This document shows, in pieces, positions 1-64,000 of a stretch of 64,000 nt of DNA. The notes under the pieces are model-generated. The model saw nothing but the letters and a program-made list of their open reading frames with translations, ran no database searches and had not been told where the DNA came from. The stretch is from a bacterium. Lineage in GTDB: Bacteria; Chloroflexota; Dormibacteria; Aeolococcales; Bog-877. Where the stretch lies: NCBI GenBank assembly GCA_021791415.1, contig JAJYWQ010000058.1, positions 27,656 through 91,655 on the forward strand, given 5' to 3'. Positions within the stretch are counted from its first letter, which is position 1; each line of letters starts with the position of its first letter. Position numbers and translations under genes: made by a program.

Positions 1-5
1 AGGCC

Positions 6-686
6 GTGGTGGCGTGGTTTCCCGAGGCGACCACTTGCGCCGCCGGCAACGAGGTCTCCTTCGCCACCGGCACGTCCGAGGAGCACGAGGCGCTGGGCCT
101 GACAGCGGCGGGCCACTGGCTCGTGCGCCGGTGGAGGGACCGTGGGGCTGGGGAAGCGGTCCGCCCCCTGGCTCCCGAGGAGGCCCGGGAGTGGTTGCTC
201 CGGTGCGAACACTTCGAGGCGGTGGAGGAGCACTTCCCGGCCGCCGCCGGGGAGGGGCACCTCCTGCGCCTCGCCCGCCTCTATGAACCGCGCACCCCGG
301 AGGACGGGCACCGGGTGCTGGTGGACCGGCTCTGGCCGAGGGGCATCTCCCGAGCAGATGAGCGCATCGACTCCTGGCTGCCGGGGGTGGCCCCGAGCGC
401 GGCGCTTCGCTCCTGGTATGGCCACCGGCCGGATGCGTTCCCCGAGTTTTCCCGTCGGTACCGGCACGAGCTCAGCTCAGCTGAGTGGGGCGGGCCGCTG
501 GCCGAGATAGCCGAACTGCGCCTCGCCGGCACTGTGACCCTGGTCACGGCCACCCGTGACCTGGAGCACTCTGGAGCCCGGGTGTTGTACTCGTGGTTGG
601 GGGGCGAGAATCGCTACCCTGGTGCGCGCCGCGCGTCCGCCCCGCCCTCCAGGAGGCACCCAGGTGAGCTTCTTCAAGAACCTTGA
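6..686 (+). CDS. DUF488 (YeaO-like) family protein with an extra N-terminal domain; 5' end may lie before the window
   Basis: C-terminal half has the DUF488 signature 'LYEPRTPEDGHRVLVDRLWPRGISRADERIDSWLPGVAPSAALRSWYGH'; reading frame is open to the window start. Confidence 0.75.
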   Translation: MVAWFPEATTCAAGNEVSFATGTSEEHEALGLTAAGHWLVRRWRDRGAGEAVRPLAPEEAREWLLRCEHFEAVEEHFPAAAGEGHLLRLARLYEPRTPEDGHRVLVDRLWPRGISRADERIDSWLPGVAPSAALRSWYGHRPDAFPEFSRRYRHELSSAEWGGPLAEIAELRLAGTVTLVTATRDLEHSGARVLYSWLGGENRYPGARRASAPPSRRHPGELLQEP

Positions 687-963
687 GTCGATGGCCCAGG
701 GGATGGGCAGCACCCAGCCCGAGGCCGAGCTACCGCCGCACAGCTGTGCCGGTTGCCAGACCCAGATGGAGTACCGGGGGCCCCACACCATCCGAACCGG
801 GGGCCTGCAGCGCGGCTTCGGCGTGGGCGCCGACCTGCTTCTGGGAAGTGGCCTCGACAATCTCCTGAATCAGGCCACCGAGCGCAATGTCCTGGTGCAC
901 GTCATGGTCTGCCCCAACTGCGGGGAAGTGGCCCTGATCAACGATCCGCAGCGGGGATTCTGA
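664..963 (+). CDS. small zinc-ribbon protein
   Basis: GTG start; paired CxxC motifs 'CAGCQTQ' and 'CPNCGE'. Confidence 0.6.
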   Translation: MSFFKNLESMAQGMGSTQPEAELPPHSCAGCQTQMEYRGPHTIRTGGLQRGFGVGADLLLGSGLDNLLNQATERNVLVHVMVCPNCGEVALINDPQRGF

Positions 964-972
964 GGCCGGCGC

Positions 973-1431
973 TCAGCGCCAGCCGTCCACCGAGATGCGA
1001 CCGGGCCCGGTGAGCGCGAGGGCCAGTGCCGCGACTCCCAGCAGGAGGGGGAACTCATATCCGCCCTGGCCGTAGAGACCCTGCTTCCAGTGCGCCCTCC
1101 GGACGGCGACAGCCATGTTGCCGGCGGCGACGAGGCCCGCCACCGGGGTTCCGGCGCCCGCCATGAGGCCCAGACCACCGCCCAGCTCCGCCAGGCCGCT
1201 GGCCCGGGCCGCCATCTCCGGCATCGGGACCCCCATGTTGGCTAGGCTCTTCCCAAAGTTCACCGGGCCGCTCCTCTCCCAGGCGGCCTGGTAGTTGGGG
1301 CCCAGAAGGCGAGTGAGCCAGGCGGGAGCGGTCCGCCCCTCTCCGCCCATCAGCTTGGGTAGGCCGTGGGCGGCCAGTATCGAGCCGGCGCCGAGGCGCA
1401 GGGCCAGGAGCCCGAGGTCCGATCGCTTCAC
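973..1431 (-). CDS. DoxX family membrane protein
   Basis: 'LALRLGAGSILAAHGLPKL...GLAELGGGLGLMAGAGTPVAGLVAAGNMAVA' DoxX-like; SD GGAGGAGG upstream of GTG start. Confidence 0.75.
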   Translation of the reverse strand: MKRSDLGLLALRLGAGSILAAHGLPKLMGGEGRTAPAWLTRLLGPNYQAAWERSGPVNFGKSLANMGVPMPEMAARASGLAELGGGLGLMAGAGTPVAGLVAAGNMAVAVRRAHWKQGLYGQGGYEFPLLLGVAALALALTGPGRISVDGWR

Positions 1432-1476
1432 AGCTGTCCTCCTCCAACCGATGGTTGCTAGTACAACTATAGCTGG

Positions 1477-3084
1477 TCAGGGTCCGGGCGCGACCGGCGG
1501 AAGAGGCAGGGCCAGCGGGGCGGAGCGGGGTGGGTTGCGCTTCAGGACCAAAACCGGGCTCTCCAGGAGGGGGTGGAAGTTGCGTTCCACGTAGCTCTCT
1601 AGCTGCCGGTTCCAGGGGATGCGGTCGCCGCTCAGCGGGGTCAGGAGCAGGTAGGTGGCGCGGGAGAAGTAGCCAAGCCAGGCGGGGGCGGCGGCCTGGG
1701 CCTGGGGGTTGGAGGGCACCTGGCTTCCGGAGATGGATATGGTCGTCCCCAGAGCGTCCACCACGACCGGGCACCCGGCCCGCCGAGAAAGGAACCTGTC
1801 GGCGTTGAGGGTGTACTCCGACTCGTCTGTTACGACGCACGCTCCGCTGGGAATGGTGCTGGCGAGGAGAGCCGAGGGGTCCTGGGCGCGCTGCAGAAGC
1901 GCCGGGATGGCCGCGGCATGGAGGAGGCCGGCGACGAATACCAGCGCCACCAGGGTGGCGATGAGCTGGGGCCTGGCCGACTCCAGCCGGGCGACCGCCA
2001 AGCCCAGCAGCAGAGCCAGGAAGGGAGCCAGGAAGGCAGCGTAGTGGTAGAAGAACTCGGCGGGCCAGCAGAGGGCGACACCCACCAGGAGGACGCTGAG
2101 GAGCGCGAAGGCCTCCAGCTGGGAGGGCAGCCGACGATGTCCTTCCCCAGGGAGGGCGGCGAAGGCGGCGGCGAACACCGCCAGCAGGATGCCCGCCGCG
2201 CCGGCCGCCAGCACCTCGTAGCGGTGCCCTGGGGGCACACCCAGGCCGGGCCACACCGTGGTCATGAACTCGAGGCGCACGAGGATGGGCTGGCCGGCCT
2301 GGCCGGTCCGGCCCAGCTGATCCAGGAAGACCTGGTGGATGAACGGGGCGGGCGATAGGAGCAGGAAGGGTAGGCAGGGAAGAAGGAAGCCGATCCCGGC
2401 AGCCACCACAAGGACGATGGTCTGGGCCACCCTCCCCCTGACCAGCATGACGATGGCCAAGGCCGCCAGGGGTATGACCGCCCACGTCTTCATGGTCCCC
2501 CCTACGCCGAAGGCCAGCCCCGCCCAGACGGTGAGGTCGGTGCGCGCGGTGAGGCGGTCCCCGGAGAAGAGCGCCAGCAGGCCCAGAAGGCAGAACAGGT
2601 TGAGGAAGGGCTCCAGAAGCAGTGCGCTGGAGGCCAGGATGGCATCGGGGAAGAGCGCCAGCACCAGGCAGGCGGTGGCCACCGTCAGGGGAGATCGGTG
2701 GCGCAGCAGCCGCCCCAGCAGGAGCACGTTGGCGAAGGAGACCAGCGGCACAAGGCCCCGGGCGACCTCCAGGGCCGCGTGGGTTCCGAAGGGGAAGGAG
2801 AGAAGCGCCACCGGGGTCAGCGCCAGGGGCACCCCGGGAGGCTGGATGAGAACGAAGTCCCGGTAGGGGACCAGCCCATGCACCAGCTGCACCGCGGTCC
2901 CGAAGTAGACGGCGTCGTCGTACTCCCAGGACCCGGTGAGGTGGCCCGTGGCCACCAGGGTTGCCCAGCGCAGGGCGAGGCCCAGGATGGCTGCCCCCCA
3001 GGCCAGGTTGCGCTGCGGGTGGCGGCCCAGCCAGGTCGCCTCCCAACGCTGGGCGAGAGCGGCAGCCCGAGGGGCGGTGGCCAT
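1477..3084 (-). CDS. polytopic membrane glycosyltransferase (GT39/ArnT-like)
   Basis: 'SWEYDDAVYFGTAVQLVHGLVPYRDFVLIQPPG' motif typical of ArnT/PMT-like transferases followed by multiple hydrophobic segments; start chosen at ATG 3084 inside the longer ORF. Confidence 0.65.
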   Translation of the reverse strand: MATAPRAAALAQRWEATWLGRHPQRNLAWGAAILGLALRWATLVATGHLTGSWEYDDAVYFGTAVQLVHGLVPYRDFVLIQPPGVPLALTPVALLSFPFGTHAALEVARGLVPLVSFANVLLLGRLLRHRSPLTVATACLVLALFPDAILASSALLLEPFLNLFCLLGLLALFSGDRLTARTDLTVWAGLAFGVGGTMKTWAVIPLAALAIVMLVRGRVAQTIVLVVAAGIGFLLPCLPFLLLSPAPFIHQVFLDQLGRTGQAGQPILVRLEFMTTVWPGLGVPPGHRYEVLAAGAAGILLAVFAAAFAALPGEGHRRLPSQLEAFALLSVLLVGVALCWPAEFFYHYAAFLAPFLALLLGLAVARLESARPQLIATLVALVFVAGLLHAAAIPALLQRAQDPSALLASTIPSGACVVTDESEYTLNADRFLSRRAGCPVVVDALGTTISISGSQVPSNPQAQAAAPAWLGYFSRATYLLLTPLSGDRIPWNRQLESYVERNFHPLLESPVLVLKRNPPRSAPLALPLPPVAPGP

Positions 3085-3189
3085 CAGCCGCCCAGGATAT
3101 CGACCGGGCCGGTGGGGCCCGCCCCCGGACCCGTGGCGCCTGGGCCCCCCCGCTTGTGCGAGCGGGTCGTGGCGGCTACAACTGGCCAG

Positions 3190-4209
3190 ATGAGCGTGGC
3201 CCACGGCAGCTGGTCCCAGCACCCGCTCCGGCGCTTCGTTCGCCCCGCCCTGCTGCTGGCCGCGGTGCTGGTGGGCGGCACTCTCGGGTACATGCTGATC
3301 GAGGGATGGGACCTCGTCGACAGCGCCTTCATGACCGTGATCACGGTTTCGACCGTGGGCTACCAGGAGGTCCATCCCCTCTCCCCGGCGGGCCGGCTGT
3401 TCAGCATCTGCCTGATCGTGGTCGGGGTGGGGACTATGCTCTACTCGCTCGGGCTCTTCGCTGAACTGGTGAGTGGCGGCCAGCTGAGCCTGTGGAGGGT
3501 GGCACGCCAGTTGGAGCGGGACGTCTCGGCACTTCGAGGCCACTTCATTCTCTGCGGCTATGGGCGCATCGGCACCCAGGTGGTGGCGGAGCTGGAGAGG
3601 GCCGGAGTGCCCTACCTGGCCATCGACAACAATCCCGAGGCGGTGGGCCGCCTGTCGCGCGAGGGCCGGCTCTTCCTGGAGGGTGACGCCGCCTCGGAGG
3701 AGGTCTTGCGGCGGGCCGGTGTGGAGCGCGCCCGCGGGCTGGTCTGTGCCGTGGACGCCGACGAGCGGGCGGTGTACATCACCCTGGCCGCCCGCTCGCT
3801 CAATCCCGAGCTGTTCATCATCTCCCGAGCGGGCCAGCCGGAGTCCCTGCGCCGGCTCCAGCTGGCGGGTGCGGACCGGGTTCTCTCGCCGTATCAGATG
3901 GCCGGGCACCGGATGGCCGAGATGGCCCTTCGACCGGGGGTGGTGGAGGTGATCGACACCCTGCGATCCGGCTCCGCTGCGCTCGGCGTGGAGGAGATCG
4001 TAGTTCCCGAGGACTGGGGTAAAGCGGGAGCCACGGTGAGGGAGGCGGGCCTCGCTGATCGGGGCACCGCCCGGATCCTGGCCCTCCGCCGTCCGAGCGG
4101 CGAGCTCTTCGTGGGGCCCGGTGACGACCAGGTGGTTCTCGGGGGTGATCTGCTGGTGGTGCTGGGCTCGGCCGTCGAGGTGGACAGGACTGCGCTGGCG
4201 CTGAGCTGA
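3190..4209 (+). CDS. two-TM potassium channel with RCK/TrkA-N domain
   Basis: Selectivity filter 'TVITVSTVGYQEVHPLS'; Rossmann 'HFILCGYGRIGTQVVAELE' and TrkA-C-like tail. Confidence 0.88.
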   Translation: MSVAHGSWSQHPLRRFVRPALLLAAVLVGGTLGYMLIEGWDLVDSAFMTVITVSTVGYQEVHPLSPAGRLFSICLIVVGVGTMLYSLGLFAELVSGGQLSLWRVARQLERDVSALRGHFILCGYGRIGTQVVAELERAGVPYLAIDNNPEAVGRLSREGRLFLEGDAASEEVLRRAGVERARGLVCAVDADERAVYITLAARSLNPELFIISRAGQPESLRRLQLAGADRVLSPYQMAGHRMAEMALRPGVVEVIDTLRSGSAALGVEEIVVPEDWGKAGATVREAGLADRGTARILALRRPSGELFVGPGDDQVVLGGDLLVVLGSAVEVDRTALALS

Positions 4210-4250
4210 TCCCCCGCCCCGGCCCGTCCGGCCGTCCCGGTTATGGTGGA

Positions 4251-6098
4251 GTGGTGGAGAGGCGCTCTGACCTGCGCAACGTGGCCCTGGTGGCCCATGT
4301 AGACCATGGGAAAACCACCCTGGTGGACGCCATGCTGCGCCAGACCGGGGCCTTCCGGGCTAACCTGGTGGTGGCCGACCGGGTGATGGACTCCGGGGAC
4401 CTGGAGCGGGAGAAGGGCATCACCATCCTGGCCAAGCACACAGTGGTGCGCTACCGGGGCACCCGGATCACCATAGTGGACACCCCCGGGCACGCCGACT
4501 TCGGCGGTGAGGTGGAGCGGGCCCTGGCCATGGTGGACGGGGTGCTGCTCCTGGTGGACGCCTCGGAGGGGCCCCTTCCCCAGACCCGCTTCGTGCTGCG
4601 CAAGGCCCTGGAGGCCAGGCTGGCGGTTCTGGTGGTGGTGAACAAGGTGGATCGACCGGACTCCAGGGTGGCTGAGGTGGTGCGGGAGGTCGAGGACCTC
4701 TTCCTGGACCTGGACGCCGATGAGGGGCAGCTGGACTTCCCCATCCTCTACGCCAGCGCCAAGGAGGGCTGGGCGTCTTCCACTCCGGCCACCACCGGCA
4801 CCTCTCTCGAGCCCTTATTCGAGGCCATCCTGAGCCGGGTGCCGGCGCCTGAGCACGAGCCCGGGGGGGCGCTTCAGGCGCTGGTGACCAACCTCGACGC
4901 ATCCCCCTACCTGGGCCGGCTGGCGGTGTGCCGCGTCCACCGGGGCGAGATCGTCCGGGGGGCGACTGTCGCGCTGTGCCGTGCCGGCGGGGAGGTGGAG
5001 CCAGGCCGCGTCGTGGAGCTCTACGGGACCGAGGGGCTGGAGCGGGTCGCGGTGGAGTCGGCGGGGCCTGGGGAGATCGTTCTCGTCGCCGGCTTCCCTG
5101 ACGTCTCCATCGGCGACACCCTCGCCGACGCCCAGTCTCCCGAGGCGCTGGAGCCGATCTTGGTGGACGAGCCGAGCCTGGCCATGACGGTGGGGATCAA
5201 CACCTCACCCCTGGCCGGGCGAGAGGGCACCAAGCTCACCGCCCGCCTTCTGAAGAGCCGCCTGGACGCCGAGCTGGTGGGGAACGTGTCGCTGCGCATT
5301 GCACCCACAGAGCGGCCCGACACCTGGGAGGTCCAGGGGCGGGGGGAGCTGCAGCTCGCGGTGCTGGTGGAGACCATGCGGCGTGAGGGGTTCGAGCTCA
5401 CCGTGGGCAAGCCCCAGGTGGTGACCCGGGTGGTGGAGGGGGTGGTCCACGAGCCCATGGAGCGCCTCACCGTGGACGCCCCCGAGGAGTATCTCGGGGT
5501 CATCACCCAGCTCCTGGCCCTGCGCCAGGGACGTCTGCAAGAGATCGTCAATCACGGGACCGGGTGGGTGCGGCTCGAGTACCGCGCTCCGGCCCGCGGG
5601 CTGGTGGGCTTCCGCACCGAGTTCTTGGTGGAGACCAGAGGGACCGGGGTGCTCCACAGTGTCTTCGACGGGCTCGAACCGTGGCATGGGGAGCTCAAGA
5701 CGCGGCGCAACGGCTCGTTGGTGGCGGACCGCCGGGGCTTCTCCACGACGGAGGCGCTGATGTCACTGCAGGAGCGAGGAACCCTGCACATCGGTCCGGG
5801 GGTGGAGGTCTATGAGGGGATGGTGGTGGGGGAGAACGCTCGACCAGAAGACATGGACGTCAACCCCACCAGGGAGCGGAAGCTGACCAACATGCGTTCC
5901 TCCACCGCCGAGGAGCTGGAGCGCCTGAGCCCGGCCCTCAACCTCTCTTTGGAGCAGGCGCTGGAGTTCATCGCCGAAGACGAATGCGCCGAAGTGACCC
6001 CCCGGTCCGTGAGATTGCGCAAGGTGGTCCTGGAGCAGAGCATGAGGGCTCGCGAGCGCCGCCGAGCCCGCCCTACGATCAGGGCCGGGGCGGTCTAG
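4251..6098 (+). CDS. typA: translational GTPase TypA/BipA
   Basis: '[26 protein letters not shown]', '[16 protein letters not shown]', BipA C-terminal region; start may be GTG 4254. Confidence 0.95.
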
Positions 6099-6982
6099 CG
6101 GGGCTGGGGAGGTCCCGGGGGAACTCCGCGATCCAGGGCCTGCTCCAGCTGCCGGGTACGGTGGTAGGCGGCCCAGACGGCATCTGCCAGCACGGTTCGG
6201 AAGCGCCCCCTCTCCAGGGCTGCGAGCGCCTCGGCGGAGGTGCCGCCAGGAGAGGTCACCATGTCCCGCAGCTCACTGGGGTGGCGCTGACTCTGGGCGG
6301 CGAACTCTGCCGAACCCTCCACCGTGCTAAGGACCAACCTCCTGGCCAGGTGGCGGGGGAATCCCAGATGGACTGCGGCGTCCACCAGCGACTCGATGAA
6401 CAGCAGGGTGTAGGTGGGCCCGGTTCCGGAGACGGCGGTGGCCATCGCCACCTGTTCCTCGTCCTCCACTTCCAGCTCCTCGCCGAGGGCGCTGAGCAAC
6501 TGGCGGGTGCGCAGCCGTCCCACCTCGTCCACGTCGGGGGTGGGATACCACACTGTCATGCCTTTGCCGATCTGCGCCGGGGTGTTGGGCATGGCCCGTA
6601 CCACGGCTGGGTGCCCCAGCCCCTCGCCCAGCGTCCGGGTGGAGGCGCCGGCGACGATGCTCAGGACAAGGGTGCCGGGCGTGATCGCACCGTTGAGTTC
6701 GGGCATGACTCGGCGGAGCACCTGAGGCTTGACCGAGATCACCAACAGGTCAGCGGCGGCCGCGGCCTGGCGGTTGTCCGAGCTTACCCTAACGCCGAGG
6801 CGGTGCTCCAGGTCTTCCCGACGGGCTCGGCGCGGGTGGGTGCAGGTGACCTCCTCGGGGCGCACCAGCCCCCTCGCCATAAGGCCTCCCACTATGGCCT
6901 CGGCCATGGCCCCAGCCCCCACCACCACGAGCCGGGCTCCGGACAGGTGACTTTGGGGCGCGAGGTCCGCGGAGGGGGACAA
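6095..6982 (-). CDS. proC: pyrroline-5-carboxylate reductase
   Basis: 'VVGAGAMAEAIVGGL', 'ISVKPQVL', 'RAMPNTPAQIGKGMT', 'SGTGPTYTLLFIESLVDAAV'. Confidence 0.93.
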   Translation of the reverse strand: MSPSADLAPQSHLSGARLVVVGAGAMAEAIVGGLMARGLVRPEEVTCTHPRRARREDLEHRLGVRVSSDNRQAAAAADLLVISVKPQVLRRVMPELNGAITPGTLVLSIVAGASTRTLGEGLGHPAVVRAMPNTPAQIGKGMTVWYPTPDVDEVGRLRTRQLLSALGEELEVEDEEQVAMATAVSGTGPTYTLLFIESLVDAAVHLGFPRHLARRLVLSTVEGSAEFAAQSQRHPSELRDMVTSPGGTSAEALAALERGRFRTVLADAVWAAYHRTRQLEQALDRGVPPGPPQPR

Positions 6983-7107
6983 GCTGTTACATCCTCTGAG
7001 GCTGGGCGGCTGTGCTCAGCATATCCGCGGCGGTACGATCTCGGCCACCGAATCAATTTGGGAGCAAGGTGGATGGCGGACTTGCACTACCGCGGGAGGC
7101 CTTTGGT

Positions 7108-8079
7108 TTGAAGGCAGCGTTGTACCGGACCACCGGCGATGCGGCTGAGGTCATCCGGCTGGAGGACGTTGAGCGGCCCGAGCCGGGAGCGGGGGAGGTG
7201 CGGGTGCGCCTCCACGTCTCCGGGGTGAATCCCACCGATTGGAAGGCGCGCACCGGGGCCACACCCCGCCCAATCCAGGGGTTTCAGATCCCTCACCACG
7301 ATGGCGCCGGCGAGATTGATGCCGTGGGTGAGGGGGTTCCGGAGGAGCGTCTGGGGGAGCGGGTCTGGGTCTGGCTGGCGGCGGCGGGCCGGCCCTGGGG
7401 TACCGCGGCGCAGTGGACCGTCGTCCCGGCCGCCCAAGCCACCCCGCTCCCCGCCGGGGCGTCGTATGAGCTGGGGGCCTGCCTCGGCGTGCCCGCCCTC
7501 ACCGCTCATCGGTGCCTCTTCGCCGACGGTCCGCTGTCGGGCAGGGATGTGTTGGTCACCGGGGGCGCCGGGGCGGTGGGGCACTTCGCCATCGAACTCG
7601 CGCGCTGGGGTGGCGCCCGAGTGGCCGCCACGGTCAGCGGGGAGGCCAAGGCCGAGCTGGCACGGCGGGCGGGGGCGGACCTGGTGGTGAACTACCGGGA
7701 GCCCGGGGCGCAGGCCGAACTGCGGCGATTCTCCTCCCGGTTCGCCAGGATCGTGGAGGTCAACCTGGCGGCCAACCTCCAGATGGACCTGGGCCTCGCC
7801 GGCCCCGACACGGTGGTGGTGGCGTACGCGGCGGACCTCGAAGACCCGGTCCTGCCGGTCCGCGCCTGCATGAGTGTCAACCTCGTGATGCGCTTCGTGC
7901 TGCTGTACGGGGTTGCCAGACCGGCCTTGGAGGAGGCGGCGGCCGTCGTCCACAGGGCGCTGGCCGACAATGCCGTGACCGAGTTGCCCATAGTCCGCTT
8001 CCCCCTGGACCGCTGTGCCGAGGCCCAGGAGGCGGTCCGGTCGGGGGTGACCGGCAAAGTGGTTCTGGAGATCCCATGA
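7108..8079 (+). CDS. zinc-type/quinone oxidoreductase (NADPH:quinone reductase family)
   Basis: 'VHVSGVNPTDWKARTGA', 'VLVTGGAGAVGHFAIELARWGGARVAATVSGEAKAELA'; TTG start inferred. Confidence 0.88.
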   Translation: MKAALYRTTGDAAEVIRLEDVERPEPGAGEVRVRLHVSGVNPTDWKARTGATPRPIQGFQIPHHDGAGEIDAVGEGVPEERLGERVWVWLAAAGRPWGTAAQWTVVPAAQATPLPAGASYELGACLGVPALTAHRCLFADGPLSGRDVLVTGGAGAVGHFAIELARWGGARVAATVSGEAKAELARRAGADLVVNYREPGAQAELRRFSSRFARIVEVNLAANLQMDLGLAGPDTVVVAYAADLEDPVLPVRACMSVNLVMRFVLLYGVARPALEEAAAVVHRALADNAVTELPIVRFPLDRCAEAQEAVRSGVTGKVVLEIP

Positions 8080-8106
8080 GGGGGGCTGGGTACGGCTCCT
8101 CAGGCC

Positions 8107-8967
8107 ATGAGCCTTCGACCGCCGAGGCGGAACGGCGTGGCTAGCGTGGAGGCTCAGGCCACCGCCGCTCGGCGCGCCATCCGAAACCGCGCCGTCCTGG
8201 GCGTGGAGCCCAGCTGGGGCTGGAACTTCAACGACCTCAGCCACGAATGGAGGCGGCTGTTCGCCGAGCTGTTCGGCACCTTCCTCCTGGTCCTGGTCGC
8301 TGCCGGGGCGCCCACCGTGGCGGCGCGCTACCCCGGAGTCCTCTCCCAGGCGGCCATCGTCACCGCCCCGGGACTCATGGTCATGGGCATCATTCTGTTC
8401 ATGGGGCTGGTGTCCGGAGCCCACCTCAACCCGGTGGTGAGCCTGGCCTTCGCCCTCCGCCGGGAGTTCCCTTGGCGGCGGATCCCGGCCTACATGGCGG
8501 CCCAGGTGGTGGGGTCGGTCCTGGCCTGCCTGGTTCTCTGGGCCCTTGTCGGCAGGTACGCCCACCTCGGCGCGACCCTCCCCGGCTCCGGTGTGGGGGA
8601 CCTGCAGGCGATGGCCATGGAGGCCTTCCTCACTATGGGTCTGGTGAGCACCATCCTGGGGACGGCCTCCGGTGCGCAGAATGTCGGCACCCTCTCGGCC
8701 ATCGCCGTGGGCGGCTACATCGCCCTCGCGGGGCTCTGGTCGAGCCCGATAAGCGGTGCCTCCATGAACCCGGTGCGATCCTTCGGGCCCGCCCTGGTGA
8801 GCGGCGACTTCGCCCACTTCTGGGTCTACCTGGTCGGCCCAGCGGCCGGGGCGCTCCTGGCAGTTGGGGCCGCCCAAATCCTTCGCGGCCCGGGCGGGGA
8901 CGTCACCGCCATGAGAGCGGCCCAGGGAGCTCTCGATCCCGTGGGGCCGCCGGAGAAGTCCGGGTGA
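8107..8967 (+). CDS. MIP family channel (aquaporin)
   Basis: Two NPA-type motifs 'SGAHLNPVVSLAFA' and 'SGASMNPVRSFGPAL'. Confidence 0.9.
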   Translation: MSLRPPRRNGVASVEAQATAARRAIRNRAVLGVEPSWGWNFNDLSHEWRRLFAELFGTFLLVLVAAGAPTVAARYPGVLSQAAIVTAPGLMVMGIILFMGLVSGAHLNPVVSLAFALRREFPWRRIPAYMAAQVVGSVLACLVLWALVGRYAHLGATLPGSGVGDLQAMAMEAFLTMGLVSTILGTASGAQNVGTLSAIAVGGYIALAGLWSSPISGASMNPVRSFGPALVSGDFAHFWVYLVGPAAGALLAVGAAQILRGPGGDVTAMRAAQGALDPVGPPEKSG

Positions 8968-9010
8968 GAGCTACCGGCCCGGCGAGGGGAGCCGCAGGGA
9001 GGTGCGAGCG

Positions 9011-9472
9011 GTGAGCAAGTCCAAGGAGAACTGGAAGGCGGAGCCCGACGAACACGACTATCCCGCCGCCGGCAATTACCTGTCTCTGCTCCTTCCCCCG
9101 GAGACGGTGACTGAGGCCGTGCGCCTGCTGCGCTCGGCGGAGCTGGTGCGGTACAAGGCCAAGGACCTTCTCCGCGCCAGCCGGCTGCCGCTACTTTCCG
9201 CCAAGGACCCGGACGTCTCCCGCGACCTTCGCGAGGTTCATGCCGGTCGCAAGCTCTCCCCCGTCCTCGTCCTGAGAGGCGACCTGGGCCGCGAGGTCCC
9301 CCTCACGGTGGCTGACGGCTACCACAGGATCTGTGCCAGCTACCATCTGAACGAGGATGCGGAGATACCGTGCCGCCTGGCCGGGCTTCCCCTCCCGCCG
9401 GAGATGCGCGAGGGAATGCGGCCCCGGGCGGGCCGCGGCGGGCCGGGCCCTTCGAAGCGTTCCCCGGAATAG
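9011..9472 (+). CDS. conserved protein with ParB/sulfiredoxin-like signature
   Basis: 'KDLLRASRLPLLSAKDPDV...RKLSPVLVLRGDL..PLTVADGYHRICASYHL'; GTG start. Confidence 0.6.
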   Translation: MSKSKENWKAEPDEHDYPAAGNYLSLLLPPETVTEAVRLLRSAELVRYKAKDLLRASRLPLLSAKDPDVSRDLREVHAGRKLSPVLVLRGDLGREVPLTVADGYHRICASYHLNEDAEIPCRLAGLPLPPEMREGMRPRAGRGGPGPSKRSPE

Positions 9473-9879
9473 GGGCCGGCACTTTCCAGCCGCGGAGGTG
9501 GGGAACTCGCCGTGGGATTCTTTCCGGGACGGCGGCCCGTGCCGAGCGCGCAGGTGCGGCCCGGGTCGGTTGCGGATGGCGATACCGGTCGGTGTCGGAC
9601 CGCTGAGCGAGGACAGTGGGCGCCGGTCCGCACCCAGACGGCCGGCGCGGGGCGGACCGTCGCCTGCGCGACCTCGGTCTGGCTGAGGGCCGGCGGGATG
9701 TTGGGCTGGCCTTTGGCGAGGTCCTTCGGATGGGGGAGGGCGGGAGTCGCCAGGGCTCGCTCTCGGGTGGGCCGCACGCCGGCGTGGCCCGGCTCCATTG
9801 GACGGCTTGCACCTCCGGGGCGGCTGCGCTATTCACCTAGGGAGAGCGGGCGGAGTGGCGAAGAACTGGAGGGCTGGAG

Positions 9880-11115
9880 GTGCTGAGCGACAACAGGCTC
9901 CCCCCCGGGGACGCGGCGATGCCGAACCCGCTGGAGGAGCTCTCACTGGAGCAGCTCAGGCAGCGGACGAGCATGAAATGGCGACGGTACGCTCCCGATG
10001 TCCTGCCGCTCTGGGTGGCCGAGATGGACGTCCGACTGGCGCCGGCGGTGGCGGCGGCGCTGCATCGGGCCGTGGAGATCGGGGACACCGGCTATCCGGC
10101 GGGCAGCGAGTACCCGGAGGCGCTGCAAGCCTTCGCCGGGAGGCGCTGGAACTGGGATGGGGTCCCCGTCGAGCGGACGGCAAGCGTTCCCGACGTGATG
10201 ATGGGGATCGTCCAGGTCATTCGCCTGGTCACTGACCCCGGTGACCCCGTGGTGATCAACCCTCCCGTCTATCCCCCCTTCTACGCCTTTCTGAGCCACG
10301 ACTCGCGCCGGGTCATGGAGGCCCCTCTCGGCTCCGACCTGCGCCTCGACCTGGGCGCGTTGGAATCGGCCTTCCGGAGGGCCAGGGCGGGGGCCAAGAA
10401 GGTCGCCTACTTGATCAGCAACCCGCACAACCCGACCGGGGTGGTCCACACGAGAGAGGAGCTGGCAGCGGTCGCGGCCCTCGCTCGCAGGTACGGAGTC
10501 CGGGTCGTCTCCGATGAGATCCATGCTCCCCTGGTCCTGGCCGGGGCCCGGTTCACACCCTATCTCAGCGTGGAGGGGGGGGAGGACGCCTTCGCCCTCA
10601 CCTCTGCTTCGAAGGGATGGAACCTGGCCGGGCTTAAGGCCGCCCTCGCCTTCGCCGGTCCGGAGGCCGCGGGAGACCTGGCCCGCTTGCCCGAGGAGGT
10701 GAGCCATGGCCCAAGCCACCTGGGCGTCATCGCCCACACCGCGGCGCTCCGCGAGGGAGAGCAGTGGTTGGACGCACTGCTCGCTGGCCTGGATGCCAAC
10801 CGCGCCCTGCTGGTGGAACTGGTGGCGGAGTACCTGCCGGAGGTCCGCCTGCACTCTCCAGAGGGGACCTACCTCGCCTGGCTGGACTGCCGGGCGCTCG
10901 GCTTGGAGGGCCAGCGCGCCTTGGGCCAGTCGTTCGTCGTCTCCGATCTCGCCGGTCCAGCCAAGATGTTCCTGGAGAGGGCACGGGTCGCTCTCAGCTC
11001 GGGTCACGTCTTCGGCAGCGGCGGTGAGGGATGGGCTCGGCTCAACTTCGCCACCTCCCGGGCGATTCTCACTGAGGCGGTGACGCGCATGGGTGAGGCT
11101 GTGCGGTCGGCGTGA
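9880..11115 (+). CDS. PatB/MalY-like PLP-dependent aminotransferase/cystathionine beta-lyase
   Basis: '[22 protein letters not shown]', '[18 protein letters not shown]', '[22 protein letters not shown]', '[15 protein letters not shown]'. Confidence 0.9.
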
Positions 11116-11140
11116 TGCGTGAGGTTTGCCCTCGGCGCGG

Positions 11141-12442
11141 TCAGGGGCCAGTCTCTGTGCCCGGCCGGCCCGGGGTTGGCTCGGGAACTTCCATTACCAC
11201 AGCCGAGCCCGGATGCCCCAGCGGCACGGACTTGAACCGTCTGTAGAGCGCGAGATCGTAGGCGGCCTTCACCGCGCCGGCGACCAGCAGGTTCAGACCG
11301 GGCAGCACTCCCATGACCAGGGAGCCACCGAAGACGGGCCCGACCGCAGCACCCACAGTGCGCGCGGCCCCTGTGGCGCTGGCGGTCGCGGTCCGCTCGG
11401 CAGGCGTGACCATGGCCATGGTGTACGCCTGGCGGGTCGGGACATCCATCTGCGAAATCGACTGCCGGGACACCAAGAGCGCCGCCGCCAGCGGCCACCA
11501 CGGCATCAGGGGCACGAGGGCCAAGAGGACGTCGGAGGGGAGATGGGTGAACACCATCGTGCGCAGCAGGCCGAAGCGCTCAGCCAGCGTCGCCGCCACC
11601 AGCTGTGACCCGGCCGCGGCCAGGTTGGCGAGGAAGAGCAGCGGGCCGAGCACGTCCAGTTGCAGCCCGAAGCGCACGTGGAAGTAGTAGGCGACGAGGG
11701 ACTGCGCCCCGACTCCGCCCGCCATGGCGTCGAGCGAGTACAGGGCCGCCAGCTCCCTGACTCGACGTCGAGAGGGCCCAAGCGGTGATCGGATGCGCAT
11801 CTTCGCCGGACCGGCGGCATCCGACTCGACCGCGGTGCCGAGAAACGCGTAAAGGCCGCAGGCGGCAAGAGAGGTGGCCGCGTACAAAGTTATGAGCGGC
11901 AGGTACGGCCCGGTCCCGCGGCCTTGGCTGGCCGCGGCCACTGCCCCTGCCAGCAGGGAACCTACGGCCAGGCTGAGCGATCCGGCGAGCCCGTACCAGG
12001 CGAATCGCCTCGCGCCGGGGCCCAAGAGGTCGGCGATGGCAGCCTGCTCCAGGGCCTGCGGTGGGCCCACGTCCTGGCCCGATGCGGAGACCCCACCGAT
12101 GAAGGCGGCCAACGCCAGGAGCGCGACACCGCTCTGGGTCAGGATCAGCACGGCTCCGATGGCCGGGGCAAGGGCGGCGATCTTGAGCGCCGTCCGGCGG
12201 CCGAGGACCCCGGCAGCCCGGCCGAAGGCCAGGGTGGCCACCGCTCCTCCCGCCATTCCGCAGGTGAGCACCGAGCCGACCTCAAGGGCGCTCAGGCCGA
12301 CCCGGGCGAGGTAGAGGGGGAGGGTGACGACCATAACGCCCACTCCCAGCATGCGAAGGGACCGGCTGCCGAGAATGAGCCGCGCGTCCCTTCCCACGCC
12401 GGGAGCTGCCCCAGACGGAGCGCCTGCCCCTGGGCGCCTCAC
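11141..12442 (-). CDS. MFS transporter
   Basis: About 12 hydrophobic segments; 'GVMVVTLPLYLARVGLSALEVGSVLTCGMAGGAVATLAFGRAAGVLGRRTALK'. Confidence 0.8.
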   Translation of the reverse strand: MRRPGAGAPSGAAPGVGRDARLILGSRSLRMLGVGVMVVTLPLYLARVGLSALEVGSVLTCGMAGGAVATLAFGRAAGVLGRRTALKIAALAPAIGAVLILTQSGVALLALAAFIGGVSASGQDVGPPQALEQAAIADLLGPGARRFAWYGLAGSLSLAVGSLLAGAVAAASQGRGTGPYLPLITLYAATSLAACGLYAFLGTAVESDAAGPAKMRIRSPLGPSRRRVRELAALYSLDAMAGGVGAQSLVAYYFHVRFGLQLDVLGPLLFLANLAAAGSQLVAATLAERFGLLRTMVFTHLPSDVLLALVPLMPWWPLAAALLVSRQSISQMDVPTRQAYTMAMVTPAERTATASATGAARTVGAAVGPVFGGSLVMGVLPGLNLLVAGAVKAAYDLALYRRFKSVPLGHPGSAVVMEVPEPTPGRPGTETGP

Positions 12443-13021
12443 ACTTCCGGTCCTCGAAGCTTCCTGGCCGGGGAGGCGACGAGCCCGGACGTTGGCGCCC
12501 CTGGGGTTGCACGCGAGCAGCCACGATGTGGAAGTGGCCGGTCCTGTCCGGCCAGCAATCCATCACTGCCAGTCGGCCAGATGAGGTTCCCCGTGCTTAG
12601 GAGCGAAAGCGTGTGCCGCAAGGAGGTCATGATCGGCCATTGCCGCAGTCGGCATGGCAGGAGGAACCAGGGGACCGAGGTCGACTGGGGCGCTAGCGTG
12701 CGGTAGCGCCCTGCACGACTGCGATGACGTCACCGCGGAATCTCAAGGGTCGTAGGGGCGGTTTCGTGCGAACGAGGGCGGGCTGAACTAGTGCCGTGAA
12801 CCGCGGCGATCCGACGGTTGGGCTTTGGCGCCATGCACCGCAGCGGCGTCAAGCTCACCTGCAAAGGGACCGGCGCGAATCGCCCTGGGAAAGCTGGAGT
12901 CTCCATTCACCGAGCGGATGGAGGACTGAGAGGGACGAGCCGGTACCCGCAGGACCCGCGGGGGTTGCCGGCGCGGTCGTCGCTGGTGGAGCCACTTGCT
13001 TGCTCGGCGGTTCGGTTTGGG

Positions 13022-13066
13022 TTGACAGGTGGCTCCCCGCTGGCCCATACTCAACCGTAGGGTTGA
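13022..13066 (+). promoter_or_regulatory. putative arsR promoter (TTGACA - 18 nt - CATACT) overlapped by operator palindrome TCAACC-GTAG-GGTTGA
   Basis: -35 13022-13027, -10 13046-13051, perfect 6-bp-arm inverted repeat 13051-13066 directly upstream of the ArsR gene. Confidence 0.65.
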
Positions 13067-13088
13067 TGAACCACGCGGATGAATAAAC

Positions 13089-13436
13089 ATGGCCAACGAT
13101 CCACTGAGTCTTACCTTCGCCGCTCTGGCTGATCCGACCCGGCGGGCCGTTCTGGTGCGCTTGGCGGAGGGCGAGGCGACGGTTAACGAGCTGGCGGCGC
13201 CGTTCGACATCAGTCTGCAAGCGGTCTCGAAGCACCTCAAGGTGCTACAGGCGGCCGGTTTGATCTCACGGGGACGCGAGGCGCAGTACCGCCCTTGCCA
13301 CCTTGAGCCGGCGCCTTTGGAAGCGGCCACGGACTGGATCGCGAGGAACCGACAGATCTGGACGGAGCGATTCGACCAACTCGATCGGCACCTGGAGCTA
13401 ATGGGCAGGGAACAGGCAAAGGAGAAGGGAGCATGA
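13089..13436 (+). CDS. ArsR family HTH transcriptional regulator
   Basis: 'FAALADPTRRAVLVRLAEGEATVNELAAPFDISLQAVSKHLKVLQAAGLISRGREAQYR'. Confidence 0.93.
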   Translation: MANDPLSLTFAALADPTRRAVLVRLAEGEATVNELAAPFDISLQAVSKHLKVLQAAGLISRGREAQYRPCHLEPAPLEAATDWIARNRQIWTERFDQLDRHLELMGREQAKEKGA

Positions 13437-13882
13437 GCGACCCACAGACCGAACTGGGTGAACTGACCATCAGGAGGACCTTCGCGGCTCGGCCTGAAGT
13501 CGTCTTCGAGTGCATGACAACGCCCGCACATCTCACCCACTTCTGGGGGCCGCTCGGGATGAGCACCCCACTCGACCGGATCACGGTCGAGCCCCGGCCC
13601 GGTGGACGTTTCGAGACAGTGATGGTCAACGACGAGACCGGTGACGAGTATCCCGTGAACGGTGTGTTCATGGAATTCGACCCTCCCCGCACGTTCTCGT
13701 TCACCGAAGCTGGTGTGGACGGCGGCATGATGACCAAGATCGTCTTCAACGACCTCGGCGACGGGCGTACCGAGACGGTCACCCATCAGACCAATGTGCC
13801 TCCGATGTTGATGAGCCCCGAGGCCCAAGCCGGGCTGGAAACGAGCTTCGTCAAGTTCGATGCCTACCTTGCTTCCCTGTAG
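13433..13882 (+). CDS. SRPBCC/AHSA1 domain protein
   Basis: 'IRRTFAARPEVVFECMTTPAHLTHFWGP...RPGGRFETVMVNDETGDEYPVNGVFMEFDPPRTFSFT'; ATGA overlap with the ArsR gene. Confidence 0.9.
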   Translation: MSDPQTELGELTIRRTFAARPEVVFECMTTPAHLTHFWGPLGMSTPLDRITVEPRPGGRFETVMVNDETGDEYPVNGVFMEFDPPRTFSFTEAGVDGGMMTKIVFNDLGDGRTETVTHQTNVPPMLMSPEAQAGLETSFVKFDAYLASL

Positions 13883-13984
13883 CCACAGCCGTACTGCGCA
13901 CAACAGAACGCGGCGCCTTGGGCTGCGCCCAGCGGGGAACGCTGAGGGATCCTTCGGCGACCTTGAGGAACGACGGAGGATGGG

Positions 13985-14057
13985 AGCGGGAGACGAGACT
14001 CGAACTCGCGACATCCAGCTTGGAAGGCTAGCGCTCTACCAACTGAGCTACTCCCGC
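13985..14057 (-). tRNA. tRNA-Gly (anticodon TCC)
   Basis: Reverse complement GCGGGAGTAGCTCAGTTGGTAGAGCGCTAGCCTTCCAAGCTGGATGTCGCGAGTTCGAGTCTCGTCTCCCGCT folds as cloverleaf; CCA not encoded. Confidence 0.93.
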
Positions 14058-14197
14058 GGCCGCGCCTTTCCCGATTCTATCGGCAGGCCCTCCCTTGGCG
14101 GGCTGTCGCTCCAGCCCACCGCCTGCCCAGGCAGTCTGTTCTGCGGTCCCCAACCGACCTGGGCGGAGGGCCACGGCGTCACCACCTCAATCGCCAC

Positions 14198-15016
14198 TCA
14201 ACCCGCGCGGTCGGCCACCAGGGTGTAGAGCATGGGTACCGGCTCACCACCGAGCCGGACTCGGTACCGCCCGTCTGCCTCGGGAGCCCCGAGGTCGCCT
14301 CGGTAATCCCGCGGCGCCGCAGTGTGCTCGCGCAACCAGCGCACCGTCAAGCCGGCGCCCACGGCTGCGGTGACCACCTCGCCCACACTGTGGGCGAACT
14401 GCACGGTGGCGGTGGACACGACTGGGGCCAGGGGATCCGTGTAGCTCCCCGGGGTGTTGAAGAAGTGGGGCCCGTCAAAGGAGTAAGGGAAGTCCAGCCG
14501 CAGGGGCGCCAAGGTGTCGATCATGCCCACAAACGGATGGATCTCGACCAGGGCCAGACTGCCGCCCGGGCGCAGCAGGTCGTGGGCCGCGCTCATCCAG
14601 GCATCGAGGTCCCCTATCCAGCACAGCACCCCGATGGTGGCGTAGGCCAGGTCGAAGCGGCTGAAGAGACGACTGGGAGGGTGGCAGGCGTCCGCCTCGA
14701 CAAGGGCCAGATCGACTCCACAGCGCCGGGCCAGCCCGGCCGCCTTGGTAAGGGCGACCGGGGAAAAGTCGAGCCCTGTGACCATGGCTCCCGCCCGGGC
14801 CAGGCTGATGGAGTCGAATCCGATGTGGCATTGAAGGTGAATGACCTGCAGGCCAGCGACCCTGCCCACAGCCAGCTGGATGGCCTCCTCCTCGACCTCG
14901 GTCAGGGAGGAGGCGCCGGCCACCAGGGACTCGGAGTCATAGATTCGGTCCTGCCCGTGGACGCGGGCTCGGTCGTCCCAGTTGCGGCGATTAAGGAGGA
15001 GGGCGTCCCGGACCAC
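14198..15016 (-). CDS. SAM-dependent class I methyltransferase
   Basis: 'VIHLQCHIGFDSISLARAGAMVTGLDFSPVALTKAAGLARRCGVDLALVEADA'. Confidence 0.85.
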   Translation of the reverse strand: MVRDALLLNRRNWDDRARVHGQDRIYDSESLVAGASSLTEVEEEAIQLAVGRVAGLQVIHLQCHIGFDSISLARAGAMVTGLDFSPVALTKAAGLARRCGVDLALVEADACHPPSRLFSRFDLAYATIGVLCWIGDLDAWMSAAHDLLRPGGSLALVEIHPFVGMIDTLAPLRLDFPYSFDGPHFFNTPGSYTDPLAPVVSTATVQFAHSVGEVVTAAVGAGLTVRWLREHTAAPRDYRGDLGAPEADGRYRVRLGGEPVPMLYTLVADRAG

Positions 15017-15028
15017 CGGGCAAGTCTA
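15014..15028 (-). promoter_or_regulatory. predicted -10 box TAGACT with leaderless GTG start
   Basis: Minus strand TAGACT-TGCCCG-GTG; first T is 12 nt upstream of the start codon. Confidence 0.5.
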
Positions 15029-15303
15029 GGGAGCCGCGGCCTCCGCTGCCCACATTGTCACCGTTCGCCTGCGGGCAGTCGATCTCATGGCTCATGTGGT
15101 GTCTCTCTAGCCGGGGGCATCCAGCGGCGGCGGGCAGCGCGCCGGGGGCGCGCCCCGGGCCTGGGCGCGATCCATCTCTGCTCGGGAGACTGGCTACCGA
15201 CGCTCGCAGCAGCTGCCCTGAGGAGAACGGGGACGGACCGCGGGGGGTCAGTTGGACTGTGCCGCTTCGTCGCCTCTGTGGCGATTGCTAGACTGGCTGC
15301 AGG

Positions 15304-15663
15304 ATGCTCTTCGACTACCTCCCACTCCTCACCTTCCTGGTGATGATCGTCCTGTTCGGGGTGGGGATCACCTTGGTCATCCCCCTCATCGGGCCGAGGC
15401 GACCCACCAAGGCCAAGGGGCTTCCCTACGAGTGCGGCATCGTGCCCGCGGAGACCGCCCGGCGGCGCTTCTCGGTCACCTTCTACCTGACAGCCATGTT
15501 GTTCATCGTCTTTGATGTGGAGGCGATCTTCCTCTACCCATGGGCGGTGCTGGTGCGGAGCACCCTGCATCTCTTCGGGCTCATTGAGATGGTGGTCTTC
15601 GTGGCCCTGATCGCGGTGGCCCTCGCCTACGTTTGGCGCAAGGGGGCGCTGGAGTGGGACTGA
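15304..15663 (+). CDS. nuoA: NADH-quinone oxidoreductase subunit A
   Basis: '[45 protein letters not shown]'. Confidence 0.96.
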
Positions 15664-16253
15664 GAGGGGAGAGCGAATTCATCCTTCCAGGGGGACCAAC
15701 GAGGGCGGTTCTGGCCGCGGACGGGAGCGCGATTCCCGGGGCGATCCCGCGCTCCATCCCCGGGGCCCGGGACCTCGCCGACGCCGCGGCCGAGGAGGGG
15801 GTCTTCACCACCACCGTCGGCAAGGTGATCGCCTGGGGCCGCTACTCCTCCCTCTGGCCCGCCCTCTTCGGTCTCGCCTGCTGCGCCATCGAGATGATGG
15901 GGGCCAGCAACTCCCGCTTCGACCTCTCCAGGTTCGGCGCGGAGGTGTTCCGGGCCTCGCCCCGCCAGGCGGACCTCATGATCGTGGCCGGGAGGGTGTC
16001 CCAGAAGATGGGACCGGTCCTGCGCCATATCTACGATCAGATGCCGGAGCCCAAGTGGGTGATCTCCATGGGGGCCTGCGCCTCCTGCGGCGGCATCTTC
16101 AACAACTACGCCATCATCCAAGGCGTGGACAAGGTGGTCCCGGTGGACGTCTACATCCCGGGCTGCCCCCCGCGTCCCGAGGGGCTGCTGGACGCGGTCA
16201 TGAAGCTGCAGCAGAAGATCGCCGCCACCCCAGTGACGGGCGTGCGCCAGTAG
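15654..16253 (+). CDS. nuoB: NADH-quinone oxidoreductase subunit B
   Basis: '[56 protein letters not shown]...GACASCGG...VPGCPPRPE'-like signature; GTG start inferred at 15654. Confidence 0.95.
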
Positions 16254-16829
16254 ATGGGAGACTCTGCTCTCCTCACCGTAGTGGAAGGCCGCCGGGCGGC
16301 CGACCACCTGCGCCAGGCCTTCGGGGATTCAGTCAAGGTCACCGAGAGCTGCGCGCAGGTGGCCGCAGAGGTGCCGCTGGAGCTTCTGGGCAGCGCCGCA
16401 GAGGAACTCAGGAAGCATCCCGACTGCCTGTACGAGATGCCCGTGACCATGACCTGCGTGGACTGGCCTGAGCGCGAGGAGCGCTTCGAGGTGGTCTACC
16501 TGCTCCGATCTTTGGTTCACAACGACCTCTGCCGCCTTCTGGTGCGGGTCGCGGAGGGCCAGGAGCTGCCCACCCTCTCGCACCTCTACCCGGGGTTGGG
16601 GTGGCACGAGCGCGAGTGCTACGACCTCTTCGGGCTCCGCTTTGCAGGGCATGCCGACCTGACCCGGATCCTCCTTCCAGATGACTGGGAGGGGCATCCC
16701 CTGCGGAAGGACTACGTCTCCTTCGGCGAGCCTGTCGCCTTCACCCACAACCTGGAGTGGGCGCTTTCCCCCCAGGACCGACCCGAGTGGATGCCCGGCG
16801 CCGTCCGGGGCTCGGTGGAGCGCCCCTGA
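16254..16829 (+). CDS. nuoC: NADH-quinone oxidoreductase subunit C
   Basis: 'ERFEVVYLLRSLVHNDLCRLLVRV...LPTLSHLYPGLGWHERECYDLFGLRFAGHADLTRILLPDDWEGHPLRKDY'. Confidence 0.95.
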   Translation: MGDSALLTVVEGRRAADHLRQAFGDSVKVTESCAQVAAEVPLELLGSAAEELRKHPDCLYEMPVTMTCVDWPEREERFEVVYLLRSLVHNDLCRLLVRVAEGQELPTLSHLYPGLGWHERECYDLFGLRFAGHADLTRILLPDDWEGHPLRKDYVSFGEPVAFTHNLEWALSPQDRPEWMPGAVRGSVERP

Positions 16830-18115
16830 TGGCCACCCTGCCGCCGATCCGCGGTTCCGGCACCCCGGTGGACGAGGTTCCGGTACAGGAGGGGATCCCG
16901 CACCTGCACCCCGGCGGCCAGGGGGAGTTCCTGGACAAGATCGATCAGGGGGAGGAGCTCCTCGAGCTGAACATGGGCCCGCAGCACCCCTCCACCCATG
17001 GAGTGCTGCGGCTGGTCCTCAGCCTGGATGGCGAGCGGGTGGTGGAGTGCCGCCCGGACATCGGGTACCTGCACACCGGCTTCGAGAAGAGCTTCGAGTC
17101 CCACACCTACCAGCAGTGCATCCCCCTCACCGACCGGATGGACTACCTCGCTCCACCCATCAACAACTTCGGCTTCGCCCTCACGGCCGAGAAGCTGCTG
17201 GGGATCGAGGTTCCTCCGCGGGCCCAGTACATTCGGGTTATCGTCGCCGAGCTCTCCAGGATCGCCAGCCATCTGATCTGGCTCGGGACCCACGCCATGG
17301 ACCTCGGGGCCACCTCCATGTTCATGTACTGCTGGAGGGAACGGGATCGGATCCTGGACATCATGGAGTGGATCTCCGGCGTCCGCATGATGACCAGCTT
17401 CATCCGGGTGGGGGGGCTGATGGCCGACGTCCCCGCAGAGTTCGTACCCATGGTCAAGGCGTTCATCGCCGACTTCCCCAAGAGGGTGGACGAGTACGAG
17501 GCTTTGCTCACCGCCAACCCCATCTGGAGGCAGAGGACAGTGGGGCTGGGGGTCATCGACGCCGCCTCGGCCCTCGGGTACGGATGCTCAGGGGCGACCC
17601 TGCGGGGGTCCGGCGTCCCCTACGACGTGCGCAAGGCCCACCCCTACTCCGGGTACGAGCGGTTCCAGTTCGATGTTCCGGTCGGAGTGAACGGAGACGT
17701 CTACGACCGCTACCTGGTCCGCGTCCGCGAGATGCGAGAGGCCTGCAGGATTGTGGAACAGGCGGTCGAGGGGCTGCCCGGGGGGCCGGTGAACACTCCC
17801 GACCGCAAGGTGTCCGCCCCTCCCAGAGCGGAGATCGACAACTCCATGGAGTCGCTGATCCATCACTTCAAGCTCTACACCGAGGGCTTCCGCCCGCCGG
17901 CCGGGTCCTGCTACTCAGCGGTGGAGAGCGCGCGGGGGGAGCTGGGTTTCTTCATGGTCAGCGACGGGGGCAACCGCCCCTACCGCTGCAAGGTGAGGGG
18001 CCCCTCGTTCAGCAACCTCTCCGCCCTCTCCCAGATGGTCCGTGGAGAGCTGGTGGCGGACGTGGTGGCGGTGGTGGGAAGCATCGACATCATCCTGGGG
18101 GACGTCGACCGCTGA
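16829..18115 (+). CDS. nuoD: NADH-quinone oxidoreductase subunit D
   Basis: 'NMGPQHPSTHGVLRLVLSLDGERVVECRPDIGYLHTGFEKSFE'; TGATG overlap with nuoC. Confidence 0.96.
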   Translation: MATLPPIRGSGTPVDEVPVQEGIPHLHPGGQGEFLDKIDQGEELLELNMGPQHPSTHGVLRLVLSLDGERVVECRPDIGYLHTGFEKSFESHTYQQCIPLTDRMDYLAPPINNFGFALTAEKLLGIEVPPRAQYIRVIVAELSRIASHLIWLGTHAMDLGATSMFMYCWRERDRILDIMEWISGVRMMTSFIRVGGLMADVPAEFVPMVKAFIADFPKRVDEYEALLTANPIWRQRTVGLGVIDAASALGYGCSGATLRGSGVPYDVRKAHPYSGYERFQFDVPVGVNGDVYDRYLVRVREMREACRIVEQAVEGLPGGPVNTPDRKVSAPPRAEIDNSMESLIHHFKLYTEGFRPPAGSCYSAVESARGELGFFMVSDGGNRPYRCKVRGPSFSNLSALSQMVRGELVADVVAVVGSIDIILGDVDR

Positions 18116-18121
18116 TACGCC

Positions 18122-19429
18122 TCACCCGTGTCGAAGTGCGCGGGGCAGGATGAGCACCGCCTCGAGAACGGCCAGGAGGAGGAGGGCGGAGGCGATCCGG
18201 GGCACGAACTGGGTCACCTCCGGTGGTGAGGTGAACAGCCAGGCCACCAGCGCGGGAACCCCTACAGCGGGGACCACGGCGAACCTGCGGTCTCGGCTGC
18301 CCAGCCCGAAGTAGACAAGGAGGTTGACGACGGTCAGGCCCACGATGCCGGCGGCAAAGAGGAGCAGCAGCGAGGAGTCACTCTCGTAGCTGTGGCCCAG
18401 CACGACGCCCAGCAGGGGGCGGGAGAAGAGGGCGTAGGCGGCGACCACCAGCAGATCCACGGTGAGGAGCAGGGCCGCGGTCTGCAACAGAAGGCGCCGC
18501 CGGACCTGGGCGTTGGGGGCCGCGGCCACCCGGGGGTACATCACGGCGCTGAGGCTGCTGGTGCCGAAGAAGAGGATCTTCCCCATGACCGACAGTCCGG
18601 AGTAGAGGCCGGCGCCGTAGGGGGTGAGCACGTGGCGGGCGGAGACGACGTCTATGTTGTTGAAGATGGGGGCGGTCGCCGCTCCGGCGACCACCGAGAG
18701 GTCCACCAGCCGCTGGGGCGCCTCCTCCATGGCCGGGCGGGCGCGGTGGCGGGGGTAGACAGCTGACCCCAGGGCGCCTGCTACCGAGGCCATGGGAACG
18801 GCCGCCGGTCCGAGCCCGAGGTGGAGCAGCACCACCGCCAGCACCACCATCGTGCCCCCGTAGAGAAGGAAGTTGACCGCCAGGCGCCCGAAGGCGCGAC
18901 GGCCCTGGAGGAACCCGCGCTGGGCTCCACCCATGGCGGAGATGGGCCCGGCCACCACCGTCAGAGCCAGAACCCAGGGGTCGGTGAGGTGGAGCAGGAA
19001 AGCGAGGATCAGATCCACCGGCACCATGGCGGCGCCCAGCCAGAGCCCGATTCGAAGCGCCGAACGCCGGAGCCCCGGCCACATGGCGTCAGGGTCAAGA
19101 CGGCGTGCCGCGGTGCCGGCGACGTCCCGGGCGGCACCGGCGGCCACGATGAAGGTGGTGGTGTACAGGAGGTTGAGGACGGCCACCACCGAGGTGGACT
19201 CCCCGTTGGCCGCGGTGCTGAGGTGATGGGCCCCGTACGACTGGGCCACCAGCACTCCCGCCCCCGAGCCACCTATCCCGATCAGGTACAGGAGATTGTG
19301 CAAGACCACGGGGCTGCGGAGGAGCTGGCCCCAATCACGGGCGGGGGTCACCGCGGCCTTTGCGGCGGGGGCCCGATCCGGGGGGCGTTCCACCTCACCA
19401 TCCTGAACGATCGGACCCTCAGGCTGCAC
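18122..19429 (-). CDS. oligosaccharide flippase-like / Wzx-MATE type membrane protein
   Basis: 435 aa polytopic protein; 'LLRSPVVLHNLLYLIGIGGSGAGVLVAQSYGA', 'GLYSGLSVMGKILFFGTSSLSAVMYPRVAAA' resembles polysaccharide-export flippases. Confidence 0.7.
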   Translation of the reverse strand: MQPEGPIVQDGEVERPPDRAPAAKAAVTPARDWGQLLRSPVVLHNLLYLIGIGGSGAGVLVAQSYGAHHLSTAANGESTSVVAVLNLLYTTTFIVAAGAARDVAGTAARRLDPDAMWPGLRRSALRIGLWLGAAMVPVDLILAFLLHLTDPWVLALTVVAGPISAMGGAQRGFLQGRRAFGRLAVNFLLYGGTMVVLAVVLLHLGLGPAAVPMASVAGALGSAVYPRHRARPAMEEAPQRLVDLSVVAGAATAPIFNNIDVVSARHVLTPYGAGLYSGLSVMGKILFFGTSSLSAVMYPRVAAAPNAQVRRRLLLQTAALLLTVDLLVVAAYALFSRPLLGVVLGHSYESDSSLLLLFAAGIVGLTVVNLLVYFGLGSRDRRFAVVPAVGVPALVAWLFTSPPEVTQFVPRIASALLLLAVLEAVLILPRALRHG

Positions 19430-19554
19430 CTCGGGACCGCCGGGTGGGTTGGTAAAGTGGGGGCGAATGAGCAGCGAGCTGACGCGCTGCCTTATCCGTC
19501 GAGCGGGGAGCGAGGCCGGAACTGAGATGCTTCCGTGCGGATGGGAGGGGGGCG

Positions 19555-20082
19555 ATGCCTGAGAGCGAGGTGGGTGCGTCGAGCCCCGCCTTGGCGCCTG
19601 CCGCGCTGGAGCGCCTCCGGGCGCTTCGATCTCGCTACCCGGTGGCCCGCTCGGCGGTGCTTCCGGCGCTCTGGGTGGTTCAGGACGAGCTAGGCTACCT
19701 GCCGCCGTGGGCCGAGGAGGTGGTGGCCGAGCAGCTCGGTCTTCTCCCGGGTGACGTGGCGGCCGTCGCCAGCTTCTACTCGATGTACTTCAACCACCAG
19801 CCCGGCAGGCACTTCGTCCAGGTCTGCCAGAACGTCTCATGCGCTCTCCGGGGAGCCGACGACCTGCTGGCCGGGCTGCGCGAGTGGCTCCAGGTCGACG
19901 AGGAGGGAGCCAGCCCTGACGGAGCGTTCACCCTTGAGGGTACCGTGGAGTGCCTAGGCGCCTGCGGCGGAGGCCCGATGATGCAGGTGGACCGCTACAG
20001 CCACGAGGACCTGAGCTTGGACTCGGCCCGCCAGATCCTGGAGCGGGTCAGGGATGGCGCGGGGGGCGGAGCCGGTGCCTGA
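19555..20082 (+). CDS. nuoE: NADH-quinone oxidoreductase subunit E
   Basis: Thioredoxin-like [2Fe-2S] 'SFYSMYFNHQPGRHFVQVCQNVSCALRGADDLL...VECLGACGGGPMMQVD'; SD GGGAGGGGGG. Confidence 0.95.
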   Translation: MPESEVGASSPALAPAALERLRALRSRYPVARSAVLPALWVVQDELGYLPPWAEEVVAEQLGLLPGDVAAVASFYSMYFNHQPGRHFVQVCQNVSCALRGADDLLAGLREWLQVDEEGASPDGAFTLEGTVECLGACGGGPMMQVDRYSHEDLSLDSARQILERVRDGAGGGAGA

Positions 20083-21358
20083 CGGACTGGTCCTCACCCG
20101 GCACCAGGGAGCGCCCGGGCTCACCACCCTGGACGGCTACCGCAAGGTGGGCGGATACCAGGGGTTGGCGCGGGCGCTGGAGATGGGCTCCGAGGCCATA
20201 GTGGCGGAGGTCAAGGCTTCCGGGCTGCGCGGCCGTGGCGGAGCGGCCTTCCCGACCGGGACCAAGTGGGGCTTCCTGCCGCAGGGCGTGTTCCCCCGCT
20301 ACCTGGCCGTAAACGCCGATGAGTCGGAGCCGGGGTGCTTCAAGGATCGCGTCCTCATCGAGGAGTATCCCCACCAGCTTCTGGAGGGGGTGCTGATCGC
20401 CGCCTTCGCCCTTCAGGCCAGCCACGCCTTCATCTACATCCGGGGGGAGTACCGCAAGCAGCGGGAGCTGCTGGAGGAGGTGGTCCGCGAGGCCTACCGG
20501 GCCAAGCTGGTGGGGAAGAGGATCCTGGGCAGTGACTTTGGCTGCGAGGTGGTGGTTCATGGAGGGGCCGGCGCCTACATCTGTGGCGAGGAGACGGCAC
20601 TCCTTGACTCTCTGGAGGGGCGCCGCGGCCAGCCCCGGCTCAAGCCGCCCTTCCCGGCGGTCAAGGGGCTGTACGGCCAGCCGACTGTGGTCAACAACGT
20701 GGAGACGCTCTCCAACCTGCCCTACATAGTGACCGAGGGGGGAGCCGCCTACGCCGCCCTGGGCACCGAGGCCAGTCCCGGCACCCGCCTCTTCTGCGTG
20801 AGCGGTCACGTGGAACGACCGGGAACCTTCGAGGTGCCCATGGGGCGCACCACCTTCCGGGACCTTTTGGAGCTGGCCGGGGGGGTCTGGCGGGGCCGAC
20901 GGTTCAAGGCCATGCAGCCCGGCGGGGGCTCGATGCAGGTCCTGGGGCCGCAGCACCTCGACGTCCCGCTCGATTTCAAGGCGGTGGCCGAGGCCGGCTC
21001 CTCGCTGGGAGCGGGTGCTCTGGTGGTGATGGACGAGACCACCTGCATGGTTGATGTGTCGCGCCGGTTGGTGGACTTCTACCGCCACGAATCGTGCGGC
21101 AAATGCGTGCCCTGCCGGGAGGGGACCTACTTCGAAAGCCAGCTCATGCATCGGCTCGAGGAGGGCCGGGCCTCGGCCGGGGAGCTCGCCACCCTGGCGG
21201 ACATCTGTGCCGGCATGGACGGGCGGTGCTTCTGCCCGCTGGGCGACACGGCCACGTGGTTTGTGATGTCCGCATACCGCATGTTCAAGGACGAGTTCGA
21301 CGCCCATGTGGGGGCGGGCCGCTGCCCGGTGCGTGCGCGCCTGGGGGTGGCCGCCTGA
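20054..21358 (+). CDS. nuoF: NADH-quinone oxidoreductase subunit F
   Basis: 'GLRGRGGAAFPTGTKWGF', 'NADESEPGCFKDR', 'GAGAYICGEETALLDSLEGRRGQPRLKPPFPA', 'ESCGKCVPCREGT'. Confidence 0.97.
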   Translation: MARGAEPVPDGLVLTRHQGAPGLTTLDGYRKVGGYQGLARALEMGSEAIVAEVKASGLRGRGGAAFPTGTKWGFLPQGVFPRYLAVNADESEPGCFKDRVLIEEYPHQLLEGVLIAAFALQASHAFIYIRGEYRKQRELLEEVVREAYRAKLVGKRILGSDFGCEVVVHGGAGAYICGEETALLDSLEGRRGQPRLKPPFPAVKGLYGQPTVVNNVETLSNLPYIVTEGGAAYAALGTEASPGTRLFCVSGHVERPGTFEVPMGRTTFRDLLELAGGVWRGRRFKAMQPGGGSMQVLGPQHLDVPLDFKAVAEAGSSLGAGALVVMDETTCMVDVSRRLVDFYRHESCGKCVPCREGTYFESQLMHRLEEGRASAGELATLADICAGMDGRCFCPLGDTATWFVMSAYRMFKDEFDAHVGAGRCPVRARLGVAA

Positions 21359-23259
21359 TGGGGGAGGCCGCGGCTCGTCCCGAGCTGGTGCGGGTGACCG
21401 TTGACGACCGCGAGGTGGAGGTCGCCCCCGGCAGCCTGGTCTGGGATGCCTGCGAGAGGGCAGGGGTCTTCGTCCCGGTCTACTGCGCCCACAAGAAGCT
21501 GGAGCCGGTCGCCGTCTGCCGGATGTGCCTGGTCGAGGTGGAGGGCATGCCCAAGCTGCAGCCGGCCTGCGCCACCCGGGTGGCGGACGGGATGAAGGTG
21601 CGGACCCTCACCGAGCAGGTGCGCAAGTTCCGCGACTCCAACCTGGAGTTCCTGCTTCTCAACCACCCCCTCGACTGTCCGGTCTGCGACCGGGGAGGGG
21701 AGTGTGACCTGCAGGACTTCACCCAGCGCTTCGGCCCCGGCCGCACCCGGCAGAGCATCCAGCAGAAGGTGCACTTCGACAAGGCGATACCTCTCTCGGA
21801 CAAGATCGTCCTCGACCAGGAGCGGTGCATCCTCTGCTGGCGCTGCGTGCGCTACTACGAGGAGATCACCGGGGAGAGGGAGATCGTCCTCCAGCAGCGG
21901 GGGGTGCACACCGTGGTGGACACCTTCGAGCGGCAGCCGCTGCGCAGCCAGTTCCAGGGCAATCTGCCGGAGATCTGCCCGGTGGGAGCGTTGACCCACG
22001 CCAAGTACCGGTTCCGGGCACGCCCCTGGGACCTCCGCCGCACGGCCAGCATCTGCTCCCACTGCAGCTACGGATGCAACCTCTTCGTGGACGCTCGCGA
22101 CGACCAGATCGCCCGCTACGCCAGCAGTGACAACGAGGACGTGGAGGACAGCTGGCTCTGTGACCGGGGACGCTACAGCTTCCCCGAGTACAACACCCGC
22201 GAGCGGGTGAGGGCTCCGGAGGCGGTTGTCACCGGTGGGCGCCAGGTGGTGTCCCATCGGGAGGCGGTGGCTCGGGCGGCAGGCCAGCTTCTGAGGATCA
22301 TCTCCGACCGAGGGCCACAGGCGGTGGCGGTCGTGGGGTCCGATCTCATGACCAACGAGGAGGCGTTCGTCCTGCAGTGGCTGGCGCGCGAGGTGATCGG
22401 CACCCCGCACCTGGACCATCGACTGCGGCCCACGCCTCACCTGAGTCCGGCCGACTTCGAGCTGAGCATCGCCGGCATCGAGGACTGTGACCTCATCCTG
22501 GTGCTGGGGGGTGAGCCCGAGCGGCTTGCCCCGGTCCTGACCCTTCGCCTCCACAAGGCGGCCACGAAGCGGGGCCGGCGGGTGGTGCGCCTTGAGCCGC
22601 CCTACGACTGGAGCGAGAAGGCGCAACCCCAGAGGGTCGGCGTCATCGCCAGCGAGCTCGACCGTGGGGCGGGAGCCGCCATCCGGGATCAGCTCCGGGG
22701 TGCTGGGCACCGCGCCGAGCTCCTCACCATCATGGAGCGGGTCAACAGCCGGGGATGCCAGGACATGGGCCTGCTGCCCGGATGGCTCCCCGGTTACATT
22801 CCAGCGCCCAGCCCGGGGATGGGCCTCCCGGAGATCCTGGCCTCCGCTGCCACCGGGCGCCTCAAGGCCCTCCTGGTAGTGAACCCGTCGGCTGAGCTCG
22901 AGGCCTCTCCGGAGTTCGAGGCCGCCCTGCGCGGCGTCGAGGCGGCCGTGGTGCTCACAGCCCACCCGGGAGCCGCCAGCCGGGGGGCCAGCGTGCTGAT
23001 CCCCGGGCGGACCATCGTCGAGAAGGCCGGCACCGTGACCAACACCGAGGGAAGGGTGCAGCGGGTGCGGGCGGCGGTCGAGCCTAGCCTCACCTTCCCT
23101 CCCGACCTGCGCACCCTGGGTGACCTGGCCGAGGCCCTGGGGGCCGACCTTGGAGTGTCCCCGATGGCCACCCCCGTCTTCGAGAAGTTGGCCGCGGCGG
23201 TCCCGGCCTATCGCGGGGCCCAGGCCGGGATGAGGGCCCGATGGGGGGATGGAGGGTGA
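21358..23259 (+). CDS. nuoG: NADH-quinone oxidoreductase subunit G
   Basis: N-terminal [2Fe-2S] 'YCAHKKLEPVAVCRMCLVEVEG', 'DCPVCDRGGECDLQDF', 'RCILCWRCVRYYEEI'; extra 'CSHCSYGCNLF...LCDRGRYSF' [4Fe-4S] motif. Confidence 0.95.
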   Translation: MGEAAARPELVRVTVDDREVEVAPGSLVWDACERAGVFVPVYCAHKKLEPVAVCRMCLVEVEGMPKLQPACATRVADGMKVRTLTEQVRKFRDSNLEFLLLNHPLDCPVCDRGGECDLQDFTQRFGPGRTRQSIQQKVHFDKAIPLSDKIVLDQERCILCWRCVRYYEEITGEREIVLQQRGVHTVVDTFERQPLRSQFQGNLPEICPVGALTHAKYRFRARPWDLRRTASICSHCSYGCNLFVDARDDQIARYASSDNEDVEDSWLCDRGRYSFPEYNTRERVRAPEAVVTGGRQVVSHREAVARAAGQLLRIISDRGPQAVAVVGSDLMTNEEAFVLQWLAREVIGTPHLDHRLRPTPHLSPADFELSIAGIEDCDLILVLGGEPERLAPVLTLRLHKAATKRGRRVVRLEPPYDWSEKAQPQRVGVIASELDRGAGAAIRDQLRGAGHRAELLTIMERVNSRGCQDMGLLPGWLPGYIPAPSPGMGLPEILASAATGRLKALLVVNPSAELEASPEFEAALRGVEAAVVLTAHPGAASRGASVLIPGRTIVEKAGTVTNTEGRVQRVRAAVEPSLTFPPDLRTLGDLAEALGADLGVSPMATPVFEKLAAAVPAYRGAQAGMRARWGDGG

Positions 23260-24314
23260 GCACGGCGGCAACCTCGGTCCTGCTGGCGGTGGTGGTGGCG
23301 GTGGTCAAGGGGGTGCTGATCATCTTCGTCCTGATGACCGCCTTCGCCTACCTGACCCTGGCCGAACGCAAGGTCTCTGCGCGGATCCAGCTCCGCTACG
23401 GCCCCAACCGGGTCGGTCCCTTCGGCTTCCTGCAACCGGCGGCCGACGGGGTGAAGCTCTTCACCAAGGAGAAGGTGGCGCCGGAGGGGAGGGACAACTT
23501 CCTCTACCTCCTGGCCCCGGCCCTGGCCGCCTGTGCCGCGCTGTTCGCCTTCTCGGTGATCCCCATCAACCAGACGATCTGTATCGCCGGGACTCATGGC
23601 GCCGGTCCGCTCTCCGCCTCGTGCCCCGGCGGTTACCCGCTGCACTGGGACCTGGCCCACCTCAACATCGGCCTGCTCTTCATCCTCGCCATCACCTCGC
23701 TCGGGGTGTACTCAATCTTTCTGGGGGGCTGGGCGAGCAACTCCAAATACCCCCTCCTCGGGGCGCTGCGGAGCTCGGCGCAGCTGATCAGCTACGAGAT
23801 GGCGGTCAGCTTCGCCCTCATCGGGCCTGTTCTGTTGGCCGGCTCCCTCAATCTGGAGACCATAGTCAACCAGCAGCACTCCCTCTGGTTTGTGTTCCTC
23901 CAGCCCATGGGGTTCTTGCTCTACTTCACAGGTGCCCTGGCGGAGACCAACCGGCTGCCCTTCGACCTTCCCGAGGCCGAGGCGGAGCTGGTGGCCGGGT
24001 ACCACACCGAGTACTCCGGCATGCGGTTCGGCCTTTTCTTCATGGCCGAGTACATCAACATGGTCACCGTCTGCTCCATCGCCACCGTGGTCTTCCTGGG
24101 GGGCTGGATGGCGCCGTTCTTCTTCCTGCCCAACTGGCTGGGTCCGATCTGGTTTGTGGCCAAGGTGGGCCTGCTGCTCTTCGTCATGATGTGGGTGCGC
24201 TGGACCTTCCCGCGGCTGCGCTACGACCGTCTCATGCAGTTCGGCTGGAAGGTGCTGCTGCCCCTCGGGCTGGCCAACCTGATGCTGACCAGCGTGTTCG
24301 TGGCACTGCGATGA
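23241..24314 (+). CDS. nuoH: NADH-quinone oxidoreductase subunit H
   Basis: 'AERKVSARIQLRYGPNRVGPFGFLQPAADGVKLFTKE', 'ALAETNRLPFDLPEAEAELVAGYHTEYSGMRF'. Confidence 0.97.
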   Translation: MGGWRVSTAATSVLLAVVVAVVKGVLIIFVLMTAFAYLTLAERKVSARIQLRYGPNRVGPFGFLQPAADGVKLFTKEKVAPEGRDNFLYLLAPALAACAALFAFSVIPINQTICIAGTHGAGPLSASCPGGYPLHWDLAHLNIGLLFILAITSLGVYSIFLGGWASNSKYPLLGALRSSAQLISYEMAVSFALIGPVLLAGSLNLETIVNQQHSLWFVFLQPMGFLLYFTGALAETNRLPFDLPEAEAELVAGYHTEYSGMRFGLFFMAEYINMVTVCSIATVVFLGGWMAPFFFLPNWLGPIWFVAKVGLLLFVMMWVRWTFPRLRYDRLMQFGWKVLLPLGLANLMLTSVFVALR

Positions 24315-24347
24315 CGATGGGACCTCGGCGTCCGGAGGTGAGCCCCT

Positions 24348-24920
24348 ATGTTCCGTGAGCTGCTGGGCGGGTTGCGCACCACCATGCGGGAGATGGTCAG
24401 CCCCCCGATCACCATCCAGTACCCCGAGGAGCAGCGCCCCATCCCCCCGCGGCATCGCGGCCGGCACATCCTCCATCGATATGACAACGGGCTGGAAAAG
24501 TGCATCGGCTGCGAGCTCTGCGCCGGCGCCTGCCCGGTGGGCTGCATTTACGTGCAGGCGGCCGAGAACGACCCCGAGCACCCGGTCTCTCCGGGGGAAC
24601 GCTACGCGATCCGCTACGAGATCAATCTGATGCGCTGCATCTACTGCGGGTACTGTGCCGAGGCCTGTCCCACCGAGGCCATCACCCTGGGCCCCCGGCT
24701 GGACCTCGTGGACTACAAGCGGGAGCGTTTGGTGGCCACCAAGGACGACCTCCTGGAGGCCTGGCCCGGCTTCCAGCCCCTTCCGGTGGCCGTAGCCCCT
24801 GGTCTCGGACAGGCCGCCTCCCAGCCCAGCCCGAGAGGGGCCGGGTCAAGCCACGCGGGCCCCGCGGGTTCGGCGCCCGGTCTCAGGCCCCCGATCCCTG
24901 GCGGGAGGGGGGGCACGTAG
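24348..24920 (+). CDS. nuoI: NADH-quinone oxidoreductase subunit I
   Basis: Two [4Fe-4S] motifs 'CIGCELCAGACPVGC' and 'CIYCGYCAEACP'. Confidence 0.96.
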   Translation: MFRELLGGLRTTMREMVSPPITIQYPEEQRPIPPRHRGRHILHRYDNGLEKCIGCELCAGACPVGCIYVQAAENDPEHPVSPGERYAIRYEINLMRCIYCGYCAEACPTEAITLGPRLDLVDYKRERLVATKDDLLEAWPGFQPLPVAVAPGLGQAASQPSPRGAGSSHAGPAGSAPGLRPPIPGGRGGT

Positions 24921-25453
24921 TGAGCGTCGTCTTCGGCCTGGCGGCTGTGATCGCCTTCCTGGGAGCGCTGGGGGTGGTCCTGAGCGAGCGCACCATCTAC
25001 TCGGCGATGAGCCTGGTGCTCAACATGGTGGCTCTGGCAGTGCTCTTCCTGCTCCTTGACGCCCAGTTCATCGCGGCCGTCCAGATCATCGTCTACGCCG
25101 GCGCCGTGATGGTGCTCTTCGTCTTCATCATCGCCCTGCTCTCCCCGGGGGCGGAGGAGCGGCTGCGGTCGGTGGAGTTGCGCCTCCTGCTGGGAGGAGT
25201 CGGCGCCGTGGCCTTCACCCTGCTCATCGGGCGCCTCACCCTCAACGGGATCACGGTCGGGGCGCATGGGCGTCTTCACGGGGCCCTGGGGCCGTTCTCC
25301 CCGGTGGCGGTCAACGCCCACGGCCAGGTCCAAACCCTGGGGGACCAGCTGTTCACCACCTACCTGCTTCCCTTCGAGGTGACGTCCCTGCTCCTGCTGG
25401 TGGCGGCTGTGGGCGCCGTGTACCTCTCCCGGCGGCGGAGGCAGCTGGTGTGA
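24920..25453 (+). CDS. nuoJ: NADH-quinone oxidoreductase subunit J
   Basis: 'SEAIYSA'-like 'SERTIYSAMSLVLNMVALAVLFLLLDAQFIAAVQIIVYAGAVMVLFVFIIALL'. Confidence 0.95.
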   Translation: MSVVFGLAAVIAFLGALGVVLSERTIYSAMSLVLNMVALAVLFLLLDAQFIAAVQIIVYAGAVMVLFVFIIALLSPGAEERLRSVELRLLLGGVGAVAFTLLIGRLTLNGITVGAHGRLHGALGPFSPVAVNAHGQVQTLGDQLFTTYLLPFEVTSLLLLVAAVGAVYLSRRRRQLV

Positions 25454-25755
25454 GCGGGCTCTTTCCGGGCTTCCTCATCCTCTCGGCCGCCATGTTCGCC
25501 ATCGGGGCGGCGGGGGTCCTGGTGCGGCGCAACCCGCTGGTGGTGTTCATGTGCATCGAGCTGATGCTGAACTCGGCGAATCTGGCCCTGGTCACCTACG
25601 CCCGCTACACCCACACCATGGCCGGCCAGGTCTTCGCGCTCATCGTGATCGCGGTGGCAGCCAGTGAGGTGGTGGTCGGGCTGGCGCTGATCACCGGCGT
25701 CTATCGCAGTGGGCGGCGCCTGGACCTGGACGAGCTCAGCGAGATGTCCGAGTGA
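25450..25755 (+). CDS. nuoK: NADH-quinone oxidoreductase subunit K
   Basis: 'GVLVRRNPLVVFMCIELMLNSANLALVTYAR...VFALIVIAVAASEVVVGLALI'. Confidence 0.96.
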   Translation: MSGLFPGFLILSAAMFAIGAAGVLVRRNPLVVFMCIELMLNSANLALVTYARYTHTMAGQVFALIVIAVAASEVVVGLALITGVYRSGRRLDLDELSEMSE

Positions 25756-27755
25756 ACCCGCAGCTAACGCTGGTTCTCAGCGCCACCGTCCTGGGGCTGC
25801 CCACCGCATCCTTCGCCGTGAACGCCATCACCGCCGGCCGGCTGCCGCGGCGGGTGGTCACCTACCTGGGGCCGGGATCGGTGCTGGGGGCCTTCGTGGC
25901 GACCCTAGTCCTCTTGGCCACCATGCTGGCACAGAGCCCTTCCCACCGCGGCGTGACTGTCACCTTCTGGAGCTGGCTGAACGCTTCCACAGGCGGTGGG
26001 TCAGGGGTGTCCGCCCACTCCGGTCTCAGCGCCGCCTTCAGTGTTCGCATCGATCCCCTGGCCATCCTGATGATGCTGGTGATCACCGGCATCGGCGGGC
26101 TGATCCACGTCTACAGCGTCGGCTACATGGCCGATGACGCGAGCTTCAATCGCTTCTTCGCCCTCATGAACCTCTTCATCACCAGCATGCTGGTGCTGGT
26201 GATGAGCAACAGCCTGGTGTTCCTCATCATCGGCTGGGCCATGGTGGCCTTCGCCTCGTATGCCCTCATCGCATTCTGGTACCAGCGGCCCTCAGCGGTG
26301 GCGGCGGGACGCAAGGCCTTCATCACCCAGGTGATCGGGGATGTCGGCCTGGTTCTGGCCGCCTTCCTCATCTTCCTCAACCTGAGAGGCCCATCGGGCC
26401 GACTCCTCCACACCGTGGACCTGCAGACCATCTTCGCCAACGTCGGGCCCGGTGCCCACTTCCACGGTGGGCTGGGCCCGGTCGGTGGGGGCATGGTGAC
26501 CACCATCGGGATCCTGCTCTTCCTGGGTGCCGCCGCCAAGTCGGCGCAGTGGCCGCTTCACACCTGGCTGCCCGATGCCATGGAGGGCCCGACCCCGGTG
26601 TCGGCGCTCATCCACGCCGCCACCATGGTCACCGCGGGCGTCTATCTGGTGGCCCGGTTCCACCCCGTCTTCCAGCAGGCTCCGGTGGCCGCGGGGCTGG
26701 TGGCGGTGGTGGGGATCGGCACCGCCCTCATGGCCGCCATCATCGGCTGCACCCAGTTCGACATCAAGCGGGTGATCGCCTACTCGACCATGAGCCAGAT
26801 CGGACTCATGATCTTCGCCGTGGGCGTGGGGGCCTACTCGGCGGGGATGTTCCAGTTCTTCACCCACGCCTGCTTCAAGGCGCTGCTCTTCCTGGCCGCC
26901 GGCAACGTAATCCACGCTCTCCATGACGACCAGGACATCAGGGTGATGGGGGGGCTGCGTCGGCGGATGCGCTGGACCTTCTTGGCCTTCACGACCGGGT
27001 CGCTGGCGCTGGCGGGCATCCCCATCTTCGCTGGCTTCTTCAGCAAGGAGGAACTCTTGGGACAGGGGCTGGCCCTGGGTCCGGCGGTGCCCTGGTTGTG
27101 GGTCATCGGGGTGTCGGTCAACGTGCTGACCAGCTTCTACATCTTCCGGGTGGTCTGGGTGGCTTTCACCGGAGACCCGCGCTCCACGAACGCGGAGCAC
27201 GCCCACGAGGCGCCGGCGGTGATGCTCTTTCCGGTGCTGATTCTCGCCGGCCTCTCCACGGTGGTGGGGTTCCTCAACATCGACTTCGCCGGCTTCGCAC
27301 CGGTCACGGTGTTCCAAGCCTTCCTGCAACCGGTGGTCGGGGTCCCAGCGGCCCAGGCCAGCCACCTGGTGGACGGCCTGGCTCTGCTCGCCGGTGTGCT
27401 GCTGAGCCTTGCGGGGCTCGGGGTGGCCTGGGCGGTGTACGGGAGGCAGGTGATGTCGCGCGAGTGGATCCCCCAGCGCCTGCCCTGGCTGTATCAGCTC
27501 TCCTTCCGCAAGTTCTACTGGGATGAGGTGTACGGCGTGGCCCTGGTGACTCCGGTGCTGGCCTTGGCCACGGGGGTGCGGCGGGTCTTGGAGCCCGGGG
27601 TGTTTGACTCGGCGGTGGGCGGGGTCCGGGACGCGGTGTCCCAGCTCAGCGCTGACCTGCGCACCTTCCAGACCGGGTTCCTCAAGGACTACGCGCTCTG
27701 GTTCTTCTTCTTCGCCGTCCTGGGGGTGGTGCTCATGGGGCTCAGGCTCACGTGA
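25752..27755 (+). CDS. nuoL: NADH-quinone oxidoreductase subunit L
   Basis: 'AKSAQWPLHTWLPDAMEGPTPVSALIHAATMVTAGVYLVAR', 'DIKRVIAYSTMSQIGLM'. Confidence 0.97.
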   Translation: MNPQLTLVLSATVLGLPTASFAVNAITAGRLPRRVVTYLGPGSVLGAFVATLVLLATMLAQSPSHRGVTVTFWSWLNASTGGGSGVSAHSGLSAAFSVRIDPLAILMMLVITGIGGLIHVYSVGYMADDASFNRFFALMNLFITSMLVLVMSNSLVFLIIGWAMVAFASYALIAFWYQRPSAVAAGRKAFITQVIGDVGLVLAAFLIFLNLRGPSGRLLHTVDLQTIFANVGPGAHFHGGLGPVGGGMVTTIGILLFLGAAAKSAQWPLHTWLPDAMEGPTPVSALIHAATMVTAGVYLVARFHPVFQQAPVAAGLVAVVGIGTALMAAIIGCTQFDIKRVIAYSTMSQIGLMIFAVGVGAYSAGMFQFFTHACFKALLFLAAGNVIHALHDDQDIRVMGGLRRRMRWTFLAFTTGSLALAGIPIFAGFFSKEELLGQGLALGPAVPWLWVIGVSVNVLTSFYIFRVVWVAFTGDPRSTNAEHAHEAPAVMLFPVLILAGLSTVVGFLNIDFAGFAPVTVFQAFLQPVVGVPAAQASHLVDGLALLAGVLLSLAGLGVAWAVYGRQVMSREWIPQRLPWLYQLSFRKFYWDEVYGVALVTPVLALATGVRRVLEPGVFDSAVGGVRDAVSQLSADLRTFQTGFLKDYALWFFFFAVLGVVLMGLRLT

Positions 27756-29521
27756 GCTGGCCGATTCTCTCGGTGACTCTCTTCCTGCCCCTGGCGGGGG
27801 CGGTGGCCATCTTGGCCATCCCGGCCTCACGGGTCCGGACGATCCGCCTCGCCCTGATGGCGGTGACCGCTCTCACCCTGGGCCTCACCTGCGTTGTCCT
27901 GGTGGCCTACCTAGCCGTCCCGCCGGCGGCCGCCTCCAAGCTGAGCGGCACCGCCAACGGCCAATCGCTCTCGTCGATCCACTCGCCCATAACCTTCCAG
28001 TTCCAGGAGCAGGTCAACTGGTTGCAATCGGGCACGTCGCTCTCCCACCTCCACCTGGCCTTCAACGAGGGAAACTCGGCCTTCAACCAGGCGGCGCCGC
28101 CGCCCATCAACTTCTCCTATCACCTCGGGGTAGACGGGCTCTCGGTCTGGCTGATGGCCCTGGCGGCGCTCCTCTTCCTGGTCGCGGCGGTGGTCCTCTC
28201 CCAGCGGGAGACGCGGCTGCGCACCTTCGCGGTCCTGATGCTGCTTTCCGAGGTGGGGGTGCTGGGCGTGCTCACCTCGCTGGACCTCATCCTCTTCTAC
28301 TTCTTCTGGGAGGCCGCCCTGATCCCCCTCTACTTCCTCATGATCGGCTGGGGGGACCCCAACCGGGGCCGGGCAGCGCTGAAGTTCATCATCTACACCG
28401 TCGCCGGCAGCCTCTTCATGCTGCTGGCCATCTTCGGTGTCTACTTCATCACCGGCGCTCAGACCGGCGTCTACACCTTCGACCTGCCCACGCTGATCGC
28501 CGCCCAGTCGTTCGTCCACACCACTCAGGCCACCACCTTCAGCCTCTTCGGGCACAGCTTTGCCTGGCTCAACCCCCAGGAGTGGCTCTTTTTGGCCTTC
28601 GCCCTGGCGTTCGCCATCAAGGTGCCGCTGGTGCCATTCCACAGCTGGCTGCCCGACGCCTACAGCTCGGGTACCACTCCCTTCCTGGTCTTCTTCGCGG
28701 GGATCGTCAGCAAGCTGGGAGCGTTCGGGCTCATCCGGTACAACCTGACTCTCTTCCCCCAGGCCAGCCATACCTTCCAGCCCCTGATGCTGGGCCTGGC
28801 CATCGCCAGCATCCTGTACGGGGCGCTGGCGGCTCTGGCTCAGACCGACCTCAAGCGGATCGTGGGCTTCGCCTCCATCAGCCACCTGGGCTTCGTGGTG
28901 CTGGGGATATTCGCCCTCAATGTGGACGGGCTCAACGGGGCGATCATCCAGATGGTCAACCACGGCATCGTGATCGCCGCCCTGTTCATCTGCGTGGGGG
29001 TCGTAGAGTCCAGGTTCGCCAGCCGCACCCTCTCCCAGCTGGGCGGGCTGGCACGCCCCATGCCGGTGCTGGCGGGCCTCTTCCTCGTGGTCACCCTGGC
29101 CGGCCTGGGCATGCCGTTGCTCAACAGCTTCGTCGGGGAGTTCCTCATCCTGCTTGGTGCCTTCCAGGCCAGCCCGGTCTGGGCGGTGCTGGCCAGCCTG
29201 GGCGTGATCGTGGCCTGCTGGTACATGCTCAGGATGTACCAGGGCCTGACCCAGGGTGAGCTTCGTTTGCCGGGGACAGGGGCGGTTTCCGAGCAGCTCC
29301 AGGCCGTGTCCCGCAGGCTGGGACGGTTGGACGTGGGCCCCGTCGAGGTGGTGGCGCTGGTCCCGCTGGTGGCTCTCATGCTGGTGATCGGGGTCTACCC
29401 GGCCCCGGTCATTCGCTACGGGCGGTTCAGTGCCGCCCAGTACGTGCAGGCGGCCAACCGCCAGACCGCCACCGAGCCCGCGCTGGCGAGCTCGCGCTCC
29501 GCCGCCAGGAGCCAGCCATGA
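27752..29521 (+). CDS. nuoM: NADH-quinone oxidoreductase subunit M
   Basis: 'DLILFYFFWEAALIPLYFLMIGWG', 'VPLVPFHSWLPDAYSSGTTPFLVFFAGIVSKLGAFGLIRY', 'DLKRIVGFASISHLGFV'. Confidence 0.97.
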   Translation: MSWPILSVTLFLPLAGAVAILAIPASRVRTIRLALMAVTALTLGLTCVVLVAYLAVPPAAASKLSGTANGQSLSSIHSPITFQFQEQVNWLQSGTSLSHLHLAFNEGNSAFNQAAPPPINFSYHLGVDGLSVWLMALAALLFLVAAVVLSQRETRLRTFAVLMLLSEVGVLGVLTSLDLILFYFFWEAALIPLYFLMIGWGDPNRGRAALKFIIYTVAGSLFMLLAIFGVYFITGAQTGVYTFDLPTLIAAQSFVHTTQATTFSLFGHSFAWLNPQEWLFLAFALAFAIKVPLVPFHSWLPDAYSSGTTPFLVFFAGIVSKLGAFGLIRYNLTLFPQASHTFQPLMLGLAIASILYGALAALAQTDLKRIVGFASISHLGFVVLGIFALNVDGLNGAIIQMVNHGIVIAALFICVGVVESRFASRTLSQLGGLARPMPVLAGLFLVVTLAGLGMPLLNSFVGEFLILLGAFQASPVWAVLASLGVIVACWYMLRMYQGLTQGELRLPGTGAVSEQLQAVSRRLGRLDVGPVEVVALVPLVALMLVIGVYPAPVIRYGRFSAAQYVQAANRQTATEPALASSRSAARSQP

Positions 29522-31062
29522 TCGCCGTCGCTGCGCCGGGCTACCCACTCCACTTCGTCCCCGCTGGCGACCTCCTGGGGATCCTCCCCATCCTGATCGT
29601 CGGGGGAGGGGCGGTGGTGGTCCTGGTTTGGGACCTGATCCGTCCTCGTGGTCAGGAGGTGTGGCTGGCAGGACTGACGGGTCTCTTCCTGTTGGCAGCT
29701 CTGGGGACCGCCATCGGGCAGTGGGTCGCCAACTCCGGCCCGATCGTGGTCTTCAACGGGGCTTACGCCAATGACCGCTTCGCGCTCTTCGCCGACTTCG
29801 TGGTGCTGATCACCGCCCTGGCGGTGGTTGTTCTCAGCCCCGGTTATCTGCGGCGCCGGGGGCTGGCGGAGGGCGAGTACTACATCCTGCTCCTGGCCTC
29901 GGTGGCCGGGATGCTGGTATTGGACGGGGCCCTCAACCTGATCGTCGTCTTCCTGGGCATCGAGCTGCTCTCCATCCCGCTCTACGTCCTTGCCGGCTTC
30001 GCCCGCGACGACCAGCGCAGCCAGGAGGGGGCTATGAAGTACCTTTTGCTGGGCGGCTTCGCCTCCGGCTTCCTCCTGTATGGCATGGCCCTCCTGTACG
30101 GGGAGACCGGTCACACCTCCCTCACCGCCATCCACGCCTTCCTCCTTCGCGACGCGACCGCAGGGCACGTCGACCCCATGGTCCTGGCGGCGGTGGGCCT
30201 GCTGGCGGTGGGCCTGGCCTTCAAGGTGTCCGCGGCACCCTTCCACTGGTGGACTCCCGACGTCTACCAGGGCTCTCCGGCGGTGGTGACGACCTTCATG
30301 TCGGTCGCCACCAAGGTGGCGGCCTTCGCGGTCTTCCTGCGCCTCTTCTCGGCCACCCTCGCCCCCTACCGGGCCGAGTGGACGGTGCCCATCGCGGTGG
30401 TGGCGATCATCTCCATGATCTACGGCAACGTGGTGGCGGTGGCCCAGACCTCTCTCAAGCGCCTCCTGGCCTACTCTGGGATCGCCCAGGCCGGCTACAT
30501 CATGATCGGGGTGGCTCTGGGCCGTCCGGACGGCACCCAGGCGTCGCTCTACTACCTGGCCGCCTACGCCTTCATGAACACCGGCGCCTTCGCCGTGGTC
30601 ACCATCCTCAGTCGCCGGGGCGAGGACTGCGATCGCTACTCCGAGCTGGCCGGGCTGGGCCGGCGGGAGCCGCTGCTGGCGGGTCTCATGTCCCTGTTCA
30701 TGCTGTCGCTGGCGGGATTCCCTCTCACTGTCGGTTTCTTCGGGAAGTTCTTCCTGTTCTCGGCGGCCATCCACGACGGGCAGTTGGCGCTCGCCATCTG
30801 GGGCATCCTGACCTCGGCCGTCTCCCTCTTCTACTACCTAAGGGTGATCCTCAAGATGTACGCACCGGCTGCGGACGTCGGACCGGTTGAGGAATTCGAG
30901 GTGGCTTCGGTCTCGCCCGAAGGCACAGCCGTGGCGGCGCCCACCGCAGTGGGCCCGGCGGTCTTGGTGGTGGCCCTGGCCGGGGCCGGCACCATCGTGC
31001 TGGGGATCTTCCCGGCCCTCATCTACACCCTCCTCCAAGGCATCTCGGTCGTCCACGGCTGA
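29518..31062 (+). CDS. nuoN: NADH-quinone oxidoreductase subunit N
   Basis: 'LGIELLSIPLYVLAGFARDDQRSQEGAMKYLLLGGFASGFLLYGMALLYG', 'APFHWWTPDVYQGSPAVVTTFMSVATKVAAFAVFLR'. Confidence 0.97.
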   Translation: MIAVAAPGYPLHFVPAGDLLGILPILIVGGGAVVVLVWDLIRPRGQEVWLAGLTGLFLLAALGTAIGQWVANSGPIVVFNGAYANDRFALFADFVVLITALAVVVLSPGYLRRRGLAEGEYYILLLASVAGMLVLDGALNLIVVFLGIELLSIPLYVLAGFARDDQRSQEGAMKYLLLGGFASGFLLYGMALLYGETGHTSLTAIHAFLLRDATAGHVDPMVLAAVGLLAVGLAFKVSAAPFHWWTPDVYQGSPAVVTTFMSVATKVAAFAVFLRLFSATLAPYRAEWTVPIAVVAIISMIYGNVVAVAQTSLKRLLAYSGIAQAGYIMIGVALGRPDGTQASLYYLAAYAFMNTGAFAVVTILSRRGEDCDRYSELAGLGRREPLLAGLMSLFMLSLAGFPLTVGFFGKFFLFSAAIHDGQLALAIWGILTSAVSLFYYLRVILKMYAPAADVGPVEEFEVASVSPEGTAVAAPTAVGPAVLVVALAGAGTIVLGIFPALIYTLLQGISVVHG

Positions 31063-31073
31063 GCGGAGGGGAT

Positions 31074-31868
31074 GTGAGCGACCGGGGAGAACCGTCCACC
31101 CCGGCACCGTCTCGCCCCGTTCATCTCCGCGGGCTCGTCAGCCTGGTCATCCCCGCCCATAACGAGGAGCCCAACATGCCCCGGGTGGTGGGGGGTGCGC
31201 TCACGGCGCTGCGGGAGGTGGCCGACACCTTCGAGGTGGTGCTGGTTGACGACGGGAGCACCGACCGGACCGTCGACGAGGCCCGCCGGGCCATGGGAGC
31301 CAGCGCCGACCGGTTGCGCGTCGTGAGCCACCACCGCAAGTCAGGGTATGGGGTGACCGTCGCTGACGGCCTGCGGGCGGCCCGCGGCGACTGGGTGGCC
31401 TTCATGGACGGCGACGGCCAGTTCGACCCGGCCGACCTCGCCCGGCTGGCTGCCAGGGCCGAGGGAGCGGATCTGGTGGCGGGCTTCCGGATGCGGCGCG
31501 CCGACCCCTGGCACCGCTCGGTCGTGAGCCGGACCTTCAACGTTTTCGTGCGGGTCCTCTACGGCGTCCGCTATCGCGACGTGGATTGCGGCTTCAAGCT
31601 GATGAGGCGCGAGGTCCTGGTGGCCGCTCATCCCATCCTGGCCCGCTCGGCGCTGCTGAACACCGAGATCTACTTCAAGACCAGGCGCGCGGGGCTGCGC
31701 GTGACCCAGGTGGGGCTCACCCACCACCCGCGGGTCGCCGGGGTGAGGTCCGGAGGAAGGTTGGTGCCCATACTGAGAGCGGTCCGGGAGCTGGTCAAGC
31801 TGCGCTGGCGGTTGGCCCGGAGCTGGGCACCGCCGCCTAGGCCGCCCTCCGGAAGCTCTCCAGGGTGA
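31074..31868 (+). CDS. family 2 glycosyltransferase (DPM1/GtrB-like)
   Basis: 'LVSLVIPAHNEEPNMPRVVGGAL...FEVVLVDDGSTDRTVDEAR...DWVAFMDGDGQFDPADL'. Confidence 0.92.
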   Translation: MSDRGEPSTPAPSRPVHLRGLVSLVIPAHNEEPNMPRVVGGALTALREVADTFEVVLVDDGSTDRTVDEARRAMGASADRLRVVSHHRKSGYGVTVADGLRAARGDWVAFMDGDGQFDPADLARLAARAEGADLVAGFRMRRADPWHRSVVSRTFNVFVRVLYGVRYRDVDCGFKLMRREVLVAAHPILARSALLNTEIYFKTRRAGLRVTQVGLTHHPRVAGVRSGGRLVPILRAVRELVKLRWRLARSWAPPPRPPSGSSPG

Positions 31869-32778
31869 GCTTGAGCCCCTCCTCAAGAGGGATCTGCGGA
31901 GTCCAGCCCAACCGGTCCCGGGCTCGCGCCGGGTCGAGGTAGCTGGCGGGGACCTCGCCGGGCCGTGCCGGAACGAACTCGGGCGCGGCCGGAATCCCCG
32001 CCAGCGCTGCGAGCGTCCTGGCGACCGTGATGATCGAGGTGGGCCTTCCGGTGCCGATGTTGATCGGCCCCTGGGCGGTGGCGCCCAAGGCGAGCAGGTT
32101 GGCGCGGGCCACATCCCCCACGTACACGAAGTCGCGGGTCTGCTCGCCGGTCCCGGTGACCCGCGGAGGCTCGCCGCGCAGGAGGCGGCGGCAGCTGATG
32201 GCCACCATGCCTGCCTCCCCCGTCCCATCCTGGTGCGGGCCGTAGACGTTGCCGTAGCGCAGGGCGGCGTACGAGAGCTTGAACGTCCGCTGGAACATCC
32301 CGAGGTATCCTTCACCGGCCAGCTTGGCAGCGCCATAGGGTGCCAAGGGACGGGCCGGAGCGGTCTCACTAGTGGGTAGCCGGCGGGCGCGACCGTATAT
32401 GGCGCCCCCCGAGGAGGCGAACACGAACCGGGGCCGTCCGGCGTCCACCACCGCCCGCAGCAGCGCAAGGGTGGCCACGACGTTGTTGAGGGCGTCCGCG
32501 GCCGGGTCGCGCAGCGACCGGCTCACCCCGCCCTGGGCTGCCAGATGGAGGACTGCTGTGGGCTGGAAACGGGCCAGGGAGGTGAGCGCCTCGGGGGTCG
32601 AGAGCTCCGCCTCCACCCTGTCCGCCTCCGGGGGGATCTCGACTCCGCAGGAGTGGCGGAGGTCATCGATGACCAGTACGCGAGCCCCCTCAGCGAGAAG
32701 GAGGGCCACGGTGTGGGTCCCGATGAACCCGGCACCTCCGGTGACCACCACCCGAGGAGCCGCTTTGGAAGGGGTCAC
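31837..32778 (-). CDS. NAD-dependent epimerase/dehydratase (UDP-glucose 4-epimerase-like)
   Basis: 'RVVVTGGAGFIGTHTVALLLAEGARVLVIDDLRHS', 'APYGAAKLAGEGYL', 'LRYGNVYGPHQDGTGEAGMVAI'; GTG start at 32778 preferred over ORF start 32829. Confidence 0.9.
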   Translation of the reverse strand: MTPSKAAPRVVVTGGAGFIGTHTVALLLAEGARVLVIDDLRHSCGVEIPPEADRVEAELSTPEALTSLARFQPTAVLHLAAQGGVSRSLRDPAADALNNVVATLALLRAVVDAGRPRFVFASSGGAIYGRARRLPTSETAPARPLAPYGAAKLAGEGYLGMFQRTFKLSYAALRYGNVYGPHQDGTGEAGMVAISCRRLLRGEPPRVTGTGEQTRDFVYVGDVARANLLALGATAQGPINIGTGRPTSIITVARTLAALAGIPAAPEFVPARPGEVPASYLDPARARDRLGWTPQIPLEEGLKLTLESFRRAA

Positions 32779-32790
32779 CGGGCCATGGTA
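32776..32790 (-). promoter_or_regulatory. predicted -10 box TACCAT with leaderless GTG start of epimerase
   Basis: Minus strand TACCAT-GGCCCG-GTG. Confidence 0.5.
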
Positions 32791-32897
32791 ACCGAGCCCG
32801 TCCGCCCCTCCCAAGTTCAGCCCGATCACGGATGGTGGGAGAATTTGGCGGACGGGCAGGCGCCCCCCGGTACGATGAGAGCGCAGGCGGAGGAGAC

Positions 32898-34475
32898 TTG
32901 AGCAAAATCGCGCGTCGCTTCGGCATGCTCGGAGCCGGGAGCGAGGCCACCCAGCGGCGCTGGTTGCTGGCGGCGCTGCTGCTCTTCCTGCTCCTGCGAC
33001 TTCCGTCCTGGTTCGAGCCGCACTGGTACACGGACGAGGCGGGCTACGCCAACACCGCCTACCTCGCCGCCCACGGTCGGGTCCTCTACCTCACGGTCTG
33101 GAACAACAAGCCCCCGCTCCTGTTCTGGATATATGACCTGGCCCTCAGCTGGTTCGGTCCCAGCGAACTAGGTCTGCACCTCATCTCCACCCTGGCGGGA
33201 GGGCTGACGCTGGCGGTCATCTGGCAGATGGTCCGCCGGGAGTGGGGGGGGAGGGGGATGGGCAGGACGATGGTGGTCGCCACGCTGCTGCTCGGCCTGC
33301 CACTTCTGAGCGCAGAGTTGGCCCTGCCGGAGAACTTCCTCATCTTCCCGGAGGCGGCGGGGATGCTGCTGGTGCTGCGATCCTTCTCCGAGCGGGGAAG
33401 GTGGCGGGCGGCGCTGGAACTGGCGGCGGGGGTGGCTTTCGGTCTGGCCTGCCTCATCCAACAGACGGCGGCAGGACCGCTTTTGGCGATGGTGTTCCTG
33501 CTTGCCCTCAGGCCCCGGGCCGGATCGGTCCGCGGCGCCCTCAGGGTGCTGGCCGCCGCCGCGGTGATCACCCTCGCGGGAATAGCCCCCTACCTCTTCT
33601 GGGCCGGACCCAGCCACGTCTATTACTTCCTGGTGACCTCCTTTGAGGGCTACACCTCGCGCACCCTTCCCCTCAACTTCCTCACCCTCCTTCCCCGGGC
33701 AGCCGCAGGGCTCCTGCTGGTCCTGGGGGTGGTCGCGGCACGGAAGCGGGATCCGCGCTCGGTCCTGATCTGGACCTGGTTGGGGGTGGACCTCTTGACC
33801 TACGTCCTTCCCAACCGGCCCTACCCGTTTCATCTTCTGCCCGCCGCGGTGCCCCTGGCCCTGGTGGTGGGCCGGCTGCCCCGGCCCTCGCTGGGAGCGC
33901 TTCGTCTCTCGTTCGCTCCCCTGGTGGCCGGCGCCCTTCTCAGCGCCGCCCTCTGGGGCCAGCTGATGGTCAGCTACCTGCCGATCGACGACTTCTACAC
34001 GGCCGGGCGCACCGTCCTCTACTACCCCATGTTCGTGGGCCGGGCCACCGGCGTCGTGTCCAAGGCCAGCTACCAGGACTTCTACGACTACCGGGTGCGC
34101 GCCGAGGCCGAGGCCGGAAGCTGGATCCGGGCCCACGGGCTGACCGGTGCGCGGACGGTGGTCTGGTCGGCGGACAGCTGGGCCTATCTCTTGGTCCCGG
34201 TGCGCTCGGTGATGCCAGCACCGCCCATCTACAAGGACTTCGACTGGCTGGGCCAGTCGGGCCTGATCCAGCGGACCATCAAGGAGCGGCCCGAGCTGAT
34301 CTTGGTCACCAACGACGCCCTCAACGGCTACGGGCCCCTGCAGCCGATCCTCAGCCGCCTGTACACCAAGGTGGAGACGTCCTCGGACGGATCCCTCTGG
34401 CTGCTCAACTCAGACCTGCAGCAGGTGGGTCTCAGCCGCGCATTGGGTCAGACGTCCCAGACGTCCGCTGGCTAA
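32898..34475 (+). CDS. polytopic membrane glycosyltransferase (GT39/PMT-like)
   Basis: 'HWYTDEAGYANTAYLAAHGRVLYLTVWNNKPPLLFWIYDLALSWFG'; TTG start preceded by GGAGGAGA. Confidence 0.75.
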   Translation: MSKIARRFGMLGAGSEATQRRWLLAALLLFLLLRLPSWFEPHWYTDEAGYANTAYLAAHGRVLYLTVWNNKPPLLFWIYDLALSWFGPSELGLHLISTLAGGLTLAVIWQMVRREWGGRGMGRTMVVATLLLGLPLLSAELALPENFLIFPEAAGMLLVLRSFSERGRWRAALELAAGVAFGLACLIQQTAAGPLLAMVFLLALRPRAGSVRGALRVLAAAAVITLAGIAPYLFWAGPSHVYYFLVTSFEGYTSRTLPLNFLTLLPRAAAGLLLVLGVVAARKRDPRSVLIWTWLGVDLLTYVLPNRPYPFHLLPAAVPLALVVGRLPRPSLGALRLSFAPLVAGALLSAALWGQLMVSYLPIDDFYTAGRTVLYYPMFVGRATGVVSKASYQDFYDYRVRAEAEAGSWIRAHGLTGARTVVWSADSWAYLLVPVRSVMPAPPIYKDFDWLGQSGLIQRTIKERPELILVTNDALNGYGPLQPILSRLYTKVETSSDGSLWLLNSDLQQVGLSRALGQTSQTSAG

Positions 34476-34487
34476 GATCGGGGGGTG
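34473..34487 (+). promoter_or_regulatory. predicted -10 box TAAGAT with leaderless GTG start
   Basis: TAAGAT-CGGGGG-GTG; overlaps the upstream gene's stop codon. Confidence 0.45.
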
Positions 34488-35798
34488 CGGCGGTGGCTGG
34501 GTCCTCCGGCGGTTGGCCTCGCGATGATCGCGCTGCTGGCTGGATGCGGGCAGCCCACCGCAGCCGGGCCAAGGCCCACCCGGTCTCCCTCTCCGCCCTC
34601 GGTCGCCCAGCTCGTGGAGGCGGCGGCAAACACCTTCATGAGCCAGATGGCGGCTGGCGACTACCTGGCCCAGTGGAGCGAGCTGGCGCCGCCGGCACGG
34701 GCGATGTGGCCGTCGGAGGCCGCCCGGTCCGCCTTTCTCGCGGCCAAGTTCCAGGGAGCAGCGGCCGTGACCGGCTACCGGTTGGGAGCGCCAGCCCCCT
34801 CGTCCACCTGGGTCGACAGGGAGGATCCGGCGGTGCAGGTGGCGGGTGCCTACACGGTCTCCGTCCAAGTGCAGTTCAGTTCAGCGGCACAGGTCCTGCC
34901 GTCCGGGGTGGGCGCTGACTATTCCAAGCTGGCTCTGATGCTCATTCCGCAAGCCTCAGGGCCCCCGCTGGTGGTGGGGGAGGGGCCATGCTCGATCGAC
35001 GCGCCGATCATCGTCCCGCCGTCGCCACCCACGGAGAGCGCGTCTGTCCCCATTCTCATGTACCACGTGGTGGCCCCCTTCCCAATCCCCGCTCAATGGA
35101 ACAGCACCTATGCATACGATCTGGAGTACGGGCTCACCGTCACCCCGTCGCAGTTCGCCGCCCAGATGGCCTACCTCTCAGGAGCCGGAGCTCACGCCAT
35201 CTCGCTCACCCGGCTGGCGGACTTCCTCCTGTACGGGCTGCCGCTTCCGCCCAAGCCCGTCGCCATCACCTTCGACGACGGTCGGGAGAGCCCCCTCCAG
35301 AACGCCGTCCCCGTCCTCCGCACCTACGGCTACACCGCCACCTTCTTCGTCCCCAGCGGGCTGGTCGGCAGATACGTGACCACCAGGGCGGGCACCAATC
35401 CTCAGCACTACCTGACCTGGACTCAGATCGACCAGCTGGCTCACAGCGGATTCTGGATCGAGGACCACACCCTCTTCGACAACACCGCCCTCTGGGGGCT
35501 TTCCAGCTCGGAGGTGCAGCAGCTGGCCGGACAGACCGGGGCCACCATCGCGGCCCAGACGGGAATTCCAGTACAGTTCATCGCCTACAGCGGGCTCTGG
35601 CCCTTCGCCACCGCCGCTCAGAGCGGGCCGGCCGAGACAACGCTGTTCCAGGAGCTTGCCCAGCTCGGGTACGTCGGCGGGGCGGTCGATGCACGGGTGG
35701 ACTCGGCCACCCAGGCCACCGGCGAGATCTGGCAGATGCCCCGGGTTCGGGTGAACCCCAACGAGGCAGGGTCCGCTCTCGGCCCCTGGCTGTCATAG
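34485..35798 (+). CDS. polysaccharide deacetylase family lipoprotein
   Basis: Lipobox 'MIALLAGCGQ'; NodB-like 'VPILMYHVV...KPVAITFDDGRESPLQNAVPVLRTYGYTATFFVPSGLVG'. Confidence 0.88.
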   Translation: MRRWLGPPAVGLAMIALLAGCGQPTAAGPRPTRSPSPPSVAQLVEAAANTFMSQMAAGDYLAQWSELAPPARAMWPSEAARSAFLAAKFQGAAAVTGYRLGAPAPSSTWVDREDPAVQVAGAYTVSVQVQFSSAAQVLPSGVGADYSKLALMLIPQASGPPLVVGEGPCSIDAPIIVPPSPPTESASVPILMYHVVAPFPIPAQWNSTYAYDLEYGLTVTPSQFAAQMAYLSGAGAHAISLTRLADFLLYGLPLPPKPVAITFDDGRESPLQNAVPVLRTYGYTATFFVPSGLVGRYVTTRAGTNPQHYLTWTQIDQLAHSGFWIEDHTLFDNTALWGLSSSEVQQLAGQTGATIAAQTGIPVQFIAYSGLWPFATAAQSGPAETTLFQELAQLGYVGGAVDARVDSATQATGEIWQMPRVRVNPNEAGSALGPWLS

Positions 35799-35807
35799 GA
35801 GGCGAAG

Positions 35808-36305
35808 ATGGACCGAGAGGAGCTCGAGGTGGTGGTGGAGATCCCCAGGGGGAGCCGCAACAAGTACGAAATGGACCACTCGACCCATCGCATCCGCCTG
35901 GACCGGGTGCTGCACTCCTCGGTCCACTATCCCACCGACTACGGGTACATCCCCGACACGCTGGCCGAGGACGGCGATCCCCTGGACGCACTGGTGGTGG
36001 TCGAGGATGGGACGTTCCCGGGCTGCTCGGTCCCGGCTCGGCCCATCGGGCTCCTGCACATGGCGGACGAGAACGGGAAGGACGTGAAGGTGCTCTGCGT
36101 CGCGGCCTCGGATCCCCGTTTCGATGAGATCGGCGAGTTGGGCGACCTGGCTCCCCACTGGCTGCGGGAGATCGAGATCTTCTTCGAGACCTACAAGCGC
36201 CTCGAGGACTCCAAGGAGGTGTCCGTCGGCGGCTGGGAGGGGCGCGAGGCAGCCTGGGGGGCGATCCTCGACTGCCGGCGGCGGCTGGGGGAGTCGGCGG
36301 GCTGA
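35808..36305 (+). CDS. ppa: inorganic pyrophosphatase
   Basis: 'VVVEIPRGSRNKYEMDHSTHRIRLDRVLHSSVHYPTDYGYIPDTLAEDGDPLDALVV'; SD AGGAGG. Confidence 0.97.
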   Translation: MDREELEVVVEIPRGSRNKYEMDHSTHRIRLDRVLHSSVHYPTDYGYIPDTLAEDGDPLDALVVVEDGTFPGCSVPARPIGLLHMADENGKDVKVLCVAASDPRFDEIGELGDLAPHWLREIEIFFETYKRLEDSKEVSVGGWEGREAAWGAILDCRRRLGESAG

Positions 36306-36383
36306 AGTCGGCCCCGCTGCGACTGCCTAGAATGGACTTGGTTTCCGCATTGGGTGGGCTCATGCCCGGGCAGGGGAGGTCCG

Positions 36384-37307
36384 ATGAGGCAGAAGGTTTC
36401 GGTGATCGGCGCGGGAAACGTGGGGGCCACCACGGCCCAGCGACTGGCCGAGATGGATCTCGTAGACATCGCCCTGGTGGACGTGGTGGAGGGGCTGGCC
36501 GAGGGGAAGGCCCTCGACCTTCGCGAGGCGGCGCCGGTGGTGGGCTACGACAGTTCGGTGGTGGGCTCCACCGACATGGCGATCACCGAGGGTTCGCGCG
36601 TGGTGGTGGTCACCTCCGGCCTGGCCCGCAAGCCGGGGATGAGCCGGGACGACCTGATCAGCGCCAACGCCAAGATCGTCGGCCCCGTTGTGGAGGAGGT
36701 GGTGCGGCACTCCCCCGATGCGGTGCTGGTTATGGTGACCAATCCGCTCGACGTGATGACCGAGCTGGCCATCCGAGTCAGCGGGCTGGACCGTCGCCGG
36801 GTGATCGGGATGGCCGGTGTCCTGGACACCGCGCGGTTCCGTTCCTTCCTGGCCTCCGAGCTCGCCGTTTCCGTCCGCAGCGTCGAGGCGTATGTGCTGG
36901 GCGGCCACGGAGACACCATGGTGCCGCTAAGGGGCGTGACCAGCGTGGCCGGGGTGCCGGTGGGGCGGCTGATTCCCGAGGGGCGGCTGGAGGAGATCGT
37001 TCAGCGGACCCGGGACGGGGGCGCCGAGGTGGTGAAGCTGCTGAAGACAGGCTCCGCCTACTACGCCCCCGCCGCCGCCGTCGCCCAGATGGTGGATGCC
37101 ATCCTCCGGGACCGTGGGCTGGTCCTGCCCTGCGCCATCCGCCTGGACGGGGAGTACGGCCTGAGCGGGGTGGTGATGGGGGTGCCGGTCAAACTCGGAG
37201 CCGGGGGCGTCCAGGAAGTCCTGGAGGTGGAGCTGACCCAGTCCGAGAGGGCTGAGCTGGAGCGGTCCGCGGCCGCCGTCCGGGAAGTGACGGCGGTGCT
37301 GGGCTGA
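36384..37307 (+). CDS. mdh: malate dehydrogenase (LDH-like)
   Basis: 'KVSVIGAGNVGATTAQRLAEMDLVDIALVDVVEG', 'VMVTNPLDVMTELAIRVSGLDRRRVIGMAGVLDTARFRSFLA'. Confidence 0.95.
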   Translation: MRQKVSVIGAGNVGATTAQRLAEMDLVDIALVDVVEGLAEGKALDLREAAPVVGYDSSVVGSTDMAITEGSRVVVVTSGLARKPGMSRDDLISANAKIVGPVVEEVVRHSPDAVLVMVTNPLDVMTELAIRVSGLDRRRVIGMAGVLDTARFRSFLASELAVSVRSVEAYVLGGHGDTMVPLRGVTSVAGVPVGRLIPEGRLEEIVQRTRDGGAEVVKLLKTGSAYYAPAAAVAQMVDAILRDRGLVLPCAIRLDGEYGLSGVVMGVPVKLGAGGVQEVLEVELTQSERAELERSAAAVREVTAVLG

Positions 37308-38083
37308 TGGCAGCCAGCCTCTCCTCGCCTGCGGCAGCCGATGTGCGGCGCCAGGACCGGTGGTGGGTCTACCCCGCCAACGTGGTTGCCTGGCTCACCA
37401 TCTTCGGGGTCTACAGCCTCTGGACCATTGTCTTCTTTCACTCCGACCAGTTTCACCAGTACCTGTCGCCCTTCTACTCCCCGCAGGTGGCGGTGGGGAG
37501 GACCCCGGCCTCCCCGGCCCTCTTCATCTTCTACATCCCGCTGGGATTCCGGGCCACCTGCTACTACTACCGCAAGGCCTACTACCGGTCCTTCTTCGCC
37601 GACCCTCCGGGGTGCGCGATCCGAGAGCCCCAGCTCTTGGCAGGCGCCTCTCCCACCGGCAGGGGGGCGGCCTACCGAGGTGAGAGCCGGCTGCCCTTCG
37701 TGCTCAACAACCTGCACCGGTTCCTCATGTACTTCGCGGTGGGCTTTGTGGTGGTGCTCTGGATCGACGCCTACAACGCCTTCTGGTACCACGGCCACCT
37801 GGGATTCGGCTTGGGCACGGCGCTCATGCTGGCCAACATCGTCTTCCTCACCGGATACACCTTCGGCTGCCACTCCCTCCGTCACCTGGTCGGCGGGGGA
37901 GTGGACTGCTTCAGCTGCGCCCTGGGAGGACGGCAGCGCCACCGGGCCTGGAAGGGGGTGAGCTGGCTCAATGCTCGCCACTCCACCTTCGCCTGGATCA
38001 GCCTGTTCACCCTGATCGCCACCGACCTCTACATCCGGCTCTTGCAGTACGGGGTCATCCACGACCCCCATCTCGGCTTCTGA
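37307..38083 (+). CDS. succinate dehydrogenase membrane anchor subunit (Sdh1/Rv0249c-like)
   Basis: Multi-TM protein immediately upstream of the fused SdhAB; 'LNNLHRFLMYFA...LTGYTFGCHSLRHLVGGGVDCFSC...LNARHSTFAWISLFTLIATDLYIRLL'. Confidence 0.75.
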   Translation: MAASLSSPAAADVRRQDRWWVYPANVVAWLTIFGVYSLWTIVFFHSDQFHQYLSPFYSPQVAVGRTPASPALFIFYIPLGFRATCYYYRKAYYRSFFADPPGCAIREPQLLAGASPTGRGAAYRGESRLPFVLNNLHRFLMYFAVGFVVVLWIDAYNAFWYHGHLGFGLGTALMLANIVFLTGYTFGCHSLRHLVGGGVDCFSCALGGRQRHRAWKGVSWLNARHSTFAWISLFTLIATDLYIRLLQYGVIHDPHLGF

Positions 38084-38093
38084 GGAGGGGAGG

Positions 38094-40709
38094 ATGGCCG
38101 CAGAGGCTGAGTACGACGTCCTGGTCCTGGGGGCCGGGGGGGCGGGGATGCGCGCGGCCATCGCCGCCGCCCAGGCGGGCTGCTCCGTCGGGGTGGTCTG
38201 CAAGTCCCTCCTGGGGAAGGCCCACACGGTGATGGCCGAGGGGGGGATCGCCGCGGCCCTGGGGAACGTGGACCCCGAGGACACCTGGCAGACGCACTTC
38301 GGCGACACCATGCGCGGCGGGGCGATGATGAACAACTGGCGGATGGTGGAGCTCTACGCCCACGAGGTGATCGACCGGGTCATCGAGCTGGAGCAGTGGG
38401 GCGGGGTCTTCGACCGCACCAAGCAGGGCAAGATCAGCCAGCGGGCCTTCGGCGCCCACTCCTGGCGCCGACTGGCGCACATCGGCGACCGGACCGGGCT
38501 GGAGCTCATCCGCACCTGCCAGGACCGGATGGTGCACCAGGAGGGGGTCACGGTCCACATGGAGACCACCATGACCCGCCTATTGAAGGACGGTGACCGG
38601 ATTGCCGGCGCCACCGGGTACCGGCGGTCGGACGGCGAATTCATCACCATCCTGGCCAAGGCGGTGGTGCTGGCCACTGGAGGGTGGGGGCGGATGTACC
38701 GCATCACCTCCAACTCCTGGGAGGGCACCGGGGACGGGGCGGCCATGGCCTACGAGGCCGGTGCCGAGCTCAAGGACATGGAGTTCGTCCAGTTCCACCC
38801 CACGGGGATGGTGTGGCCGCCGGGGGCCAGGGGGATCCTGGTCACCGAGGCGGTCCGCGGAGAGGGAGGCATCCTGCGAAACTCCCTGGGCGAGCGCTTC
38901 ATGGAGCGCTACGACCCGGTGAAGAAGGACCTCTCCTCGCGGGACGTCGTCGCCCGCTCCATCTTCAAGGAGGTCCAGGCCGGGCGCGGATCACCCCACG
39001 GGGGAGCCTTCCTGGACGTCACCCACCTCGGGTCCGAGACCATCCGCCGGCGGCTGCCGTCCATGTACGAGCAGTTCCACAGCCTCGCCGGGGTCGACAT
39101 CACCAAGGAGCCGATGGAGGTCGCCCCCACCATCCACTACACCATGGGCGGGGTCAACGTCGAGGCGGAGACGGCGGCCACCACGGTGCCGGGGCTCTAC
39201 GCCGCGGGCGAGGTGGCGGCTGGCCTTCACGGGGCCAACCGGCTCGGCGGGAACTCCCTGGGCGACATCCTGGTCTTCGGCAAGCGCGCGGGAGAGGCAG
39301 CTGCCGAATATGCCAAGGGGCTGCCTTCGTTCCCGGCCGTTGATGAGGGCCAGGTCGAGGAGGAGCGCCGGGTGCTGCTGCGCCCGCTGTCCGGCGGGGA
39401 AGGGGAGGACCCCTACCGGCTGCACCGCGAGCTGCAGGAGGCCATGCAGGCAGGCGCGGCCATCGCCCGTACCGAGGAGTCGCTGCGCGAGGCGCTGGAG
39501 ACAATCCTCGAGCTGAAGGAGAGGGCGGAGAGGATCAGGGTGCCGGGCGACCGCGCCTACAACCCGGGCTTCAGCACCGCTCGCGACGACCTCTTCATGC
39601 TCACCGTGAGCGAGGCCATCGTCCGCTCCGCCCTGGAGAGGCGGGAGAGCCGGGGGTCACAGTGGCGTCTGGACTACCCGGACCGCGACGAGGAGCTGGG
39701 GCACGTGAACCTAGTGGCCCGGGCGGGTAGCCGGGGGCACATGGAGGTGTCTCATCGCCGGCTGGATCCCATGCCGGAGAGGCTGGCGGAGCTGGCAGCC
39801 GGCCAGACCAGGGTGGCGGCGACCGCTGTGGCGGACGCCGCGGAAGCCAAGCTGCGGGCGCGCCAGAAGGGCCAACCCGCTCCCCAGCCGGAGATCTCGC
39901 CAGACGAGGAGTTGCCCAAGAAGCTGCGCATCGCCTACGAGGACGGCGAGACCGACCGGGAGGTGACCTTCCGGGTGTGGCGGGGAGACGCCTCCGGAGG
40001 TTCTCTACAGCACTACCGCGTCCCGGTGGTGGAGGGGATGGTGGTGCTGGACGGCATCCACTGGATCCAGGCCAACCTGGCGGGGGACCTGGCCTGCCGC
40101 TGGAACTGCAAGGCCGCCAAGTGCGGCTCCTGCAGTGCCGAGATCAATGGGCGTCCCTCTCTGATGTGCAAGACCAGGGTCGACGAGGTGCTGGCCCTCG
40201 CTCCGGAGGTGATCGTCCAGCCGATGCAGGTCTTCCCCAAGGTCGAGGACCTGGTGACCGACGTGAGCTGGAACTACGAGGTCAACCGCAAGATCCAGCC
40301 CTTCACCCCGGCGCCCGGCGAGATGGCGCCCTTCGACATCCAGCAGCGCGACATAGAGCGAGTGATCGAGCAGCGACGCTGCATCGAGTGCTTTCTCTGC
40401 CAGGACGTCTGCCACGTGATGCGCGAGCATGAGGGGATGGGGAGGTTCTTCGGACCCCGCTTCATGGTGCGGATGGCGTCGCTGGAGATGCATCCCAAGG
40501 ACGTGCTCAACCGCCTGCCCCAGCTGTACGGGGAGGGCGGCCTGGCCTACTGCAACATAACCAAGTGCTGCACCGAGGTCTGCCCGGAGCACATCCAGAT
40601 CACCGACAACGCCATCATCCCTCTCAAGGAGCGGGTCGCCGACCGCCACTTCGATCCGATTCGGGGAGCGCTGCGTGTCCTCCGCAGGGACACAGCTGGC
40701 GGGAGGTAA
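38094..40709 (+). CDS. succinate dehydrogenase, flavoprotein (SdhA) and iron-sulfur (SdhB) subunits fused in one ORF
   Basis: SdhA: 'DVLVLGAGGAGMRAAIAAAQAG', 'AFGAHSWRRLAHIGDRTG', 'HYTMGGV', 'LHGANRLGGNSLGDILVFG'. SdhB: 'FRVWRGD', 'CRWNCKAAKCGSCSAEINGRPSLMCKT', 'CIECFLCQDVC', 'YCNITKCCTEVCPEHI'. No stop codon between. Confidence 0.95.
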   Translation: MAAEAEYDVLVLGAGGAGMRAAIAAAQAGCSVGVVCKSLLGKAHTVMAEGGIAAALGNVDPEDTWQTHFGDTMRGGAMMNNWRMVELYAHEVIDRVIELEQWGGVFDRTKQGKISQRAFGAHSWRRLAHIGDRTGLELIRTCQDRMVHQEGVTVHMETTMTRLLKDGDRIAGATGYRRSDGEFITILAKAVVLATGGWGRMYRITSNSWEGTGDGAAMAYEAGAELKDMEFVQFHPTGMVWPPGARGILVTEAVRGEGGILRNSLGERFMERYDPVKKDLSSRDVVARSIFKEVQAGRGSPHGGAFLDVTHLGSETIRRRLPSMYEQFHSLAGVDITKEPMEVAPTIHYTMGGVNVEAETAATTVPGLYAAGEVAAGLHGANRLGGNSLGDILVFGKRAGEAAAEYAKGLPSFPAVDEGQVEEERRVLLRPLSGGEGEDPYRLHRELQEAMQAGAAIARTEESLREALETILELKERAERIRVPGDRAYNPGFSTARDDLFMLTVSEAIVRSALERRESRGSQWRLDYPDRDEELGHVNLVARAGSRGHMEVSHRRLDPMPERLAELAAGQTRVAATAVADAAEAKLRARQKGQPAPQPEISPDEELPKKLRIAYEDGETDREVTFRVWRGDASGGSLQHYRVPVVEGMVVLDGIHWIQANLAGDLACRWNCKAAKCGSCSAEINGRPSLMCKTRVDEVLALAPEVIVQPMQVFPKVEDLVTDVSWNYEVNRKIQPFTPAPGEMAPFDIQQRDIERVIEQRRCIECFLCQDVCHVMREHEGMGRFFGPRFMVRMASLEMHPKDVLNRLPQLYGEGGLAYCNITKCCTEVCPEHIQITDNAIIPLKERVADRHFDPIRGALRVLRRDTAGGR

Positions 40710-40769
40710 TCTGGACCTGTCAGGTCAGGAGGTGGGCCGCTCGGCGCGCCTCCGGTTAGGAGGTGTGCC

Positions 40770-41198
40770 ATGCCGGTGAGAAGCGCCAGGGCGGTTTGGG
40801 AGCCCAACGAGGCCGGGGGAGGTGGCGAGATCGTCCCCGAGAGCGGGGACTTCACCACCAGCTACTCGCGCCGCTCGCGGTTTGAGCAGGGGAGTGGAAG
40901 CAACCCGGAGGAGCTGCTGGGAGCCGCTCACGCTGCCTGCTTCTCGATGGCCCTGTCCCTGGCTCTCGCCGGGGCCGGCCACGAGCCCGAGCGGGTGGAG
41001 ACCCAGGCGAAGGTCCACATCGACCGGCAGGAATCCGGGTTCCGGATCACCCTCATCGAGCTGTCCACGGTGGGAAAGGTCCCTGGCATCGACGAGGCCA
41101 CCTTCCGGGAGTTCGCCGAGAGAGCCAAGGCGACCTGCCCGGTGTCAGTGGCCCTGGCGGGTCCGGAGATTACCCTGGAGGCCCACCTGGGGTCGTAG
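40770..41198 (+). CDS. OsmC family peroxiredoxin
   Basis: 'GSNPEELLGAAHAACFSMALSLALAGAGHEPERVETQAKVHID...CPVSVAL'; SD AGGAGGT. Confidence 0.93.
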   Translation: MPVRSARAVWEPNEAGGGGEIVPESGDFTTSYSRRSRFEQGSGSNPEELLGAAHAACFSMALSLALAGAGHEPERVETQAKVHIDRQESGFRITLIELSTVGKVPGIDEATFREFAERAKATCPVSVALAGPEITLEAHLGS

Positions 41199-41622
41199 CG
41201 TCCTCCTGGTCCCGGACTATCACCACGGGAACTGGGGAATGCTGGCTGCATTCCTGGCTCACCGAGCCAAGGAGGAGCGCCTTGAACTCCCCGAGCCCCC
41301 GGGACCCCACCACCAGCAGGTCGGCGCCCTCCGCCCTCTCCACCAGCACCCGGGCCGGTTGCCCGCGGTAGACCCGCGTGCTCACCTCGATCCCCGGTGC
41401 AAGCTGGCTGGCGCGCTGGCGTCCCGCCTCCACGGCCCCCTGGGCCGCAGCCTCAAGCACCTCGATCACCTCCTGCGAGGCACCCCCTGAGCTGACTGCT
41501 GACAGGCTCCAGGCGCTCACCAGCTCCAGGGTGTCGTGGCGCAGCTCAGCCTCGCGGCAGGCCCACTCCAGGGCCACCAGGGAGTGACGGGACCCGTCTA
41601 CCCCGACCACGATCCTGCCCAT
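41170..41622 (-). CDS. universal stress protein (UspA family)
   Basis: 'IVVGVDGSRHSLVALEWACREAELR...ADLLVVGSRGLGEFKALLLGSVSQECSQHSPVPVVIVR'. Confidence 0.94.
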   Translation of the reverse strand: MGRIVVGVDGSRHSLVALEWACREAELRHDTLELVSAWSLSAVSSGGASQEVIEVLEAAAQGAVEAGRQRASQLAPGIEVSTRVYRGQPARVLVERAEGADLLVVGSRGLGEFKALLLGSVSQECSQHSPVPVVIVRDQEDATTPGGPPG

Positions 41623-41947
41623 CTTCCGCCCCCCTGGGATGCCCTCTGCTGGGGCCAGATCATACAGTCACCGTCCAAGTTGCCGAGGTCGTCCAGTGCG
41701 GGCAGCTTTCCTTTGCGGTGCGAGGCCGGCGCGTCGGCCCGAAGCGGCTCCTGGCCGTTGGAACCGGGCAGCCGGTGAATTGCCCGTTGGTGAGGGCGGG
41801 AGTGAGGGCAGCGAGTGGTGGGTGCCGGCGCTCCCGGTGGCCGCAATTCTCCACCTTCGATCACCGCAACCCACCAAGGGACCGTGGGGCTGCCTGCCGG
41901 GGGTTGGGGGGAGTACAGCGCAGGAGCACGGGCGGCCCGGCCCGAGG

Positions 41948-42616
41948 TCAGGCGCTGGCGGCGACCGGGGGCACGCTCACCTCGGCCGCGATGGCCTCCG
42001 GCGAGATGTAGGTCTTGCCGATGAGCTTGCCATCCTTGAGGGAGAGCTCCAGGAGTCCTCCCTTGGCACACTGCAGCCGGTGCAGGGCCCAGGGAGGGCG
42101 CCGCTCTGCGGTGGCCCAGTAGGCCTGGATGGGGTCCCCGTGACTGACCAGCACGAAGGGCTGCCCGCCCTGCTCGCGGAGACCCCGCTGGACCACGGCC
42201 TCCACCCGCCGGTACATGGACGCCACGCTCTCGTCGCCCGGCAAAAGCCCCGGCCAGATCATGTGGGCCAGCCACCGGGGCCTCCGCCAGGGGATCTGGG
42301 CGTAGGGGATGCCCTGGAGGTAGCGTCCGAACTCGGCCTCGATCAGGCCGGGCACGCGGAAGAGGGGGACCGCGGCTCCCATCCGCTCCCGGATGATCTG
42401 GGTTGTCTGCACGGCCCGCTCCAGCGGGCTGGAGTATGTGGCGACGACCCCACGGCGGCCGAGGAAGTCCCCGAGTCTTTGGGCCTGCTCCCGTCCCTTG
42501 TCGCTCAGGGGATAGCCGGGAAGGTGCCCGTAGATCACGCCGCGGGGATTCTCAACGTCGCAGTGGCGTGCCAAGTAGCAGGTGGTGACCTGGGTGCCGC
42601 CCGTGGAGCCGCTCAC
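41948..42616 (-). CDS. histidine phosphatase (phosphoglycerate mutase-like)
   Basis: 'CYLARHCDVENPRGVIYGHLPGYPLSDKGREQAQRLGDFL...YSSPLERAVQT'. Confidence 0.9.
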   Translation of the reverse strand: MSGSTGGTQVTTCYLARHCDVENPRGVIYGHLPGYPLSDKGREQAQRLGDFLGRRGVVATYSSPLERAVQTTQIIRERMGAAVPLFRVPGLIEAEFGRYLQGIPYAQIPWRRPRWLAHMIWPGLLPGDESVASMYRRVEAVVQRGLREQGGQPFVLVSHGDPIQAYWATAERRPPWALHRLQCAKGGLLELSLKDGKLIGKTYISPEAIAAEVSVPPVAASA

Positions 42617-42628
42617 GTCTCGATTGTA
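42614..42628 (-). promoter_or_regulatory. predicted -10 box TACAAT with leaderless GTG start
   Basis: Minus strand TACAAT-CGAGAC-GTG. Confidence 0.55.
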
Positions 42629-42709
42629 TGGGCAGCCCCACGGGAAGCCGGCTGTGATTTGGAGCGACGGCGGGTGTCCGTGGCCGAGGCGTCAGAATGT
42701 CCACAGTCA

Positions 42710-42783
42710 GCCCCCTTAGCTCAGTGGATCAGAGCGGCGCCCTTCTAAGGCGACGGTCGGTGGTTCGAATCCACCAGGGGGCA
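42710..42783 (+). tRNA. tRNA-Arg (anticodon TCT)
   Basis: GCCCCCTTAGCTCAGTGGATCAGAGCGGCGCCCTTCTAAGGCGACGGTCGGTGGTTCGAATCCACCAGGGGGCA cloverleaf. Confidence 0.94.
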
Positions 42784-42899
42784 GGCGTAGACGGCGCCAC
42801 GGACGTCGCCAGAGTCAGCGACCCGAACCCGGGGCTAGACTGGGGGGCGCCTGCGCCGCGGCAGGGCCGCGGAGGGCCGGGGAGCCCAGGGGAAACAAT

Positions 42900-43622
42900 T
42901 TGGCAGGGGCACCACCATCGACAGCATCTTCGGAGGGCCCGGGGAGACACACTCGCACCCTGGGCCTGACCCTCTTCTGCCTGCGCCGACTCCTGGCGTA
43001 CGTGGCCTCCGGAAAGCCGGACCTCGAGGGGCTGGAGCTGGTCCCGAAGTCAGGGCCCCTGCTTCTCTGCTCCAACCATGTCTCCAACTACGACCCCTTG
43101 CTCCTGGGAGCGACGGTGCCCCGCCTGATGCACGCCATGGCCAAGGCGGAGCTGTTCCGCAACCCGCTTCTGGCCCGGTACCTGAGGGCCTGCAACGTCT
43201 TTCCCATCCGCCGGGAGGAGGCGGACGCCGCAGCCCTGCGCACCGCACTCAACGTGCTGAAGGACGGCGGGGTGGTGGTTCTCTTCCCGGAGGGGCACCG
43301 CAGCCACGGGGCGCGCATGCGCCCCTTCTCTCGGGGCGCCGGATACCTAGCGCGCCGGTCCGGGGCGCCGGTCCTGCCCTGCGCCATCTGGGGCACCGAG
43401 CGGGTGCTGCCGTCTGGCAAGCTGCGTCCCCGTCGCGCCGAAGTACACCTGCGCTTGGGCCCTCCCTTCTTCCCGGTCGGGGCAGACTCAGAGGCCGCGA
43501 CTCGAGATCTCGAGCGCCGGGTGGCCGCCCTCCTGCCCCCGGGGCTGCGCCCCTCAGCCGATGGCGACCAGGGTGATGGTGAAGATCAGGGTGCTGTTGA
43601 CGGGGATCTTGCTGCTCGGTGA
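42900..43622 (+). CDS. plsC: 1-acyl-sn-glycerol-3-phosphate acyltransferase
   Basis: 'LLLCSNHVSNYDPLLLGATVPR', 'VVVLFPEGHRSHGARMRPFSRGAGYLA'. Confidence 0.9.
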   Translation: MAGAPPSTASSEGPGRHTRTLGLTLFCLRRLLAYVASGKPDLEGLELVPKSGPLLLCSNHVSNYDPLLLGATVPRLMHAMAKAELFRNPLLARYLRACNVFPIRREEADAAALRTALNVLKDGGVVVLFPEGHRSHGARMRPFSRGAGYLARRSGAPVLPCAIWGTERVLPSGKLRPRRAEVHLRLGPPFFPVGADSEAATRDLERRVAALLPPGLRPSADGDQGDGEDQGAVDGDLAAR

Positions 43623-44111
43623 GGTGCAGCCGTAGCCCAACGCCGGGGGGATCACCAGCTCCCTCTCGCCGCCGACCTTCATCCCCGGGATCCCCTCCAC
43701 CCACCCCTGGATGACTCGCCCAGCGGCGATGGTGAGGGAGATCGGCTTGCCCCCGTTGTCATTGGCGGAGTTGTCGAAGACGGTGCCGTTGGGGAGCGAC
43801 CCAACGTAGGTGACCTGCACGGTGTTGCCGACGGCGGCCGCCGCCCCGGCGCCGATCTTGAGGTCCTTCACCTCCAGATTGCCGGGCAGGATGCGCGCCC
43901 CGGCCAGGGTGTAGCTTGGCTTTGTCGATGGGTTGACGCAAGCGCTGGGGGACGGTGAGGGGGAGGTGGCCCCCTGGACTCGCAACGAGGGGGTGGGGGA
44001 GGGGGCAGCGACGCCGGAGTCGAATGAGGCGCCGCATCCGGCGAGGACAAGGGCCGCCAGGGCCCCCAGGGCCACGGTCGCGGTGAGGCGGGCGGTAGCC
44101 GCAAGCGTCAT
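43554..44111 (-). CDS. FKBP-type peptidyl-prolyl cis-trans isomerase, lipoprotein
   Basis: Lipobox 'LAALVLAGCGA'; 'VQVTYVGSLPNGTVFDNS...GRVIQGWVEGIPGMKVGGERELVIPPALGYG'. Confidence 0.94.
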   Translation of the reverse strand: MTLAATARLTATVALGALAALVLAGCGASFDSGVAAPSPTPSLRVQGATSPSPSPSACVNPSTKPSYTLAGARILPGNLEVKDLKIGAGAAAAVGNTVQVTYVGSLPNGTVFDNSANDNGGKPISLTIAAGRVIQGWVEGIPGMKVGGERELVIPPALGYGCTSPSSKIPVNSTLIFTITLVAIG

Positions 44112-44175
44112 AGGGGATTCTCCTCTTGGGGATGGGAGGGGGGCGGGAACACTTTAAGGCGGAGGGCCCGGCGGT

Positions 44176-44682
44176 TCAGGTCCGGTGATGGCCGTTCCGG
44201 GCGGGGCAGACATGCCCCGCGGGGTCCATGGGCAGCTGGCACAGAGGGCAGAGCGGACGGCCCCCTTGCACCACCAAGAGGCAGCGGTCGGCCAATCCAC
44301 GCATCTGGCCCAGGGTTGCCACCAGGCGCACCCGCCTTGGCTCGGCGTCCGTCTCGGGCCCTTCCTCGACTCCGGAGAGCTCCTCCATCACCAGGGTGCA
44401 CCCACCCCCGGGCTCGTCCAGAGAGATCTGGATCGTGCCCACCCTCCAGCCAGGATGGCCGAGCGGTCCGACGGTGGCCGCGGGTGCTGGCTCGGGGAGC
44501 TGGTCGGGCATGGCCGCGAGCAGATGGGCTCCCATCTCTACCAGTTGAGCCTTCTCCATGACCAGCGTGCAGGTCCGGGCGCCCTGCGACGCCTCCAGGT
44601 AGAAGGTGCGCTGTCCGGGCTCCCCCTCGACACCCACGGTGATGCTGTCGACCGGTTCCATGTCGAGCTCATAGTCCGCCAT
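44176..44682 (-). CDS. DUF3090 family protein
   Basis: 'VDSITVGVEGEPGQRTFYLEASQGARTCTLVMEKAQLVEMGAHLLAAM' and C-terminal 'CPLCQLPMDPAGHVCPARNGH'. Confidence 0.85.
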   Translation of the reverse strand: MADYELDMEPVDSITVGVEGEPGQRTFYLEASQGARTCTLVMEKAQLVEMGAHLLAAMPDQLPEPAPAATVGPLGHPGWRVGTIQISLDEPGGGCTLVMEELSGVEEGPETDAEPRRVRLVATLGQMRGLADRCLLVVQGGRPLCPLCQLPMDPAGHVCPARNGHHRT

Positions 44683-44719
44683 GGGTCAATTGTGCCGGGG
44701 TCGGACCGTGGCGCGGCGC

Positions 44720-46543
44720 TCAGCGATCAGTCAAGGGGCCGCGGTTCTCCTCCGCCCGCTCGATATGGGCAGCGGCGTTGACGATGGCCAGATGGGTGAA
44801 TGCCTGGGGGAAGTTGCCGAGCAGCTCCCCGCTCTCGGGATCGAGCTCTTCCGAGAACAGGCCGAGGTCGTTGCCATGGGCCACCAGCCGTTCGAAGAGG
44901 TCCCGGGCCGGTCCCACTTGGCGCTGCATGCAGAGGTTGTTCACCAGCCAGAAGCTGCACAGCAGGAAGGTGCCCTCGTTACCCTCAAGGCCGTCCGACC
45001 TCCGGTAGCGATAGACGAAGCCGTTGCCGTCCGTCAGGTCGCGCTGGATGGCCTGGACAGTGCTCCGCACCCTGGGGTCCAGGGGCGGAAGGAAGTTGAG
45101 CATGGGGATCATCAGCGCCGTGGCGTCGAGGGCATCCTCGTCCAGGGCCTGGCGAAAGGCCCCCAGGCTGTCGCTCCAGCCCCTCGTCAGGATGGTGTGG
45201 CGGATCTGTTCGCGGGTCCACACCCAGCGATCCCGGTGGGGGGTGTCGAGCCGGAGCTGGTCGGCGAGTCTCAGCCCTCGGTCCATGGCCACCCAGCACA
45301 GCAGCTTGCTGTAGAGGAAGTGCCGCTTGCCTCCTCGCACCTCCCAGATTCCGTTGTCGGGATGCTCCCAGGAGCCGGCGACGTGCTCCAGCATGTCCAC
45401 CAGGCTGGTGCGCACGTGGGGCGCCTCCAGCCTCCCGAAGCTGAGATGCAAGAAGGCTGAGTCCATCGTCTCCCCATAGATGTCCAGCTGCAGCTGGTGG
45501 GCCGCCCCGTTGCCGATCCGGACCGGGCGGGATCCCCGGTATCCCTCGAGATGGTCCAGCTCGACCTCGCGCAGATCGGTGCGGCCGTCGATGCCGTACA
45601 TGGTCTGCCAGCTCCGAGGGTGGCGCTGGTGGACCCGCCCGAGCCAGTCCATGAAGTTGGTGGCCTCCTCCTGATACCCCAGCAGCTGGAGGGCATAGAT
45701 GAGGAAGCTGGAGTCCCGCAGCCAGGTGTACCGGTAGTCCCAGTTGCGGGGCCCCCCAACCCACTCGGGCAGGGAGGTGGTCGGCGCGGCCACGATCGAC
45801 CCCTCGGGGTCGTAGATCAGGAGCTTCAAAGTGAGGGCCGAGCGCAGGACCAGGTCCTGGTAGGGGCCGTCGTACCGGCAGCGCCCGATCCACTCCCCCC
45901 AGTACCGGCGAGTGGTGGCGAGGAGTTCCTTGGCGTCCTCGTGGAGCTGGTAGCTGCGGTCGCCGTCATAGCGCATCACCACCGCCTGGGGCTGCCCGCG
46001 GCGCAGGTGCAGCTTTTGAACCCACCGGCCGGCGTCCGCCAGCCACTCGCCCGGCCCGTCCAGGTGGACGTGCAGGTCCCGGTGACTCAGCTCCAGGCAG
46101 CTGCCGCCTTCCCCCGCGACCTTGAACCGGGCCTGGGACTTCCCGTACCCGGGACGGGCATCTAGGTGCACGGATGCCTCAAGGTCGGCGTCCGGCGCCT
46201 CCAGAATCCGGACCAGGACGTGGTCATGCTCCAGGGTCCGCCGGCCTTCACGGGCCACCATGAAGTCCTGGATCCTCAGCCGGCCGTGGGGGCTGCTGAG
46301 GCTGGTCTCGAGGATGTTGGTCCCGGGAAGGTAGCGCCGGCTGTCGGCGATCATCCCGCCCTCCACCTCCACCCACATGGCGCCGCCGTGCTCGGAGTCC
46401 AGGATGCGCGCGAACACGGCCGGGCTGTCGAACCTGGGAACGCACATCCAGTCGATCGACCCCAGGCGGCTGATCAGGGCCGCAGTGTGGAGGTCGCCGA
46501 TGATCCCGTAGTCGGAGATGGGCCTGTAGCCGGTTGGTGGCAC
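44720..46543 (-). CDS. glycoside hydrolase family 15 protein (glucoamylase/trehalase-like)
   Basis: 'YRPISDYGIIGDLHTAALISRLGSIDWMCVPRFDSPAVFARILD', 'WDYRYTWLRDSSFLIYALQLLGY'; GTG 46543 preceded by GGGAGGAT. Confidence 0.93.
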   Translation of the reverse strand: MPPTGYRPISDYGIIGDLHTAALISRLGSIDWMCVPRFDSPAVFARILDSEHGGAMWVEVEGGMIADSRRYLPGTNILETSLSSPHGRLRIQDFMVAREGRRTLEHDHVLVRILEAPDADLEASVHLDARPGYGKSQARFKVAGEGGSCLELSHRDLHVHLDGPGEWLADAGRWVQKLHLRRGQPQAVVMRYDGDRSYQLHEDAKELLATTRRYWGEWIGRCRYDGPYQDLVLRSALTLKLLIYDPEGSIVAAPTTSLPEWVGGPRNWDYRYTWLRDSSFLIYALQLLGYQEEATNFMDWLGRVHQRHPRSWQTMYGIDGRTDLREVELDHLEGYRGSRPVRIGNGAAHQLQLDIYGETMDSAFLHLSFGRLEAPHVRTSLVDMLEHVAGSWEHPDNGIWEVRGGKRHFLYSKLLCWVAMDRGLRLADQLRLDTPHRDRWVWTREQIRHTILTRGWSDSLGAFRQALDEDALDATALMIPMLNFLPPLDPRVRSTVQAIQRDLTDGNGFVYRYRRSDGLEGNEGTFLLCSFWLVNNLCMQRQVGPARDLFERLVAHGNDLGLFSEELDPESGELLGNFPQAFTHLAIVNAAAHIERAEENRGPLTDR

Positions 46544-46655
46544 GATAGATCCTCCCCAGATGTTGGGATTGACCTGATCATCGCGCCTTGAACGGGCCAC
46601 GCGCCAGGAGACCGGCGCCGGGCTCCTGGCGCCAGCGGGGGCCGTACCCGGGGGC

Positions 46656-47687
46656 TCAGGGCGCGGAAGTGACGACCGGGGTCGGGGGCCGCCTTGGGCC
46701 GCCGGCCGCGCCCGGCTGCCAGATCCGGGTCCTCACCGCGCGCTGGATCCACAGAGCGAGCAGCGCCAGGGTCGCGGTGGAGAGGCCCGGCGCCACGGCC
46801 GCGGCCAGCAAGCCGACCGAAGCAAGGGCGATCCAGCCTCCGACGGTCAGCACGAGACCTTGGACCACCATGCCCAGCCACCCCCAGGTGGAAAGGCGTG
46901 GTGCCCAGCGGGCACCACGCCACATGCTGCTTCCAGCCACCACGATGGCCGCCGGCGCCGCCAGCGAGAGCAGGGAATACGCGACCCGGAGCTGCACGTC
47001 GGGCAACTGGGAGACCAACTTGTCGGTGCTCAAGTCGAAGGGGAGGGCGAAGGCCGCCGTCAGGAGCAGGAGGGCCCCGAACAAGGCGAAGGCCACCCCG
47101 AGCGCGGACATCCGGGACACCGTTGACGACGAGGCCCGAGCGGCCTTCGAGGCGTCGCCCCCTGCCGCCAACAGTGCCAAGGCCAGCAGGAAGCCACCCC
47201 CCATGGCTCCCAGAACGGCCTCGGCGACCAGCGGCAAGGGCGCCTGGTGGAACACCTGAGACTGGGTCGCGGCCTGGCCGATGCCTGCCAGCCTCCCCAG
47301 CACCCCCAACAGGAGCCCGGTGGCCAGGAGCCCGCGGCCGGGCCGGGAGCGCCACCAGCAGAGGAGCCCTCCGACCGTCGCGACTACGGCGCCGATCGTG
47401 AGGAGCAGTGCGGCCAAGGCGGAGTAGAAGAGGTACCGTCCCAGGGGTCCCTGACTCAAGCCGATCCACAGGCCTGGGACACCCATGACCTGGATCCAGC
47501 TGGCGAGGCTGCCCCAGATGCCATCCACCTGGCCCTGGGCCAGCTGAGCTGGGAAGCTCAGCAGCGAAAGGATGGTCATCACAAGCCCGACCTGCCGTAG
47601 CGGCCAGCTCAGGGCCGTGACCAATCGCCGTCCGGGGCCCGGGAGCCATCGGCGCCGTCGCTGGACGTCCGCCTCGCCGCTGGCCAC
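46656..47687 (-). CDS. polytopic membrane protein of unknown function
   Basis: Multiple hydrophobic segments; GTG 47687 preceded by TACCCT at -12. Confidence 0.55.
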   Translation of the reverse strand: MASGEADVQRRRRWLPGPGRRLVTALSWPLRQVGLVMTILSLLSFPAQLAQGQVDGIWGSLASWIQVMGVPGLWIGLSQGPLGRYLFYSALAALLLTIGAVVATVGGLLCWWRSRPGRGLLATGLLLGVLGRLAGIGQAATQSQVFHQAPLPLVAEAVLGAMGGGFLLALALLAAGGDASKAARASSSTVSRMSALGVAFALFGALLLLTAAFALPFDLSTDKLVSQLPDVQLRVAYSLLSLAAPAAIVVAGSSMWRGARWAPRLSTWGWLGMVVQGLVLTVGGWIALASVGLLAAAVAPGLSTATLALLALWIQRAVRTRIWQPGAAGGPRRPPTPVVTSAP

Positions 47688-47699
47688 CGGGCCAGGGTA
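47685..47699 (-). promoter_or_regulatory. predicted -10 box TACCCT with leaderless GTG start
   Basis: Minus strand TACCCT-GGCCCG-GTG. Confidence 0.45.
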
Positions 47700-48014
47700 G
47701 TCGGACAGCACCCGCTCCGTCAGCTGGCCCGAGCTGGCTGACGTGGGTCCACACCTCGCGGCATCTCCCGGTGCGCCTGCAGGGAGCCCTGCAAAGCGTG
47801 CGCTCCCGCCGAGTCTTGGTCACCGTTCGCCACCACACCAGGACGCGGAAAGCCGACCTCGTCGGCTCCGCTCCGCCAACGGGTCACAGGTGGGTGAGAC
47901 GTTCCGAAGAGCTGCGCTGGCGCCGGCAACATCTGGGCCGGGCCTCGGCCAGTGGGCAACGCGAAGCCAGGCACCCAAGGCGCGGCCACGGCTCGGGCCC
48001 GGAAGCCACCTTCG

Positions 48015-48105
48015 TGGCGGAGCGGGAGGGATTCGAACCCTCGAAGGGGTTGCCCCCTTACGGCATTTCCAGTGCCGCGCCCTCGGCCAACTAGGCGACC
48101 GCTCC
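48015..48105 (-). tRNA. tRNA-Ser (anticodon GGA)
   Basis: Reverse complement GGAGCGGTCGCCTAGTTGGCCGAGG...CACTGGAAATG...TTCGAATCCCTCCCGCTCCGCCA; long variable arm; CCA encoded. Confidence 0.93.
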
Positions 48106-48164
48106 CGATCCCACGGATTCTACGGGGCCGGTGGCCCGGAATCGGTTTGCGGGCCGATTGGCGC

Positions 48165-48851
48165 ATGATGGCCGCGGCCATGCGCGACCAGCCCGCGATG
48201 CTCTTCGATCTCGACGGGACGCTGATCGACAGCGTCTATCAGCACGTCCTGGCGTGGCGCAGGGCCCTGTTCGACCAGGGCTTCGACCTCTCCGCCTGGC
48301 GGATCCACCGCCGGGTGGGGATGAGCGGGGGACTGCTTGTCCACGCCCTGGGCCGGGAGCTGGGGCACCAGTTCTCGGAGGCCCAGGTGCAGGAGGTCCA
48401 GGCAGCCCACGCCCGTTATTTCCAGGAGGTGGAAGGCGGCATCCATCCTCTGCCGGGGGCCGGTCACCTGCTCCAGGAGCTGAGCGGGCGCCGGGTCTTG
48501 GTCGCGGTGGCCACCAGCGGCACCCGACAGACCGCGGGTGCGAGCCTGCGGAAGCTGGGGCTAGGCCCAGAGGTGCCGGTGGTGACCCGGGACGAGGTGC
48601 CCTTCGCCAAGCCCGACCCCGACCTCTTCCTGGCTGCGGCGGAACGGGTCGGTGCCCCCGTCGCCAGCTGCATCGTGGTGGGCGACAGCGTCTGGGACAT
48701 CCTGGCCGCCCGCCGGGCCGGTGCCCTGGGAGTGGGAGTCCTCTCCGGTGGGTACAGCCGTCAGGAGCTGGAGGTTGCGGGGGCGTTTCGCGTGTACCAC
48801 GACGCGGCGGCGCTGGAGGAGAGGCTCGACGAGCTGGGGATCCGGATGTGA
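48165..48851 (+). CDS. HAD family hydrolase (phosphoglycolate phosphatase-like)
   Basis: 'AMLFDLDGTLIDSVYQHVLAWRRAL', 'VAVATSGTRQT', 'FAKPDPDLFLAAAERVG', 'VVGDSVWDILAARRAGA'. Confidence 0.92.
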   Translation: MMAAAMRDQPAMLFDLDGTLIDSVYQHVLAWRRALFDQGFDLSAWRIHRRVGMSGGLLVHALGRELGHQFSEAQVQEVQAAHARYFQEVEGGIHPLPGAGHLLQELSGRRVLVAVATSGTRQTAGASLRKLGLGPEVPVVTRDEVPFAKPDPDLFLAAAERVGAPVASCIVVGDSVWDILAARRAGALGVGVLSGGYSRQELEVAGAFRVYHDAAALEERLDELGIRM

Positions 48852-49522
48852 GGGCGTCCCGTCTGCGCATCCTGGCCCTCGCCCTCGGCTCCCTGGCTAT
48901 CGCCGGGTGCCAGGGCTCGGCCTCCCAGCAGAACCGGTCTCTCCCCCCGCCGCCCGGCGGCACGGCTCACCTCACCGTTACGGACGGCGCCTATGCGGTG
49001 GAGGTCATGGCGGGGCCGGCGAGCCAGTCTCAGGCCGTCGTCGCGGCCAGCTCGGACCGGACATCCACCTCGTATTCCGTCCTGGTGACCCCGCACGGCT
49101 CCTACAGCCTGCGCTTCTCGGGGAGCCGCGAGGGGGCCCAGAGTTGGACGGTATGGCTCAGCCGCAGGCCAAGCTGGTCGGTGGTGGTGCAGGGGGGCAC
49201 CACCCACCTGGTCCTCGATCTCACCGTCCTCAGGCTGAGTTCGCTGACCATCGCCGGGGGGGCCTACACCATGGTTGTCGACCTGCCGCCTGCTCAGGGG
49301 CAGGTCCCGGTGAGGGTGACCGGTGGGGCGAACCGGATCTCCTTCGTCATCCCGACGGGTTCCAGCGCGACGATGCTGGTCGGCCCGGGGGTGAGCCGGG
49401 TCCAGGGAGGGAGGCCGGAGGGACCCCGCCGCTACGTTTTCGGAGCGAGCAGCCCTTCGCCCGCCGGGTACCGGATCTCAGTCACCAGCGGCGCGGCTCT
49501 GGTGGTCCTCTCCACGGGCTGA
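48848..49522 (+). CDS. hypothetical lipoprotein
   Basis: GTGA overlap with upstream gene; lipobox 'LALGSLAIAGCQGS'. Confidence 0.65.
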   Translation: MRASRLRILALALGSLAIAGCQGSASQQNRSLPPPPGGTAHLTVTDGAYAVEVMAGPASQSQAVVAASSDRTSTSYSVLVTPHGSYSLRFSGSREGAQSWTVWLSRRPSWSVVVQGGTTHLVLDLTVLRLSSLTIAGGAYTMVVDLPPAQGQVPVRVTGGANRISFVIPTGSSATMLVGPGVSRVQGGRPEGPRRYVFGASSPSPAGYRISVTSGAALVVLSTG

Positions 49523-49546
49523 GGGGCGCCCCCTCGGGCCGGAGCG

Positions 49547-49635
<89 letters not shown>

Positions 49636-49681
49636 CCGGAGGCAAGATTGTAGGCCAGCCGGGGCCGCGCCTCCGCTTGAG

Positions 49682-50509
49682 TCACGGTCTTTGCAGCTGA
49701 GCCTTGATCCAGGACCCGATCTCCCGGGCGACCCGCGGCCCCTGTGGTTCGTGCAGGAACTCATGGCCGCAGTCCTCAAAGTTCAGCCAGCTGCCTTTGT
49801 ATCGCCGAGCCACGCGCCCCACGGCGGCGGCCGGGATGGTGCGATCCAGGCCGCCGGAGACGCAGAGCAGCGGCCCCGCAACTCTCGCGGGATCCACCGG
49901 CACCCCGGGAAAGTAGGCCACCCGGAGGGCCCGGCCGGAGTCGGCCACTCCCTGGCGGTAGACCGCCGCACGTAGGTGCTGGGGGACGTTGTTGAGGAAG
50001 AGCGCGTTGGCTTGGCGCAGGGTCGGCTGGAATCTGGCCCCGGCCAGGATGGCACGAAGGCTGCTGAGGGCGGCCGGCAGGGTCTGCAGCCTGGGAGCGG
50101 CCGCCGGGATCCCCCTCGGGGGAAGCGGGGCCAGAAGCACGACCGCAGGTGGTCGACGCAGCTCCGCCAGTTTCAGCGCCAGAAGTCCGCCCTGGCTGTG
50201 TCCAAGCACCACCGCCCCCCCACCGAGGGCATCGAAGACGGTGAGAGTGTCGACGAGATAGTCAGCGAAGGTGATGGAGCGGGGGTCGTGGGGCGGGACC
50301 CCGAGACGGCCCCGCCGTGCCAGGGCCAGGGCCGGGAAGCCCATGCTGGCGAACTCAAGTAGGAAGGGGGTGGCGTACTCCGGGACATTGGTCACCCCGT
50401 GCAGCCAGAGAATGGGCGGGAGCAGGGTCCTCCGCTCGGGCCGCACCTCGACTCCGGGGTAGCCGGCCACGGTGACCGCCTGGACGGTGAGGGGACGGGT
50501 CGGGCTCAC
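49682..50509 (-). CDS. alpha/beta hydrolase
   Basis: 'PPILWLHGVTNVPEYATPFLLEFASMGFPALALARRG', nucleophile elbow 'VLGHSQGG'; GTG start overlapping the tadA stop. Confidence 0.82.
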   Translation of the reverse strand: MSPTRPLTVQAVTVAGYPGVEVRPERRTLLPPILWLHGVTNVPEYATPFLLEFASMGFPALALARRGRLGVPPHDPRSITFADYLVDTLTVFDALGGGAVVLGHSQGGLLALKLAELRRPPAVVLLAPLPPRGIPAAAPRLQTLPAALSSLRAILAGARFQPTLRQANALFLNNVPQHLRAAVYRQGVADSGRALRVAYFPGVPVDPARVAGPLLCVSGGLDRTIPAAAVGRVARRYKGSWLNFEDCGHEFLHEPQGPRVAREIGSWIKAQLQRP

Positions 50510-51006
50510 TGGCGCAGCCGCTGGAAGAAGCCCTGAAGCAGGGCCGCCGACTCCGGCGCCAGGCAGCCGCCGGACACCACCGGGTGATGGTTGCCGCCGG
50601 GGTTGGACAGCACATCGTAGACGCTCCGGTCGGCGCCCTTGCGGCGGTCCAGCGCCGCGTAGACCACCCGGGAGACGCGGGCCAGCAGGGCGGCCCCGGC
50701 GCACATCGGGCAGGGTTCGAGGGTGGAGTAGAGGGTGGCGCCCTCAAGCCGCCAACCTCCCACCCTGCGGCTCGCCGCCTGCAGCGCCAAGAGCTCGGCG
50801 TGGCGCGAGGCGTCCCGGCGTACCTCCACTTGGTTTGAACCCACCCCCAGGATCCGTCCCTCCCTCTCCACCAGCGCACCCACGGGCACCTCCCCACGTC
50901 GCCCGGCCGCCCTCGCGAGGCGCAGGCAGCGCCGCATCAGCGCGACCTCCCAGTCACTCCAGGAATCGGGGACCGGGGAAGGGCCCGTTGGCAACTCCGG
51001 CTGCAC
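50506..51006 (-). CDS. tadA: tRNA-specific adenosine deaminase
   Basis: 'GEVPVGALVEREGRILGVGSNQVE', 'RHAELLALQAA', 'LYSTLEPCPMCAGAALLARVSRVVYAA'; SD GGAGGAGG. Confidence 0.93.
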   Translation of the reverse strand: MQPELPTGPSPVPDSWSDWEVALMRRCLRLARAAGRRGEVPVGALVEREGRILGVGSNQVEVRRDASRHAELLALQAASRRVGGWRLEGATLYSTLEPCPMCAGAALLARVSRVVYAALDRRKGADRSVYDVLSNPGGNHHPVVSGGCLAPESAALLQGFFQRLRQ

Positions 51007-51019
51007 TCGCCCCTCCTCC

Positions 51020-51025
51020 TATAAT
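51020..51025 (+). promoter_or_regulatory. consensus -10 box TATAAT for tRNA-His
   Basis: TATAAT 18 nt upstream of the tRNA-His 5' end. Confidence 0.5.
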
Positions 51026-51037
51026 TGCCCCCCGCGC

Positions 51038-51115
51038 GGTGGCTATAGCTCAGTTGGTTAGAGTGCCAGGTTGTGGCCCTGGAGGTCGAGGGTTCAAGTC
51101 CCTCTAGCCACCCCA
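51038..51115 (+). tRNA. tRNA-His (anticodon GTG)
   Basis: G-1 plus GTGGCTATAGCTCAGTTGGTTAGAGTGCCAGGTTGTGGCCCTGGAGGTCGAGGGTTCAAGTCCCTCTAGCCACCCCA; CCA encoded. Confidence 0.95.
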
Positions 51116-51272
51116 TTCATGGAGACGGCCGGACCGCTCTCGCTCACTCGGGGCTCACGCCCGCCGAGGGCAAGACCGCTGTGGTATCCTCGGGACGACC
51201 CAGGGTTCAGCTGGAGCCGGACCTTCCGCGCGGTGCGGACCCTGTGGCGACTTCCAGGAGGCGATTGCACAA

Positions 51273-51539
51273 GTGCTAACGGGTGATGCCAAGCTCGCGG
51301 TCATCGACGAGCACCGGCGCCACGAGGGGGACACCGGGTCAACCGAGGTCCAGGTGGCGATCTTCAGTGAGAGGATCCGCCAGCTCACCGAGCACCTCAA
51401 GGAACACCCCAAGGACCACCACACCCGCCGGGGCCTGCTGAAACTGGTGGGGAAGCGCCGCCGCCTTTTGGACTATCTGATGCGCACTGACATAGCACGC
51501 TATCGCGCCCTGGTTGCCAAGCTGGGGCTGCGTCACTGA
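51273..51539 (+). CDS. rpsO: 30S ribosomal protein S15
   Basis: '[56 protein letters not shown]'. Confidence 0.97.
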
Positions 51540-51765
51540 GCGGGATCTGTAACCGGCAGATCGGGCCCTCGCCCGCGGCCGGTCGGTTTATCGAGATGCT
51601 GCTCTCGGGAAAGGGAGCGGCTGCGCCATCGGTCGTCGGGCTGGCGCGATTGGAGACTGGCGATTTGAGCCGAGCGCAAGTTCAGCTCTCATCCCCATTC
51701 CCTAATCGCGCCCCTGGACCGTTGCCCGGCCACCACCGTCCCGGGGAGCAGCGAGAAGGAGAAAG

Positions 51766-53899
<2,134 letters not shown>

Positions 53900-53907
<8 letters not shown>

Positions 53908-54541
53908 GAGCGGGCCCAGCACGACCCTCGGTCCCGAGGCGCGGCTGCGCCTCGTGGCCGAGGAGGTGGAGCGGTGCCAGAGGTGCCCGCTCCACCTCAC
54001 CCGCACGCGGGCGGTACCGGGCCAAGGTCCGGCCACGGCCCGTCTCATGGCGGTGGGGGAGGCGCCCGGGGAGCGGGAGGACCTGGAGGGACAGCCCTTC
54101 GTGGGCGCCGCGGGCCAGCTCCTGACCCGCCTCTTGGAGGGCATCGGGCTGAGCCGCCAGGACATCTTCATCACCAACGTGCTCAAGTCCCGGCCCCCGG
54201 GCAATCGCGACCCGCTGCCTGAGGAGGTGGCGGCCTGCGCCCCCTTCCTGGACGCCCAGGTGGAGATCATCAAGCCACAGGCGATCCTGCTGCTCGGCCG
54301 CCATGCCCTGCAGAGGCTGATCCCCGGGGCTCCGGGCATCAGCCGCTGTCACGGCCAGGTCCTGAAGGTGGGGGAGAGGAGCTACTTCCCCTGCTACCAC
54401 CCGGCGGCGGCGCTCTACAACTCCCAGCTCCTCGAGGTTCTGGAGCAGGACTTTCGGCTGCTGCGGCGCCATCTCGACCAGCTGGCAGAGCCGCCGGCAC
54501 CCCCTCCTCCAGCCCCACCCGAGCAGCTTGGACTCTTCTGA
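53900..54541 (+). CDS. uracil-DNA glycosylase (family 4-type)
   Basis: 'CQRCPLHLTRTRAVPGQGPATARLMAVGEAPGEREDLEGQPFVGAAGQLLTRLLEGIGL...ITNVLKSRPPGNRDP'. Confidence 0.94.
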
Positions 54542-56180
54542 GCCGACCTCACTGCTGGGGCCTCCCAGGCCTGGCACTGTCCGCTTCCTTCCCCTGGGAG
54601 GGGTCGGGGAGATCGGCAAGAACATGGCCCTGCTCGAGTGCGGCTCGGATGCGCTGCTGCTGGATGCCGGGCTGCGCTTCCCCCAGCCCCAGGAGGTGGG
54701 GGTGGACATCATCGTTCCGGACGTCGGATTCGTCCTGACCCGCCGGGACCGGCTTCGGGCTGTCCTGTTAACTCACGGGCACGAGGACCACATTGGTGCC
54801 CTGCCCTTCCACCTCGCTGAGCTGAATGTACCGGTGTACGGCACCGGGGTCACGCTGGGGCTGCTGCGCAACAAGCTGGAGCGCCGCGGCCACCGCGGGA
54901 CACCGGATCTCCGGGAGGTGCGGGAGGGCCAGCGGCTCAGGCTGGGGGCCATGGAGGTCGAGTTCCTGAGGACGACACACAGTGTGCCGGGCAGCTGCGG
55001 GCTGGCCATCTGGACTCCTGCGGGCCTCGTGGTGCACACCGGCGATTTCAAGCTGGACCAGACTCCGACCCAGGGTCAGCCCCCCGACCTGGAGCGGCTG
55101 GCGCAGCTGGGTCGCGAGGGTGTTCTCCTGCTTTTGAGCGACAGCACAAACGCCCCCAACGCGGGCCTCACGCCATCTGAGGCGACGGTCAGGCCCGCGC
55201 TGGAGGCCGTCATGGCGAGGGCCGAGGGAAGGGTGGTGGTGGTCACCTTCGCCAGCAACCTGGCGCGTGTCCAGCAGGCGCTGGAGCTGGCCTGGGCCGC
55301 CGGGCGCCGCTCCTGCCTCGTCGGCCGGACCTTGCTGCGCAACTTCGCCACCGCCCAGAAGCTGGGCCTGATGCCGGTCCAGCCGGGGCAGATGGTGGGG
55401 CCCAGGGAGCTGGCCAGGACTCCTGACCGCAACCTCTGCCTGGTCGCCACCGGCAGCCAGGGAGAGCCGCTTGCCGCGCTGAACCGGATCGCCGCCGGCA
55501 CCCACCCGTTCCTCAGGGTGCACCGTGGCGACACCTTCGTCCTGGCAGCCAACCCCATACCCGGCAACGGCGCGGTTGTCGGGGCCATCGTCAACCTCCT
55601 GGTCGCCCAGGGAGCGACGGTGCTGGCGGGGAGTGCCGATGGGGTCCACGCCAGCGGGCACGCCGCCGCAGAGGAGCTGCGCTACGTCCTGGAGCTTCTC
55701 CGGCCGCGCCACTTTGTGCCCGTTCATGGAGAGCCGCGCCACCTGGCGGCCCACCACCAGCTGGCCCTGGAGGCGGGGCTGGACCCCGCCAGGGTGGCGG
55801 TGATCGAAGACGGTTGCGCGGTCGAGGTCGAAGTCAAAGGGCTGCGGCTGGCGGGATGGGTTCCCCCCTCCGAGGTGCCCATCGCCGAGGACCAGCGGGC
55901 GCATCCCGGCAGTGCCACGGCGCACGAGGTCGTGGAGGTGGTCCTCGGCCAACGGATGAGAACCTGGGTTGGGGGGCCGTACCTGGCCACCGGGGGGGTG
56001 CGGGTGCCTCTCCGCGGCGACCACCGGAGGTGGCGACAGCACCTTCCCGGGACGGCCGGCGGGGCCGGACAGCTGGCATCCCTGGGCCGCCGGCTCAGCT
56101 CGCTGGCCGAGGACGAGTGGAGGTCCGCCGGCGGCGATCCGAACTCGGTGGTGACGGTGGTCACGCTGGCCGAGGAGTGA
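54528..56180 (+). CDS. rnj: ribonuclease J
   Basis: 'RFLPLGGVGEIGKNMALLE', 'LTHGHEDHIGALPF', 'SDSTNAPNAGLTPSE', 'FVPVHGEPRHLAAHHQLA'. Confidence 0.95.
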   Translation: MDSSEPTSLLGPPRPGTVRFLPLGGVGEIGKNMALLECGSDALLLDAGLRFPQPQEVGVDIIVPDVGFVLTRRDRLRAVLLTHGHEDHIGALPFHLAELNVPVYGTGVTLGLLRNKLERRGHRGTPDLREVREGQRLRLGAMEVEFLRTTHSVPGSCGLAIWTPAGLVVHTGDFKLDQTPTQGQPPDLERLAQLGREGVLLLLSDSTNAPNAGLTPSEATVRPALEAVMARAEGRVVVVTFASNLARVQQALELAWAAGRRSCLVGRTLLRNFATAQKLGLMPVQPGQMVGPRELARTPDRNLCLVATGSQGEPLAALNRIAAGTHPFLRVHRGDTFVLAANPIPGNGAVVGAIVNLLVAQGATVLAGSADGVHASGHAAAEELRYVLELLRPRHFVPVHGEPRHLAAHHQLALEAGLDPARVAVIEDGCAVEVEVKGLRLAGWVPPSEVPIAEDQRAHPGSATAHEVVEVVLGQRMRTWVGGPYLATGGVRVPLRGDHRRWRQHLPGTAGGAGQLASLGRRLSSLAEDEWRSAGGDPNSVVTVVTLAEE

Positions 56181-57376
56181 CCCGCCGCCCGATCCTCCTC
56201 GTGGCGGCCGCGCTGGCTGCGCTCCTGGGCTTCGCCGCGGTCCAGGCATGGCGGCCCCTGCCGGGGCCCCGGGTCGCGGGGGCGATGGCCTCCACTTATG
56301 TGTTCCCGGGCCCGCCCCTCAAGCCGGACTGGCCCGCCTTTGGGCAGGCGGCGCTGGGAGTTGACGGGGTCGGGGTGGTGGCCACCTCGGGGGCTCAGAT
56401 CCCAGTCCCCATCGCCAGTGTGACCAAGCTCATGACCGCCCTGGTGGTGGTCAGGGCGCATCCGCTGGCTCCTGGGCAGGCCGGCCCCGAAGTGCCACTC
56501 ACCCAGGCGGACCAGGCCCTGTACGCCCAAGAGCTGGCGGCGGGCGACTCCGTGGTCGCGGTCAGGGCGGGGGAGACCCTGACCGAGCAGCAGCTACTGG
56601 AGGGCCTCCTGGTCCCCTCGGCGGACAACCTGGCGCGGGTGCTGGCTGATTGGGAGGCCGGTTCGAGGTCCGCGTTCGTGGCCCAGATGAACCGGGAGGC
56701 TCGGGCCCTGGGAATGCGCCACACCACCTTTGCCGACAGCAGCGGGTTGGACCCCGGAAGCTCGAGCACCGCTACCGACCTGCTTCGGCTGGCCGCCGCC
56801 GTGATGGCACAGCCGGCACTGGCCGCGGTGGCCGACATGCCCACCGCCACCCTCCCGCTGGCCGGGGTGGTGCACAACTACGACTACGTCCTGGGACAAG
56901 CCGGGGTGGTGGGGCTGAAGACCGGCTGGACATCCTCCTCCGGTGGTTGCTTCGTGGCCGCCGCCCGGGATCGGATAGGCGGGAGGGAGCAGGTGGTGAC
57001 GGCGGCCGTGCTGGGCGCTCCCGGAGGGCCCATCGCCGCGGTCAGGTCGGCGGAGGCCGCTGCGGTGCACCTGCTGGAGTCGGCGGTGGCCCGCTTCACC
57101 CTTCGAGCGGTGCCCACCGCGGTCCCGGAGCTGGTCTCGGGCTGGCACCCGGCGGTCCCGCTCCGGCCCAGCCCCGTCCTTGACGTGGTCGGGTGGCCGG
57201 GGCTGGCGCTGCAGGTCCGGCTGCGGCGCCTTCAGCTTGGCGCCGGGCTCCATCAGGGAACGGCGGTGGCCGAGATCGAGGTTCGGTCTGACGCCGGCCC
57301 GGTGGGCACCACCTGGCTCAGGCTCCGCTCCGCCCTGCCGCCGCCCTCCCTCTGGTGGCGACTCACCCACTTCTGA
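56177..57376 (+). CDS. D-alanyl-D-alanine carboxypeptidase (S11 family)
   Basis: 'PIASVTKLMTALVV' (SxxK), 'LLVPSADNLARVL' (SxN), 'GLKTGWTSSSGGCF' (KTG). Confidence 0.93.
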   Translation: MTRRPILLVAAALAALLGFAAVQAWRPLPGPRVAGAMASTYVFPGPPLKPDWPAFGQAALGVDGVGVVATSGAQIPVPIASVTKLMTALVVVRAHPLAPGQAGPEVPLTQADQALYAQELAAGDSVVAVRAGETLTEQQLLEGLLVPSADNLARVLADWEAGSRSAFVAQMNREARALGMRHTTFADSSGLDPGSSSTATDLLRLAAAVMAQPALAAVADMPTATLPLAGVVHNYDYVLGQAGVVGLKTGWTSSSGGCFVAAARDRIGGREQVVTAAVLGAPGGPIAAVRSAEAAAVHLLESAVARFTLRAVPTAVPELVSGWHPAVPLRPSPVLDVVGWPGLALQVRLRRLQLGAGLHQGTAVAEIEVRSDAGPVGTTWLRLRSALPPPSLWWRLTHF

Positions 57377-57491
57377 AGTGCGGGCCGGCAATTGCCGAGC
57401 AGATGTGCGAGCCGGCTGCTAGACTGCGGCCTGCGGGCGGCTCCCCAGTTCACGACCCACCAGCGCCGCCCCAGGGCGAGGAACCTCATAC

Positions 57492-59744
57492 ATGGCGACC
57501 ACAAGGCGCCGGACGCCACCCCGGGCGGGGGGCTCCCGGCCCCGCACCAGGCGGCCTGCGAGATCGACCAGGGCCGCACCCGCGGCGCCCCGTCTGACCC
57601 CCGGCCAGAGGCGCGAGCTCTCCGGCATCGGCACCCTGGCGCTGGGGGTGATCGGAGTCATTCTCCTGGGCTTCCCCCAGGCGCCCTTCGCGCACGCCTT
57701 CGCCCGCGCGGTCTCCGCGGGGGTCGGCATCGGCGGCTGGATCGTGGGGCTGGCCCTGATCGGCGCCGGGCTGGCGATGCTGGCCAGCCGGGGCCCCAGG
57801 CGCAGCCTGGGAACCGTGCTGGCGGCACTCACCGTGAGCTGCCTGGCGGCCATCGCCATGGCAGCTGTGAGCGGGGCCGGCTATGGAGGGGCTTTGGGGC
57901 GCGCGATCGGCCCCCGTGCCGCCACGGTCGTGGGGGCGCCCGCCACGTTGGTGGCACTGGCAGCCCTGGGGCTGGCGGGACTGGTGGTGGCCCTCGACCT
58001 CGCACCGTCGCGGATCTCAGGTGCCGCCCTGCTGGGCGCCTCCCGGCTCCTGGGGTCGCTTTTCGCCTCGGCCGCGCCGGCGCCAGTTGCCTCCCTGCCC
58101 ACTCCGGCGCCCACGCCACTTGACCTTCAGATGGGGGTCCCTGAATCGGAGGGTCCGGCGGTGGATGGCCCGGTCCTCCCGCCGGAGCCGTTCCAGCGCA
58201 TCTTCGAGGAGCTGGAGGTGGAGGCGGAGCCCGCCAGCACTCCGGCGACCGCGCCTCTGCCGGTGCCGCCGCCTGTCGACCTCGAGGATGACCCGGAGGG
58301 GCCCGAGCCGAACTGGGTGATCCCCAGCCTGGACCTTCTGGACTCTGCGCAGGGGAAGCGGGAGCGGCTGCGGGACGAGATCCGGAGCCGGATCAAGACC
58401 ATCGAGGCCACGCTGGCCAACTTCGGGGTGGACTCCAAGGTCATGGGCGTCAACGCCGGCCCCACCGTGACCCAGTACGAACTCCAGCCGGGTTCCGGGG
58501 TGCCGGTCCGCCGGGTGCTGGCGTACCAGACAGACCTCTCCCTGGCGCTGGCTGCCCCCATCCGCATCCAGGCTCCCATCCCAGGCAAGTCGGCAATAGG
58601 CATCGAGGTGCCCAACAAGGCGGCCCAGCTGGTGACCCTCAAGGAGGTGGTCCAGGCCCCGTCTTTCCACGAGATGAAGAGTGGACTCTCGGTGGCCCTG
58701 GGGGCGGACGTCAGCGGGCGCCCGGTGCTGGGGGACCTGGCGGCAATGCCCCACCTGCTGATCGCCGGCGCCACCGGGTCGGGGAAGAGCGTGTGCATCA
58801 ACGCCGTCCTGGCCGGGCTCCTGCTGCAGTCCACCCCCCGCGACCTGCGGCTGATCCTGGTGGACCCCAAGCGGGTGGAGCTCAGCAACTTCGCCGGCCT
58901 GCCTCATCTCCTGGTGCCAGTCGTGGTCGAACCCGAAGGGGCGGTCGCTTCCCTGCGCTGGGCGGTGGTGGAGATGGAGCAGCGCTACAAGCTCTTCGCC
59001 GGCAACGGGGCCCGCAACATCACCGTGTTCAACGAGCGGGCGCCGCAGCTGGGCCTCCGGCCCCTGCCCAAGATCGTGATCGTGATCGACGAGCTGGCGG
59101 ACCTCATGATGGTGGCCGCCAGCGAGATCGAGGACCTCATCTGCCGGATCGCCCAGCTGGCGAGAGCGGTCGGCATCCATCTCATCGTGGCCACCCAGCG
59201 CCCCTCCGCCGACATCATCACAGGGCTCATCAAGGCCAACATCCCCTCACGGGTGGCCTTCGCCGTGAGCAGCGGGGTGGATTCCCGGGTGATCCTGGAC
59301 GAGATGGGGGCGGAGAAGCTCCTGGGACGGGGGGACATGCTCTACCTGCCCATCGACGCCGGCAAGGCGACCAGGCTGCAGGGGGCCTACGTATCCGACC
59401 GCGAGCTGGACCAGTTGATCGGCTGGTGGAAGGCGCAGGGCACTCCCGCCTATCAGGAGGAGATCCTCCAGGCGGCCGCCCTGGGCCCGGTCCCTGCGGA
59501 TGGGGCCCAGCGCCGGGACCCCCTCTTCGAGCGCGCCGGGAGGATCGTCATCGGGGAGGGCCGAGCGGCCACATCCCTGCTCCAGCGCCGGCTGCAGGTG
59601 GGCTACACCCGCGCGGCGCGTCTTGTCGACCAGCTGGCGGAGGCCCGGGTGGTGGGGCCATATGAGGGGAGCAAGTCGCGGGAGGTGCTCATGACCCTGG
59701 CCGAGCTGGAGCAGCTCCTGGACTCCGGCGAGGGGGACGAGTAG
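57492..59744 (+). CDS. ftsK: DNA translocase FtsK/SpoIIIE
   Basis: N-terminal TM region; Walker A 'LLIAGATGSGKSVCINAVLAGLL'; 'LRLILVDPKRVELSNFAGLPHL'; C-terminal gamma winged helix. Confidence 0.96.
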   Translation: MATTRRRTPPRAGGSRPRTRRPARSTRAAPAAPRLTPGQRRELSGIGTLALGVIGVILLGFPQAPFAHAFARAVSAGVGIGGWIVGLALIGAGLAMLASRGPRRSLGTVLAALTVSCLAAIAMAAVSGAGYGGALGRAIGPRAATVVGAPATLVALAALGLAGLVVALDLAPSRISGAALLGASRLLGSLFASAAPAPVASLPTPAPTPLDLQMGVPESEGPAVDGPVLPPEPFQRIFEELEVEAEPASTPATAPLPVPPPVDLEDDPEGPEPNWVIPSLDLLDSAQGKRERLRDEIRSRIKTIEATLANFGVDSKVMGVNAGPTVTQYELQPGSGVPVRRVLAYQTDLSLALAAPIRIQAPIPGKSAIGIEVPNKAAQLVTLKEVVQAPSFHEMKSGLSVALGADVSGRPVLGDLAAMPHLLIAGATGSGKSVCINAVLAGLLLQSTPRDLRLILVDPKRVELSNFAGLPHLLVPVVVEPEGAVASLRWAVVEMEQRYKLFAGNGARNITVFNERAPQLGLRPLPKIVIVIDELADLMMVAASEIEDLICRIAQLARAVGIHLIVATQRPSADIITGLIKANIPSRVAFAVSSGVDSRVILDEMGAEKLLGRGDMLYLPIDAGKATRLQGAYVSDRELDQLIGWWKAQGTPAYQEEILQAAALGPVPADGAQRRDPLFERAGRIVIGEGRAATSLLQRRLQVGYTRAARLVDQLAEARVVGPYEGSKSREVLMTLAELEQLLDSGEGDE

Positions 59745-59748
59745 CCGC

Positions 59749-59763
59749 TACCCTTGTGGCATG
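59749..59763 (+). promoter_or_regulatory. predicted -10 box TACCCT with leaderless ATG start of yajQ
   Basis: TACCCT-TGTGGC-ATG. Confidence 0.45.
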
Positions 59764-60255
59764 GCCGCCACTGAGCACTCCTTCGACGTGGTGTCGGACT
59801 TCGATCGCCAGGAGCTGGTGAACGCGGTCGAGCAGGCAAGGCGGGAGATCTCCACCCGCTACGACTTCAAGGGGGTGGTCGCCGAGATCGACCTCCAGGA
59901 GAAGGAGATCATCATCCTGGCGGCGTCCGATGGCCGGGCCGATGCGGTGCTGGACGTCCTCAAGAGCAAACTCGTCCGCCGCAACCTCTCGCTCAAGATC
60001 ATCCGTCCGGGCAAGCCGGAGCCGGCGGCCAAGGGCAACGTGCGCCTCGCTGTGGCCATCCAGAAGGGCATCGACGAGGACTCGGCCCGAGATCTCAGCA
60101 AGCGCATCAAGGCCGCCCATCCCAAGGTGCAGGTGCGCATCCAGGGTGAGGAGCTCCGCGTCGTCAGCCGGGACAAGGACACCCTGCAGGCGGTCATCCA
60201 CGACCTTCGGGAGCTGGACCTGCCGCTGCCGCTGCAGTTCACCAACTACCGCTGA
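59761..60255 (+). CDS. yajQ: YajQ family nucleotide-binding protein
   Basis: 'HSFDVVSDFDRQELVNAVEQARREISTRYDFKG...RNLSLKIIRPGKPEPAAKGNVR'. Confidence 0.95.
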   Translation: MAATEHSFDVVSDFDRQELVNAVEQARREISTRYDFKGVVAEIDLQEKEIIILAASDGRADAVLDVLKSKLVRRNLSLKIIRPGKPEPAAKGNVRLAVAIQKGIDEDSARDLSKRIKAAHPKVQVRIQGEELRVVSRDKDTLQAVIHDLRELDLPLPLQFTNYR

Positions 60256-60280
60256 GGCAGCGCCCGCCTCTCGGCCGAAG

Positions 60281-60793
60281 ATGGAAACTTTGACCGGCAA
60301 AACCGGGCTGGCTCTGGAGGTGGTGCGCCGGGCTTCGCTGCCCCCGGCCACCTCGATCGCCACGGCCGAGTCCTGCACAGGGGGCCTGCTGGCGGCTCTC
60401 CTCACCTCGGTACCTGGGGCCTCGGCCGTCTTCCTGGGAGGGATAGTGGCCTACTCCAACCAGGTCAAGGTGTCCCAACTGGCGGTTCCGGGGGACCTTC
60501 TGGAGCGGGTGGGCGCGGTGAGCGAGGAGGTGGCGGTGGCGATGGCCAGGGGTGTGCGCAGGACCCTGGGCGCCCAGCTGGGGGTGGGCATCACCGGTGT
60601 GGCTGGCCCGGGGCACTCGGAGCTAAAGGCGCCCGGGCTGGTCTATGTCGCCATCGCCTCTGCGGCGGCGGCCCGCTGCGAGAGGCTTACAGACGACCTC
60701 GGCAGAGAGGGGAACCGCCACGCCGCGGCCGCCCTGGCCCTCCGGATGCTGCTCGACCACCTGCCGGCGACAGCTGCTCCCCGGGAAGGCTGA
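60281..60793 (+). CDS. CinA C-terminal domain protein / nicotinamide-nucleotide amidohydrolase
   Basis: '[38 protein letters not shown]...[11 protein letters not shown]'. Confidence 0.95.
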
Positions 60794-60810
60794 CAGTGGT
60801 GCTACACTAC

Positions 60811-60824
60811 CGAACACCAGTTCT
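60811..60824 (+). promoter_or_regulatory. SOS (LexA) box-like site CGAACACCAGTTCT upstream of recA
   Basis: Matches CGAAC-N4-GTTC-type Gram-positive SOS box; TACACT -10-like hexamer at 60803-60808. Confidence 0.65.
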
Positions 60825-60851
60825 ACCCGCCCCTCATTGGAGACACTGCAG

Positions 60852-61964
60852 ATGAGCGCTACACTCGAGCTCCAAGGGCACGTCGACGCCCCATTCCTCA
60901 CTGACCGGAAGGAGGCCCGTTTGACCACTGAGAGGGAGCGGGCGCTGAGCAGCGCACTGGCCCAGATCGAGCGCAGCTACGGGAAGGGGGCGATCATGCG
61001 TCTCGGGGACGCCGCCGCCGGCCGCGGTGTCGAGGTGATCTCCACGGGGGCTCTGACCCTCGACCTGGCGCTGGGGGTTGGGGGCATCCCCAGGGGCCGG
61101 ATCGTGGAGATCTTCGGCCCTGAGTCCTCCGGGAAGACCAGCCTCAGCCTGCATGTGATCGCCGAGGCCCAGCGGGTGGGCGGGGTCGCCGCCTTCATCG
61201 ACGCCGAGCACGCTCTCGACCCCGCCTACGCCGCCCGGATCGGGGTCAACACAGACGACCTTCTGATCTCCCAACCGGACACCGGCGAGCAGGCGCTGGA
61301 GATCGTGGAGGCGCTGGTGCGCAGCCAGGCCGTGGATGTGGTGGTGGTGGACTCGGTGGCCGCCCTCGTCCCCAAGGCCGAGATCGACGGAGAGATGGGG
61401 GACAGCCACGTAGGCCTCCAGGCTCGGCTCATGTCCCAGGCCATGCGCAAGCTCACCGGGGCCATCAGCCGCTCCAACTGTGTGGTCATCTTCATCAACC
61501 AGCTGCGGGAGAAGGTCGGGGTGATGTTCGGCAACCCGGAGGTGACCTCCGGCGGCCGGGCCCTCAAGTTCTACGCCTCTGTGCGCCTCGACATCCGCCG
61601 GATCGACTCTCTGAAGCAGGGGATGGACGTGATCGGCAGCCGGGTCAAAGTACGGGTCGTCAAGAACAAGGTGGCCGCGCCCTTCCGCGCCACTGAGCTC
61701 GACCTTCTGTACAACGAGGGGATCTCCTGGGAGGGGAGCGTCCTGGACGGGGCCATCGAGGCTGGCGTGGTCGACAAGAGCGGGGCCTGGTTCAGCTACG
61801 GCGAGACGCGCCTCGGGCAGGGGCGGGAGAACGTGCGGGAGCTGCTCAAGGGCAATCCAGAGCTGACCGCGGAGATCGCTCGCAAGGTGCGCCAGGCGGT
61901 GCTCGGTGAGCCGGTAGCCATCGCTTCCGAAGTGGGCACTGGGGAGGAAGCCGCCCTGGCTTAG
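60852..61964 (+). CDS. recA: recombinase RecA
   Basis: '[39 protein letters not shown]', '[36 protein letters not shown]'. Confidence 0.98.
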
Positions 61965-61970
61965 CCGGGC

Positions 61971-62003
61971 GGGCCCTCCGGGGGCCCTTGCGGGCGGCCC
62001 GCA
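61971..62003 (+). terminator. tandem GC-rich hairpins after recA
   Basis: GGGCCC-TCCGG-GGGCCC (61971-61987) then TGCGGG-CGG-CCCGCA (61989-62003); no strong T tract. Confidence 0.45.
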
Positions 62004-62117
62004 GGCGCTAGAATCCCTTCAGGTTTCCTTAGATCTTTACGTCCCTGCGCCAGGCGCGGGATTCATGCCGGGGAGGGTGGCCGCCGCGCTCCCGCCGGCA
62101 CTGTGAGGTAAATCGCA

Positions 62118-63650
62118 ATGGCCACCTTGCTGGTGGGGCTGGCGGTCGTCCTGGCGCTCATCGCCATCGGCGCCGTCGTCTACGCGATCTCTGTTTCGCG
62201 CCGGCGGGCGCTGAAGGGCACCGCCGAGCTGGAGGAGATACGGGCGGCGCGCCGGGAGCTCGAGGCCCATCGCAAGGCGGTGGAGCTCGAGGCTCAGGCC
62301 GAGGCGCTCAAGCTTCGGGCCGAGCTGGAGGAGGAGCTCAGCGTCCGGCGCATGGAGGTCACCCGCCAAGAGCAGCGCAACCTGCAGCGGGAGGAGCAGC
62401 TGGATCGGCAGCAGCAGGACCTGCTCCAACGGAGCGAGGCGGTCACCAGCGAGGCGAGGTCGCTGGAGGCGGCCCGGGAGGAGGTGGAGGCGTTGCGCCG
62501 GGGGGCCGAGGTGGAGCTGGAGCGGGTCGCCGGCCTGGGACGGGATGAGGCCCGGCAGGAGCTTCTCGCCACCCTGGATCACGAGCTTATCGCCGAGAAG
62601 GCGGAGCGGATCCGCCACGCCATCAGCGAGGCCAAGGCCGAGGCGGATGAGCGGGCCAGAGAGGTGCTGGTCACCAGCATCCAGCGCCATGCGGCCGATC
62701 AGACGGGCGAGAGTTCGGTGTCCGTGGTCCCGCTCCCGAACGACGAGGTGAAGGGGAGGATCATCGGCCGTGAGGGACGGAACATCCGCGCCCTGGAAGC
62801 CGCCCTCGGCGTTGACCTGATCATCGATGACACCCCGGAGACGGTGGTCCTCAGCGGCTTCGATCCGGTGCGTCGGGAGGTCGCGCGGGTCACCCTTACC
62901 AAGCTGCTTTCGGATGGCCGGATCCATCCGACCCGCATCGAGGAGGTGGCCGCCAAGTCGAGGGAGGAGGTGGCCGCCCGCATCGCCGAGGAGGGGGAGA
63001 GGGCGCTCTTCGAACTGGGGCTGCAGGGGATGCACCCGGAGCTGGTCAAGCTGGTGGGCACGCTGCGCTTCCGGTACAGCTACGGCCAGAACGTCCTGGC
63101 CCACTGCAAGGAGGTGGGCTTCCTCTCCGGGATGATCGCCGCCGAGATCGGGGCCGACGAGCACCTGGCCAAGGAGGCGGGGCTGCTGCACGACATAGGC
63201 AAGGCCGTGGATCACGAGGTCGAAGGGTCCCATGCCGTGATCGGCGGGGAGATCCTGCGCCGCCTGGGGCGGCACCGGGACGTGGTGGACGCGGTCCAGT
63301 GCCACCACTACGACGTCGAGCCGAGTACAGTGCTCGCCTTCATCATCCTGAGTGCCGACGCCATCTCCGCCTCCCGGCCGGGCGCCCGGCGCGAAACCCT
63401 GGCCAGCTATATCAAGCGGCTGGAGAAGCTGGAGGAGATCGCCAACGGCTTCGACGGTGTGGAGCGCTCCTTCGCCATCCAGGCCGGCAGGGAGGTCAGG
63501 ATCCTGGTCCGCCCCGAGCGGATCACCGATGACGCCGCCGTGGTCCTGGCCCGCGAGGTGGCTCGGCGGATCGAGAGCGAGATGAGCTACCCCGGGACCA
63601 TCAAGGTGACCGTGGTGCGGGAGACCCGCTCAGTCGACTACGCGAAGTAG
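62118..63650 (+). CDS. rny: ribonuclease Y
   Basis: N-terminal TM plus coiled coil; KH 'VKGRIIGREGRNIRALEAALGVDLIIDDTPETVVLSGFDPVRREVAR'; HD domain 'AGLLHDIGKAVDHEVEGSHAVIG'. Confidence 0.96.
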   Translation: MATLLVGLAVVLALIAIGAVVYAISVSRRRALKGTAELEEIRAARRELEAHRKAVELEAQAEALKLRAELEEELSVRRMEVTRQEQRNLQREEQLDRQQQDLLQRSEAVTSEARSLEAAREEVEALRRGAEVELERVAGLGRDEARQELLATLDHELIAEKAERIRHAISEAKAEADERAREVLVTSIQRHAADQTGESSVSVVPLPNDEVKGRIIGREGRNIRALEAALGVDLIIDDTPETVVLSGFDPVRREVARVTLTKLLSDGRIHPTRIEEVAAKSREEVAARIAEEGERALFELGLQGMHPELVKLVGTLRFRYSYGQNVLAHCKEVGFLSGMIAAEIGADEHLAKEAGLLHDIGKAVDHEVEGSHAVIGGEILRRLGRHRDVVDAVQCHHYDVEPSTVLAFIILSADAISASRPGARRETLASYIKRLEKLEEIANGFDGVERSFAIQAGREVRILVRPERITDDAAVVLAREVARRIESEMSYPGTIKVTVVRETRSVDYAK

Positions 63651-64000
63651 GCTCTCGCTCGGTGGCAAAGCTGTTACAGCTATGCTCCGATCCCTCTTTT
63701 TACCCCTATCCTGACCTCCGCAGCGGCTAAACTGCGCTGGTCCGCTGGGTGGTACGGCCTCCCGACGGTGGTGGGATTCGCTACGGCAGGGACGGATGGA
63801 GCACTTCAGGACGGCGTTCCGCAAATCGGCAGGCGGAGAGCTCGGGCAACGGCCCAACCTCCCGGTGGAATATGGCGTCCAGGCTTAGGGTGCGTTCGGG
63901 TTCTCGCGGCCTGCCCACGGGCCGGTCTCCCGCATCGAGAGTGGTGAAGGCCCCGGCCTCGGCCATTGAGCACCATCACGGTCTCGCGGTGAGGCCGGCC

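Follow-up and report, generated by a model that had tools for sequence, protein, structure and literature searches.

Fusions of complex II family proteins with further redox domains are known. In thiol:fumarate reductase, TfrB carries an extra C-terminal part in addition to its SdhB part. Flavocytochrome c fumarate reductase combines an SdhA-like part with a haem domain (PMC10238741). Neither of these proteins joins SdhA to SdhB, and a survey of fusions in archaea contained only fissions of SdhA, which were judged to be artefacts (PMC11237513). The best solved relative of all three proteins discussed here (SdhA, SdhB and SdhC) is Sdh1 of M. smegmatis (PDB 7d6v/7d6x), an enzyme whose SdhA and SdhB are separate chains and whose architecture is that of class F, with a membrane Rieske cluster (PMC10238741). 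Split class F sdhCAB operons also occur in the sister genus g5 (L015, L016) and in family f2, which belongs to the same order. Their SdhA and SdhB are 71-79% and 64-73% identical, respectively, to the fused protein described below, and their operon order is the same, but they encode two proteins, with the stop codon of sdhA overlapping the start of sdhB or directly adjoining it.

We analyzed a 64,000-nucleotide stretch of DNA (the window) in which the usual two-gene, two-chain composition of complex II was not found. Instead, translation of positions 38094-40709 gave one stop-free ORF of 871 aa, comprising a full SdhA (residues ~5-557) and, behind it in the same frame, a full SdhB (~618-860). 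Pfam searches of the whole ORF detected FAD_binding_2 (8-389) and Succ_DH_flav_C (444-557) in the SdhA half and Fer2_3 (626-725) and Fer4_8 (760-834) in the SdhB half. Together with the NCBIfam models, both of which scored above their cut-offs (PRK07803, 831 bits against 819; PRK12386, 362 bits against 256), they show that both subunits are entire, in agreement with a preliminary description of this DNA as a single-ORF fusion of SdhA and SdhB. The cysteines of each of the three Fe-S motifs which that description had assigned to SdhB could be located (C668/672/677/680/692, C763/766/769/773 and C820/825/826/830), and homology puts the junction (39870-39932, about residues 593-613) near the proposed interval of ~39850-39915. 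Alignment and motif positions also revealed all expected catalytic residues of the SdhA half (His44, His235, Arg288, His348 and Arg383). The flavinylation site had been misplaced, however. The covalent-FAD histidine is His44, in the motif AHTVMAEGG that aligns with SHTVSAQGG of E. coli SdhA (1nek_A), whereas the stretch GAHSWRR, previously taken for this region, is a different conserved segment that aligns with GGHTYPR of Sdh1.

Table 1. Features of the fused sdhAB locus and its surroundings (positions are those of the window)
Feature	Position	Strand	Evidence or remarks
Inorganic pyrophosphatase	35808-36305		upstream of mdh
mdh, lactate/malate dehydrogenase family	36381..37307	+	Ldh_1_N/C; stop and sdhC start share bases (TGATG)
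sdhC, class F (Sdh1-type) membrane anchor, 258 aa	37307..38083	+	7d6v_C, E=4e-41
Purine-rich Shine-Dalgarno-like spacer GGAGGGGAGG, preceding the ATG of the fused gene	38084..38093	+	sequence
SdhA part, residues 1-592 (FAD domain, His44 flavin site, His235, Arg288, His348, Arg383, C-terminal tail)	38094..39869	+	Pfam, NCBIfam, alignments with 7d6v_A and 1nek_A, motif positions
Linker, ~residues 593-613, charged and rich in Pro; place where a separate sdhA would have ended and sdhB begun	39870..39932	+	fused/split junction alignments
SdhB part, residues 614-871, with [2Fe-2S], [4Fe-4S] and [3Fe-4S] Cys motifs, including stop	39933..40709	+	Fer2_3, Fer4_8, PRK12386, 7d6v_B
OsmC-family gene			downstream of the fused gene

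In searches against PDB, the SdhA half matched 7d6v_A with 620 bits (6lum_A, the second distinct structure, reached 384) and the SdhB half matched 7d6v_B with 301 bits (73 for 1kf6_B). Foldseek, run with the AlphaFold model, also ranked 7d6v_A first, and the structural alignment gave 53% identity between Sdh1 SdhA and the fused SdhA half. For the sdhC product, 7d6v_C was the sole PDB match (E=4e-41); its residues C85, C103, H137, C188 and H225, candidate ligands of the Rieske cluster, are shared by all of 117 homologues, and the same Cys and His residues are found in SdhC of Sdh1. The best structures were thus chains A, B and C of 7d6v, confirming the likeness to mycobacterial Sdh1 noted in the preliminary description. 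Sequence places the fused protein and SdhC together in class F (M. smegmatis Sdh1-type) complex II. The gene order is mdh, sdhC and, directly downstream, fused sdhAB (Table 1), and sdhC lies upstream on the same strand in the window, as it does at 112 of the 117 loci. Assignment of the direction as succinate dehydrogenase, not fumarate reductase, rests on homology and on the adjoining mdh. No second SdhA, SdhB or NadB homologue was found in the genome of the window (90.6% complete). We estimate a probability of about 0.87 that the locus encodes a class F succinate:quinone oxidoreductase with its flavoprotein and iron-sulfur subunits as a single chain.

The distribution of fused and split genes was examined in the 41 genomes nearest to the window, including its own. 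The fused gene was present as a single stop-free frame in 14 of them, with 77-100% identity, and all 14 belong to family f1 (Ca. Dormibacterota): seven to g1, the genus of the window, four to g2, one to g3 and two to g4. Separate sdhA and sdhB were found in two g5 genomes of the same family and in all family f2 genomes that could be read. The fusion was also detected in three further loci (L021-L023), including two Ca. Dormiibacterota MAGs. Altogether, 124 loci contained both genes, with 17 fused and 107 split; the fused loci all come from family f1, and some of them represent the same genome counted twice. In 70 of the 107 split pairs the two genes overlap, by exactly 4 nt in 40 of these 70. 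One genome carried two different fused sdhAB genes (G017:C155 and G017:C57); its contamination is 7%, and these are probably two strains in one bin. In addition, a second class F sdhAB, split, was observed at the edge of a contig in a g1 genome (L143, G001:C57, 1-1192). Its sdhB is interrupted by an in-frame TAG and shares 71% identity with that of an Actinomycetes MAG (L097), and this locus is either a contaminant contig or a pseudogene.

Strict searches, which detect class F fusions only and had no positive control outside family f1, found no other such fusion in 400 genomes of the phylum of the window, and none in samples of ~190-250 genomes from Acidobacteriota, from Planctomycetota and from the cyanobacterial phylum. 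A search of Actinomycetota, with a sample in the same range, was likewise negative for class F fusions. Domain searches around SdhB covered 198 Actinomycetota genomes (among the matches listed) and 148 from the phylum to which Geoglobus belongs, the sixth phylum sampled. The long stop-free frames near SdhB that were fetched from these two groups all proved to be split, with SdhA and SdhB in different frames; as a control of the frame check, L142 was correctly called fused. In the archaeal loci L139-L141, A and B are likewise in different frames. A match in G378 spanning 5-864 has two stops inside and is therefore split, and single-piece plasmid matches from Burkholderia and Caballeronia span sdhA and sdhB that are separately annotated in the only record with annotation. 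These results bear out two earlier statements, that SdhA and SdhB are normally separate (107 split loci, and no fusion outside family f1 in the six-phylum samples) and that the fusion could serve as a lineage marker, as it occurs only in g1-g4, four genera of one Dormibacterota family, with g5 and f2 split.

All genomes are drafts, that of the window consisting of 86 contigs, and an assembly or sequencing error could in principle mask an sdhA stop. The chance of this is negligible, because the same open frame is seen in 14 independent assemblies from four genera at 77-100% identity. Moreover, linker length varies by no more than one residue across all fused genes, and dN/dS within g1 is about 0.11 in the linker, compared with 0.11 in SdhB, 0.07 in SdhA and 0.13 in the SdhA tail. 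By this measure, the linker is under purifying selection as strong as that on SdhB, and the genomic data indicate that the fusion is real, conserved and lineage-specific. A real fusion might still be partly nominal if SdhB were produced on its own as well, or even chiefly so, by initiation within the gene. In four g1 genomes codon 607 is an in-frame TTG that directly follows GAGGAG, and GTG occurs at column 624 in 7 of 14 genes. However, the spacing between this TTG and the purine run is very short, three other g1 loci (L003, L006 and L007) lack the TTG, and the alignment contains no start-type codon column near the SdhB head that is conserved across all fused genes. Separate translation of SdhB is therefore unlikely, indeed improbable in our view, and all SdhB is probably produced within the fused chain. 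It is equally improbable that the fusion is translated and then cut in the linker to give ordinary separate subunits: the linker is Pro-rich, charged and modelled less confidently, but it shows no sequence hint of a cleavage site and is not freely variable. With SdhA and SdhB encoded as one chain, a fixed A:B stoichiometry is predicted from the gene structure.

The origin of the fusion can be approached through g5, where sdhA ends with ETRVAATDLADAADARQ and the TGA stop shares bases with the start codon of sdhB (ATGA or GTGA). The C-terminal tail of g5 SdhA (ETRVAAT..LADAAD) is the tail present at the fusion junction. Fused genes retain both this tail and the SdhB head (LRIxYxDGxTDR), and what is absent is the short block between them, with the stop and the start. 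Relative to L015 the gap is 32 nt in an alignment of a poorly conserved stretch, and this length, 2 mod 3, belongs to the deletion class that brings sdhB into the sdhA frame. Thus, a single event could account for the fusion: in an ancestral sdhC-sdhA-sdhB operon with the ATGA or GTGA overlap still seen in g5, one short frame-changing deletion (~32 nt by the alignment) would have removed both codons and welded the frames. In the SdhA tree, g5 is sister to a single clade of all fused genes (92/80). The SdhB tree, in which L014 of g3 groups weakly with g5 (81/50), and the combined tree, which shows a trichotomy, leave g3, g5 and the rest unplaced. One origin was not rejected (p-AU 0.52) and is compatible with the trees. 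These two trees leave some room for another history, in which the fusion did not arise once after g5 split off, but was basal to the family and re-split in g5, or arose twice. We regard it as unlikely, though not negligible; the single clade in the SdhA tree argues against it, and the 4-nt overlap of g5 is the common arrangement of the order, which a re-split would need to recreate.

AlphaFold modelled the whole 871-aa chain (69-row alignment) as one confident fold (pLDDT 90.4, pTM 0.93), with the linker region at lower confidence (block pLDDT 74-88 over residues 571-620). The high whole-chain pTM suggests a defined A/B arrangement. The simplest mechanism would be a normal class F complex II with its catalytic pair tethered, strictly 1:1 and assembled in cis. 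The chain would fold as the usual SdhA/SdhB pair and then dock on SdhC, and electrons would pass from succinate to FAD, the three Fe-S clusters, the membrane Rieske cluster and quinone. The linker would probably be a tether only, with covalent 1:1 production replacing translational coupling.

The flavinylation factor SdhE/Sdh5 (PF03937) was not found in any of the 41 genomes (that of the window and the 40 nearest), though the flavin-attachment histidine of SdhA is kept. A link between the fusion and loss of this factor was considered and rejected, because it is missing in fused and split genomes alike.

A different arrangement of complex II parts was observed in two families of the order, where an operon without SdhA (L142, G008:C187, 5273-7951, minus strand; L148, G023:C61, 620-2559 and on) encodes a GlpA-like FAD glycerol-3-phosphate dehydrogenase, an SdhB-type iron-sulfur protein and two Sdh_cyt membrane subunits. 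The GlpA-like protein (385 aa; TIGR03377, 446 bits, under the cut-off) is 76% identical between the two families. This operon apparently pairs a complex II anchor/iron-sulfur module with a GlpA-type flavoprotein.

The preliminary description had asked whether such a fusion is already characterized. No report of an SdhA-SdhB or FrdA-FrdB fusion was found in the searchable full-text literature. The enzyme is otherwise an ordinary respiratory one, and the SdhA-SdhB gene fusion is what is apparently new. We think it fairly likely that this is the first recognized complex II in which a single obligate polypeptide forms the whole water-soluble catalytic core, from the flavin through to the final iron-sulfur cluster of SdhB, and no SdhB is produced separately. 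If so, it would be a natural test of whether A/B assembly needs two chains. The covalent core is conserved here while SdhA and SdhB are separate at all other loci examined, which implies that separate subunits are not required. The junction offers a simple one-step model for gene fusion from a 4-nt-overlapping pair. The fused gene is a rare genomic character by which four genera of a Dormibacterota family can be recognized, and it gives a natural single-chain construct for the study of flavinylation and Fe-S assembly in complex II.
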